Below are positions 1 through 64,000 of a stretch of 64,000 nt of DNA, piece after piece. Every line of letters begins with the position of its first letter. Position 1 is the first letter of the stretch. The notes beneath the pieces were generated by a model. It ran no database searches and was not told the DNA's origin. It was given only the letters and a program-made list of their open reading frames with translations. Source of the DNA: Morinoia aosen (taxonomy: Eukaryota > Arthropoda > Malacostraca > Amphipoda > Talitridae); the NCBI GenBank assembly GCA_030386875.1, contig CM059564.1, forward strand, positions 46,892,075 to 46,956,074, written 5' to 3'. The translations under genes were made by a program, and so were the position numbers.

Positions 1-126
1 TGTTATTTTTTTTTTAAATCAATGGTATTTAATAGACCAAGTTAATGTTTGATTTTTGAAAAATTTAATAACAACTTTTGACTTTAAATTTGAGTTGAAT
101 ATTGTACGTCAGTTTAACCCATCGCA
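1..126 (-). mobile_element. MITE-1 fragment cut by the window start
   Basis: Read on the minus strand, this segment starts with GTTGACTGCGATGGG and continues through the same internal sequence as the other MITE-1 copies (an AATATTCAACTCAAATTT block, then AAACATTAACT). The rest of the element lies outside the window. It most resembles the copy near 41.27 kb, so it probably belongs to the same subfamily (TGACTGCGATG rather than TGACTGCGRCG). No open frame is associated with it. The assignment comes from similarity to other copies; the target-site duplication cannot be checked at this edge. Confidence 0.6.
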
Positions 127-2802
127 GTCAACGAATCCAAACTGTAGGTGTCATCCTTTAGCTTCATTCTCAAATGGATAAGCTCACCATACAACCCAAG
201 CGTGAACTGCCCCGGTTGTATGCTCTACATCTGAAGATCAGATTTGTTCACGAGGTATTTCAAAACCTCCCGCACCCCGACACAGGTTCACAATAAAACC
301 AATGAATGAAAGAACTAAATCAAAACCAACTTATTAAAAGCAAATTTCTTGAACATAACGAATTTATCATCCTTTATGAGCTTAAATATAAAAATTACCG
401 CTAGAAATAATTTTATTCAGACAACCTGTAGTAATTCGACTTAAGTAAGAAAAAAAAGAACTGCTGAAAATGCCTTTACCTGCAGAAACGTTAACCCGTG
501 CCTCTGCGTTCAGATAAGAGTAAAAATATGGTATTTATTTGCTTTCGAACTTGATTCCATAACTAATGGAACTCTAAGTTCGTGGCTCGAACTTACCATA
601 AAAGAAGCAGAGCGTAACGACTTGCTTTCAGCCTCAATTCACGAGCACGCGAGAGGAAAGAGCGTCATGGCGCGCGACCTTGCAAAAGTTGAGACCGGAA
701 ACCCGAGTTTAATTTTAGGTCTGGCGACTTGTAAACAAGTTTGGAGCTCGTGTCGAAGAGCTTTATTGGAAATTCGAGCCAATAACAGCGTTATTTGCTG
801 CTTATTTTCTCGAACAAGCAGCGGTAACGAGCAATGAATGAGTCTTGGGTCTAAAATAATGACCTATGAGTGAGGCGCTGGTCTTGAATAACGGTCAGTG
901 AAGCGTGAGTCTCGGCACAGAGTGGCTGTAGTGCATGTAATGGTGAGGACGGACTCGAAAATTACAGATTTGGCTGAAACAAACTAACGCGGCAGAAACA
1001 ACGTAAGGAATTCAAAGTCAATAAAAACCATGCGCAGCAGCAAATAAGTTATTTTTGTAGCATGTGATCAATTTAACAGGGATGTCACTACACTGTCCAT
1101 ACTTTGTTTACATTGTTCGAGTTAAAGAGGAGTGTGGGTACTTCTGTCGACATTTAATAGATGCGAAGTTCAGGGTTATGGGATACACATAAAACTAACT
1201 AAAATAATAAAATAAATCATTAACAGCTTTATTTCCTACCGAAATCAAGCTTCGAACAAGAAAGTAATTGATAACAAAATTTACTTCAAAGAATACCGAT
1301 AGAAATATGCCACTGTTACATCATATCTCAATGTAAATTTAGAGTTTATCTACTCACTGAACGAAGCAAAGATCCAGCGAGACGTGTTATAAGCAAAGAA
1401 ACAAAGTTTTCAGACCACCTTCACAATACACCCAGCACTGTGCCTGGAGCAGAACGGCCGCATCATCTCAGCAATCAAATAGAAACGCAACGCCGAACTA
1501 ATTATTGTGATCTGATTGCCTGGAAAATAATTGGTGTCCCCAATCCACCAATCGCAAAAGACACCAATAACAAGGGATACATAAACAAGAGAGAGACAAT
1601 CTGCAGGAAGCAGGCGTCTTGCAGACGCTGCAGGCGTTTACTGAACTCATTTTGGGGGATACTTTAGCGCGCTACAGACACGAGAGCTCACTTGTAGTTC
1701 ATTCCGTCATCAACGGGTGTTAATCGAGGAGAAATTGACTGCAAGGAGGGCAATGTAAGGCGATTCCAGCAGCACTTCGCTTTGTTTCGTTCGCTAGGCG
1801 TGTGGGTGCAGAGCGTGGTCGTGCAATGGATCAGTTGGTGCTCTGGTATCTCTGGGACTGAGTGCAATAAAGTGCTGGATATTTGAATTTTCCTAACTAA
1901 GGCGCAAAGTTGAAATTCATGCGCGGTGAAAATTTTTGTAATAAATTATTTAAAAATAGTTATGAATTGCGTAGTTCATAACTATTTATGTGGTTCATAA
2001 AAAGAATAACAGCCTTCCTGAAAACAAATTTACTTATAATAAAAAAGGTGGAGATATTTTGAGCTGAAAAGCTAAATAGTTTTTTCAGTCAGTTTCAACC
2101 GATTAGCTGATCGGTGTGAATGTTCGAAAAATTCTGTCATTCCACTACTGGTTTGAATTTTTAAACGCAACAGTTTGCTTATGAAACTGAAAGCCTTTTT
2201 TTTTAAACGAGTGAGTTAGACAGCTCTTATTCAGCAGCGACCTCGATTAAACATATTGACCCATCTCTGAACCTACACAGCGTCACACTGCACTCATCAC
2301 TGCCTCTCCCAACGAACTGTAAGCCATCACTGACATGCAATATCACAGTTTGTTAGAGCATCAGCAGGCTTCGCTTTAGAGAACATTACCAAGCAATAAC
2401 AATTCTGGACCCTTGGAAGGAACATTTCATTACTTTCTTAGAAGAGCTAAATTCTGACAAGTGTGAGAGCAAAATTAAAATTTGGCATCCGGAAGCTTTT
2501 CACGGACAACAAGCCGTTCCTTCATACCGTAGCTGAAGGAACACATTCTACGGTCAGTTAATGCCACTTTTCAGGAGACAATTCCTCCATTGTCACAGCT
2601 TCGCAAGGGCGAGAGCAGCCAAATAAACAAGGGACTCAGCAGTCAATTACTGGCAAGAAGGAAGGTCTGTTCCAACGTGGATCGATGGTGTACCATCACC
2701 GAGACGCGCTCGCTTGCGAGTTGCTTAAAAGAGGGCATGACTTGCGCGTTGTACAGAGAACAACCAACCACCTGAAGATGTTAAGGCTTTTTATTTAAAC
2801 AT
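127..2802. other. Unannotated A+T-rich DNA, no gene seen
   Basis: About 2.7 kb with no convincing coding frame, RNA gene or mobile-element end. Open frames near 0.62-0.84, 1.44-1.67 and 2.59-2.78 kb are 61-75 codons, within chance expectation, and match no family I recognise. A short direct repeat of CAGGCGT/CAGACGC type lies near 1,610-1,640. Confidence 0.6.
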
Positions 2803-3145
2803 GGTGTAATTTCCGGTCAATCATCTCCAACCATGAAAAAATGATTCCAAGAGAGGAAAGAGGGAGACATCTGAAGGTAGTTTCTGTATGCATATAAGGT
2901 GTAATTTCGAGTCAGTGGTTCCCAACCATGAAAAAAATCATTCCAAGAGAGGAAAGAGGAAGGCACCATTTAGTAGCGAATTATCGGAACGGGGAATCTT
3001 CGACTATTGTGAGTTCCCTCGCTTTACGCATGATCTATAATAAAACAATTATTTTTATTTCAACAAAAGGAATGCCTACTTAACCGCCACCTTGGGACCT
3101 CACATCTTACCATAAGATAGCTCATTCCTAGAGAGTCTTAAAAGA
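2803..3145 (-). mobile_element. SINE-X copy A, diverged, internal duplication
   Basis: This is an old copy of the retroelement seen intact at 26.6, 49.2 and 50.7 kb. Shared blocks on the plus strand are CCAAGAGAGGAAAGAGGAAG, GGCACCATTTAGTA, CGGGGAATCT and, after an A/T-rich stretch, AAAGGAATGCCTACTTAACC. The portion containing CCAACCATGAAAAAA and CCAAGAGAGGAAAGAG occurs twice (about 2,803-2,870 and 2,899-2,962), so a segment of about 97 bp was duplicated after or during insertion. The hairpin end is badly eroded (near 3,105-3,145). No target-site duplication was found. Confidence 0.6.
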
Positions 3146-3677
3146 TAAATTTTTATTTCAGTGCTTCCCATGAAGTTGGTGCGCGAAAATGCAATGGTGG
3201 TAAAAATTCACTTATAAACGTTTTGGGAATTCTGCTTTTAAATTATCGCAACGCTGAATGAAGGCAGAAACTTTATTTAATATAGACATTGATGTCAGCA
3301 TTCAAATCACATTTAAATCTGTTTAGAATCTTGATCGAAATTATTATGCACTGACAGCTACTAAAGTCAGACAAAACAGAATACCATAATAAAAGTAAAT
3401 GTATCAAATGCATTTATTAAGTTTTACAAACAGCAAAAATTGAAGCAAAAACTTTCACGTTAAGTAGTTCTGTTGCAGTATAAAATATATCTGCCGGCGG
3501 TAGACATAGCTAAGTATTGTAAAATTACAACATTTCCAATACAGCCAAAGAATTTTAGAGAGCATTTGCTTCCTAACAAAAGCTGACGCGAATTTGAAAC
3601 TTACAAACCGTGCTACCAGCCACACCAACTTGGGATGAGCAGTAAAAAATGTCAGCTAAATGACCTGGTGTAAGTCC
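3146..3677. other. Unannotated A+T-rich DNA
   Basis: No feature recognised between the diverged SINE-X copy and the MITE-1 copy that follows. Confidence 0.5.
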
Positions 3678-3900
3678 TTAACACTTTGACTGCGGCGAGT
3701 AAAACTGAAGTTTAATATTCAGTTCAAATTTCAAGTCAATCGTAGCAAGCAATGTTGAAAATACCAAACATCAACTGGACCTTGTTTTCATTTAGTTTTG
3801 AATGATCATTTGAAAAAAATTGAGTTTATGACTACTGGTTGGTAAGCAGCGCAATAAAAACTGTGACCAACTATTGCTCACGTCGCAGTCAAAGTGTTGA
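3678..3900 (+). mobile_element. MITE-1 copy, TTAA-flanked miniature element
   Basis: The left end reads TTAA then CACTTTGACTGCGGCG; the right end reads CGTCGCAGTCAAAGTG then TTGA. The ends are therefore inverted repeats of about 16 bp next to TTAA (one base changed on the right). It is 223 bp long and has no coding capacity, so it would need a transposase in trans. TTAA targets with short C-initial inverted repeats are characteristic of the piggyBac superfamily; that placement is inference. Similar copies at 14.9 and 44.7 kb establish it as a family. Confidence 0.8.
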
Positions 3901-5681
3901 CGATCTACATGCATAGATGCTCCATGCAGTATCGTGCAGGATCACACTGCACTTGGCGTACACGAGCAGACTTCGCTCAGGTTCCACGACCCGCGGGACT
4001 GTAATTTTACACCACGGCGGTTCACCCCCCACTAGGCTCGTATAATTATGGTAATTAGTCATGATACTGGCATGGCTTAGTCATGATACAGGCGGGCTAG
4101 CTGCCAGTACCGGTAGCCGTGACAGACAACCTCAAGATCAAACGATTGAACTCGGATTTTTATCGCAAGTCACGGGCTCCGACGCAAGTCGAAATACAAA
4201 AATGTTTATAGTGAAATTAAATACTGTTTTTCCATAGACTGACGAGTATTTTGCTCAAATGTGCCATGATGCTGGCTAAATTTCAGAGCATTCCAGCCCA
4301 AAATACGATTACATTTCCTGAATTTCACCAGTAACCTTCATAGACTCATGAACAGTATGTCGAAAACTGCAAGCATTTAATACAAATAAATCTACGAATA
4401 TTTTTTCCCGAGTTAAAAGTATTCTTACTTGACTCGTAATATTCTGCATAAATTCACAAAATATTCTGTTCAGCATTTAGTTTTACTGAAAAATGGCAAG
4501 GAAAGAAAATGCAGCAGTTGTCACCGAATTGAAAATGTGCGCCGTAAATTTTGGGCTGCGAATCGCTAAACCATCAAAAGTGTGGACAATAAAAGATTAT
4601 TAGAAAATAACTCCAAAATAGTACCCACGCAGCGACGAATAATACTAAAAACTTTTCCGATATCAGCCCGTGCGTTGGAGTGATCATATTACAAATGTAT
4701 TAGAGTTAAAAATGATTGAACTCCTTTGTAATTGCAGGAGGCTTCATACCGAACGAAATAAAACGCTTGTACGTTTTTTTCACAAGTTGACAGACTTTTT
4801 TAATGCCTCGTTGCTGCGTGTCTGCTGCATCAAATTAACCAGACAACATGAACTGCTCCGCGGACTTTGAAACAATACATTAAATTAAACGGAGAGCATA
4901 AAATAGAAATTAAATGGAGAGTATAAAGCAGTGAAACTGTTTTTAAAGAGACAAACGACCACAACGCGTCACTAAAATAAGAAGAAACAGGATCTCTGCC
5001 GCGCATGAACATTGCAGGGAGAAATGAAAAGTTTTCGCAGGAACTTTTCTCATAATTACACTTTACGTCAAGTAATGGGAAGAAAAGCGTTTCTCCTTGT
5101 TGAAAAAAAAAATACTATGGAGCGCACACGGCAGCGTGTTATCGATGCTCGTGCTGGACGCAGCCATGGCGTGAGATGTACCAGACGAATCCATCAATAA
5201 TTCATTGTTTCTGAGATGGATCGAGGCATCAATTTATTCATCAGGGCTAAGACAAAACGACGAGGCTCGTGTGAATAATTCTCATCAATCAATAATTGTT
5301 CTATAATTCCCGTAACCGATCGTCAGAATAGAAGAAAAGACTCGTGTTGCATAATGTAAGAGCCTGATAACATAAACGTCGCACCAAATCATAACACGAA
5401 CGGCGTAGGTAATTTGAAATGATCCAGAAGCGTCTGAGCCTAATCACCCCGTCAAGAGAATAGTTCATGAGAATGTAATGTTGCTGAGCTGCACTATGAT
5501 ACGAGTATAGAGGCGCTTGCAGCATAACAGTCGAGACCCCTGGAATAAAATGGCGCCAACCTTAAGCGTTTAAATTCGTCAGAAAACAAATTAAAAGCTT
5601 TACGACTCTGAAACCCATGTATCTCGACACTAACGCAGATATTTCTTTGTTTTTCCTTAAGTGAAGGGTTTGTGATCGAGG
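3901..5681. other. Unannotated DNA, no gene seen
   Basis: About 1.8 kb with no recognisable gene or repeat. Open frames at 4.67-5.53 kb are 60-74 codons on both strands and overlap each other, as expected by chance. Confidence 0.55.
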
Positions 5682-5843
5682 TTAAGGGGACCGTCCCGGT
5701 TTGAGACCTTTTTTCGCCCGATTCGTTTGAAAGTTGGCCAGTATATGTCTTTTGTGAAAGTAAACCTTTTTTACTCCTGTCATTTTTTCGATTTAGGCCT
5801 TAGTTTTTTTTTTTTGACGAAAAATGTGTTTTTGGTATATTTT

Positions 5844-6200
5844 TATTGATATTTCAGATTGGAACTCCTCCTTCAGTTTTGATGCTAGAACAAAAACAAA
5901 GACAGTTTTAGAACCCTTGGAACATTTCTAACAAACTCAAATTGAGCTTTTTTTCCATTTCCTATTTGTTCTCTTTCTATGTGGGGTCAAAATCGGGAAA
6001 AAATGGAATATTTTGGGTGCTTTTCATTCATATTGATATTTCAAAATGGAACTCCTCCTTCAGTTTTGATGCTAGAGCAAAAGCAAAGACCGTTTTAGAA
6101 TCCTTGGAACATTTCTAACAAACTCAAATTGAGCTTTTTTTCTATTTCCTATTTGTTCTCTTTATATGTGAGGTCAAAACCGGAAAAATTGAAAAAATTT
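5844..6200 (+). repeat. Two-copy direct repeat, period about 187 bp
   Basis: Both copies contain TGGAACTCCTCCTTCAGTTT, then a CTTGGAACATTTCTAACAAA block, then TTTCCTATTTGTTCTCTTT. They lie inside MITE-2 and differ at scattered positions, so the duplication is not recent. No coding frame spans them. Confidence 0.85.
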
Positions 6201-6210
6201 GGTCGCCTAA

Positions 6211-6231
6211 CCCCCCCCCGGGGGGGGGGGG
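6211..6231 (+). repeat. C9G12 self-complementary homopolymer pair
   Basis: Nine cytosines are followed directly by twelve guanines inside MITE-2. The tract could form a nine-pair stem. Because it is prone to sequencing and assembly error, its exact length should be treated with caution. Confidence 0.9.
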
Positions 6232-6364
6232 AAATTATTGTCCGTAGCGCCATAAAATTTTAGGAACGAATAGTCTACCACCTAAGGGTCCTTTTACAAC
6301 AAAAGCATGCAAAATGACCATGGAATCGACAGCATCTGTCAAGGGCCTGGGACGGTCTCCTTAA

Positions 6365-8035
6365 CTGATGACAGAGGAAGGTTTGAGGTGGTATACAAAA
6401 CTAGTTTTCGCTGTACGCGGCTTCAACAGTCATCTGCCAATTTATTCCTCTTATTTTGTTCAGTCGTCATTGCTATTTGATGAAAAGAAGAAATAATACA
6501 TGGAAAGTGTGTCCAAACCGGTTCGCACGACCAATTCTGCCGAATCTGTTTCATAATAATAGTTGATGTAAGAGAAAGAACTTCACCGTTACGAGACACT
6601 TCGAGAAGGCTATGCTTTTTCTAATTTGACACACTTTTTGTATCTTAAAATGAAACCCTCTACAAGTTTCCCAATCACAAGATCCACAAAAACTTCTATT
6701 TTACGAACTAAAACTGAGCCCAGTTCGCGAGCCAAAAAACAATTTCCGAGCCGCACACACCGTTCCCGTCAATGCTGCTCAGCAGAGCCGGCCGAGGCAG
6801 GTCTACAATACGGCCCCAAATTCCCCTCTCTATGGAAGCCCCCATTTTCACAAGAGACCATAACTCTGAAGCCAATTACACATGGTATGTTGCCGTGCAC
6901 TTAGGTTTAATATGCGAGTGCGGACTAGCTCTTCATCTGCAAGGAGTGCCAGCGAAGTAGTGCTCGAGATACAAGGGCGCTATACGCGTCTTGAGACGCC
7001 GCTTCAGGCATTGAAAGCAATAGGAGACGCTTCAAATGGTCCCATAGACACCGAGAGCAATATACAAGTCCGGATGCTGCTGTAGCTCTCGCCGGGCTGC
7101 TCTGTAACTTTAATATAAGGCCCGGAGCAACAATTGATTACCGGAGGAAATTGCATTCAGCGTTGAAATTTGCATCGCTGTTTGCAGTCATAATGCATTC
7201 TTTTGACATCAGCTGCAGAGTTCTGAAATTTTTCAAGGGAATGATATAGAAAATACGTCTTTTTGTAACTTGTAAGTTAGGCAAGTAATGATCCTGATAA
7301 AATATTTCAGCTACATAATTCGTCGCTTGATAGTAAAAAAAGCTTGGATGAAAGTAATTCTCTGGAGCGGGAAACATGATCGTATAATATAAAATTCCTG
7401 AACACATGACGGAAGCGCGAGTCACGTCCTCCTACGTAAGGGACAGCAAGGACAAAAATGCGCCATGTTTCCCAGAGCCAATTTTAAACATATGTATTAA
7501 ATAAAGTTATCATTTACGAAGACATATATGAGAGCTAAAATTAGTGACTATGTGCTGTCGAGTAAATAACAAATAAATAATACAATAGCGTAATATACTG
7601 CGGCGCTAGTCAAGGTTACAGCTTCTGAAATAAACTAAAACTAAAACTGAACTTTAAGTCGCGAGTAACTTAAAATACCAAAAATCATTACCTACAACAA
7701 ACGAAAACTTGTATTTTCAGGGAACGGATTAAAAGGCAACGATCGGGCTGCAGAAAAGGCACTCGTGAGAGAGGAGCAGTCTGGGCGCCATAGAGCGGCA
7801 CAAGCTTATGATACTCAATGGAAATACGAGGATTGCTAGCGTGGCAATCTGCAGTAACTTCTGCCAGCGACTGCGGCCAAATATTAATACGTAGGACAGA
7901 CGGGACATTTCCTGGGGGAGCTCGAGAAGGTTCCTTCCAAGGAGGCTTGGATCTCATTCTTTGAAATTAGCCGTACATGATTTTATGCGGCTGCATTCAC
8001 GGCAGATGATGAATGTAACGAGACGTAAATTGGCG
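6365..8035. other. Unannotated DNA, no gene seen
   Basis: About 1.7 kb with open frames of 62-95 codons that overlap on both strands (6.63-7.43 and 7.69-7.96 kb) and resemble no family I know. No transposon end or tandem array is visible. Confidence 0.55.
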
Positions 8036-8180
8036 GAGTGCAGTATGAATGAGGCTGGAATTGACGTTGAGTAATATATATATATATATATATTAGGCTG
8101 GAATTGACGTAGTGTAGTAATGTAAGGCTTGAATTGTCGTTCAGCAGTAAGTATGATGAGGCTAGAATTAACTTATATTA
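8036..8180 (+). repeat. Degenerate GAGGCTGGAATTGACGT repeat with TA microsatellite
   Basis: Four imperfect copies of an AGGCTGGAATTGACGT-like motif (near 8,051, 8,094, 8,125 and 8,160) are separated by variable linkers. One linker has expanded into a TA dinucleotide run of about ten units at 8,074-8,093. A weaker fifth motif, GGGTTAAATTGACG, lies near 8,252. Confidence 0.7.
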
Positions 8181-8424
8181 AAAATAGGAGTCGACTCAGC
8201 ACTGTAATTATGAGTACTACAAATATAAGTTTATACTAAAAATAAAAACTAGGGTTAAATTGACGATGCAAAGTAAAGGAAAATGGTTGATGGCAAATTT
8301 TTGAGTGCTGAGATTTTTATCGCGTTTGATGAAGCTGATCTAGAAAATAAATGCAAATTTCAATAAACATATTCCAAAAAAAAATTTTTTTATCTGTCAA
8401 AAAGTGTGATTCTTTCAGATTACA

Positions 8425-8730
8425 TAAATTAGTTTGTCTCCCCAACCACAACGAAGAGTTATCAAGAAAGAAAGACACAGGGCAACATTTACTGCAGAAT
8501 GGAATTAGGAAAACGGGGAATCTACACACAAGGTGTGTCTCAATATCTTGCGCATAAAAACTAGATAGATGGAATTTATGTAACAGGACAAAATTTGAAG
8601 AGGAAAGGGATGGGCGATTAATTAAAGGATAGTAGTAAACAAAAGTTGATGATCCATGACAAAACGCAACCAAAAAATATTCTATTTTAACAAAAAGAAA
8701 GCCCACCTAACCTTCAGCTCTGGACCTTAC
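8425..8730 (-). mobile_element. SINE-X copy B, diverged and head-truncated
   Basis: On the plus strand this begins with AGTTTGTCTCCCCAACCACA, includes AACGGGGAATCTACACACAA, and runs through ATTCTATTTTAACAAAAAG to CCCACCTAACCTTCAGCTC, all collinear with the intact copies. The hairpin head is missing. A minus-strand frame stays open for 129 codons across it, but the T-rich strand of other copies is also low in stops, so I do not treat this as coding. Confidence 0.7.
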
Positions 8731-9810
8731 GGGTGGTTAATTTTTACATTTTGGAATCACAAAAAAGTAGCAAACCTTGACGAGTTTGTGGGACGCCATT
8801 GCAGAATTAACCCACAAGTTTGCGGTAGGTTGACAGGGTGAAAGTCTGGAGCCAACTAAAGTTACGACTTAAGTTCTGGCAAGTCCCTCTCGTGAAGACG
8901 ACTTAGGCTGGCTATATTTTCCTTGGTGAAGTTAAGGAAATGAAGATTTGCCGAGCTTTGAGTAAATAAAGAAGACTTTTGAGAACAGATTGCCTCGGGG
9001 ATGTCCACAGGAAATAATATTTTCTGTCAGCTCCCCGCTTATTGACTTATTGACTTCCATTAACTGAAGAAGTGTCTCACTTTTAGCAGGCTCGTGTCCA
9101 TTTATTTCGGAAATTTTCAGAGACCGCACGCAGCGTGTAATTGAATTCAACAATATTTCTATTCTACAATTGCGGAGAAATTCTGTAGTACTTGGATTAG
9201 TTTACGCTATCGTCTTCCGTTTACGCAAAGTTTCAATATTCTTTTGGAACATTTTCATTTGCAACATCAATACTCAAATATTGATTGGAAACATTTCTAC
9301 GGAAATTTATTGTTAGTGGATTAGTGGTGGAAGTGTTCTTTGTCCAAACTATTAAATTGAAACGAATTAAATTTTTTAGTACTCTACATTTTCATACCAT
9401 TATACCAGACCCCTCATTGAAATTGAAAATGATAAGATACTCATGGCAAATAAAAATGTTCCAACCAGCTGTTGATGTGCGTCCGCAATTTGCGTCTCAC
9501 TCACCGAACGGTCTTAGCTCCACAAAATCATTCATATTTCAACTATCTTTCCAAGGCCTGGCTAAACGTTTTATAACGAGTTGTTTCATTAGCTCGCGAC
9601 TTGTTCAATATTATGACCTGATCGTGTAGCGGTGAGCAAGGACCGTCATACCGACGGCTCCATGCTGCGTTGTTTTATTTTATAAATCAATTCTGGAGCT
9701 GGAATTTTAGGTTTACACGAACCTCGTCGTTTCGTTTTTGCTCTGATATATAAATTTATGCCTCGATCCGTCCCAAATACAATGAGTTATCGATGGATTC
9801 GTCTGTTAAA
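8731..9810. other. Unannotated DNA, no gene seen
   Basis: A 114-codon plus-strand frame (9,285-9,629) and a 73-codon minus frame (8,932-9,153) are present, but neither has a recognisable domain or composition unlike the surrounding sequence. No repeat recognised. Confidence 0.5.
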
Positions 9811-10176
9811 AATCTCCTGATTTCCAGCGCCCAGGTCAGTTTCCAGCATCCAGGCCACAAGTCACCAGCACCTAGGCTAAAAGTATTCATCATCCAGACT
9901 ATGAGCATCCACGATTTAAACTACAAGTTTTCCACATCTAGGTTATGAGTTTCTAGGATTCAGATTGCGAATTTCAAAATCCCAATATCGAGTTTCTAGT
10001 ATCCAGATTATGCGAATCCAGTATCTAAATTATGAATATCCAGCCCCAGGATTCAAGTATCTAGCATCCCGACTGCAACTTTTCAGTATCCAGGATACGA
10101 GTCGAGAGCCCAAAAGCTAAGAATATCCAGTCTCCAAGTACAAGGTTTTCAGCATCCAGGCTACGAATGTCCAGCA
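9811..10176 (+). repeat. Decayed tandem array, 22-bp unit, about 16 copies
   Basis: Successive segments of about 22 bp follow the loose consensus TTTCCAGCATCCAGRYTAYG plus about two bases. The motif CCAG or CTAG followed by a second CCAG/CTAG and an AYNAG ending recurs throughout. Copies share perhaps two thirds of positions, so this is an old array no longer homogenised. The unit length matches the younger arrays in the window. Confidence 0.75.
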
Positions 10177-10507
10177 TTGAAGCAGCGTGCTTCACGGTCT
10201 TCATTCAAGTCATTCAATTCCATCAATGACTGAACTTATCATCGGTAAATTCTAATCTTTCAGTATTTTGGCTAAAATATTCGGTCGTATAGTATGTGTG
10301 CTACGAGCAACATCATTCCTCTTCTTTTCCGCTCGAAAGTCACGGTCAAGAGCAGCAAAAACATCACACCGTCGCCTCAGTAAAAAGGCTTCCAATTACA
10401 CGTTATTCCTTAAGGTCTAACGCTTGACAAAAGTTGGGATGAGTTCCAGTTCCTGTCTCTTCTTGCTCCCGTATTTTGCGCGCGAGCTTCCGATGCCGCC
10501 AACACTT
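10177..10507. other. Unannotated spacer
   Basis: Nothing recognised between the decayed 22-bp array and the inverted-repeat element that follows. Confidence 0.5.
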
Positions 10508-10775
10508 CGGTGGAGGAAACAAGGTAGAGTCATTTCTACGGGGGAAAAATACACCTCCTGTAGTTCAGCTAGCCAATAGAACGGCTTCATTTCAAGCAAA
10601 CTTTGTGACGTCACCATTGCGACAGGTCGTTAGGCCAATAGGAATGCCAGATTTGGGCCAGCAGTGTAGCCAGACGCAATGTGAGCGCTGCTATTGGTCC
10701 GTTGCCATGACGTCAGCATTGCCACACGGTCGACCAAAAAAAGACTAGTTCGACCCTACCTTGTTTCATCTACCG
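10508..10775. mobile_element. Inverted-repeat element carrying CRE and CCAAT motifs
   Basis: The left end CGGTGGAGGAAACAAGGTAG matches the reverse complement of the right end, CGGTAGATGAAACAAGGTAG, with two mismatches; similarity extends a few bases further in. CCAACAC lies just outside on each side (10,499-10,505 and 10,779-10,785), a possible 7-bp target duplication, offset by a few bases from the inverted repeats. The interior has TGACGTCA-type CRE motifs near 10,606 (TGACGTCA) and 10,708 (TGACGTCA) and CCAAT-box sequences near 10,571, 10,635 and, inverted, 10,692. No coding capacity. It could be a MITE, or a solo regulatory segment with incidental symmetry. Confidence 0.5.
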
Positions 10776-10884
10776 TGCCCAACACGCCTGGATCAGCGAG
10801 GGTCACGTACGAACTTAACTCAGAGGGGAAAACAAACTCGGCGTCACGCAGAATTGCGCGGCAAACAGCCGTCCCCTGAAGGGT

Positions 10885-11195
10885 TGTTTGTTGTCGTTCT
10901 TTAACGTGAAAAGTTTAGCGTTACAAAATTTAAAACAGAAATAGAAATTAACTAATTATTATTAATAATTTTTTTGATATTATAAAATACAGATATTTTT
11001 AATTGAATAATACTTATGAGTCAGTTATTACTCCGCTGGAACGTCGTTGTCCTTTAACATGAAAAATTGAGTACAGTAAAATTTATAAAAAAATATCAAT
11101 TAGTGAATTGATTGAAATTTCTAATCTTTGAACATACTGCACTGATATTTTTAATTTTATTAGTAATAGTGAGTCAGTCTTCTTCCCGCATTTTC
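10885..11195 (+). repeat. Two-copy diverged direct repeat, period about 155 bp
   Basis: Both halves read TTGTCNTTTAACRTGAAAA near the start, GATATTTTTAATT in the middle and GAGTCAGT followed by a C-rich CCGC end. A partial third start (GTCTTCATTCTTTTTG) follows near 11,200. Diverged and A+T-rich; no coding frame. Confidence 0.7.
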
Positions 11196-11699
11196 TAAGC
11201 GTCTTCATTCTTTTTGTTTTGAAATTGACCTGTCGTCTGTTTTGGAGTTAACTATACTTTCATCACTGATTAAAATTTACATGAATAGAAGTAATCCAAA
11301 GTAAGATCTGGAATCTTTTTCACGAAAAACGTACCCGCGAGATCTCTAAAATAAGTCTAGTTAAATAATTTGCCAATAATAACAATGGAAAAATATGAGA
11401 AAAATATACATTCTGCTTTTTAACCGCCATTGATCTTACACATGCGCTTCGAGTTTAAAAATTGAAGAAATACGTTTTAACGAAATAATTACGCGAATCT
11501 AAACAGCGTTTGTAATCCATTTTAACTTTACTCGATACAAAGAGTAATTCTTGATTATGGAAGAGACTTAGGTCGACCTTAATAATTTATTTGCTTCTCT
11601 TGGACAACAAAGTCTGCCCCAGGAGCGATATGCTGCAGGCGAAGTTCTGGTAAAGCTGCCGTATGACAGACATAAGTTGTCTAGGTCGGCCTGAGGCCT
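11196..11699. other. Unannotated DNA flanking the 21-bp array
   Basis: No gene or repeat recognised. The last 30 bases before the array carry the palindromic GGCCTGAGGCCTCGAG segment; a similar GGCCTGAAGGCCT occurs about 100 bp before the 20-bp array at 16.86 kb. Confidence 0.5.
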
Positions 11700-12530
11700 C
11701 GAGGGCACGAGACGAAATGACGAGGGCACAAGACGGGACGACGAGGGCACAAGACGGGACGACGAGGGCACAAGACGGGACGACGAGGGCACAAGACGGG
11801 ACGACGAGGGCACAAGACGGGACGACGAGGGCACAAGACGGGACGACGAGGGCACAAGACGGGACGACGAGGGCACAAGACGGGACGACGAGGGCACAAG
11901 ACGGGACGACGAGGGCACAAGACGGGACGACGAGGGCACAAGACGGGACGACGAGGGCACAAGACGGGACGACGAGGGCACAAGACGGGACGACGAGGGC
12001 ACAAGACGGGACGACGAGGGCACAAGACGGGGCGACGAGGGCACAAGACGGGACGACGAGGGCACAAGACGGGACGACGAGGGCACAAGACGGGACGACG
12101 AGGGCACAAGACGGGACGACGAGGACACAAGACGGGACGACGAGGGCACAAGACGGGACGATGAGGGCACAAGACGGGACGATGAGGGCACAAGACGGGA
12201 CGATGAGGGCACAAGACGGGACGATGAGGGCACAAGACGGGACGAGGGCACATGACGGGACGAAGAGGGCACAAGACGGGACGACGAGGGCACAAGACGG
12301 GACGACGAGGGCACAAGACGGGACGACGAGGGCACAAGACGGGACGACGAGGGCACAAGACGGGACGACGAGGGCACAAGACGGGACGACGAGGGCACAT
12401 GACGGGACGAAGAGGGCACATGACGGGACGAAGAGGGCACAAGACGGGACGATGAGGGCACAAGACGGGACGACGAGGGCACATGACGGGACGAAGAGGG
12501 CACAAGACGGGACGACGAGGGCACAAGGGA
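11700..12530 (+). repeat. Minisatellite, 21-bp unit, about 39 copies
   Basis: The unit is GAGGGCACAAGACGGGACGA plus one C. Most copies are identical. Variants include GATGAGG (a block near 12,160-12,240), CACATGACGG and ACGAAGAGG (toward the right end), and one copy near 12,241 that is 3 bp short. The consensus contains no T on the plus strand. Because 21 is a multiple of three and the unit has no stop codon in most frames, open frames of 280-318 codons appear on both strands. They are by-products: no frame is preferred, and substitutions are not concentrated at third positions of any frame. Confidence 0.97.
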
Positions 12531-12551
12531 CGTAAGCCACGCTTCGCTCGG

Positions 12552-12588
12552 GCCGATATTGAAGCTCTAATGTCGCTTCAATATCGGC
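12552..12588. other. Perfect 14-bp inverted repeat beside the array
   Basis: GCCGATATTGAAGC and its exact reverse complement GCTTCAATATCGGC are separated by nine bases, 22 bp after the end of the 21-bp array. It could form a stable cruciform or RNA hairpin. No T-run follows and no coding gene precedes it, so a terminator role is not supported. Confidence 0.9.
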
Positions 12589-13224
12589 TAAACTTCAGGT
12601 GAGCCGCGCAGTTTGTCCTTGCTTCGGAAAGAAAAAATCAAGTTTCGTTCGTTTAGGTTAGAGTAAAATTCACCAAAATCCGGAAGGGCTTTCGGTAAGA
12701 ACGTAATTTGGTTCAGGCGGTAGATAACTTCTTTTTCAACCTTGAAAAATACCAAGTGCGCTGTGCTTGTATTTCTGGAAAAAATATTTCGACAGGAAGG
12801 AACAATCTTCTTTAATTCGTTTAGGCCATGACTTTACACCGGAAAAAAACAAAGCAATTAATTTCAAGCTGCAGCTATATTTTGAGCGATCAAATCACTG
12901 GAAAATGTTTCGAAATTATCCCATGGAAAAATGATTCTTAAATTACGCTACAGTCGAATGATTATTACTGAATCTAATTACGGGGTGCAAAATGAAAACA
13001 TTTCACGGCATGGATCACATGAGAAGTAGACTTGGCGGCCTGTCGCTAATGGGAGTCAAAGAACCGTATCTGGTGGCCGGGGACGTTGCTATGTGCCTCG
13101 ACCGTTGGGGAACTATCGACTTTTTGTCAGAACCATCAACTCCGGAGGGGCATTAACAGTATCACGTGTCACAGACACGGCGGCAGCGATCGATAAACTC
13201 AACCTGATTCGGCACGTTACGTTG
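12589..13224. other. Unannotated spacer between arrays
   Basis: No gene, element end or repeat recognised in this A+T-rich 0.6-kb interval. Confidence 0.5.
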
Positions 13225-13862
13225 GATGCTTTAGTCTTTGCAGCCGTGGTCAGCTAATCCGCTTTCAGAGTGCGCATTGAAAAATGAATAACGAAACGTT
13301 ATCCTAGATGCTTTAGTCTTTACAGCCGTGGTGAGCTAATCCGCTTTTCAGAGTAAGCATCCAAAAATGAATAAAGAAACGTTATTTTAGATGCTTTAGT
13401 CTTTACAGCCGTGGTCAGCTAATCCGCTTTTCAGAGTAAGCATCCAAAAATGAATAACGAAACGTTATCCTAGATGCTTTAGTCTTTACAGCCGTGGTGA
13501 GCTAATCCGCTTTTCAGAGTAAGCATCCAAAAATGAATAAAGAAACGTTATTTTAGATGCTTTAGTCTTTACAGCCGTGGTCAGCTAATCCGCTTTCAGA
13601 GTGCGCATCCAAAAATGAATAACGAAACGTTATCCTAGATGCTTTAGTCTTTACAGCCGTGGTGAGCTAATCCCTTTTCAGAGTAAGCATCCAAAAATGA
13701 ATAACGAAACGTTATCCTAGATGCTTGTCTTTACAGCCGTGGTGAGCTAATCCGCTTTTCAGAGTAAGCATCCAAAAATGAATAACGAAACGTTATCTTA
13801 GATGCTTGTCTTTGCAGCCGTGGTCAGCTAATCCGCTTTTCAGAGTGCGCATCCAAAAAAGA
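13225..13862 (+). repeat. Satellite-like array, 83-bp unit, 8 copies
   Basis: Copies start with GATGCTT(TA)GTCTTTRCAG at 13,225, 13,307, 13,390, 13,473, 13,556, 13,638, 13,720 and 13,801 (spacings 81-83 bp). Each has GCCGTGGT(C/G)AGCTAATC, CTTTTCAGAGT, a CATCCAAAAATGAATAA block and CGAAACGTTAT. Copies 2 and 4 share GGTGAGC and AAAGAAACGTTATTTTA, while copies 3 and 5 share GGTCAGC and ACGAAACGTTATCCTA, giving a 166-bp dimeric alternation. Copies 1, 5 and 8 share GTGCGCAT where the others have GTAAGCAT. Confidence 0.97.
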
Positions 13863-14902
13863 AGAATATCGAAAAGAAAATACGACCAAAAATGAGGATA
13901 GCATCTGACGCTGCAGCGGATCACAAATTTTGAAGGTGCATCGAGTGGGCAATAAAATAAGGACCAACTCAATTATGGTCTACATTGCACGACAGCCGTC
14001 TCATTAATTACTGTATGACGGCCAGTTGCACCCAGTGATCGCGTAAAATGTATCCGAGGATATACTCACAGATCCATTCCGTGACTGTTGACTGATAATA
14101 GTTTGAATCGGAGAAGAATGGAAAATTTTTGTGCAGAATTAGATTCCTCTTTATTACGAAGCTGGAAATCTCAGCGAGTGCGCACCCTAATGAAATTTGT
14201 GTACCTTAAGTTCCACACCCGATACTGTATGCGCTATGTTTTTTACAATCAAGTTTAATTTCAAAGTTCTGGAGAATCAACTGAAGTAGGAGCACACCTG
14301 CAGTTAGTACGCCGCGTGTAAATTACACAAGATCCAAGCACGAGAGCCAACCCAATGAGTTGAAATTTTTGGAATCCTTGTCGCTTTTTTAGGGTAACTC
14401 AATTTACAACGAAAGCTCATAAATTTTGACTTGCATCAGTAAAATTTGTCTCTAAGTACGAGGGAAATGGAGTGAAAATAAATGAGGAAACTTTTGATGT
14501 CAAGTCTTCCGTACTTATTTGAAGCTCTGATAGATTCGTGTTTAAAAAATGAAAACTGAATAGAGCGAATTTTTACATTCTTAGACAATCTTGAAAATGA
14601 AATGAACGATTGAGGATTTTATCTTTCATTCGCATCGTACCTACCAAAATATTCAAAGAAATATTATTCAAAATTAATGGGGCCTTTGACGTATTTGCAT
14701 GCGGTCAACGGAAATTTTGCGTGATGAAAGCACGCAGAAATGCTAAAACAATCATATTCATACTCTGGTGATGCCGAAAGAGTTTGACAAATCCTTACGA
14801 TAATGCAACGAGTAACTAAAAAAGTCACAAAAAGAACATACGACAACCAGTACAAAATAACTTTCCAGTGACCCTCCTGTCAACTTCCAGAGGCGCGTGA
14901 AT
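13863..14902. other. Unannotated A+T-rich DNA
   Basis: About 1 kb without recognised gene or repeat. Two overlapping minus-strand frames of 60-63 codons at 14.66-14.94 kb are not convincing. Confidence 0.5.
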
Positions 14903-15131
14903 TTAACACTTTGACTGCTGCGGGTAAAACTGAAGGTCAATATTCAGCTAAAACTTAAAGTCAGTTGCAGGAAGCATTTTTAAAAACAGCAAACACAAAC
15001 TGGATCGTACTTTTATTTAGCTTTGATTAAGTATTCATAAAAATTGTGTTTGTGACTACTGGTCGGTCAGCAGCATTATGAAAATTCCCTCCGTGTACCA
15101 CCGGTGGGTCACGTCGCAGTCAAAGTGTTGA
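14903..15131 (+). mobile_element. MITE-1 copy
   Basis: TTAA at 14,903-14,906 is followed by CACTTTGACTGCTGCGGG; the right end is CGTCGCAGTCAAAGTG followed by TTGA at 15,128-15,131. The subterminal palindrome ACCACCGGTGGG is well preserved near 15,098. Internal sequence is collinear with the copy at 3.68 kb over the whole length (about 225 bp). No open frame. Confidence 0.82.
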
Positions 15132-16498
15132 ATAATGAAGACCATCATTCGACAGACACACACAGACAGGGGTCGATAAAGGAGCCTGAACCTCGGGTCT
15201 AAATAATTACGAGCTTCATTATCACCCTTCATGCAGAGTACCCGATGATAGCGTGAGGGGATCCTTGCCTGTAATGTCGCGCTCCCCTCGCTGCCACCGC
15301 GACGCGGATAAAGTAATCACGATTTAGGTTCATTGCAACTCCTGCTGATTCAATTCTTAGGAAGGTGAACCCTGCTGGAACTCAAAGGGGGATTGGTTGC
15401 CTAAGTTCATTTCATTAGAGAGTTTATTAGTCTGGACCTTGTTGTTGCTTGTGCTTGTTGTTTTACCTTTCTCGTTCGCTATCATTCGAAAATTTTCACC
15501 TTTGTTGATCCCGAACAGGTGGAATTTCTTCATCATTTACGTTTCCCTAAGAGAAAATTGACAAGGTTGTGCTGGGCTTTAGCACTTTTCCAATAAATTA
15601 GGCCGATTAAAATATTAGCAAAAACCATAGAAAAACTATAAGATGATTTTTTTTCTTTTATTTACGAAAGGCATAATTGCTAGTTTGACCCACCAAGTTG
15701 ATTACAGTCAACAGTAAAGTGAAAATGCAACATGAAGTTCTACCTCCACGGATTAATTTTACGTAGAATTCAGTTAACACTTTTAATTTTAAGATCGACT
15801 TCTTTCTGAAATTGTGTGTGTTGTTCTGAAGCATTCTTTGCGTGAAGATTGAGCCAGTAACCGAGAGTCACAAATTCCCCCTCTTGTTAATCCCGAGTTA
15901 ACCCTACCGCTTGTGGAGTGCAATCGTCTCACCAAATCTTCTTATGAAAGAAAAGATACTGAAATGTACGAACCTATCAAAGTGAGTCCGTTAATTCCTA
16001 CCTTCTTTAACCTATATGTGTGCAATGATGTTAAGCTTTCTAGATATTTTTTTTACTAGGCATGTATTGGACAATTTGCAGAGGGTAAAGTTTGAAAAAT
16101 AATTCATGTTTTCTTCTAGGTTATTCATAAATATTCATATAAAATATTATTCGTGGGTGAATAATTTTATTCTTTGCTTTTACGTTAAATTAACAGAAAG
16201 AGGAAATGCTGAATATTTTTTCAAATTTTTTTTATTTTAGTGATTGAAATATTTTATTCTTCTACAGGTTTTGATGTTTTTAAACGATGCGGCAACATGT
16301 TTTCATCGTTCATCTAATATGTTGCTGAGCGCCGGAGGTCATATGTGTCGATTTGACCTTCGTTCAACCTTTTCCTAGCTACTTTGCTAACAGCGCATCA
16401 TGAAACGACATTTTATACCAAACGAACATTGACGCTCCATAGAGTGCTACGAAAAATTCCAGCATGCTGTTCGGATCTTCAAATTTTCCACGTTCTAG
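15132..16498. other. Unannotated A+T-rich DNA
   Basis: About 1.4 kb, with long T-rich stretches between 15.6 and 16.3 kb. No gene, RNA or mobile-element end recognised. Confidence 0.5.
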
Positions 16499-16582
16499 CG
16501 GTTGGGGTAAAGTATTGAACGGTTGGGGTAAAATATTGAGCAGTTGGAGTAAAATATCGAACACTTGAGGCAAAATATCGAG
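16499..16582 (+). repeat. Four-copy tandem repeat, 21-bp unit
   Basis: Units start at 16,499, 16,520, 16,541 and 16,562 with the pattern CGGTTGGGGTAAARTATTGA plus one base, becoming more diverged to the right. The GTTGGGGT core is also the core of the right-hand part of the large 20-bp array that starts 280 bp downstream. Confidence 0.9.
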
Positions 16583-16860
16583 CCCATTCCTATACATAGC
16601 TTCACTTCTCACCGTCGGCCACGGCTTCCAAAGAAGCTTCGCTTCCGACGCTCGCAGCGTAGATACGCAACAAGGTAACCCCTTCAGGCAGATAAGATAC
16701 GGCGGGGCCGGCCGTACGCTCGCGATAAGTGCGATAGCTGGGGACTAGGCCTGAAGGCCTACCTCAGGTGCCCCTCACAGGTATTGGTGGCCTGTTGCTC
16801 ACAAGCGCCTTTTGTTAGTAAATACACGAGATGAAGATAAGCGTGATACCAACATTTGGG

Positions 16861-18019
16861 GAGTTGGGGTTGTGGAGAGAGAGTCGGCGTTGTCGAGAGA
16901 GAGTCGGCGTTGTCGAGAGAGGGTTGAGGTTGTGGAGAGAGGGTTGGGCTTGTGGAGAGAGGGTTGGGCTTGTGGAGAGAGGGTTGAGGTTGTGGAGAGA
17001 GGGTTGAGGTTGTGGAGAGAGGGTTGAGGTTGTGGAGAGAGGGTTGAGGTTGTGGAGAGAGGGTTGAGGTTGTGGAGAGAGGGTTGGGCTTGTGGAGAGA
17101 GGGTTGAGGTTGTGGAGAGAGGGTTGAGGTTGTGGAGAGAGGGTTGAGGTTGTGGAGAGAGGGTTGAGGTTGTGGAGAGAGGGTTGAGGTTGTGGAGAGA
17201 GGGTTGAGGTTGTGGAGAGAGGGTTGAGGTTGTGGAGAGAGGGTTGAGGTTGTGGAGAGAGGGTTGAGGTTGTGGAGAGAGGGTTGGGCTTGTGGAGAGA
17301 GGGTTGAGGTTGTGGAGAGAGGGTTGAGGTTGTCGAGAGAGGGTTGAGGTTGTGGAGAGAGGGTTGGGCTTGTGGAGAGAGGGTTGAGGTTGTGGAGAGA
17401 GGGTTGAGGTTGTCGAGAGAGGGTTGAGGTTGTGGAGAGAGGGTTGGGCTTGTGGAGAGAGGGTTGAGGTTGTGGAGAGAGGGTTGAGGTTGTGGAGAGA
17501 GGGTTGAGGTTGTGGAGAGAGGGTTGAGGTTGTGGAGAGAGGGTTGAGGTTGTGGAGAGAGGGTTGAGGTTGTGGAGAGAGGGTTGAGGTTGTGGAGAGA
17601 GGGTTGAGGTTGTGGAGAGAGGGTTGAGGTTGTGGAGAGAGGGTTGAGGTTGTGGAGAGAGGGTTGAGGTTGTGGAGAGAGGGTTGAGGTTGTGGAGAGA
17701 GGGTTGAGGTTGTGGAGAGAGGGTTGAGGTTGTGGAGAGAGGGTTGAGGTTGTGGAGAGAGGGTTGAGGTTGTGGAGAGAGGGTTGAGGTTGTGGAGAGA
17801 GGGTTGGGGTTGTGGAGAGAGGGTTGGGGTTGTGGAGAGAGGGTTGGGGTTGTGGAGAGAGGGTTGGGGTTGTGGAGAGAGGGTTGGGGTTGTGGAGAGA
17901 GGGTTGGGGTTGTGGAGAGAGGGTTGGGGTTGTGGAGAGAGGGTTGGGGTTGTGGAGAGAGGGTTGGGGTTGTGGAGAGAGGGTTGGGGTTGTGGAGAGA
18001 GGGTTGGGGTTGTGGAGGG
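16861..18019 (+). repeat. Minisatellite, 20-bp unit, about 58 copies
   Basis: The dominant unit is GGGTTGAGGTTGTGGAGAGA. The left edge has GAGTCGGCGTTGTCGAGAGA copies. GGGTTGGGCT variants are scattered on the left half, and TGTCGAGAGA variants occur at 17,321 and 17,401. From 17,801 to the end, eleven consecutive copies carry GGGTTGGGGT with a sharp boundary. The plus strand is almost free of C. Twenty is not a multiple of three, so frames cycle every three copies. Minus-strand frames of 404-433 codons (Pro/Ser/Leu/Asn-rich) are a by-product of a unit without stops. Confidence 0.97.
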
Positions 18020-20849
18020 AGTTGACCAACGTTGACCAAGTATGTAGATGAAATGAGCACTTAATTCAGGTGGACAAAAGACTTGCTCAGTTCAGCTGAC
18101 AACTTGCAGGGTACTTCACAATGCTATACCAAATAGTCATCTTGGATAGGAACAAAAGATCTGCTTACACAAAGAAGACAGGAGAACGTTTCCATGATCA
18201 AGTTGGAGAAATAAGCTAAATATAAAGACCACAGCTGAGTGAATGCACTATGGGAACGTTTGAGTCATACACTTTCATGTCAAATCAATTTAGCAATTGA
18301 TCCTGAGACAAGCTGAGGGCCATGAATGAAAGACAAATTGAATGGTTCAGTGAATTATCGTAACAGGATTTATTTAAGCTCAAAAGCGGACTGATCTTGA
18401 AACATCACAGACGACGTGAGCCGCCTGAGCCGAGCATTGCATTGGAATTATTGAAGACCGATGGAACATTGCTGCCGGTCTGGATCCCAATCTCGCCTCT
18501 TCTTAAGCTGGCAAGTCTCCAACCATAAACGCGTTCATGCCTACCAGGTAGACCTAAAGCATACATTTTCTCAGTTCGAGCCGTCAACAATGCGGAATAT
18601 TAAGCACCGCTTAAATAACAGACGCGTGTGACAAAATAGACGATATTGCCACATCGATAGGAGTCGTAGGATTGTAAAAAAGCGCATTAACAGCGCACTC
18701 AATCACACGAGAAGCTATCGTTGGATGATGGATGAGACCGGCACATCACGGACCGACTTGACACATTGGCACATCGTAGATCACTCGACAATGACGGTGC
18801 AGACCGACACATCGCTGCCCTGAGCGCCTCACAATCACATCACGATGGCACCCTCAGGGAGGGAACGTCGGATCCACGTAGCTCATCAATAACTTCAAAT
18901 CAGGGCAATCCCGAGGGAACCGCCAAAAACCGACGCACACTCAAAAAAAATGTATACGAATCGGACTCTGCCAATTACAGTGTTGACCTTTTTGGAATAA
19001 ATGTTGCTGTGAAGATGTTCAAAAAGGATGTGGAAATGACATGCGCTTCAAAAAATACACGAATCGGACTCGGCTAGTTACAGTGCCGATTCTTTTTTTG
19101 GCACAAATGTTTGGGACAAGGGGATATGAAAAAGTCACTGAAGAAGTGGACACTTATTCATCGAAGGATTAACTTTACTGACCGTCTCGCGTAAGAAAGG
19201 CTATGACAACTAAAGCGTAAATTGTTCATGCACATTATCAGGCGATGGGGTCCCCACGTATGAGTATTACAATCATTTAAAAAATAAATTCATCGTATAA
19301 ATAGCATTCAATTCTTTGATGTAGCGTCTGGCTAACGTTCAAGTCACACAGTCCGGAGTTTGTGGTGCATGCCAAAGTACGTACGTACCTGATGAGATGG
19401 AAAGTTGGAAAAATCACTATTTCATGCAAGAAAGTTCGAACGATCTGAAAACACAACCTTTCGAAAAACATCTTTTTCGATACTAGCGCACAAGACGAAG
19501 TTTATTTTAACAAGCATTTGACAAATGAAACAACGTTGATAGAATGCGCACAGACAACTCGACCGTGAAATGAACAAATAGCAGCGGAGCGTTCGGTCAC
19601 GTCTCCGATGGCAGCCAGACGAATCGAAGGAAAGATGCTTGGCTCGTAAATTCTTCGTACGAGCCTACCGCCGCCTTCTATTGTTGCGTATACAGGATGG
19701 AGCAACTGGCGGATGATAGACGGGTGGTAATGAAATAAAAAAGGAAGAAGGTGATGGATTACGGCTGGGTAAATAGATTATGAGTGACTGATCGAGGACT
19801 CGTGTTCGATTGTATCGCGAGCGGCTTCATGGCAGGGAAACGCATTTGCTTGATTTTGGGGAGAGCGGAGGCTGGTTCCTGCGCTGGAGTCTGACAGATG
19901 CTTGGGGTGTCGAATTACCGCGCATAAAGAAGACAGAGCGCTTGAATCTTGCGCAACACGGCAATGAAGCCAGAATTACTGAAGAAAGAGAAGAAAGAGC
20001 AACAAAACTTCGTTCAAGCATCAGTGGGGAAATTGCTTACGCATACATTTCTCCTTCTCATTGTTTAAATTATATTTCAAAAACGGTTAACCTAAAAAAA
20101 TTAGACCAGGAAAAACAGCATGTGGCTTAGTGAAGTAGACAGCAGAGCTTTCGCAGCCGGCTTCACCGCCACAAAACTCGAAAGCTTTTGAAGAGTAAAA
20201 TATTTCACACTTGCCGAAAGGTAACCTCGCAACGCTCTGTTGCAACATTGAGCAAAAACAACCAAACGTTTGTGATACAAAATTCACGGACATGAAAAAT
20301 AAAGCTACAACAAATACAAAAAAGAAACGTGAGCTTTTAACCAGAATGAACGAAGAGTATAAACTTCCAATAAATTTAAGAATAATTTCTTCAAGCTCGG
20401 CATTAGTTTGAATTCAAGAAAATGAAACATGAAAGCTTGAAAAATTTCGTTTCAACACCCGTTATAGTTAACAAATTTCCACACCGTATGGACTCCCTTG
20501 AAGAACAGAATAGGTCCAAAAGTCAGTTATGAGCTCGAGGCGACACATTTTGTGGTATCAATTTTTTCATAAGGTTTACATGTAGACTCCTCTCGAGGAA
20601 AGAATCGGTAGGAAATTCGGGTTTAAGCTCGAGGGAAATTATCTGAGAAAAATACCAGGTAACGTAACAAGTCCCGAGAGGAACGAGGCACCGGCCATGT
20701 CTAATTAGCTTCTACAAGATGCTTACAGCGCTGCTTTGCACGAGCAAAATTTTAGAGAGAAATTCAGCTGCAACTTTCAGCTCTGGAAAAAGCTCGGATT
20801 TTACCAACATAATTTGGTAAAATTACAGAAAAAACGGATGCTAAAATTA
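18020..20849. other. Mostly unannotated; 103-bp direct repeat at 18.95-19.11 kb
   Basis: A pair of segments near 18,951 and 19,054 share ACGAATCGGACTC, then a CYAGTTACAGTG-like block and a T-rich CTTTTTGG stretch, with period 103 bp. A 103-codon frame (18,766-19,077, no ATG at its first codon) and a 106-codon frame (19,810-20,130) lie here, but neither shows a known domain. A small perfect hairpin GGCTCGTA/TACGAGCC lies near 19,639-19,663. Confidence 0.5.
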
Positions 20850-21241
20850 GTTAAGTTAGTTCAAGCCTCCCTAGCCACAACAAATGTGCTCGGACGGCGG
20901 CAGGCACAATTTCGAACGGAAAATCAATGCACACTGAGTGTTCCATCGCAAGATCCCGTGCGTATAGAAACATCATATCAAAAGTATGTGAAACCAAACG
21001 AAAGTTGAAGAAAGAAGTAGCTACCGTAAGTAGCTACCGTACAGTTGAAGAAAGAAGTAGCTACCGTAAAGCTACAGTAGCTTTCTTATCTTGTCGATAA
21101 GAAAGATTTTTCGTGACAAAACAGAAAACCTATTCTATTTTAATAGAAGTAAGGTATAGCTAGCACTAAGCTTTGGGCCTCACATCTTCCTCCTGGGAGC
21201 GCTGATTCCCATAGAGACAATAGTTGTCTCCTCCTGAGGAG
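20850..21241 (-). mobile_element. SINE-X copy C, diverged in the middle
   Basis: The left (element 3') end reads AGTTCAAGCCTCCCTAGCCA. The right (element head) reads CTATTTTAATAGAAGTAAGG, then TCCTGGGAGCGCTGATTCCC, then AGACAATAGTTGTCT and CTCCTGAGGAG at the terminus. The middle (about 20,890-21,110) is not alignable by eye and includes local GTAGCTACCGTA repeats. Both terminal stems differ from the other copies by paired changes that keep the pairing. Confidence 0.7.
21081..21105. other. Perfect 10-bp hairpin
   Basis: CTTTCTTATC, a five-base loop TTGTC, then GATAAGAAAG. It lies inside the diverged middle of SINE-X copy C, next to repeated GTAGCTACCGTA motifs. No function can be assigned. 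Confidence 0.85.
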
Positions 21242-24200
21242 CATCAAGACATGTTACACATGTTAGCTAGGGTTTGTTAAGGGCGTCTAGACGCTGACGG
21301 TGGGAAGAATCCAAGGGCTACAGTCATCAATCTAAAAACAAAAGACTTTAATAGAAGTTGAAAATCAGATTGAGCTCAAAACTAAACATTAGAATGAAAG
21401 CTTGTTTAATTTAAAGCAAAGTGAATTATCACACGACCCTTAGAAAACCAGATAAACTTGAGAGGTAAATAATTTTGAAATTAAATTTTTACTTCGAAGA
21501 GGATGTCATTATGAAGAATTCAAATCGCTTTAGATAATTTGGTCCTGGCTGGGGGCAATCGCTGACAACGATCGACTGAGGGAGCACCAATAATGAAGCC
21601 TCGTCTTCCAATTAAGGATAAACGGCTGCATTAAATTGCGCCGAAAAACTAAGGAGACTTGCTGGTCTTTGAGGGGAAAACTTTGAGTCGTTACTTTTTT
21701 TCAAGGGAAAAACAGACGACGAGGCAGCACGGAACCAGATCATTGAGTCCTTTTATGTGAGCTTCGTAAAAGGAACAAGTGAATGCAATTTTTCATGCCC
21801 CATTCTTGGATCAAGCTCACCAGAATGATGCTTTCGAATTACGCGCAGGATTTTCCCATAAAATTTCCCAGTAATGTTGGGATCATTTCGAGTATCTAAA
21901 GCTGGGTTGCGCAGCTCTACTCTGAGCTCAACTTCTACGGTGGACCATGGCATCTGCTGATGGAGGATGAACAACATACTTATTCGAAACAGGCCTCAAT
22001 AATATAAAACAATTAATTTGTGACCACTTTCTTTGAACATCAGCTTCTCATGAAAATTGTATACATATACTTAGGAGTGAACACAATATAAAAAGCCCAC
22101 GAAAAGAATTCGAACTCTGCTTATGATAACCGAGAAACCGTACGGCCAACGATGTAGAATGTCTCGCAGACGGTATCAACACCTGGAAAAAACCGTTCCC
22201 GTTGGTTGAACGAGATTACGTAAAGTTGGACTCATCTATCGCGCGAAAGACTTTAATTCAAACTTGTGTCTAATGTTGGTCAAAGTCTAAAGCTCTCCTA
22301 CTATCACCGAGCGCAAGTGTAGACGACCCTCTGCAAACTTCGCTAGGCAGCCGCCCAGAAACTTGGTACGAGATGCGGTCAGACGATCGCTTGCTGCTCC
22401 AGACCGCAGAACAGCGAGCAGCCCTCACAGCGCCACGAGGGTAAGGTCAACATTGGACACTGTACCGTGAAATGTTCCAGCGTCCGAAAATTGACCGAGG
22501 AATCAATTGGGAAATTGGACATACGTTTGTTTTTGGTCTCTGAACATTGTTTTTTTTTTGCTTGTGGAAAGGAAGTGAAGCACAATTTTCTGCTGCAGGA
22601 CCCAAATAAATGAGAGCGTACTGGCACGTATGGAGGAAAGTGTCCTATTGTAAGTACAGGGCATATGAAAAGTCCATAGAAGATGCTGTTAACATAAAGT
22701 CGATCGAAATTAAAGCAACGTTTTTTATGAAGCTGTGAGTTAGCTAGGTGTGCAGACGTGTCTCTCGGATATATTTTTTCCATTGGTTCGATATGCGTTA
22801 TTGACATAACAGATAGTAATAAAAATAATGAACTGAAAATAACTTGTCTAACAGGTGTTAGAGATGATGGAAAAATTTTGAGTGATTACAGTATGTTACG
22901 ATCCATTATGTACAAAAAACGCAACGCTTGAAGAAAAAAATTTTTTTTTGTTACGCTTTCCATTTGAAAGAAATTTTGTACACATAAAGCAACAAGAAGT
23001 CAGCAAGCAAGCACAAAAGATGGAGATTAATAAATTATCTCTTCCAATTTTTAAATCTAACTCGAAAGACAAACGTTCAAGTTTTGGTGTGACTTCATGG
23101 CTCTTTTGGGAAATTGGACGCTCCACTTCAGTATAGGTCACAGCTTTTGGCAGACCCAAAGTTTGGCAGGCCGCCTCAATCTGCCATCGCTCATTCCCGC
23201 TGCCATTCAAGCGTCCAATTCCATCGTTGCTTAATCGGATCGTGTTTCGCTGCGCAAAGTGGCAGTCCGTAGCACAGATACGCGCGCAGTAACCGCCGCA
23301 ACTCCGGTCATGGTACCATGACTTCGGTTGAGTAACTCCAGGGCAGCTGATCTGCTTCGTTTGAATATTGGAGCTGCGTTAGACTGTTGTAATATGGCAG
23401 CAGCTTTGTATCGTTCGAGCGTGGATAGGTCATACTCTCTCTGTAGATACATATATCAAATTCGATTCGCTATGTTTAAACATTGTAGCGTTCAGTCATC
23501 TTCATTGACGTAGTCTTCACTAGAGAGTTTAGTCCAGATTATGATACTCAAGGATAGCGCGTTTTTTCCGAGTGGACATAAATGCTGGGCAAAACTACAA
23601 ATAAAATGAACGAGTGTCTTAGGTGACAGATGAAATTGACATCAACGTGCATAACAAAATTAAAATTACATAAATATCTTTAGTTGCTCCGGTCACACAA
23701 AACTAAAAATTAATGGAAAAGCGATGTAATCGCTGGAAGAGCAACAGCAGCTGCTGCGAATACCGAAATAATAACAAGCAGCTCAGAAAAACGCAGATCT
23801 GAATGTTGGGTTCGTGAAGTCGGTTGCTAGTACCGGGAAAAATGAAAAATTATTAGGTGTACCACTAGTATCTAAACTTGAGTAGCTTACCACGGCGGGC
23901 TGAAAGTGCATTGCTGATCCCGCAGTGATAGCTAAGTCTACATTCTATAGAAGCTAGTAAAGCAACTTGAATCGATGAGGATGAAAATTCGTGACATTTA
24001 TTGATCGGTAGATCATCTTAAAAAAAATTTAATTACAGTTCGATAACATGGTTTCCAAAATTCGCTCAAGACGACTTTCTTCATAACCTTCTAAAAATCT
24101 AAGCTAGGCAATAATATTTTACTAACAAGCGTTCATTTATCTTATGCTTGGACTGTTTCACGCGCTACCCTCTCAAGACAAGAGAGGGTTTGGCTCAGCC

Positions 24201-26089
24201 TAAATCGTACGGAATTTTCTACAGGCCTTAAATCTCCTCATGAATTGAAATATATAATAGTCACAAATTAAGTTATCAAAATACGATCATAAATAGGTTT
24301 AATTTATTAAGATAGTGGGATGAGAGAGCTTATTGTCTGGCACATGCTTTTCTAATGAAGTTGGCTGTTGAAGCGTATGCTAAAAAATATAAAAATTTTA
24401 TCTAAAATTCAAAGTGAGCGATCATAATTGCTTATTATAGCTCAATATAGGTAATTATATCTCACTATAGATCATTATATCTCAATATAAGAAACTGAAG
24501 AATTATGTACCATCGTGAAACTATACTTCCCCGCAGTATTTTAGTTACCTTGCATTAACGTAGCATTCATTCATTTTAATATTGAATGTTTTCCCGGAAT
24601 TTCATATAGAGGTATATTAATAGATAATTTCGAAACAACTGTGGCGTGTAATTGTTGATCACGCGTTTTCAAGCTTCACAAATTCATCCCTTTAATGCCC
24701 CTCATCAAATGACAAGCCTGTGCTGGGTTCTTCCAGAGATCAAAGCACGAAAAGAAGTTCGATAACAAAATCACGAAGAGCTCGAGGCCGTTCACTAGCT
24801 TCAAAAGAGATGGCAACGGAGATTTCGCGAAACGCAGAGGAAAAATCGTCACAAGCAAAGCAATCAGAGGACGAGATCGAATTCAGCGACCCATGGGGTA
24901 ATACAAAAGCCATTTGCGTCGTCTTCTCTGCAGCAATTAGAGGGACGAAGAAGCAATTCTCTGCAACCCTCAACCGCGCGAGGGTCGGAAATGCGAGGGT
25001 ATCTTCAAAGCAGAAAACTTGTCAGGTGAAGAAATGGATGGTTCCGACTCAAGTTAGATTACCTTCCCCCTGAAGGGACACGAATACAAAACTCTCGAGT
25101 TCAAACCGGCCCCCCCCAAAAAAGGGCTCAACATACGAATGGAAAGACAACGAAGGGCTCGTGAAGTTTCTTTAGAGGGAGTTGCGCCTCAGAAGCGGTA
25201 ATTGTCTCGTCAAATCTAATCGAATAAAATTGTTCAAGATCATATGATGAGTTTTTTTTACACTCTATTAAATGCTTTTTTCGTACGATAAGAAAAGTTT
25301 TACTGAGAATCGTTGAGCGTTTGCAATGACTTCATGGATGAAATAACTGACCGTAGCTTTTTTTTCATCCGACACCGCTTTTTAGTACCTATTTACTCAT
25401 AAAAACTACTTACTTCAGCAGACCGAAAGAAAAAAAGTTACTGATAAAGAAATTCGACCTAATCGCTACGAGTGGAAACTATTCTTACTTGGAGTTTCCA
25501 CGTCGAAGCGAGTCAAGGAAGCACGTTTGAGCTCACTAATATCCCACCACCTGCCGGACTACTTTCAGTAACTCAATATCGTCGCTATGGCGGCAGAGGT
25601 CCAGCGCCCCGAGCGAGCTAACAAAGGAAAAATATTATATTGCTAGTGGATCAGACTAGTGAAGCACTGGATTAGAGAACGTGTTACAACTCGATTAATT
25701 CGCTCAGCGTAAAGTGCACGCACAGCAAACGCCCGATCTCTTTGAAGAACGAGCTCACGCCGCTAAAGGTTCTTGACAAGAACGAGCTTCAAAAGCTTAT
25801 CATTATCTAGACCAAAGACAGGGGAATTACTCGGCGGCGAGTAGCGAATGATAAATGGCTGAAGTTTCCCTGCAATTGTGCCGGGAGTGCACTTACACGC
25901 TCAATAAATGTGTTCTAGCATCAATCTAAAAGTTTAGACTGCAGAGACTACCGGCGAGTTTTGACAGGAAAAGCAGCTCACGCCTGGAGTACAATTGTGC
26001 GCGCGAGTTTTGTGAGGGAAGACTACAAAGGAAAACTTGATGCCTTAAAACTTTTTCAAAGGTACAAATATAATTCATTTGAAATATTA
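21242..26089. other. Largest unannotated interval, no gene seen
   Basis: About 4.8 kb. The longest frame is 142 codons on the minus strand (22,379-22,807), with no recognisable domain. A 117-codon plus frame at 24,720-25,073 overlaps a minus frame. A short AATTATATCTCACTATAG-like repeat of about 25 bp occurs two to three times at 24,430-24,495. No transposon ends were recognised. Confidence 0.5.
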
Positions 26090-26275
26090 AAATAGTTTGA
26101 ATAACTTAGCTAAGTGGAATAGTTTAAATTACTTAGCTCAATATATAAAAGTCTGAATTAATTAGCTCAATATATAATAGATTGAATTGCTTAGCTCAAT
26201 AAATAATAGTCTGAATTACTGAGCTTAATATATAATAGATAAAAATACTTAGCTCAATATAATAGCTTGAATCAC
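26090..26275 (+). repeat. Degenerate A+T-rich tandem repeat, 29-bp unit
   Basis: About six or seven units with the pattern TTAGCTCAATATATAATAG followed by TYTGAATTAC. Spacing is about 29 bp with some length variation. Copies differ at several positions each. Confidence 0.8.
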
Positions 26276-26579
26276 TTAGGGTCGGATATAACACCGCAAA
26301 TTCCACGACAAACACAAAAACTAAGTTCGTCAGAGGGCAGATGAAAGAAAGGCAATCTCGATGTGGCGCTGAGGAGAGGCCTCTACGAGCTCTGAGCAGC
26401 CCTCACGAGGGCCATATGCCCTCGATAACGGTCGTTTTGATCATTTTTGCTCGTGCTCATGACGATGGGCTCACAAAATGCGCGTATTATTCGCATCTAC
26501 ATCCTAGAACTCATTTCGGAGTGTGGAATGCGGAAGTTTGTTTCTTGCTGTAATGGCACTATTGATACTTCAGGTCTCA

Positions 26580-26943
26580 TTTATTATTATTATTATATAA
26601 GAAAGTTTTAGCCTCCCTTAACCACGACAAAGATGTTCCAAGAGAGGAAAGAGGAAGGCACCATTTAGTATGGAGTTGAGGGAACGCGGAATCTATGCAC
26701 AAGGTGCACAGAAACAGTAAGCTAGGAAAGAAGTTCATGAAACAAGAAAAAAGTTGAAGAAGAAAGTAGTAGGTGCTGAAAAACAGGACAGCAGTGAACC
26801 GGAAAAAAGATGGTCCGTAACAAAACAAAAACTTATTTTATTATAACAAAAAGGAAGCCTACCTAGCCTTTAGCTCAGGCCCTCACATGGTTCCCCTGGG
26901 AGCGCTAATTCCCATAGATACAATAGTTGTATCCCCTGAGGGG
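26580..26943 (-). mobile_element. SINE-X copy D, full length, with target-site duplication
   Basis: The 364-bp element is bounded by an exact 11-bp duplication, TTCAGGTCTCA, at 26,569-26,579 and 26,944-26,954, the hallmark of target-primed retrotransposition. Sense is the minus strand: the head ends exactly at 26,943, and the tail is a TAA-type microsatellite (plus-strand TTATTATTATTA at the left). From the head inward there are three stems: CCCC/GGGG at 26,933-26,943, ATACAA/TTGTAT at 26,918-26,932, and GGGA/TCCC around 26,898-26,913. I see no reverse transcriptase frame and no convincing Pol III A and B boxes (only a weak GGTTCACTGC). It could be a SINE of unusual origin or a non-autonomous LINE derivative. 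Copies sharing the same head argue against random 5' truncation. Confidence 0.85.
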
Positions 26944-26954
26944 TTCAGGTCTCA

Positions 26955-27429
26955 CTATAACAGATGTATCAGTTGGGGAAAATTTGTTTTACGAGTTGAA
27001 AAGTTCGGTGTTCGAAAATTAACTTGAAAAACTGTGTGTTTTGACACGTTCCATTCAAATGCTTGGCGACTGGTCGAGTTGACTAATGTAGAACTCACGG
27101 ATACCATCACCTGCTTTGAACCTGCGAAATCAAGATTGAGATTTTCGATCAAGATTCATGAAACCGCCGCATTTGTGCAGCACTTGTATCCGTGAGAATT
27201 TTTTTTTAAATAATGCTATATATGGGAACAGGCCTTATCCCCAGAGCTGCGTAATCAAACTCAATTGTTTCCTACACGTCAAACGTCAAAACCTAAAAAC
27301 AAACTTTTTTTGCCATGCTGAGGTCAAACTGGGGACGTGAGAGGCTGGGGAGGGGCAGGGAGTGGGTGATCGCATGTCAGATAGAATTAGGGAACCTCGT
27401 CTTCCCGAGATGGCGGGGCTGTACTTCCC
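26955..27429. other. Unannotated; G-rich toward the next array
   Basis: No gene recognised. Composition changes sharply near 27,330 from A+T-rich to G-rich (GAGAGGCTGGGGAGGGGCAG), leading into the 22-bp array. Confidence 0.5.
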
Positions 27430-27960
27430 TCTAATGCACTGCGGGGGGAGAGGAGGGGGGAAGGGGAGGAAGTGGGCACCGGGGGTGGGACAGTGGGGCC
27501 CCGGGGATGGGGAAGTGGAGCCCCGGGGATGGGGAAGTGGGGCCCCGGGGATGGGGAAGTGGGGCCCCGGGGATGGGGAAGTGGGGCCCCGGGGATGGGG
27601 AAGTGGGGCCCCGGGGATGGGGAAGTGGGGCCTCGGGGATGGGGAAGTGGGCCCTCGGGGATGGGGAAGTGGGGCCTCGGGGATGGAAAAGTGGGGCCTC
27701 GGGGATGGAAAAGTGGGGCCTCGGGGATGGAAAAGTGGGGCCTCGGGGATGGAAAAGTGGGGCCTCGGGGATGGAAAAGTGGGGCCTCGGGGATGGAAAA
27801 GTGGGGCCTCGGGGATGGAAAAGTGGGGCCTCGGGGATGGAAAAGTGGGGCCTCGGGGATGGAAAAGTGGGGCACCGGGGATGGAAAAGTGGGGCACTGG
27901 GGATGGAAAAGTGGGGCACCGGGGATGGGGAAGTGGATGGGGAATGGGGATGGGGAAGTC
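27430..27960 (+). repeat. G-rich minisatellite, 22-bp unit, about 21 copies
   Basis: The homogeneous part spans about 27,487-27,950. Left copies are CCCCGGGGATGGGGAAGTGG plus two G. Middle copies have CCTCGGGGATGGAAAAG; right copies have CACYGGGGATGGAAAAG. The variant classes are in blocks, so the array grew by local duplication. The GGGG runs every few bases on one strand are a strong G-quadruplex pattern. Three frames per strand are open for 160-249 codons. A 202-codon Gly/Trp-rich plus frame includes an ATG in a favourable context (GAGATGGCGG near 27,409), but nothing else supports translation. Confidence 0.95.
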
Positions 27961-30455
27961 ACGGGCCTAATCTCCATGACTTCGACTAGTGTAATAGTTT
28001 TAAATTTACTTTCCATTTCATGAACGCACGTAGGTCTATGGTATTTACTCGAAAAAAAATCAGCCTTATCACAATTTCCCCAACTTTTACCTTCAGTTTG
28101 CACATTTTTTCCCCGCAACCCATTTTGTGCTGACAAAGTTTCTTGATAATTTTAGAGCTTTACGTTAAAATATTCCCGGGGCACCAGTTTTGGCGCCCGG
28201 AGACGCAACATCGCGTCGAATATTCAGCTCCTGAAAAGTTCTTCAGAACCTCGCCTCAAACTCCAGCCTCGTCGATCATTTTTGGAGTCGTCAAAACCTG
28301 CAATCAGAGTGTGTAAAAAGTTGGAAACCATGGCGCAAAATTTCCCTCATCGTCCATACCGTTCCAGTATTGGGTCTGGAAGGGAGCAAGAATTTCTTGT
28401 GGAGAACCGAAAAATAGGCCCCAATTATTGAGATTATGGTAAACCGCAAGGAGAATTCTTACTCAACTCAGCAAACTTGAGTGTTCAATAATTTATTGCT
28501 AGAAATCGTTGCGTTTATTCAGTCATTTTGTAAAATACGACAAAATCTAATGCAAAGATTTCAGAAAGCTAAATAAAAGTTTAGCGTTATGAATACGATG
28601 AGCAATGTTAAAAACCTCAATTATAAGGGAAGGAGAAATTACAGTTGGGTGAAAAATTCAAGCGCTTGCGAGATAAGGATGGGTCGAAATCCAGAAAAGT
28701 TAAGCAGTCGGAACTCGGCACGCTTCTGAGACATTATCCTGTGGAACCATATGCATCTCTTTGCTTTAAGACAGTTCCTAAATTCGGAGTCTCATACTCA
28801 TGTTGGAAGCCTTTAATTTTCATAGGAAAAAGATCTGTCCGATGTTCCAAGTGCCGTCTTTGGTATCAAGCCATATTTTTGATACAGGATATCCTAAAGG
28901 CTGCTTATTTTCGAAACATGAATATTAATCTTTGATCACTCGATCATTCCATTTTGAAATCACCCTCGTAAGTCACGTGTGGGCGAAAGTATTGATGCAA
29001 AAACTCCATTTCCACTGAAGCTAATATTTAACCCCAATCGGACCCAGATTTCTGTGCCATGGAGTACTATTACCGGACTCGTTTTCAAAGAACGCTCAAG
29101 ACCCAGAAACAGCCAGCATCGGCTGTGATCGAACTGTAATAAATGAAATACTACACCCCTTCTTCATTGTCTACCCATGGTCGTAAGAGCGGACCGGAAT
29201 GAAGATAAGCCCGGCATGGAACGCAAGCAAGGCACGCTCCGAAGTTCAGATAGCCCGTCCATCTAGCCAGCGAATACGAGCCGGAAGCGACACGCCTGCA
29301 TCGAGGCAGCGAGAAACAAACTTAGCAGTCACGTCTACGAAGGAACTTGGTCACACTCCAGGCTTCCGACGCAAGAGAACTTTGTCTCGGAACTCATGTT
29401 AAAATAAGATTGTCACTGATAGTTATTTTGCAAACGATTCAACCGGAAATAGCGAGGGCGAGTTAGCTTAAAAGAGTATAGGCGTAATTCATAAAGAATC
29501 TACCGTATTTCGATGAAAATGTCAATCCTAAGCCCGGGAAAGGCGGGACGACTTCATGCCTCCACATTATTGGTCATCTAGATAGACGATTAGTCATTTT
29601 TGTCTTACAAAGCTTGACAAAAATTATCATTACTAAATAGGATAGTGAACGCATTCCTTGAACCATTCGACAAAGCTGCTTTATCCGTTTTCAATATCGG
29701 CTACCTAAAGTTGCGACAAATACCGAGTGAAAACATCAAGTTTCAATAATCTAGAACTTTGTAATGAATGTTTAAATTCGGCCGAAAATCTACGTAGTGT
29801 ATTCGCAAAAAAATTAGCGTAAATTTGCAGAATGTCATTAAGAGTACAATATGCAGAGACTCAGAAAGTGAAATTTATAGAGCAAGATTCACTGAATCAG
29901 TGATATTATGATATAATTATAGGGGATTCAGTAACATATGATATTATAGGGGATTTAGAAAACGGAAGTCGAGAAGATAGGGGTTGCATGAAACTACCAG
30001 AGAGAAACTGAAAAGTGGCAGGGTTACGAAGGAAGGAAAATGACAGTGGATCCAGAGTGTGATTTGTGAGGGAAGAGTGAGGAAAGGAGGTGGGGCTGCT
30101 CATGCGCGCGAGCGACTTCTGACTTGCATATTAAGGGGAAAGGCGCCAGTCGGGCGTATGTGGGAGAAAGTAGCGTGCGGTGTGCGATATCGAAATGGCA
30201 ACCAGAATGTTGAACAAGCGAAACTGTGAATGAATGAACGAGTGAATTAATGAATGAATGCGTAGCTTCAAATATTGAATAGAGAATTGAATGCGGTCAA
30301 AGACCTTCAATAGCGACGGACTCGGCTTCAATCATAGGTCGTGTAGCCAGTGTGCAAAGGCATTTCAACCCAACAGCAAGGACGGAAAACCGTCCAGAAG
30401 CTCACTGAATTTCCGAAACCAGCATCTACGGATTAGATCAGGTTTTACAGTATTG
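27961..30455. other. Unannotated DNA, no gene seen
   Basis: About 2.5 kb. A 96-codon plus frame at 28,645-28,935 and a 67-codon frame at 29,199-29,402 match nothing I recognise. A short two-copy repeat (GATATTATAGGGGATT type, period about 32 bp) occurs at 29,900-29,960. Confidence 0.5.
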
Positions 30456-30560
30456 AAGTTTAAGCCTCCCTAGCCAAACGTGGAAGGCGCTATTTATTAC
30501 GGAGTCATGGGATCGGGGAGTCCGTGCATAATGCGTGTTTCCACACCCTGCGCAAGCAAA
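30456..30560 (-). mobile_element. SINE-X copy E, 3' fragment
   Basis: The plus strand reads AGTTTAAGCCTCCCTAGCCA, then GGAAGGCGCTATTTATTACG and GGGATCGGGGAGTCCGTGCA, collinear with the tail-proximal third of the intact copies. The head is absent. Mismatches are numerous, so this is an old fragment. Confidence 0.65.
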
Positions 30561-30659
30561 GAGCAACATGGAAAAGCTGATAAAAATGCAGTTAATGTGT
30601 TGTTGTCGATCATGCTAAAAATAATCGTGACCTACCAGTTATGATTTTTTATATGCTGT

Positions 30660-30870
30660 TAATTTCTCGCTCCCGAGCATTCAACCAAGAACTGAATTTT
30701 CAGTTATGAGGCTGGTCGAGCGCAAATGTAATTCCTTGTTCTCAAACGCAAACAACCAAAACCGTGACTGTTCAGTTAAGAGGCTTGTAAAACGGAGCCA
30801 ATTTCTGGCTCTCGCTCGATCACACAACCAAGAAGAGTGGCCGCTCAGTTACAGGGATGGCAAAATGAAG
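30660..30870 (+). repeat. Degenerate direct repeat, about 72 bp, three copies
   Basis: Three segments share ACAACCAAGAACTG- or ACAACCAAAACCG-like starts followed by TCAGTTA(A/T)GAGGCTKGT-like text (near 30,684, 30,756 and 30,827). Similarity is moderate. Overlapping 77- and 81-codon frames on opposite strands just downstream are not convincing genes. Confidence 0.5.
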
Positions 30871-31373
30871 CAGAACAACCACTAGCGAGTTGGCCACGCA
30901 GAAACTGTGGGTATTTCCGGCTGATTTATTCAGTAGGAAGAGCAGAGAGCAGCGCCACACCCGCCAAAGTAGGGCAGTGGGGCACAGAAATAAGGGACTG
31001 ACGGGAATAGCAATGTGTCGCTGGACCCTGGCAGGCGAGAGAGGCTGTGTCAAAAGAGAGCAGTGCCACCAGCGGGAAGTTATGGAAGGGAAGGAAGTGC
31101 AAAAGTTGCTTAGGACAGACCAGGAAATAATGTGAATTGATCGACGAGGAAAAAGAGGTGCTACAGATCGATAAAAGTCTAGTTTTATCGAGCCACTTTA
31201 CATTTTAACCTCAAAATTTGCATTCATTGAACGTAGCAAACTTCACTATCGAATGCAGCTAAAAGAATTACACTTGAAAACAACACCCTCACCATGAGAG
31301 CGGTCTCTTTGGAGTGAGAAATAAATTATAGCCTCATTAATTAACCCTTCGTTTAGTAAAGCGTTATAGTGAC
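30871..31373. other. Unannotated spacer
   Basis: No gene, RNA or repeat recognised. Confidence 0.45.
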
Positions 31374-31562
31374 GCTGTTTCAGAACAAGTTAGTGAGCAT
31401 TTTAGTGAAGACAAATCTTGATATTCAGGTTTTCTAATCCGTGCTGTCGTGAGGGTGCATATTTGTGAAGCCAAATCCTGGTATTCCGATCTCAGGTTCG
31501 TGCTGTAGTGAGGGTGATTTTTTGTTAAGCCAAATTCTGATATTCCGGTGTGAGTGTGATGC
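31374..31562 (+). repeat. Direct repeat, about 60 bp, three copies
   Basis: Copies contain GTGAGGGTG(C/A)(A/T)T or a degenerate equivalent, then GTGAAGCCAAATCCTGGTAT and a TTCCG end. Periods are about 58-64 bp; the first copy is the most diverged. Confidence 0.8.
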
Positions 31563-34500
31563 TCCACTGCGACCGGCATCATAACGAGTTAAGAGGAGGC
31601 GACGCCTGCCTCACTGCAGCCGTCAATAAATGAGGCGCTGTTGGCTCAGATAGAGACGAGAGACATGAGGGCTACCCGCATGGCAGCTCGGATGCGCCCA
31701 ACTGCACATGATGGCAATATTAAGCATCGCGCCTGTCAGGCCTACCCGACTAGCATGAAGCAGGCACACGGCCAGCGGAACTGGAAATTCGATATTACTT
31801 AACAAATTCACCATATGAGTTTTTTGAAGAGTTGTTTTCACCACATCATGAAGGGCGTGAGAGCGGAGTTGAAGAGGGTTGTAGAACATGGAAATTATCT
31901 AATAATAACGCTTTTGTCTGACTTTTGGTTATAGGGATTGTTATTTATTGAAAGGAAAGAGTTGTTCTTCGAAGATTATCACTTGGAAATTCCTCACTAA
32001 TTTTTTTTAGGAATTTTGAAAGTATTTTTGTGAACATGGGCGCATAACTTTTACTGCTTGAGTTTCAGAGTAGTCGTCTCCGCCTAAAACTCGATTCTTG
32101 CGTTTAATAATTAGTGCTGCATCTTGCAGAGGTGTGAGTGCAATAAATAGATATAAGAGTTAATTAACTAATGTTAAACCTGAAAGAGATGCGATCGCGA
32201 AACTTGCTCAAAAATAAGAAAAGAAAGCTGGCTCAAAAATACCTCTAAGGAAATTATATACTCACAAAGACTACATGAGATTTATATATAAGAGTACTTA
32301 CGTGAGGTCCTTGGTACACAGCACGAATATATATTTTTTTTAGAAACATCAATCGTGGTAAGTTATAGAGTACAGTACTATACACTACTTTCTACTACAC
32401 ACTTTGTATGTGGTATAACCTTGATATATGATTATATTATGGTATATGAATTTCATTTGAGGACTCGTTGCATAACTTATCTTGTACTAAATAGTAAGCC
32501 CGTAACACGTACTAAAATTAATTGCATGTTATCCATAACACTCATGGTAAGAAAACACTACATTATACAAAAATTCGATTTCGTACGTAGTCCATAACAT
32601 TTATTGCAAACAAACACTCCCATATACAAAAATCCGACCACGCGATTCCAGCTACCACAGAAACACGACCAACAACTTTTTGAGAAAAAATTTAAAAAAT
32701 TGACTTAGATTTGGCCCACAATTTTTCGTGCCGTTAATCAATGAAAGCAGAATAAAATTTTGAATAATCAAACTCCCGACACACAAACAGAAGCCCACAA
32801 CACATATATGTAAAAACGAAAGGCACAAACGTGATGCAGGTTGAATTCAAAAACAAAATCCGATAGCTAACTTCACCGTTTATGAAATGTTCTATGAAGA
32901 CGAAATATATATTCAAATATTCTAAACAGACACATATCGTTACGAATCGAGCTTCGTCACCAAATTAGTAAACTCAAATTCGTATGCAAATGGCGGTGTG
33001 CTCAGGGCAACGCTCTGCTCACAAATCCCATTATTGGAATGAAATTCCATGGCGATGTTTTTCCGTCATGCCCGTCCAAACCGCAGCGTAAAACTGAACG
33101 TCGTAAAACTGAACGGGACTCTAGAGAAAATCAATTTAATTATGCCACGTCTATCTCATTTATTAAAACTGGATGGTCTAATTTTGAATAGGTATATTCA
33201 TTTCATTTTTTTACCCTCTTCGGCTTCACTATACCATGAAAAGCTTAAAACTTGGGAAAACTTGAAAAATCATCTTTTCTGAGAATGAGGAAAATTATCG
33301 TCAAAAAGACTCGTTAGTCTAGGCTGCTACATTGCTATAAAAGTCTCAGACTACAATACAACTATTTGCAAGCATCTGGACAGGCTTAAAAAGTATGGAA
33401 AACAAATTTCATGTACAATAGAATTTCCTCTTACCTAAGGAAATTCTTCCAACAGAGAAGTTTATTTGTAAAAGAAATCATGTTACCACGTCTCTGTTAC
33501 GCGAGAGAGTGACGTTATCGGCCGAAGTCAAGCAAAAGAAAGTCATGTTAGTAAGCACGGACATCAAGTATGTACATACACGGACGAAAGACGTTAGAAA
33601 AATCTCAAAGCCTAAGATAGAGCGGCCAAAATATCAGTCTTTATGGCGGAGAGGCAGGAGGAAAGAACTTCGTTCTTCAGGGGCTAAAATTGAACATTTT
33701 TCACTCGGTACAACGCTAAGAAACGCAGGATGTCATTTCCAGGGTGTGAAAAATTAGACAAAGTTGATTATCAAGAAAATGAGGGGAAGGACATTATGAA
33801 TATGAGGGAAAGACAGGAGAATGGACTTTACGAGGGTCGTAGAACATGAAAATTGTCCCATAATAACGTGTGTTTATTTTTTTGTAATGGGGATCGATAT
33901 TTATGAAAAGAAAAAACAAATTCACTAAAACATGGAACTTTTTTATAATTGCGGGTATTTTGAGCTTTTTGAACAAGGGACCGTCTTTTAAGGAGGAAAA
34001 AGCATATTGACCAGCAATGAAGATGTGGCTTTGAAATATGTATGGGGAAAATTCTCTGGGACAAATGGGGCATAAATTGGGAAAGATGCAGAGCTAAAAC
34101 GCTCCCACATTCAGTAATTTTCAACACACAAAAAAGAAATCGATTAGAACCGAATCAGAGAGAGAAATTTTTAATGTAAGAAATTTCAAATGAATAGAGA
34201 AGCAGATCGCCACAATGCAGACATCGCCGCTGGTGCTACATAAGCTGACTGATGTATCGTTAATATTCTCACAAGCGCCTCTTTCTGAACAGAGACTTTA
34301 AATGTACCTCGAACTTGAAAATGGAATTGCAGCCGAAACTCTTTGATTACAGCAGCAAAGAGAACTTTTCAAATGAGAATTTTGACAATCAAAATCAGAT
34401 TTTTATACAACTGCTCTTTTCTATTTGTGGCACCAGAAAAATCGCCACAGTAAAGTACACTGCTTCCTGAAACTTTCAAGGTGATGCTCAATTCTTGAAA

Positions 34501-34721
34501 AGAACTACTGTGATATTGGAACGTTCAAGTTTATTTCATCAACATGACTATTTAATTTTGAAAATGTATAATTTTTCAGAGATAAATTTTTCTCAAGAAG
34601 TGACACAATTGAAGATGAAAATATGATCAGCTCGCAGCGCCAGCAGCAATGACATTCAAGGGAAAATTCAACACGGAAATATACCTTCGAAGAGATCAGC
34701 TTGTCCTGCAGCTCGCAATCC
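31563..34721. other. Mostly unannotated; 60-bp duplication at 32.53-32.64 kb
   Basis: Two adjacent copies of TCCATAACAYTYATKG, then an AAACACTMC block and ATACAAAAATYCGA, lie at about 32,529 and 32,589. The rest is A+T-rich with frames up to 99 codons (33,828-34,127, minus) and no recognised domain. Confidence 0.5.
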
Positions 34722-34880
34722 TGTGAATAAAAGAATACTGCCCTCAGTATTTGAACACACAATTATGAAAGGAAGAATATTGCCCTCAGTATTTGACAAT
34801 TGTGAATGGAAGAATATTTTCCTCAGTATTTGACTACTGTGAATGAAAGAATATTGCCCTCAATATTTGAATACGCAGTT
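34722..34880 (+). repeat. Direct repeat, 37-42 bp, four copies
   Basis: Copies of AGAATATTGCCCTCAGTATT followed by TGA and a GTGAATGGA-like linker. The CCTCAG core recurs at 34,742, 34,784 and 34,821, with CCTCAA at 34,858 (spacings 42, 37 and 37 bp). Confidence 0.88.
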
Positions 34881-36030
34881 GTGAATTGGATCCTACGCTC
34901 ATGCACGTTTAACATTTGTATCACTACTAGTATTTTATTAAATAAAAATATTTAATAACATACTAGAAATATTTCTACGGATGTGTCACACGCTTCAACA
35001 AATAGATGCACTCTCACCAATGGGCTCACACATATGTATATATATGTATATGTAATATAAATGTGTTTATATATATAAATAAAATAAATCTCATGCCATT
35101 ACGGCTTTTATTAAGTTCTTACAAGTAAAGGATAATTGTATTATAAGGTTTTACGCGTAAAAAGGAAATCAGACGCAATTCAGTAAATTAATTCCGCAGT
35201 GTAATTTTGTCATTTATTCTAGGAAAATTAAGAAATTTAGAGTTATTGAAAAGTACAGGTAAATTACTCTAAGGCTTGATTATATATATCTATATGTATG
35301 CATATATATACACCTTAGAGAGGAATTCCTTCGAATAAGTGAACAAATGAACAGATATTTACGTATGCATAACACAGAAAACATTCCAACGATATCGAGT
35401 TGTCCTCTCAATGAGAGACAGACGTAAGAATCTATCCCATAGACTACATATACAGTATATTGAAGTACAACTTTTCCCCACTCATCATTTCAAATAAACG
35501 AACTTGAGCAGCAACACCATTAAAAAATTCTCCAAAAAATGCATCACCAAAGATTCTCAAAGTTCAAAAATATTGTAAAAGCAGCCTATTCATACAAAAA
35601 AAGTATTCCCAGTGCTTGGCTCAACTTTCGTCGTTTACAAAGCTGCAAATAGTTTCACATTACAGGGCCTTAAAAAAACAAAGAATGCTTTCAAACTAAA
35701 GCCAACAAAGCCAAAAGTTCTCTTGGGTATCAAGGTTCTATAAAGCAGATTGCGGATGCTTGTATGCCGGACTAAAACCACTTCCTTCTTTTCTCTCAGG
35801 ACGCACCAAAGTGACTGAAAACTTGGAAGTATTTACCTTGCAGGACCGAGGCTCACAAAGAACAGTGAAGCGCCATCAGCATCATTTTTTACATCGAAGT
35901 TCAATGACATTTACTTCAGTGCACAGAAAATATAGGAATGGTGATTTCAGAATTGACGAGCTCACAGAGAATCTAGGAATTGTAGTTTTAGAATTAATGG
36001 CTAGAGTTTAGCTTCCTGTTTGGATTTGGG
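34881..36030. other. Unannotated; TA-rich tracts
   Basis: Contains ATATATGTATATGTAATATA-type tracts at 35,031-35,090 and 35,280-35,312. An 83-codon plus frame (35,760-36,011) has no recognised domain. Confidence 0.5.
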
Positions 36031-36169
36031 GGAATTTCTTAACTTCAACATTGAGGGAGGAATTCTTTGCCTTCAACATTAAGAAAGGAATTCTTTACTT
36101 TTAACATTGATAAAGGAATTCCTCACCTTCAACATTCAGAAAGGAATTCATTACTTTCAACATTGAGTG
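36031..36169 (+). repeat. Tandem repeat, 28-bp unit, about five copies
   Basis: The EcoRI-type hexamer GAATTC recurs at exactly 28-bp spacing at 36,061, 36,089, 36,117 and 36,145, each followed by a CTTTCAACATT-like block and AGAAAG. A degenerate copy precedes. Confidence 0.92.
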
Positions 36170-39100
36170 AAAAAGAAACTAAAAGAAAATATATATATGG
36201 ATTAAAAAGCCCCTGATGAATTGAAAGGTCATTCGTGTTTGGAAGAACCTACTGGCACCAGAGTGCATGATCGCGCAGGCCGAATGTCAAAAACGGCACA
36301 AATATTGCAATGTAAAAAATACGGAGACGTCCTATTTTATATCGATTTAAGGTGCATAGTCTACGCTTATGATAGACACTACAGAAATGTTACAAAAATA
36401 TACTCTTGAAAAAAAAATTTTTTGAAAAAAAGATAGATCACTTCACTTAATGGTGCTTGGAATGAATTACACTTAGAACACACTGTCATATTAGTACAAA
36501 TGATACTTGCTTACAAGTTAACTATACTCGAGAGCACGACTGTCACAAAACGAGTCCAGACTCACAATCATGAATCAACATAACATGCTTCTTCAGTACT
36601 ATACAGTACATACAATTCAAAATTAACATAAACTCTTACAAAAAATCCGCATTAGAGCGTGTTTCAACCTCTCAACTTTAGTCATCAAAATCATCAACCA
36701 TCAACCATCACTTATACCACCGATTTTTTCTTTTTTAATTCATTCTTCGATTCCGTCGTACCGCATTGAAATAATGTCACCAGTCATCGTTAGGCTTTTA
36801 AACGAACTACTTTTTCAACCAATATATGGGATTGGCTCACGTTCAGCACACTTCTAAAACTGCAGCTACACTTCCTTGGTCGGAAATTGACTCGTTTTAC
36901 TAATCACATTACTGAAGAAGTGATCTCGTGACGATTGAATGGTACGTGATACATAGGAACGGCCAAGCTGAACCTGCCACGCGAATTGGTTTCCAAACTT
37001 TCTTCTCCCATGAGCTCAAGTTGAAAAAGCTGAATTACGGGTTAACCACTTATGTAGATATCAAATTGCACACACCGAAACTTCAGGTGCACACCCGCTC
37101 TATAATCTAACAATAGTTTGTTGGTTAGTTGTTCGTTTACTTACTTGGGATGGTACATTCTTCGTAAGAATCACAAAATTGAAAATGTGCGGAGTCAGCT
37201 AAAAATAGCCTGCAAATTCTTGCACGAAAAAGGGATCTTGATTGTTATAACAATCTTATATTACAGGTCCTTCAATTCGAAAACAAAATAAATTCATTCG
37301 ATATGTTCCAAACAAAGAACTATTGAACACACCTTGATTGAAAATAGATAACTTTGTCATGATTTATAAAGGCTACCGTAATGGGGCTAATTAGAAGCTA
37401 AAAAAGTTCAAATTCATCAAGATTACCCGAAATAATACAACACTTCATATAGGTACACTAAGCCAAAAACATTTATAGAGACCTAGGTCCTATTTTCTGT
37501 GATACCAAGGCCTTTATCAGAGACCTTCAGAGGTTGAGGTTTTTTCTCTGCTCCAGTGATTCGCCGTATTCTGCTCCCCCTGTTCGACTTCCATACATCA
37601 CCCTATCCCTTCCTCTACTTGACTCGCACTTGCTCAATCTTCACACTCGCTTTCTCGATGCTTCACCAAAGCGGAAACCAGTGCAGGGCCCTGCACGTCT
37701 ATGGCGTAAGAATTGGGATCATCTTGCTCACCGAGTTATTAAACCTCCGAAGAATGATGCCAGAGTCCAGCGTTCAAGCTCTTTTCCACAGCGATAAATG
37801 CTGAAAAATGCCAAACTCAATGAAACGATTCAATTACCGAATCCAGCACGTTCAAATAGAATATTTAATATTGAGTGAGAGCGTTACTACATTTGATTCA
37901 ACGAAGAACTCACTAAATGGTAACTCTTGCCGTGTGATAAAATCCTGTCGAAGTCATTCTCCCTCACTCGGTCTCGTCTTATGGACCGAATGATCCTCCT
38001 CGGTCTGGGAATCGATACGTTATCTGATGGGATCTCAAGGCCGTGGAAGATTTTCCCCTCGTGAGGGGATGGCACTCCCTGACAGCTCATTTGAAAAGCT
38101 TCTCGTTTACAGCCACCGCAGAGACACTAACGACTTCAACGGAAACGGGGCTGCACGGCCTCGAGATCCTTTTCGGTGCCGTACTGACTCGGGGTGATAG
38201 TGCTCCCTGAACTTACTTAACAATGCTAAAGTACAGTAAACCTGCATGTGCCTTCGTAAGTAAAAAGTGAGTCTTCGTATGAAGAACAATATGAAAAATG
38301 TGTATGTGTCTTCGTATAAAAAGTCTTCGAATGTAAAATAAGAATTATGTTCTGGGCTAAAGATGAATGATATATAAAGAGTAGCTCCCTCGTTTTGCAG
38401 AGACAGATGCGTTACCTTACCCTTTCTAAACGAGGGATTTCTGGATTGCGTTTCTTGCTCCCTACAAAACTAAAATTCTATTACACTATATTGACACACC
38501 ATTAAAGCATTGTAGAAAACTGATGGGCTGCACGACTGAACAGACCCAGTAGAATAACACGCAAGTGAACTGAAACGAGATATTGCGATACTTTTGGTAT
38601 ATTTTCCGCGTTATTGGCGAATAGAAAAAGAAAAACAAAGATTTGAATTGAATTTGGAATCCACAAATATTGAAAATACAGCCATGTTCAAAGAACCGAG
38701 ACAGAGAATTTCATGGTTGAAAAAAGTATATAGAGGAGGAATTCAAATATCAAGTTCTGCAGCTAAAACATGAATGGAAATTAAACGAAAGATTGTCGAT
38801 GAGAGTTCAAGAAAAGGTGACGTAAGAACGCGATTTTTCTACACTATATAGTTCACCATCAATTTCTGGTATAATCAAATTCTCTAAGGATGTTGAACTA
38901 GCATATTTTATGAAGTAAAGTTATGAGTGATGATGAACCCAAGGTACATATTCGTGTAAGGTTCAAGGCGAAGACATTTCGCTAAACTCTCGCTAGCGTA
39001 GTGCTGATTGAGCCAATTTTTGGCGACGAGTTGCGGGCCGCAGCGAAGTTAAAGAACTTTGGACGAAGTTAATTTTTGGTGATGCTGAAAATCGATGGCT

Positions 39101-39820
39101 ACTTGAACGCATGTTGGTAAGGCTAGTCAAGACCAGAGGTTGTACGGTGAATTTGAGATAGAAGGCCTGAGCCGGCTGCTGCAGAGGATATTTTCTCTTA
39201 CCAGACAGGAAACACTGAAGGCAGTTTAAGAAGGCATAGGTTAGCGCGCAACTAGCTTGAATATTTTGAAAATTGACGAAAGACTAAGAGAAATACAAAG
39301 TTGGCTTTGTTGATTTTGAAAACGTAATATCATACGAGCTCAAGTAGGATTTTAAAGCCATGTTTAGCGAAAAATATTCGATTTACGCGTCTAATAACAC
39401 GGACTTTAGTATTATTCGGGTCAATTCATTCCCGTTTCATGAGTGAAAGTATCTATGACCAAAGTTTAAGAAGCTAATTCGTTATATAGCTCAGTAACAT
39501 GATGATAGTTAGACCAAAATATAAAATTCTTGCATTGACTCGCTGGTATGCTTTGTTCAGATCCACGAGGAAGACAAATCAAAAAAAGATAGACATATTA
39601 AAAAACAGTGCTATTTGAGGCATGGGGCATTTCACCTTACGATCCCGAACGAAATCAAATTTAAATACCAAAGTTACAAGCAGAACGATCATAAGGAACA
39701 GAAATTCTTGGGGGAAAACCGCTTAAAGTTCTAGCCTTTTTTTATGACAGAAGGATCAAATCTACCCTATTATACAAATAATAAACTCAATGATTATATA
39801 TCACCCGACAACCCTACAGA
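36170..39820. other. Unannotated DNA, no gene seen
   Basis: About 3.6 kb. Overlapping 82- and 87-codon plus frames at 37.53-37.80 kb and 60- to 67-codon frames elsewhere show no domain. No element ends or arrays recognised. Confidence 0.5.
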
Positions 39821-39879
39821 GTTGCCAGATGCTGCACGGTCTGCGTAATTTTAGATATGGAAAACGCGAGTCTGGCAAC
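39821..39879. repeat. Short inverted repeat GTTGCCAGA/TCTGGCAAC
   Basis: A perfect 9-bp inverted repeat at 39,821-39,829 and 39,871-39,879. It could be the ends of a very small or eroded inverted-repeat element. No target-site duplication was identified. Confidence 0.4.
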
Positions 39880-41267
39880 ACTGAAGGTGGGTGAGAAGCG
39901 CCGGCGTCGAGAGACAAGGATTGGGTTGCTCACATGACAGGCTGATGGACGGCCGAACATGCGAGGGAAACGAGGGGAGTGTGAGGGGACAAAGCAGCGT
40001 TGCAGCTCAAGTCATAAGCTAAGGCGACCGCAATTCCTCCAAACACAAAGGCTGTCAGTGACAAACCAAAAAAAAGAGGGAAAACGAGAGTAGGGCTTGC
40101 GATATCCCAAATTTTCTTTGTGACTGTTACGTTTGCTTTTGCCACAGGCCAAAAATACTGCAACGGTTTTCTGTTCGTGTTGATGGCGTGTGAGAACACC
40201 AGCAGTCCAGACTAGCAAGCTAAGGGGAAAGGTGCAGATCTAGTGACCCAGTTCAGGCGCCACGGCGACATTCCTGCTGGTCACAAAAACATGAACCGAG
40301 AGAGTGGAATGGAAGCTTCGGATTTTGGTGCTTCGTTAGTAGCGTTGCGCGTGAATAAATTTAAGACTTTGATTATTCGGATTTAGTAGTTAAACTAGCC
40401 GTGCATTTTTTGAAACGAGTACCGGTTGAAAATAATTCTAACTGGTTTTGATTTACACTTGTAACAAGATTATGTTATACCTCAGTTATTGCGTGAAAAA
40501 CTCATGCGTTGTGCATCATACACCAAAATTGATGAAACTAGAAAATATTTATTTAACCTTCATAGCCTATTTGAAGAAATGAGAATTGAATTGATACAAA
40601 ATAAAATGTTGCAAAATGGAACATGTTCATTGTACTTATAGGCATAAACAAGCATGGTTGGTGAAAGTTGTACAAATTAAGTAAAGAAATTTTCATAGAA
40701 TGAATTTATAAAACAAATACTTTCATTTTTAACGTAAGTTCATCAGAGCGTGAAGTCAAACTGAATGACCGATCAATGACTCTCAGTATAGTGAATCAAT
40801 GCTGCTCATTTATTGAAACACACTTTCTAAACATGAGTTCGTCCCAAGAATAACATACATAATTGAAAATTAATCTCCTTGAATTGTAATTAAACTAATT
40901 AAACCCTCTCCCAACGGTATATGTTTGCAAATTAAATTAAATACCACCATTAAGAGATTATTTCAACGAAGATACTCTACCTAACGTCCGAACACCGACG
41001 TACCAAGAGGTACTTCAAATATTACTGGAATCTGATCACTTCGAATGACTTGTACGACGTTATCACGAAATGGCCCATTAGGAATGTGCTAATTGAAAAC
41101 CCTGGGAACATTTCCAGCTGTGATATGCAAGAAATGAGCAAGGAAGAAATGCACTCGGAGGGAGACACATCTGTCGGCCTCATTAGGCTCGGGACAAAAT
41201 TAATTAGGCCTTCACCGCCCCTTCTGTGATTAGCCGGGACTGGGACACGTCGCAGGAGCGTTGCTTT
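39880..41267. other. Unannotated DNA, no gene seen
   Basis: An 89-codon minus-strand frame (39,930-40,199) contains a hydrophobic stretch of about 25 residues that could pass for a membrane segment. It overlaps a 68-codon frame in another register, and nothing else supports it. Confidence 0.45.
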
Positions 41268-41465
41268 GACGCGTTGACTGCGATGAAGTTCAATATTCAA
41301 CTCAAATTTTAAGCCAAAAGTTGTTAATTTTATAAATAGCAAACATTAACTGGGTAGAATAAATACCGCTAATTTAAAAAGATTGTTCAGAAAAATTCAA
41401 ACGACCCATCAATGAAGGGTTGTTTCGCAACTGGAAAAATTTAAACACGACCTACCGGTGGACGG
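41268..41465 (+). mobile_element. MITE-1 copy, right end degenerate
   Basis: The left end CGCGTTGACTGCGATGAAGT is followed by AATATTCAACTCAAATTT and AAACATTAACTGGGT as in the other copies. The right part is eroded but keeps CTACCGGTGG near 41,452, matching the family's subterminal palindrome. TTAA is not preserved on either side. It belongs to the GACTGCGATG subfamily. Confidence 0.55.
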
Positions 41466-41843
41466 CATCGAAAGCAACGTGTCCGGCCGAGATTACTTTT
41501 ATAAATATGAATGGGTGAAAATATTGTACGGGTGGAGGGCGCCTCAGGCTTACCCTGAACTGCTGCTACCGAGAGTCGCGAGTGCTGAAAATCCGGAAAA
41601 AAAATCCGAGTTCACAGACGTCATAATTTCCATTTCCCTCCTCCGGAAATAGCTTTTTTTATTTAATATTTCACTGGCGTGTGATCTGCAAAAACAAGCC
41701 TTTCTATTGTGGAGGCATGAGTAAAAGATGAGAGTATCCCGATACCTGTATCCTTCCAGAATAATTTGAACGAGTTTTATTAAAAGTAAAAATTGACATC
41801 ACCAACAAAGTTTTTTTACACCCTTCAAAAGTTGATAAAAGTT

Positions 41844-42066
41844 TTAACTCATTTCCTGCGAAGTGACCCACCGGTGGTCACTTAGTTGATTTTCATAGTG
41901 CTGCTGACCCACCTGCAGTCACTAATCATTTTTATTAATACTTAATGAAAGTCTTTACACCCGATCCAGTTAATGTTTGCTATTCTCAAAATTGATTACC
42001 ACAATTGCCTTTAAATTTGAATTGAATATTGAACTTCAGTTTAGCCCATCGCAGTTAACGTGCTAA
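41844..42066 (-). mobile_element. MITE-1 copy, inverted relative to its neighbour
   Basis: TTAA at 41,844-41,847 is followed by CTCATTTCCTGCGAAGTG and the palindrome CCACCGGTGG; the other end is CATCGCAGTTAACGTG followed by CTAA. Internally it is collinear with MITE-1 on the minus strand. Its terminal repeats have diverged from each other more than in the copies at 3.7 or 14.9 kb. Confidence 0.7.
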
Positions 42067-42210
42067 TAAGCCCACCATAATATATCATACGAAAAACTTG
42101 GCCGCAACACACAAACTACGGGGTGCTAACAACAGAGGATCACTCCAAAACGGAACAACCGCAAAACAGAACTGAGACACTAGACGTACGATTTTCTTAA
42201 GACGCTTTAA

Positions 42211-43340
42211 CCCTCCAGTCCACATCGGCAGACACCACATAGAGGCTTCAAAGTCCGACCCTCCAGTCCACATCGACAGACACCACATAGAGGCTTCAAA
42301 GTCCGACCCTCCAGTCCACAACGGCAGACACCACATAGAGGCTTCAAAGTCCGACCCTCCAGTCCACATCGGCAGACACCACATAGAGGCTTCAAAGTCC
42401 GACCCTCCAGTCCACAACGGCAGACACCACATAAAGGCTTCAAAGTCCGACCCTCCAGTCCACATCGGCAGACACCACATAGAGGCTTCAAAGTCCGACC
42501 CTCCAGTCCACAACGGCAGACACCACATAGAGGCTTCAAAGTCCGACCCTCCAGTCCACAACGGCAGACACCACATAGAGGCTTCAAAGTCCGACTCTCC
42601 AGTCCACAACGGCAGACACCACATAGAGGCTTCAAAGTCCGACCCTCCAGTCCACAACGGCAGACACCACATAGAGGCTTCAAAGTCCGACTCTCCAGTC
42701 CACAACGGCAGACACCACATAGAGGCTTCAAAGTCCGACTCTCCAGTCCACAACGGCAGACACCACATAGAGGCTTCAAAGTCCGACCCTCCAGTCCACA
42801 ACGGCAGACACCACATAAAGGCTTCAAAGTCCGACCCTCCAGTCCACATCGGCAGACACCACATAGAGGCTTCAAAGTCCGACCCTCCAGTCCACAACGG
42901 CAGGCACCACATAGAGGCTTCAAAGTCCGACCCTCCAGTCCACATCGACAGACACCACATAGAGGCTTCAAAGTCCGACCCTCCAGTCCACAACGGCAGG
43001 CACCACATAGAGGCTTCAAAGTCCGACCCTCCAGTCCACAACGGCAGACACCACATAGAGGCTTCAAAGTCCGACTCTCCAGTCCACATCGACAGACACC
43101 ACATAGAGGCTTCAAAGTCCGACCCTCCAGTCCACATCGACAGACACCACATAGAGGCTTCAAAGTCCGACCCTCCAGTCCACAACGGCAGACACCACAT
43201 AAAGGCTTCAAAGTCCGACCCTCCAGTCCACATCGACAGACACCACATAGAGGCTTCAAAGTCCGACCCTCCAGTCCACAACGGCAGGCACCACATAGAG
43301 GCTTCAAAGTCCGACCCTCCAGTCCACATCGACAGACACC
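42211..43340 (-). repeat. Minisatellite, 48-bp unit, about 23.5 copies
   Basis: The plus-strand unit is CCCTCCAGTCCACAWCGRCA, GACACCACATAGAGGCTTCA and AAGTCCGA. Copies vary at about five positions (AACGG, TCGGC or TCGAC; CAGA or CAGG; ATAGA or ATAAA; ACCCT or ACTCT). Two minus-strand frames are open through the array. One gives a 466-codon frame (42,207-43,607) with an ATG and about 87 non-repetitive residues upstream, then a 16-residue Cys-rich repeat RCGLEGRTLKPLCGVC. In that frame three of the five variant sites are silent; in the other frame (WTGGSDFEASMWCLPL) about one is. This is a mild hint, not proof, of coding. I annotate it as a repeat. Confidence 0.95.
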
Positions 43341-43554
43341 AGACAAACCAAAACATCGCTTCCGCCTTGCAATAGCCAACACCGGACGTAAAAACGAGCC
43401 TTCCTTTATTTTCAGTATTACAGTCGCGGCTTCCGCAATATTCTCATTGCGTATGCAGGCTACGGACGAGCGCGGGCAGCTGTAACCGTACGGTCCGCAT
43501 CCGCAAACGGCGGACACGTGAATATTCAGTGCCATGTCCGCCGGCGGCCAGCTG

Positions 43555-43590
43555 TATAAAGGACAGTCAGGTCGGCGGACAGTGTGGAGG
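43555..43590 (+). promoter_or_regulatory. Candidate TATA/Inr core promoter
   Basis: TATAAA at 43,555-43,560 is followed 26 bp downstream (from the first T) by ACAGTG with its A at 43,581, a spacing and initiator sequence compatible with arthropod TATA-dependent promoters. The flanks are unusually G+C-rich for this window, with several GTCCGCC/GGCGGAC inverted motifs. GAGGTAAGA at 43,587-43,595 looks like a splice donor but would leave a first exon of only a few bases. The first ATG downstream (43,597) opens only four codons. No gene is visible downstream within 1 kb. Confidence 0.25.
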
Positions 43591-44723
43591 TAAGACATGC
43601 CGCGCATTTGAGAAGACGGTGCGCGAGGTGAAATTACATTCTTTCCACTTGGGCAAGTGCGGCCAGTTATAATCGTAAGAAAACGTGTACTATACTTCGC
43701 TGACGGTCATTGGAAAGGGTGTTAGGAATGGAATATCCCTGCTTATTGTAGTGTCGTAAGTTAGTGTAGTTCATTTTTCGTATTAAAATGATCTTCCTCA
43801 GGAAATAGACATCTAGTCCAATTATCTAATCAGTGGCAACTGTGGCTCGTGCAACAGACAAAAGTTTATCTTCTAATGGTCATTGTTTGAACCCTCTCTA
43901 AAATATTCTACGTAGGTTTTTTGTCAGCAGTAGACAAATTCATTGAGCACAGTGCGCCAATGTTTTTTTTTTAATCTTTATTGATCTATCTTATAACTAA
44001 AGTTGAGAGAACGAAAAACTGGATTTTCTGAGTTACGTATTAAACTCAGATTCTGACAACCAATGACGGAAAAAATGCATTTGACAGGTTGTTCATTGTC
44101 CTACAAGTAAATAAAAATCCCGATTCAACAAATATTGTACGAGTTCGACCATAAAATTAAGAGTTCGGTGAACATCGTTCTGCACACGCAAAATTGATAA
44201 GAAATAAAGGCGAAAAACTGTCTCGATTTTTGTGCACAGGGCTTGGCAATAGCAATTAAATGCGAGGCAAAATTCAGGAGGAACGAACGTCTTCAGAGGT
44301 GAGCGCTGCAGGAACTAGCCCCTTTATTCTAAAAGTGAAAATTACTTTTCCCTGTGCATGGAACGCTTATAAATTACAGGTTTCGAAACGAAAAATTTTC
44401 ATTCACTACAATGCTTGCTTATTTACACCGAGAAAATGGCAATAACAATCCAGCCGGAGGCCAACGGCTTTGATCTTATTTTACTCCGCCATTCAGGCGT
44501 CATTGCAACAAATACTGGAAATGCTGAAGAATATCACAGAACAAGCGCAAAAGCTTACAATAATATATAACAACATATAATTTTAAAGCTTCACCAGTTA
44601 CTCAATATACCCTAAAGAAATTCGCCGGATGTTAAACTTTCACGATGGACGCCCGTGGCATGTTGAGTGCCTGCACACATCTTTTCTTAGCTAGTGCCTA
44701 ACATCCCTCATGGCTAACATTTC
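43591..44723. other. Unannotated DNA downstream of the promoter candidate
   Basis: No coding frame longer than about 61 codons (44,260-44,445) and no repeat recognised. Confidence 0.5.
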
Positions 44724-44946
44724 TTAACACTTCGACTACGGCAGGTGAAACTGAAATGTTCAACTCAAATTTAAAGCCGATTGTCGTAAATTATGTTGAA
44801 AATAGTCAGCATTAGCTGGATCCAATCTTCATTTAGTTTTCATTAAGTATTTATGAAATTGAGTTTTTGGGTATTGGTCGATAAGCAGCATTATGAAAAT
44901 TCCCTCTGTGTACCACCGCTGGCTCACGTCGCAGTCAGTGTGTTAA
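44724..44946 (+). mobile_element. MITE-1 copy with intact TTAA on both sides
   Basis: TTAA at 44,724-44,727 precedes CACTTCGACTACGGCAG; the right end CACGTCGCAGTCAGTGTG is followed by TTAA at 44,943-44,946. This is the only copy in the window with TTAA preserved at both ends, and it confirms the target. Its terminal sequences carry several substitutions. It is 223 bp and non-coding. Confidence 0.82.
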
Positions 44947-44954
44947 AGATTACG

Positions 44955-45139
44955 AACTAGGGGTTATTTCTCCCCAAAATGAAAAATGTCCGCGCATAAC
45001 GTTCCTTAAAACCACGAGACAAAGAACTACGAGTTATTTCTTTCCAAAATGAAAAATGTCCGCGCATAACGTTCCTTAAAACCACGAGACAAAGAACTAC
45101 GAGTTATTTCTTTCCAAAATGAAAAATAGCCGCGCATCA
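44955..45139 (+). repeat. Tandem repeat, 70-bp unit, 2.6 copies
   Basis: Units begin with AACTASGRGTTATTTCT at 44,955, 45,025 and 45,095, exactly 70 bp apart. Copies 1 and 2 are almost identical after the first 20 bases (GAAAAATGTCCGCGCATAAC block). Starts nine bases after the MITE-1 copy ends. Confidence 0.95.
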
Positions 45140-48100
45140 TAGGTAATTTGAGGCGATGCTTGCAGGTCCATAGATGCAAACTCTCGTTGAGAGCAGCTCA
45201 TTACTCCAGCAGACCTGCACAAGTTTCGATTAGCGCACACGAGCCGAGCAGGTCCCGAGAGTTCAGGCAGAGCGACCCACTTACTTGCGACTGCGAAAAT
45301 TGCACCATTACCGTAATAGTACAGAAATGAAATGGACCACGTCAACAGCATGTGATTTAGGGATACAGATGAGCTCGGGGCTTGCCTTTCTCAGGTCCAT
45401 AGGTCTAGTTTGGGCAGCCGCGCGGCACGGCTAAAGCGAGAAAACTGCAGTGCTTTTCGCTCGCTCTGAAACCCTGAATGCTGGTTGAAGAGAATCTCGG
45501 GCGTTGTCCGCGTAATGTTGTAATGCAAATTTGCTCTTAAATTCGGACTGGGAGGACTATCCGCGATGACCGTATCTCCAGACCAGTCTTCGAGCTCAGC
45601 TCTAAATGGCACATCGGAACAAAAAATGATAGGTTTTACGTCAACCGTACCGTAAAATCTGATTTGCTCAGAACCACAGAAAACGAATGAGGAATGCATT
45701 TTTCGACTTGCAAAAATGACTTTTGTCATTCTGAAGTAGAAATGAATCTTCTTTCGCTTGTAGACATTTTGCGTTGAATGAAGATACGCGAAAGCGTCAG
45801 AACGTATGGTCATGTTGAACGGTTAGTAGACATTTCGATACCCTTAAATTTAGGGGAATTGCAAAGAGCATACTTACCTTTACTATTTCAATTTCTAATT
45901 CTCGACTTCATTCCCATATTGAGCGCTTGAACAAAAAGCAGAGCTTGAGCACATAAGACATTGATGATTCCTCATGATTGCAGCAGCAGCGCAAATAAAG
46001 GATCGTAACATATAACCGAACAAACAAATCAAATAGCTCAATAGATATGCATTTTTGTGTTCAAATCCATCATCTATGAAGATATAATGCGTGGTACATC
46101 ACCTTGATTCAAAATCGACTGGTCGTCTACCACTTCTTATTTACTGTCAAAATTAACTCTGTACTGAGGGGTCAAAAGTGTGCTCTAATCCTCATCAACA
46201 AAATCATCAAGAAATAAGTGGAGTAATTTTTGCGAGCGGCAGCCGGCCGATGCACAGCCTACCTGGTCTCGCGAGGCAGCGTCCACACGAGATGGATGGC
46301 TGCCCGGCCGGCGCAGGGCAGTTAAGAAAGACGAATAGATCATCTCAACATCAGGGCACAATTTTCGGTCCCAATTTGTATGGAGTTGAGAATAAGCGCC
46401 GTCGCTCGATCATCCACTGGAACGCGACCTGCTGTGCGAGACTATAGAAGCACTCCATGGTGGTTCGACAGCAAGAAAATTACGAAGTGCGGAACTTGAC
46501 GTCTTCCGATATACTGGCTGTGCATCGGTCATCGATTAGCGTACCGACGGAAAACATAAATACCTAAAAACCAATTATTGCGGAAATTAAATTAAAACTT
46601 TGTTATTTAATTTTGTAGGCTTGCGTTTTTTTTATTTATCAGGCTAAACATACAAGATCTTTTTTATTCAACGCGTGGAAAGACAGTTAGCTTACATGTT
46701 TGAAAATGAGAGCAATAATTTCTGTCAACATACGAGTTTCTCGATGAGTAACTCTCAAGCTATATTTTAGAGGGTACATGGGTTTTGTCAGCACTCAAAT
46801 TAGGAAAGTTGTTGGAGTTTGAGAATCAATTAAAAATTATTTTAAAACACATTAATTTTCCAAACCCCATTTGATTGAACAAAAGTTGCTGAAATCGCCA
46901 ATAAATCATACATTCCGTGATGTAATTTCAAATTTCATTAAATTCGGAAGTATATTCAATATTTTTTTGGTTTGCGTTAAAACAATGAAGTTTTCACTTG
47001 GTCTCCATTGGAAATAAATTTCCGTAAAATCTTTGATATAGCAGGATTAAAAAAACATGATTAATGAGCCCACTCCACAAACGTGGTAGGAAGGCACCTC
47101 AAAAAAATCCTCTTGAAAAACATGATAATTACCAAATTTTGCGACTCTTCCCACACCATTACGGGAAAAATACGAGCTGATGTGGGAGACTAAAGAGAAA
47201 AGACGGGACAATTAAGAACTTTTAAGGGCTGGAATCATGAGGCAGCTAAGGAGCGATGCTTAGACGCGTGTTAATAGGCCCTGAAACTTGCAGAGCTGCG
47301 CTATTCGAGCGTCTCGAGGAAACGCTATTTCTTACACAAAATTGGCGCACCGTCAAGGGTGCGAACTGCTGCAGGGTTGTAACGAGCTATAAAGCGGAGA
47401 TTTAAGCGCATTCTTTGAAGTTCTAGTGACATGCTTCAAGTGCCACGGAGTGACAAAATTCAATCCTTCAACAGCTTCAGGAGAACTCGTGAGTCGATTT
47501 TATAAAGCTCGCAAACTGGAGCTGCATGACACGAAGTATTCTTTTAATCTACCTCGAAATTGTTCGTTAAACCATAACACAAACTAAGATCTCTCTCGTA
47601 TGAGTACGACGGAGTTGTGCTGATTTCAGTTGAGCGTAACGTATACATACTAGCGTACACAACTAGTAAAAAAACGGGACTCAACATTTTCCTTGACTAA
47701 ATCTTCCAGATGTGCATGACAAACAAATACATCCTTCCTTATAGTACCCGCGATAAAAATATTCTTGTACTTGTGCACTGGTAAAACTCGAATCACAGAT
47801 ATGGTCATTGAACATCCTTATGAGCGTTACAAAGAGACGGAAGAAGCGGAAGCCAAACAAATAATTAACTAATTAAATAAATCACACACCAAGGGTATTA
47901 TTAGGTAAGATAATTTCAGGTTGTAGCTATAAACACTCCACACAGAAGTATGTCACACACTCACGGCCCTCAACACAACACTCGCCACAGGCAGCGAACA
48001 ATTTGATGACGCAGTCATTTCCTGGCGCGCAGCTCAGACCAACAGTCTGCAATTCGAGAGAGGTAAGTAATGGCCAAGCAGGAGTTCAAGAACTCTATTG

Positions 48101-48280
48101 TGTAGTGTTCGGCTCATTGAATGCCAGGGGAGCCTTTATATATACATGCGGTCGCAGCCCCTCGAAACCAAGGACAGACTGAGATTGACTCGAGAGCTAG
48201 CACGCTGCCGTGCAAGTGGAGAGACGTAGTGAGCCGTTCTTCGACGTAGGAAATATGAAATGTGTGGATGAAAAATTGTC
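45140..48280. other. Unannotated DNA, no gene seen
   Basis: About 3.1 kb. A 140-codon minus-strand frame (45,391-45,813) is the longest non-repetitive frame here; it has no domain I recognise. TATATATA at 48,137-48,144 has no well-placed initiator. Confidence 0.5.
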
Positions 48281-48340
48281 TCATGGAATGTTGACGTCGC
48301 TCATGAAATGTTGACGTCTCTCATGAATAATGAGCAATAA
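48281..48340 (+). repeat. Tandem repeat, 20-bp unit, 2.5 copies
   Basis: TCATGGAATGTTGACGTCGC at 48,281 and TCATGAAATGTTGACGTCTC at 48,301, then a partial copy at 48,321. This may be an embryonic minisatellite with the window's favoured unit length. Confidence 0.85.
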
Positions 48341-48704
48341 ATAAGCCGCGAGAGCAGAGGTTGAGGTACGAGTTCTTAACCGAGAAATAATTCTTAATGC
48401 TTATCACCTCCTTTGAAGAGTAGGTGTAGATTTTAGGTCCTATTAATTTTTCAGTAGATCAGAAAATTAGGAGCTTTGCAGCAGAATTTGTTACGGGGAC
48501 GCACTCTCAGTCCCTTGCCTCTGGTTCCTTTGGCTCGATGATCGAACTGCGTGCTGACGTAGACATTTCTTTCACGCTGGAGCCTTTGCTCCATAATCTC
48601 TCGGAAACTTCTCTGAATTTCACACCTCAAACCATCAATGACCATCGCATTTTAAAAACACTAAAGGGCTAAAATGCAACCCTCGTATAAAATGTGTAGT
48701 CCAT
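48341..48704. other. Unannotated spacer
   Basis: Nothing recognised except a 64-codon minus frame (48,451-48,645) with no known domain. Confidence 0.45.
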
Positions 48705-48955
48705 GCACCCTTAGGGTCAAAGTGAAACTCACAAACACTATGATACTATTTTTGCGAACTTGACGAACGCTTTTCACTCGAGTAAAAGAACGACTGTGAC
48801 GTTCAATGCGTCAAAGGAAGATAAAGACCTCACTTAGGGTCAATGTGGAACTCCAAAACACTGATACTATTTTTGCCTCCACATATAAGGAACGGTTTTC
48901 ACAGCAGGAAAATGACGACAGTCAAGTTCAATGAGACGATAAGGACGTGATATGA
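48705..48955 (+). repeat. Two-copy direct repeat, period 123 bp
   Basis: TTAGGGTCAAWGTGRAACTC recurs at 48,711 and 48,834. Both are followed by a GATACTATTTTTGC block, a GAACGSTTTTCAC block, and GTTCAATG then GACG or GTCA text. Confidence 0.88.
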
Positions 48956-49205
48956 AATCGCTGCTAAATTGAGGTCGTCACGCAACCTCAGCCAATGCAT
49001 GACATCCTTGACTGTGAAACTTGAACTAGCGTCCAGTGGTGACTACAAGGTCAGGATGCGGTTTAAAACATGCAAGGGGAATTTCACTCTCGTCCCTTCC
49101 TTTTTTTCTAATCATGCAATAATTAAAAACCACGTAATCGAAACAAAAAGTAATAGAACGAAAAAATTATTGTTTATTCTGACACAAGAAGCGATGAGAA
49201 ATGAA

Positions 49206-49564
49206 GTTTATTAAGTTTATTAGTTAGTTTGAGCCTCCCTATCCTCAACAATGAGATGTAAAGAGAGGAAGGAAGAAGGCACCATTTAGTATGGAGTTAA
49301 GGGAACGTGGAATCTATGCAGAAAGGGCACAGAAACAGAAAACTAAGAAAGAAGTTCATGAAACAAGAAAAAGTTGAAGAAGAAAGTGGTAGGCGGTGAA
49401 AAACAGGACAGCAGTGAACCGAAAAAAAGATGGTCCGTAACACAACAAAACCTATTCTATTTTAACAAAAGAAAGCCTACCTAACCTTTAGCTCGGGCCC
49501 TCACATTGTCCCCCTGGGAGCGCTAATTCCCATAGATACAATAGTTGTATCCCCTGAGGGGCAT
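49206..49564 (-). mobile_element. SINE-X copy F, full length, with target-site duplication
   Basis: A 13-bp duplication, GATGAGAAATGAA, flanks the element at 49,193-49,205 and 49,565-49,577. The tail side reads GTTTATTAAGTTTATTAG. The head keeps ATACAATAGTTGTAT and CCCCTGAGGGG, ending at 49,561; three extra bases (CAT) separate it from the duplication, as untemplated additions can. The interior is near-identical to copies D and H, so all three are young. Confidence 0.85.
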
Positions 49565-49672
49565 GATGAGAAATGAAATAAATTAAATATTCAGTTTTGA
49601 AAGTAGAAATCACGATTAAAAAAGTTTAAAAAACTGTTTAATATCCGGCTTATTAGGAACACTGGCACGGTA

Positions 49673-49835
49673 CTTAGCAATCGTAGGACACAATATTAGC
49701 AGTCGTAGCCCTTAGCAACTGCGACCCAAAGCAATTCCCTTTATAGCAATCGTAGGACACAATATTAGCAATCGTGGCCCTTAGCAGCCGTGACCGAAAG
49801 CACTCCCATTCAGCAATCGCGGGACAAAATATCAC
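49673..49835 (+). repeat. Direct repeat, about 68 bp, with internal TAGCAATCGTAG motif
   Basis: TTAGCAATCGTAGGACACAA at 49,674 recurs as ATAGCAATCGTAGGACACAA at 49,743, and as CAGCAATCGCGGGACAAAAT at 49,811. Within each period the GCARTCGTRG motif also recurs at about 20-bp spacing, so the repeat is composite. Confidence 0.85.
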
Positions 49836-50193
49836 CCTATTCAAATTAGGGCAAGAGCTCCATCAAACTCGAATATATGGTTGTATGGGCGCCCAAGAGC
49901 GACTTCCCAAACACCTTCACGAATTACGACTCACGTGCCCAACAAACAAGCATCACCAAACCACAAGCGTACACAAAAAACAGCGATAAGCTCCGTCTAG
50001 TCCCAATAAACTGCGTAGATTTATGAGAAATGAAATCGAACTCCGTCACGATACAGCTCACGCTGGCAACACCCACAACATGCTGATGCGTGTAAAACTG
50101 AGTCTTGTTTGTGTGTGCGTGCGTATGTTGGCAGGGTTCTATGATGTAGGCTACTTATGTTACTACGAGAGCGGGTGTAGTGTTGCTTAGATA

Positions 50194-50549
50194 AGTTAGT
50201 TTGGGTCTCTCTAACCACAACAAAGTAGTTACCCTCAGCATGTGGAAAGCATCGTTGAGTGAGCAATTTGCTGATCGGGGAATCAACGAACATTGCGAGA
50301 CATCACGCATTGCGCACAGAAACAGCAAGATCGAAAGAGGTTTAAGATTAAGATGGATGATGAATAAGAAAGTTGCAATTGCTGAAAAGAACGGACATCA
50401 ATGAATCGAAAAAGATGGTCTGTAACAAAACAAAATACATGTTCTATTTCAAAAAATGAACTTTGACCTAACCTTCAGCTCAAGATCTCACATTCCTCCC
50501 AGGGGGCGCTAATTTTCATAGAGACAATAATCGTGTCCTCCTGAGGGGT
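50194..50549 (-). mobile_element. SINE-X copy G, older, full length
   Basis: The plus strand runs from AGTTTGGGTCTCTCTAACCA through GATCGGGGAATCAACGAACA, AAAAAGATGGTCTGTAACAA and TGACCTAACCTTCAGCTCAA to the hairpin head, AGACAATAATCGTGTCCTCC and TGAGGGG. Many substitutions separate it from D, F and H. No target-site duplication is visible. It lies 0.6 kb from copy F and 0.2 kb from copy H. Confidence 0.78.
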
Positions 50550-50737
50550 CCAAAAGAAACATAAAATGAAAAGCTGTTCAGTTACTTAGGCTTCTACCCT
50601 TAAAATCCTTCCAATCTCTATCAAGTTGTTTCATTAAATAATGCAACTGACTTGAAATTTCAAAAAATACAACGTATTCTCCTCTGTATCGGCGTGCTCA
50701 AGTCATTTCAGTTAATTTGAGCAATATCTCTAAGCAT

Positions 50738-51098
50738 TATATTATTATTATATAAGAAAGTTTTAGCCTCCCTTAACCACGACAAAGGTGTTCCAAGAGA
50801 GGAAAAAGGAAGGCACCATTTAGTATGGAGTTGAGGGAACGCGGAATCTATGCACAAGGTGCACAGAAACAGTAAGCTAGGAAAGAAGTTCATGAAACAA
50901 GAAAAAAGTTGAAGAAGAAAGTAGTAGGTGCTGAAAAACAGGACAGCAGTGAATCGAAAAAAGATGGTCCGTAACAAAACAAAAACCTATTTTATTACAA
51001 CAAAAAGGAAGCCTACCTAACCTTTAGCTCGGGCCCACACATGGTTCCCCTGGGAGCGCTAATTCCCATAGATACAATAGTTGTATCCCCCTGATGGG
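50738..51098 (-). mobile_element. SINE-X copy H, full length, with target-site duplication
   Basis: An exact 14-bp duplication, ATATCTCTAAGCAT, flanks it at 50,724-50,737 and 51,099-51,112. The tail is TATATTATTATTATATAAG on the plus strand. The head reads ATACAATAGTTGTAT then CCCCCTGATGGG; the last stem has a mismatch here. Nearly identical to copy D across the interior. Confidence 0.86.
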
Positions 51099-51112
51099 AT
51101 ATCTCTAAGCAT

Positions 51113-53311
51113 AAGTGAACGCTAAAGATGAAGGCAAAAATGCTGAATCGAGAGCCAACAACCTACATTAGACGCAGAACAAATAGAGTGGCGATCGATT
51201 GAGGCAACCTTGTGCCAGTTTTGACGTCCCCGGAGTCGAGGTGCCGCACGAAGACAGTAAAAAATATGGGAATTAGAAACGCTTGTCAGACGAAAATAAC
51301 GAACTAATACGTGCCTCACACAATATAACGCGAGCATTACGCAACCAATGCGAAGCGACGCTAGGAAATGCTGTGATTCTGCCAACTGGTATCTCTAATT
51401 TTACGGTATACTTTGCACGTATGTGGGTTGTAGAAATGATGCAAATATAGTGATACCGCCCTCATGAGCAGATGTAAATATCTCAAGAATTGAAGCATGA
51501 ACTGTCATTTCATTGGGTATATCAGGAGGCAGAACCTTATTTTTATCGCGTCGATGATATTTTCTTCATGCTCGTAACAGTGAACCTGTTAATTCTTTTT
51601 TTTTAAGCATGAGCGCAAGCATTCCGTATATGTGCCCTACATTCATGAACATTTCCTGCTCTTAGAATCATGCAGATTTACTCTTGTGTTTGATTTTCAT
51701 TATGACGACGTACTCATTTAGTGAAAAATACATTTCCCTACGGTGACCCACATTATTATTCGGTACAGAGGACATTGAACTGTGAAACGCCTGTATTTCA
51801 TTTTTAAAGATGAAGTTTAAAGGCGTTCTCGTCTGTTCATTTCTAATCCTTTTCATGTTATGCTTCCATATTTAGTTTTGATTAAATGAAATTATTTCTG
51901 TTGCGCAGCGCACAAACCTCCGCCTCTCACAAGGGCATCGCGACAGGTATCAACTGAAGTAAAAATTCCGAATAACGATGACTTAAGCAGTCCTTGTGAG
52001 AGCAGATAGAGCAAAAAACACCGTACACCACCCAACATGTCGTTACGTCAATGGCGATCTCAACAGGCATGAAAAATACAAGTACATCGTCCGAAAACCT
52101 CACGCTACAGCCAAGCCAGGCGAGAAATTTGGCTTCTGTTAAACCTCCGTGGGTGAAATGCTAACATCTTGCATTTTATCGGCAAATTCCAACTAACATG
52201 AATATGGTAAACGAGTCTGCGTGTCGACGCGCCGGAGCCGCTCGCCAAAGTCATTGAATGGCTGCTCGGAGTGTTTTTTCTGCAGCTGCCAATCTGCCCA
52301 CGAATCCGAAATATTTTCGTTTAATCCATTCAGAGAAGCGTTTGCCAGCGTTGAACAACGAGAGACCTGAAGTCTCGAGCTCTGTGATGTTGGTGCTTTG
52401 AAAATTCCTGACTTATTGAAACTGTTTCCTTTAATGCCCAGGGCATATGTAAAAACGTTCATCATCCTGATATTATCGTGTTAGATGAGCGCTGATGATA
52501 ATACACTAATTAACATTTCTCTATAAATAACTTGAACCACTCGGATACAATAACGGAGTTCGAGTGAACAACGAAAAGAAAAATCCAAACTCTGCTGTAG
52601 GTTGAATCCTCAAAATGCGAGCATGAGTTACTTAAGCGTAACTTAAATATCTCAGTTTATATCAACAAAGCCAGCAGCCAGTACAAGAAACACAGAAAAT
52701 TCTATTGGTAACGCTACGAACTTTGCATTTCTGTCTCGCTACCTCAATTGGCAGTACAGGAAATTAAACCGAAGACAATCTCGAGATATGTAATGCAAGC
52801 GTAGTGCTATCCTCCGGACTTTCTAAGCGTTGAGTATAATAGGAAACATTACAAGGGAGAGCTGTTTCTCGACGCAGTTAAGCTCACAATTCCAACTCGG
52901 AAAAAGTTCGGCTAACGGCCTTTGCATCGAGCAAAAAATGCCCCGGACGCCACCGAGAAAATTGAGTTCGGTGTTACAAATACAAGAACTGCTGCCGCTC
53001 CACGCAACGCTTCGTTCCAGTAACACAAACGCTCGGCTTGCGCATGAATACAAATTGCCATGTTTCCTGAAAGTTCCAATTTATAAGTCTGTGCTTTTAT
53101 GCTTGAGTTGGCGAAATACATAGGCAAAAAAATATACGTCACAATGCTAGGTGTGAGGAAAACTAACGTTTTTTTAAATGTTTCTCTTAAACCATGAGTG
53201 TAAGCGGATCTTTCATTTCCTAACTGGCACTATGTGAATCAACGCTTTCATTGATATGACAACAGTCGTGAAATTAGAAACACTTATACGTACATGAACA
53301 CCGTATTTTTA
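51113..53311. other. Unannotated DNA, no gene seen
   Basis: About 2.2 kb with overlapping frames of 62-97 codons on both strands (51.1-51.4, 52.2-52.5 and 52.8-53.1 kb). None shows a recognisable domain. Confidence 0.5.
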
Positions 53312-53470
53312 ACGGAATTACTATTCTTTTTCCATTAATTCATGTGTCTCATATTTCAAGTGAAATAATCTTACTGCACCGTAGCAATTTCTTGCAATTA
53401 TTATTCTTTTTTCATTAATTCATGTGGCCTGTACTTCAAATGAACTCGTTTTACAGCACCGTCGTATCTC
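53312..53470 (+). repeat. Two-copy direct repeat, period 81 bp
   Basis: ATTCTTTTTCCATTAATTCA near 53,322 and ATTCTTTTTTCATTAATTCA near 53,403, each followed by TGTGKCYYRTAYTTCAARTG and an ACWGCACCGTMG block. Confidence 0.88.
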
Positions 53471-54564
53471 GTAAGACATTCCAGCCCGTTCTCCCACAAG
53501 CAGCCCACCATAAACTTTGGATCTAACGAAGGCAACACGCCCCATCCAACTCGCGCAGTTGCGCGGCGCTCCAGCGCTGCAGTCTACACGAGTTTGAAGT
53601 TCAGGCGCCGCCGAAACGAATCTCGCCTCCACGGCTCGAATATCGCGGCATTTCTGGAAGCATTTATCTGAGCAGCAGCACCAACACCTGTCCGCAAGTT
53701 TCCGGCTTGCAGATGGAAAAGAAACAGACCGGATGCTTAAAATGTGAGCAACACGCGTCAGATAGAGCACATTCAGCGCGCGGATGGTGAGAGGAACGTG
53801 AATGTGACTTGGCGCGTTGTCGCGGTTAAACTAAGGATATAAGTCATAAAATTAGAATAGCTCGACTTCGGATGGCTTCCGGCGACGGGAACATGTCCGC
53901 CGCTTGGGGTAGACGCGCTAGCCTGTTTGGACGACCGCAGGATTTCGCAGTGAAACTTTTTTGCTCAAGTCTTGTTGGTATCCAAGTTCATTTGCAGGAA
54001 ACAACCGTGGGTGTAGAAAGTGTGTTGGGAACGGCAGATATATTACAATGTTATGAAATAGTCGGGATCTTTTCAGATAAGCCTCGCCATTAATGCAACA
54101 CATACGTTCACCCTCTTGTAACTTTAAAAATAATACACCTATCGACTTCAAATTACTCTCGAACGAAAAAGTAAAGCATTCTTTCGTTTGGGAGTAATTG
54201 ATAAGTGTGCACAACCAGCCACGCTTTCGATTTAGGAAGAATTAAATACAAAAATATGAGTAAGTTTCATTACTTAGAGTCTAAAAATTGTTTAAAATTT
54301 AAAATCCTAATGAAAGTTAACGAATCAGCTCTAATACGATCGTTCTATTGGGAGATATTAGCGAACTCAACATAACATCAACTCCACTCTGTCGGCATTT
54401 CAATGAAGAGTAAAAATACGTACCAAGCAAAGGCAGCACATCTTTGACCAACAATGTTAAGTACCTACTTTCCGTATCAATAAACCCTCAAGTGCCTTTC
54501 GAGTAAACAAAAAACAAGCGAACCCGCTCTTCGTCCGAGCTTATCATAGTTTAAAAAAAGACCA
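53471..54564. other. Unannotated DNA; locally G+C-richer at 53.5-53.9 kb
   Basis: A 116-codon minus-strand frame (53,420-53,770) lies in a G+C-richer patch where long chance frames are more likely; no domain recognised. Confidence 0.45.
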
Positions 54565-54665
54565 AACTGTATTTCACTAAACATTAGAGGTGTTTATTAG
54601 CCTACCTATATTTCACTAAACATTTGTGGTATTTATTAGCCAAACTATATTTCACTAAACATTAG
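54565..54665 (+). repeat. Tandem repeat, 39-bp unit, 2.6 copies
   Basis: TATTTCACTAAACATT recurs with 39-bp spacing (TTTCAC at 54,572, 54,611 and 54,650), joined by GGTRTTTATTAGCC linkers. Confidence 0.92.
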
Positions 54666-55009
54666 CGTCGCCTCGACTAACTACACAGTACAATCAGGGC
54701 AGAAGAGAGGACGGTGGGCTTGAAAAGCTGGACAAGGAGGAGTGTGTTGGCTCGGAGAGACCGCGTAGTGCCGCTCCGTCCCTCTAACGCTTTACAAAAA
54801 CAAAGGCGAAGTGTATTGCCTCTGCCGTCAGACGTCTCTTGTGCTCGCTGGTATGTGGCGGCCTTTATGTATGTGAGTATGTGCGTATGTATGAGTGTGT
54901 GTATGTTCGCATGGACATAAAAGCGAGCTTTCAGGACGCTCTTATGTCGGGCATCGTAGCAAAATTTTGTTCACTACTTATGACACATTTTGCAGTAAGA
55001 ATGCTGAAA
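54666..55009. other. Unannotated spacer with TATGTRTGAG-type short repeats
   Basis: A run of TGTATGTGAGTATGTGCGTA-like sequence at 54,865-54,910 forms an imperfect TG/TA-rich microsatellite. Two overlapping frames of 113-120 codons extend into the next array and are explained by it. Confidence 0.5.
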
Positions 55010-55262
55010 GTTTTGCGGAAATGCTGCAAGTTGCATCAAAATTCCTCAAGTTTCGCGGATATTCCTCAAAGTTTCGCGGATATTCCTCAAGTTTCGCGGA
55101 TATTCCTCAAAGTTTCGCGGATATTCCTCAAGTTTCGCGGATATTCCTCAAAGTTTCGCGGGAATTGCTCCACTTGCTCGGAAATTCTGCAAGTTGCGTG
55201 AAAATTCTTAAAGTTTCGCGGAAATTCCATCAATAACGCGGAAATTCCGCCAGTTACCATGA
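55010..55262 (+). repeat. Minisatellite, alternating 20- and 21-bp units, about 13 copies
   Basis: Central copies alternate strictly between ATTCCTCAAGTTTCGCGGAT (20 bp) and the same unit with an extra A (CTCAAAG, 21 bp), giving a 41-bp higher-order unit repeated three times. Flanking copies on both sides are diverged (for example ATTCTGCAAGTTGCGTGAAA, ATTCCGCCAGTTACCATGAA) but stay in register. Confidence 0.95.
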
Positions 55263-58156
55263 AGCGAGTCTTGTGAAGCTTATCAATAGGAAATTCTTGA
55301 CTTAACGTTAGAAATGTCAGAGCAAAATAGGCAGAAGCTATCGAAATGTGAGTTTGACGACGGTGTGCACATGCCTGATCTGGGGGCGCTACTGGTGATT
55401 GATCGCGATGACTACAAAATAGAGTCAAATTTAATATTTAACCTAAAAATCGCAAGTGCGAACAAATGAAACGAGTCATTCGGCACTGAAACGTGTACAA
55501 ATGAAACGAGAAAAATAAACTCTGAGAGGAGGGTAGTCAACACGTTGGTCGCCATGTGAGCCGCCGGTAAGGCTTATAATATTCGATAATTTTATGGAAA
55601 AGAGACATCACTCCGGTTTCTTGCTCATATTTAAGCTCTTAGTGAGCCTAGTCGTGACGATCATATTTTCAAAATATGTGTATTTCACTTATCATAATTT
55701 ATAATTCACGCTCCCGTCTCTTGAACGTGAGTAGTTTTGTGCATTTTCTATCCATTCGGTTTGATAAAAATTTTCACGAGAATTATCAAATAACACATAC
55801 TATCGCCTCATAATTATTCGAAGAATAATATAATGAATATAATCAATATTTTCAAGTAATTGGTAAAAGTTTTTTACACCTTGTTTTTAAACTGTTGTGA
55901 ATACTGAGCATTTTCCTACAGCGTATTCCAAGTCTAGTAGTATACTATTACTATGTTAACAATAAATGTTGCATCAGTCTTGCACTCCGAAAATAATTAC
56001 AAAAACACATCAATTATACGTGTAAAACCTTACTCTAAATCCTTTATGAACTGATATATAAAGTACAAGATCTCCACGAAAAATTTTTGTCTTCTATTTC
56101 GGTACTCTAGCATCAATTGTAAATAAATATCGTCTGAAGAAGGCCCAACACATAAAAAAAGTGAGATACGATCGTTTTTGCGCAAATATTCACAGAAGTA
56201 AACATTGTGTTCGAGCTCTACGCCAAGTTTTAGCGGTCCGCGCAGGTACGTTAGAAAAATGTGACTCGAAGTTGACAACAACACTTGGCGTTTGGTATGT
56301 GGGGACCCCACGCCGCGGGCAGTTGTTTCAGACACAACAGCAATGGGTGGGAACCCGTGCTGTGTGTATAATTGACCAAGTCCTGAGAACAGACAATGCA
56401 ACTTCACTAAACAGACAAAAAAAATTCACGTTGGAATTTGGCATAAATCTAGTATCTAAGTGCGATGTGGCGTGCAATGCTAAGAAATGTAAAGAAATGT
56501 GGTCGTAAATCGCTAAGCATTTTAGCTCTGAGCTCACTAGCTTTATCTTGGGGAGTGTAGGTCGTCCGAGCTTTTTGTAAGTACTCTGCAGTTTTGTCCG
56601 AACTGCCATTACAAAGGCAAATCAAACTATTTAACAGTGAAATTTTTTGTATTTCTGAGAGACATTATACCAAGACCTACAACTTATCAATATCTTGCCA
56701 TTTCTTGTTCAACGACAAAATTTTTATTTTATTTTAAAGAACACCTAGGGCACTTTTAAAAGAGCTATTTGTTGAGAGTTTTTCTTACAAGGAAAGTGAG
56801 ACTTTCTCTGCACACGAGGAGTAAAAGCAGAAGTTACGTTTGCAAAACACCATTGCAGCAAAACAAGTTGATAAAATGTAAACATATAATATGGATATAA
56901 TATAAACCATATAAATATAAGGACATAAGTAGAGTGAATATATAATACAAACAAGTTGATATAATACAAATATGAAGATATAAGCCATATGCCACCAGGT
57001 CCTGACCAGGAAACACGTTTGTAGAGAATTTGAACCATGCACCGCAGGCTGCGGTAAGCAGGATACAAAAGTTCGTAATTTAATTGGATTGCATTCAAGT
57101 TAACTGTTCTCTGGAGCAAGATGTGCAATTATATGAAATAAGTGGGCGTTATTCTTGGGATGACAGATACGTAAGCTGAAGATTTAATTACATGAAGATA
57201 CATTTGCGAATTTTTTTCTGTGAAAGTTAAAATTCTGTACTGCAGCTTGAGTACAGCACCAAAACCGCAGTAGTTAAAATTTTCCGTAAATTTCAGCTCG
57301 ATTGAGCGATTATTTGCCTTAATTAAATTAACATTCAAGATAGAACTAGAGATTTCTGTTTCTTAACAAGTATCTAAAAATACGACCCGACTATTGATCG
57401 CTGAAAATGAACAGATCAAATAGAATAAGTTTGTACTTCCAGAAGCATTCACTGACGTCAGATTTTATACAGGGGCAGCTTTCACGTCAGCTCTTTCATG
57501 GGAGAAAATACATTTACTCTGAAGATTCGAGTTTACGTAAAAATTCACAGTTAAAAAACTGATGAAACAGAGATCATCGTCATAGTTTAAATTAAACTTC
57601 AGATGTAAATTTCGACTGCCCAAAAATGAAAATACTGCACAGTTATTCAAACGGACTCTGAAATAACTTTCAACGTAAGTGACGTTGTTGCACATCTTGT
57701 GATATAAGTTCACCACACTAACACGTTCACCGCGTGTCCGCGGATGTTAACAGTGGTAGGCAGACTTGGGATTGCAACTTTACTGCTTGATTACATATTT
57801 ATCCTTCCTAAAAATATGAGAATGCAATTACACGAAAACACTTCACTTCCTATAGTAACAGATAATTTCTAAACTACCGCTATATGGGTGTAATGTCATT
57901 CATTTATAAAGCTGCGGAAATAATCAATTGACCAAATGGTACACATATGGCCCAACAAGGGGAAGCGTTACCTAGCGCTGCCATAGATCTGCGAGCCAAA
58001 TCGAGACGAGACATTGTATGGCAAATTCTAGGTTACAAAGAGCATCAAGTTACGTCACGTTTTGCTGGCTAAATCTCGGCCTCACAAAGTGGCTTCACGA
58101 ATACATCCTGTGACGGCCCTCACTGACTGGCTCAGGGGTTGTTTGTATTTTGTGCT
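55263..58156. other. Unannotated DNA, no gene seen
   Basis: About 2.9 kb. The longest frames are 115-127 codons on both strands (56.03-57.13 kb). The 56.87-57.0 kb part is a very A+T-rich ATAATATAA-type stretch. TAACACGTTCACCGCGTGTC near 57,719 loosely recalls a MITE-1 end but has no partner. Confidence 0.5.
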
Positions 58157-58622
58157 GGTACCGCCAGTGTCGACAGGTACCGCCAGTGTCGACAGGTACC
58201 GCCAGTGTTGACGGGTACCGCCAGTGTTGACGGGTACCGCCAGTGTTGACGGGTACCGCCAGTGTTGACGGGTACCGCCAGTGTTGACGGGTACCGCCAG
58301 TGTTGACGGGTACCGCCAGTGTTGACGGGTATCGCCAGTGTTGACGGGTATCGCCAGTGTTGACGGGTACCGCCAGTGTTGACGGGTACCGCCAGTGTTG
58401 ACGGGTACCGCCAGTGTTGACGGGTACCGCCAGTGTTGACGGGTACCGCCAGTGTCGACGGGTACCGCCAGTGTCGACGGGTACCGCCAGTGTCGACAGG
58501 TACCGCCAGTGTCGACAGGTACCGCCAGTGTCGACAGGTACCGCCAGTGTCGACAGGTACCGCCAGTGTCGACAGGCACTGTCAGCGTTAACAGATACTA
58601 TCAATGTTGACAGAAACTGTCA
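58157..58622 (+). repeat. Minisatellite, 19-bp unit, about 22 copies plus decayed edge
   Basis: The unit is GGTACCGCCAGTGTTGACG. The first two copies and the last five or so carry TCGACA in place of TTGACG; three intermediate copies near 58,452-58,497 carry TCGACG; two copies near 58,328-58,350 have GGTATC. After 58,575 three more units decay (CACTGTCAGCGTTAACAGAT and so on). Nineteen is not a multiple of three, so frames of 165-169 codons on the minus strand rotate through all registers and are not coding. Confidence 0.96.
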
Positions 58623-58986
58623 TTAAGGTACGATCGCGTCCACAACTGCCTCATGATACGCGCACGAAACAATTATAGCTCCAGCACCGCACCACACCTC
58701 AACCCTATCTTGATAAGTTGACATTTCAAGGTTGACAGCTCGAGGTGGCCGTGCGCTGAAGCTTATCTCGATCAAGTGGAGTGCATGTCATGAGATCTGT
58801 GTCCAACATTAGCAGGCCTGCCTCTAACGAGATTTTTATCGGGCCGAGCAAGAGTGGAGAGAGCAGGAGCACCGTAGGCCTAAGTAACATGCCATCACTC
58901 GGTGTCGGCATACAAGCAAAATGCAAGAATTATTAAAAACAATCGTACATGAATAGCTCGGTAGAATGTTAAGGTCAGTTTAACTG
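58623..58986. other. Unannotated spacer
   Basis: No gene or repeat recognised; a 66-codon minus frame (58,726-58,926) has no known domain. Confidence 0.45.
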
Positions 58987-59175
58987 AAATACTTTGCTGA
59001 TGCAGACAATTACGTTTTACACGTAAAAAATACTCTGCTGATGCAGACAATGTTTTACACGTAAAAAATACTCTGCTGATGCAGACAATTATATTTTACA
59101 CGTAAAAAATACTCTGCTGATGTAGACAATTATGTTTTACACGTAAAATTACTCTGCGGATGCAGATATTATTTT
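58987..59175 (+). repeat. Tandem repeat, 38-41 bp unit, 4.6 copies
   Basis: ATACTYTGCTGATGCAGACA, then an ATTAYGTTTTACACGTAAAA block, repeats at 58,989, 59,030, 59,068, 59,109 and 59,149. TTTTACACGTAAAA is itself nearly palindromic. Confidence 0.93.
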
Positions 59176-59741
59176 ATAAGTATACTGTCGCTCTAAAATC
59201 ACACCAAAGTCTCATGTGCTCCGAGGTTAAGTGCACCAAGTGAAGCACAATTGTGCACCGTATTACAACATTGATGATAGGATGCCCTAGAAGTTGTTGA
59301 GCCTATTCGGGCCCACAAGTAGCTATACTCAAATGTGCTCGTTGCAATAGCCATAAAAACAATCTACTCGATGTGCCACTTGTTGTAAATAATTTTTTCG
59401 GAATTTTGTTTAATAAAATTGCAGAACTTAAAATGAAATTCCCGTTTAAAATTTCGTGGCGCACACAAGTGTGAGCAAACAATCAGCCATAGCGCGTACA
59501 TTTAATACATTTGCAGTTTAAAATTTTTTACAATAAGACATGTATTTTTCGGATAAAATGACTAATGTATCTGATGGTAATCTCGTGGTGTGCTGTGACC
59601 GTGGCTGTAAATATAGAATATCAATTACGAAGTGCATGATCTATTGCTGGGTGCACAAAGGTTTAGTGCGAGGTGGGTAAAAGTTTGCTCATGTGAGCTT
59701 TGTTTCGAAAAAAATGCCTTCAAACGTCCGCGTTTCAACAG
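59176..59741. other. Unannotated DNA
   Basis: No gene, RNA or repeat recognised. Confidence 0.45.
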
Positions 59742-59997
59742 TCTAAGGCCCATTTCACTCTGAGCTAGCAAAGCAGCATCTAGCAAGCTCGCACTAGCTA
59801 TCTAGCAGACGGTCGGAATAGCATTTCCACCTCGCATGCTGGATGCTAGATGCTGGATAAAACGTGCGACTTCAGTGTGAAGGCAACGGCTCGTAATAAT
59901 GCTATTCCTACCTACCAGTCTCGCAGACCATCTGCTAGATAGCTCATGCGAGCTTGCTAAATGCTGCTTTGCTAGCTCGGCCTGAGATGGGCCTTAG
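59742..59997. mobile_element. Foldback MITE with arms of about 90 bp
   Basis: The left arm TCTAAGGCCCATTTCACTCT, then GAGCTAGCAAAGCAGCATCT, AGCAAGCTCGCA and AGCTATCTAGCAGA, is matched by the reverse complement of the right end with few mismatches. The central part has ATGCTGGATGCTAGATGCTGGAT-type text. The 256-bp element is non-coding and could fold almost entirely. The superfamily is uncertain: no clear direct target duplication is visible, and the outermost bases CTAA/TTAG belong to the inverted repeat. Confidence 0.75.
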
Positions 59998-60710
59998 AAG
60001 AGTTTTCTTTCAGAAACACGAGTTGCGTCCATGCTACTCACATACGAACGGAGGCAGCTACCTGCAGCCGGCAAAAATGTGTCATCGATTCATTCATACC
60101 TGAAAAGAAATAAAATTGTGTTATTTTAACTCATTCACGTTCATATCTTGACTGGTTAAAGATAATGCTGAATAAATACAACGGATACGTAAATTCAAAA
60201 TATGGGAAACAATTTAATAATTATTTTAAATGAAAAAATATATATAATATATAGAAGTACACAATAATATAATATACAAAATGAAAAATATATGAATAGA
60301 AATTTTATGTTACGTATTAACGTTTTATGAAATTAGCAATTGTAGAGCAGATATTGACTAATAACGACTGATATTGGATTCAAAATAACCTGAAGTCATT
60401 CGAAGATAAAAACTCTAGGAGCAAACTATCACTCCAGAAATGTTTAAAATCGTGAGCATAGGCCGCTGATTCAAAAATATTTTGTCCCGTTTTTCAGCAT
60501 TCCGTCTATTTTAAATTTTTGATGAAAGAGCTGTTTCGAAATATCATCTTCATAACCCCATCATCTTCGCACTCATCATCTCGGCTGAGCAGAAGAAGCT
60601 GAACAGCATCTCTCCAGGTGCTCGGGCGCCCGACCGAGCCATTCTAGGCAATTTATGAACCGGGAATGAGTCAGCAATTTCGCTCATAAATACACGCAAA
60701 TGAGCAGCTG
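59998..60710. other. Unannotated, very A+T-rich in the middle
   Basis: The 60,180-60,310 segment is dominated by AATATATA-type sequence. No gene recognised. Confidence 0.5.
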
Positions 60711-61638
60711 AATGAAAATACACCGCCGCTGAATGAAAATACACCGCCGCTGAATGAAAATACACCGCCGCTGAATGAAAATACACCGCCGCTGAATGAA
60801 AATACACCGCCGCTGAATGAAAATACACCGCCGCTGAATGAAAATACACCGCCGCTGAATGAAAATACACCGCCGCTGAATGAAAATACACCGCCGCTGA
60901 ATGAAAATACACCGCCGCTGAATGAAAATACACCGCCGCTGAATGAAAATACACCGCCGCTGAATGAAAATATACCGCCGCTAAATAAAAATACACCGCC
61001 GCTGAATGAAAATACGCCGCCGCTGAATGAAAATACACCGCCGCTGAATGAAAATACACCACCGCTGAATGAAAATACACCACCGCTGAATGAAAATACA
61101 CCGCCGCTGAATGAAAATACACCGCCGCTGAATGAAAATATACCGCCGCTGAATGAAAATACACCGCCGCTGAATAAAAATACACTGCCGCTGAATGAAA
61201 ATACACTGCCGCTGAATGAAAATACACCGACGCTGAATGAAATACAGAACCGCTGAATGAAAATACACCGCCGCTGAATGAAAATACACCGCCGCTGAAT
61301 GAAAATACACCGCCGCTGAATGAAAATACATCGCCGCTGAATGAAAATATACCGCCGCTGAATGAAAATACACCGCCGCTGAATGAAAATAGACCGCCGC
61401 TGAATGAAAATACACCGCCGCTGAATGAAAATACACCGCCGCTGAATGAAAAAACACCGCCGCTGAATGAAAATATACCGCCGCTGAATGAAAATACACC
61501 GCCGTTGAATGAAAATACACCGCCGCTGAATGAAAAACACCGCCGCTGAATGAAAATATACCGCCGCTGAATGAAAAAACACCGCCGCTGAATGAAAATA
61601 TACCGCCGCTGAATGAAAATACACCGCCGCTGAATGTA
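60711..61638 (+). repeat. Minisatellite, 21-bp unit, about 44 copies
   Basis: The unit is GCTGAATGAAAATACACCGC plus C. The left third is nearly uniform; variants (TATACC, CACTGCC, CACCACC, AAAACACC, AGACC) increase to the right. Single-base deletions near 61,242 and 61,535 and an altered copy (AATACAGAACCGCTGAATG) shift the register. Three minus-strand frames of 224-373 codons are open but exchange registers at these deletions, which argues against any of them being maintained as a protein. Confidence 0.97.
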
Positions 61639-63030
61639 ACGTTCAGACCTGACAAAAAGAGATGCCATCAATGTCCGGGCAATAGCCCTTGCTGTACGAC
61701 CTACTGTAGATATTAATTACTCGGGAAATTTGTATTGGTGAACTCTATAGAGCTGGATCATTTGATAGGGTCATTGAACATTGAAAATCATTAGAGCTGC
61801 ATCAAGAACACTCAAATCTCTGCTTTGACTGGAGGGAACATTCTAATTTGATAGACATGAAAGATCGACATCTGCTCCGTAAGTTTTGAGCGATGAGAAA
61901 GCGTAACAAATTCATAGATTTTAATATATAACTATTCAGTTTGTTGAGGGTTTCCTCTCTAAAAGCGGATTATAATTCGCCAAGACTTAAAACTTTGCAA
62001 ACAAGTTTAGGGAAATCCCCCGGGAAAGAAGCGCCGTAAGACCGGGTGCAAACTGGACCAAATTTCCCCGTCTCAGATTTTTAAACTCGCGTTGAGACGA
62101 GCGAGCCGTGAGGACGGGCTCAAACTTAAACTTTCTCGCACGAGAAATATGTTTAAAACCTTCAGAAGGGCACAGGGGAGACAACAGGTAGGCGCTCACG
62201 TAGATCTTTCTAGTTTTTTCTAGGAATTGAACTTACATCCCAACAGGTTGTCTGAGTCTTTTTTTGATATTTTCAGGGAACGGAATTTATGCACGCTGAA
62301 GATTTACAGCAAGGCTCAATTGCACAAGAAATTTTACAGATAAATTGAATTAAGATGCTAAAATAACCCGTCGATATTCGGGGCACAAAACTTGACGGGA
62401 TCGTTAACTTATTAGAGCAGAGAGGCGGCTAAAGGGCGACGATGAGGGGCGGCTCTAAAACACTGGAGTGACTACGCTTAAGTAACTTATACGCAAGTTA
62501 CTTTTGGGATCAATTTCTGCACTACAAGATATGAACAAAACACTGACTCGCTCACGTAGACAGACCAGCCAAATATTATGAAGGAGTGCAGCGTGGAACA
62601 TAACTGGCACCATATCATCATCAAGACACGACAAGCCCAAAAATTCAAGCACTCATTTTGTCCAAATAAAAACACTCGATCAAGACATGTTTCCCATAAG
62701 GTTCGTTTCGTAAGTGAAAAGCGCGATCAAAATACATTTCCACGTCGTAAAGCTCAGCTCAACGTTATTCTTTATCATCAGAGCGGGGCTTCTCGGAAAG
62801 CCTTCGCTTATAACAGAATAAACGTAGAGTACCAAGACACACACTGCCGTGCAAGTCAGCATGCTGCCACTCAAAGGAGGTACTGTGTGTGTGGGAGCGC
62901 GCACGCCAAGTGCCACAATGAGAGGATACGAGAACAGGCGCCCGAGTGTTGCATCATCGATGTTATGCTCGTACATGTATAAATTGCTCGTAATGCAAGA
63001 CCATCGGTCCTGCGGGCCAGCTCAGCAGCA
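61639..63030. other. Unannotated DNA, no gene seen
   Basis: A 134-codon plus frame beginning with ATG at 62,578 overlaps a 98-codon minus frame. Its translation is basic and Cys/His-containing but shows no zinc-finger spacing or other domain I recognise. Confidence 0.5.
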
Positions 63031-63285
63031 GATATTAACCTACTTTGCCACAGGAAAGAAATGGTGTTTCTGTACATATGTACATACATTTGGAATACTA
63101 CGTTTTTATAGCTCGGGATAATAACCTTCTTTGCCACAGGAAAGGAATGGCGTCTCTATACATACGTATATATATTTGTGATACTACGTTTTTATAGCGC
63201 GGGATATTACCCTACTTTGGCACAGAAAAGGAATGGTATTTCAATACAAACATTCGAGATGCTACGTTTTTACAGCCCGCATTCA
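63031..63285 (+). repeat. Direct repeat, 86-87 bp, three copies
   Basis: Copies begin near 63,031, 63,117 and 63,204. Each has CTWCTTTGSCACAGRAAAGR, then AATGG, and TACTACGTTTTTATAGC-like text. The middle part carries CATATGTACATA-type palindromic sequence in the first two copies. Confidence 0.92.
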
Positions 63286-63627
63286 ACTCAGACATCGCTG
63301 TCGCATCAATGCGGCGCTGACTTATTGGAAAAATGATGAATTTCTCAACTACGTCATCCTTGCCTCGCGGTACAAGAATGGGCTTCAATTATTTAATAAA
63401 CACTTACTTTTTCTAAATTAGCTCAGGAGTAAACCTACTCAGTGATCAGTTAGTCTGCGAGTGAAGATAGATATGACTAGTGTTGTGTTCCATGTTCCTA
63501 CTTCGCGACTTTCATAGATGCAGGATGCATGGACTGATTGACTTATTTTCGAAAACACACGCTGTCTCTCAATACAAATTAGCTACGTTCATCATCAAAG
63601 AAGGGAGACACATGAGTAGATTATATT

Positions 63628-63795
63628 ACAAAGGGTGTTTCAAGAATATACACATTCTTTCACTGACGATTACTTGAGTATTTTTCATTTTCGTTTTAAG
63701 TGCGAGTAAATTTTCTACAAATAAACACGTCATATTGAAGGAAAATGCAATACTACTGGGCCGTCAGAATGAGAACAGTTTTCGGACACCCTGTA
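63628..63795. mobile_element. Possible short inverted-repeat element
   Basis: The left ACAAAGGGTGTTTCAAGAAT roughly matches the reverse complement of the right end, TACAGGGTGTCCGAAAACTG (GGGTGT is exact). ACAGGGTGTCC-type ends are common in arthropod repeats, from general memory. Only about 13-14 of 20 positions match and no clear target duplication is present, so this is tentative. Confidence 0.25.
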
Positions 63796-64000
63796 TTTAG
63801 ACATAAAACATAGATGAAATGTAGCTGTCTAAGCTATTTTCACTGTTCAAATCAACAACCATTATCGCACAACAGCATCACTAAGAGGATTACACAAGGC
63901 TTTATACGCTTATTAAACACTCTGAGAAAATGCAACGCATATTAATGAAACGTGTACAAAAAATTGATGAATTCATTAAAAGTTACTCTATTTTAGAATA

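Follow-up and report, generated by a model that had tools for sequence, protein, structure and literature searches.

The question raised by this locus is whether the head of a short repeated element, SINE-X, encodes an RNA terminus held under structural selection, as a preliminary description of the DNA proposed from two paired base changes between a few copies, or whether those changes met by coincidence. The window, that is the whole 64-kb stretch of DNA analysed (C9:46892075-46956074), comes from a 1.99-Gb eukaryotic genome assembled in 29 contigs and contains SINE-X copies D, F, H, G, C, B and A together with one fragment, all on the minus strand:

26580..26943, minus strand: copy D, full length, with the 5' head at 26943 and a (TAA)n tail at the low end (nhmmer match 26943-26587)
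26569-26579 and 26944-26954, minus strand: target-site duplication of copy D, TGAGACCTGAA, in both flanks
26880..26943, minus strand: head of copy D, CCCCTCAGGGGATACAACTATTGTATC..., one G short of the young consensus
49206..49561, minus strand: copy F, full length (nhmmer); target-site duplication TTCATTTCTCATC, then ATG, then the head
50740..51098, minus strand: copy H, full length (nhmmer), 97% to D; head CCCATCAGGGGGATACAAC, target-site duplication ATGCTTAGAGATAT
50186..50548, minus strand: copy G, old, full length (nhmmer); stem 2 with a C:C mismatch, stem 3 broken
20846..21241, minus strand: copy C, old, full length (nhmmer); CTCC/GGAG and GAGACAA/TTGTCTC
8415..8734, minus strand: copy B, without head (nhmmer), beginning at model position 54
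2794..3149, minus strand: copy A, decayed, 3' half partly duplicated (nhmmer pieces 3149-3001, 3006-2921 and 2938-2794)
30454..30576, minus strand: 3'-half fragment of SINE-X (nhmmer E 2.4e-10)

Copies D, F and H, each of which has readable target-site duplications, are mutually 87-97% alike, and copies C and G, where alignable, resemble D at 75-77%; copy D is identical to genome locus L001. The letters on which the structural proposal was built are largely as described. Stem 2 reads GATACAA/TTGTATC in D (head end 26943), F (49561) and H (51098), and GAGACAA/TTGTCTC in C (21241). The first stem was correctly given as CCCC/GGGG in D and F and CTCC/GGAG in C, but copy H reads CCCATCAGGGGG and so does not have CCCC/GGGG, contrary to that account. 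In copy G, stem 2 has one G:T pair and also the C:C mismatch, and the third stem, GGGA/TCCC, is broken (GAAA/CCCC). The body of copy C contains expanded AAGTAGCTACCGT units at window 21015-21070, and the remaining 39 scored matches of this body in the genome are all partial. A local duplication occupies window 2794-3006 in the 3' half of copy A, where TTCCTCTCTTGGAAT... is present twice. Elsewhere in the window, minisatellites are found at 11700-12527, 16863-18021, 27480-27936, 42210-43341, 58157-58573 and 60707-61636, with units of 19-48 nt in 21-58 copies; the long open frames that they produce are not genes, and ten window ORFs compared with Pfam gave three weak matches, all under the cut-off.

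The description of SINE-X as a short retroelement with its head at the 5' end is borne out by target-site duplications, the tail and the pattern of truncation. Duplications of at least 9 nt flank 41 of the 78 full copies (1.4 expected), and 31 of the 78 have duplications of at least 12 nt (0.6 expected). The 5' end is sharp (CCCCTCAGGGGG...): 26 of 30 young loci, copy D included and all 96.7-100% to D, start exactly at CCCCTCAGGGGGATAC, and their upstream flanks differ, with the exception of one flank shared by L003 and L009. At the end opposite to the head stands a variable simple-repeat tail, (TAA)n or (TCTAA)n, young copies ending in TATATAATAATAAT(TAA)n and loci L010 and L004 in (TCTAA)n. 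The young consensus, 359-363 nt long, is non-coding, with no ORF of note. The ends of the consensus, which differ, and the lengths of the duplications, which vary, are not those of a MITE or DNA transposon.

Eight truncated copies scoring above 210 bits are without a head, and the best tail-less copy reaches 169 bits (one copy cut by the locus end being excluded). Target-site duplications of at least 9 nt accompany only 3 of the 32 head-truncated copies (1.2 expected). Among these, L010, which is without nt 1-25 and keeps its (TCTAA)n tail, is the sole copy with a clean 14-nt duplication; L014 has a duplication of 9 nt only, and that of L048 has no weight as a target-site duplication because the copy sits within a tandem array:

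upstream of 2102 and downstream of 2437 in L048, minus strand, oriented: (TTGTATTGGGCCCCA)n tandem array

A 12-nt repeat is found at one of the 11 tail-less copies (L092), where it is in fact a head-head junction. Given the duplications, the variable tail at the other end and the better preservation of truncated copies that are without the head, the head is most likely the true 5' end of the element. A reversed polarity, with the 'head' as a LINE-derived 3' end, would turn the antisense LINE match described below into an instance of the tail sharing that is usual between SINEs and LINEs; it is nevertheless very unlikely in view of the variable simple repeat at the opposite end, the headless truncated copies above 210 bits, and L010 with its retained tail and clean duplication.

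SINE-X is abundant, making up 8.4% of 40 kb of genome sampled at fixed places (14 pieces, 3357 bases, in 6 of 20 stretches). First-look searches of the genome returned 3075 candidates with copy D as the query and 2203 with the head of copy C, of which 40 were scored for each. The copies fall into three age groups, young (33 copies), middle (20) and old (23), which diverge from their own consensus by 1.4%, 12% and 26%, respectively. Word-based literature searches listed no paper recognisable as a description of SINE-X, and the exact head pattern had no match in a collection of viral contigs and none in one of genome contigs.

The proposal of structural selection held that the RNA 5' end of the source copies retains its pairing as the sequence drifts. 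For the five heads of the window, this is not distinguishable from chance: the two co-changing pairs observed were reached in 488 of 2000 column shuffles, and the observed consensus energy (RNAalifold, -14.5 kcal/mol, stems 2 and 3 formed) in 238 of 2000. Folded singly, the five heads are not clearly better than shuffles (z from -0.87 to +0.33). A three-way junction fold is possible for copies D and F, and it counts, with the RNAalifold energy, among the points in favour of a selected fold. The 5' CYCC has alternative partners, either AGGRG after stem 3 or UGAGGG further on, and the first stem as originally drawn is therefore one option among several.

Three larger samples bear on the same proposal: 59 distinct heads, with D-like target copies and C-head matches left out; 37 distinct old heads, drawn from 74 rows; and a MAFFT alignment of 44 heads of references not picked by their heads, which represents 44 of 52 references after the omission, before the test, of eight decayed ones (copy A included). 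Heads in the samples of 37 and 59 were obtained via the body of copy C, through chance presence in flanks, or from fixed places. In the 44-head alignment, the structure given in the preliminary description has a covariation score of 0.124 versus 0.137 in shuffles, with 467 of 500 shuffles at or above the observed value, and three pairs changed on both sides versus 5.9 in shuffles; an alternative structure scores 0.132 versus 0.138. RNAalifold, proposed at the outset as a check, yields only -0.99 kcal/mol for these genome heads, that is, no consensus fold.

In the sample of 59, paired double changes number 3 in stem 2 (3.2 expected), 3 in stem 3 (3.3 expected) and 1 in CCUCA/UGAGG (1.8 in shuffles). 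Stem 1 has 7 paired doubles versus 4.1 in shuffles, as well as 8 unpaired doubles versus 3.8, and its count of paired cells exceeds that of shuffles (19 of 2000, or 1 of 2000 with the register shifted by one). Since unpaired doubles are also in excess and the old-only sample of 37 heads has none (106 paired cells versus 105.6), we interpret the excess of paired cells in stem 1 as an effect of mixed copy age. A further small excess concerns CCCCU/AGGGG (nt 1-5 with nt 48-52), one of seven pairings tested, with 9 paired doubles versus 4.4 in the 59 heads (49/2000) and 9 versus 4.1 in the 37 old heads (20/2000); in the 44-head alignment, a structure with four pairs of CCCCU/AGGGG shows no excess.

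Stems 2 and 3 thus show no excess of covariation in the samples of 37, 59 and 44 heads, nor do the stems in 30 C-like heads, and the alignment of genomic copies by which the structural claim was to be judged is, on these samples, without significant covariation. The perfect hairpin GATACAA/TTGTATC is found in each of the three age-group consensus sequences, which, together with the two small excesses (stem 1 cells and nt 1-5 with 48-52), speaks for the fold. Dead copies cannot reveal selection on the source, so that a fold could have been maintained with its sequence unchanged. Weighed against the lack of covariation, the lack of a consensus fold, the single folds that do not exceed shuffles and the non-significant five-copy test, structural selection on the RNA 5' end is in our judgement unlikely.

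The origin of the two co-changes is clarified by the heads that most resemble that of copy C, compared here as the top 30 (C included) of the 40 scored matches to it. In these 30 heads, G14 stands opposite A26, with which it does not pair, in 14 cases, opposite G26 in three and opposite C26 in two; T2 and A10 occur together in four, T2 alone in six and A10 alone in six; T2 and A51 occur together in two, T2 alone in eight and A51 alone in seven. Single changes are thus frequent, and each half of the changes in copy C is common on its own. The stem positions at which C differs from D also change singly elsewhere in the samples, so the co-changes need no pairing to account for them. The double changes of copy C appear to be widespread single polymorphisms brought together in a single old copy. 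A compensated C-type subfamily should have headed the C-head search; the 30 best of its 40 scored matches do not include one, and the only carriers of G14:C26 among them are C itself and L079. These two share six states (G14, C26, T2, C38, A51 and G56), a point in favour of structural selection; L079 may be a relative of copy C, so that G14 and C26 may occur together in one small lineage.

Template switching is favoured by inverted repeats and could in principle make double changes in a near-palindromic stem in a single step. The locus L092 (minus strand, oriented 1034-1082 and after) has a 50-nt head unit directly followed by a SINE-X head, and in L030 (2617-2940) a 107-nt part of the head is directly followed by a second copy. 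Both junctions are suggestive of template jumping at the 5' end and count in favour of the single-step origin. Single changes are commoner than doubles, however, which makes a special mechanism unnecessary, and we consider this origin of the stem changes extremely improbable.

The head is also a candidate for a promoter. The absence of A and B boxes noted in the preliminary description is supported, in that the young consensus has no pair of the consensus box motifs at the usual spacing, and the same holds for tRNA, 5S and 7SL text, with no Rfam tRNA, 5S or SRP match in the window or on copy D. In fact, no Rfam family reaches gathering score in the whole window, and copy D, searched at E up to 5, gives only sub-threshold matches to CRISPR-DR64, NEAT1_2 and ZEB2_AS1_2. 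There are no tRNA genes in the window, and neither the window at gathering score nor copy D at an E cut-off of 5 gives a match to a ribozyme family (hammerhead, HDV-like, twister). T5 or T6 runs are found in the young consensus at 92, 113, 136, 160 and 191, and all 33 young copies have a run of T5 or longer within 150 nt. Runs of this length should stop pol III, and some T runs can be read through by it.

The size, target-site duplications, simple-repeat tail and abundance of SINE-X would also suit an ordinary pol III SINE with a tRNA-like head too decayed to be recognised, and a B-like GTTCACTGC with one mismatch is present at nt 145. This explanation is nonetheless quite unlikely, the young copies, at 1.4% from their consensus, being without boxes at the usual spacing, all 33 containing T5 or longer, and no tRNA, 5S or SRP match being found. 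Because the upstream flanks differ, pol III boxes are not found and T5-T6 runs are present, we infer that the RNA of SINE-X would derive from a Pol II promoter inside the element; a position inside the element is also made likely by the copies' beginning exactly at +1 after unrelated upstream DNA.

In a comparison of the age groups that omitted seven middle and two old copies obtained via the C head, nt 1-51 of the consensus are identical in the young, middle and old groups and 30/298 and 35/297 of the later positions changed between groups, figures that depend on a cut at 50 nt chosen after the data were seen. When the 64-nt head is compared with the body, the changes (4/63 versus 31/283, p 0.20; 2/63 versus 28/284, p 0.06) do not differ significantly, and a single alignment shift accounts for 8-9 of the body changes, those at 315-324. 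Unchanged runs in the body (nt 102-173, 72 nt, and nt 128-194) are longer than that of the head. Decay in the head of dead copies is 20.4% versus 22.3% elsewhere for the old group and 7.0% versus 12.7% for the middle group; in young copies, the corresponding values are 2.0% and 1.3%. Taken as weak evidence, these data hint at constraint on the head of the source copies.

A relationship of the head with LINEs is also observed. Among 52,382 candidates in an RVT_1 search, 150 were scored, the longest of the LINE-like open frames having 1248 codons, and the ends of 20 LINEs were compared first; the Pfam matches above the cut-off among nine locus ORFs were to a LINE endonuclease and to a Tc-type transposase. 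Nucleotides 27-48 of the head are antisense, at 21 of 22 positions, to TGGGGGCGCTAATTCCCATAGA, which follows the ORF2 stop in the 3'UTR of one LINE family. This match occurs in 3 of the 20 LINE ends (blastn E 1e-4); shuffled heads compared with nine of the 20 reach a maximum of 17, none of 1000 attaining 21, and a Smith-Waterman test on seven LINE ends likewise gives 0 of 1000 shuffles. Of 12 further LINE ends, six have the exact 16-nt core, four a near copy and two something else. The match of the head to the LINE is more than chance.

In the related LINE families L117, L120, L125, L130 and L132, the GGGCGC and CGCC arms are present at this place with different loops. More generally, L115-L121, L125, L130, L132 and L134 have (AAGTAAC)n-type tails and a short 3'UTR in which GGGCGC/CGCC arms surround different loops; L123, L126-L129, L131 and L143 form a separate LINE group with (AACTAAGTAA)n tails.

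The match may have arisen by descent through inversion, by capture by the LINE, or through functional pairing. In one reading, the head originated as a LINE 3'UTR fragment in inverted orientation, as twin priming could produce, or else it is retained because its antisense relation to the LINE 3' end brings it into contact with the LINE ribonucleoprotein or its regulation. The near-perfect 22-nt match, its absence from shuffles and the recurrence of the core in half of the further ends argue for it, but the other LINE families compared are without the match and the tail of SINE-X has no similarity to seven representative LINE ends, so that the antisense-matching LINE may not be the partner. Nor is the predicted SINE-LINE duplex energy specific: it is matched by 7 of 200 shuffles for the antisense LINE and by 1 of 200 for L133, a LINE without the match, and it therefore adds no proof. 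On balance, we regard an inverted or antisense LINE piece as possible, at a rather low probability. There is only a slim chance that, with transcription by Pol II instead of pol III, the element would use pairing of its 5' end with the LINE 3' end, or mimicry of that LINE end by its own cDNA, to reach the LINE reverse transcriptase or start the second strand.

The explanation that we consider probable is that SINE-X is a non-autonomous retroelement copied by LINEs, with coincidental co-changes in its head and a putative internal Pol II promoter. According to this explanation, an abundant, non-coding element of ~360 nt would be copied by LINE-type machinery; RNA polymerase II would transcribe it from a promoter within the element, for which the first 51 nt of the head are the candidate; and a LINE reverse transcriptase would prime at the simple-repeat tail. 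In that case, no RNA fold would be selected, and the short inverted repeats would serve as palindromic binding sites or be incidental; CCCCTCAGGGG presumably resembles an AP-2-type palindrome.

Compared with known systems, SINE-X shares with SINEs its size, non-coding nature, target-site duplications, simple-repeat tail, age groups and abundance, and differs from them in that no pol III head is recognisable, T5-T6 runs are internal and no partner LINE tail was found among the seven LINE ends compared. Short non-autonomous LINE derivatives of the SIDE or RIME type are another point of comparison: such an origin would account for the lack of pol III boxes in the head. In the same sense, the head gives nothing beyond 10 nt in the 20 LINE 3' ends compared here, and the derivation from a longer LINE that would also have told against the structural proposal was thus not found in these ends. 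The I and jockey elements of Drosophila are LINEs with internal Pol II promoters, and the SINE-X copies resemble them in starting exactly at +1 after unrelated upstream DNA; unlike them, SINE-X is ~360 nt long and has no ORF of note, and any initiator or downstream element of its promoter is putative.

In kind, then, SINE-X is ordinary, an abundant SINE-like retroelement. Its head illustrates how two co-changes in a few old repeat copies can mimic RNA covariation and fade as more copies are added. The interest of the family lies in its making up several per cent of the sampled DNA with no recognisable pol III promoter, and in the antisense relation of its 5' end to a LINE 3'UTR, through which RNA contact between SINE and LINE could be tested directly.
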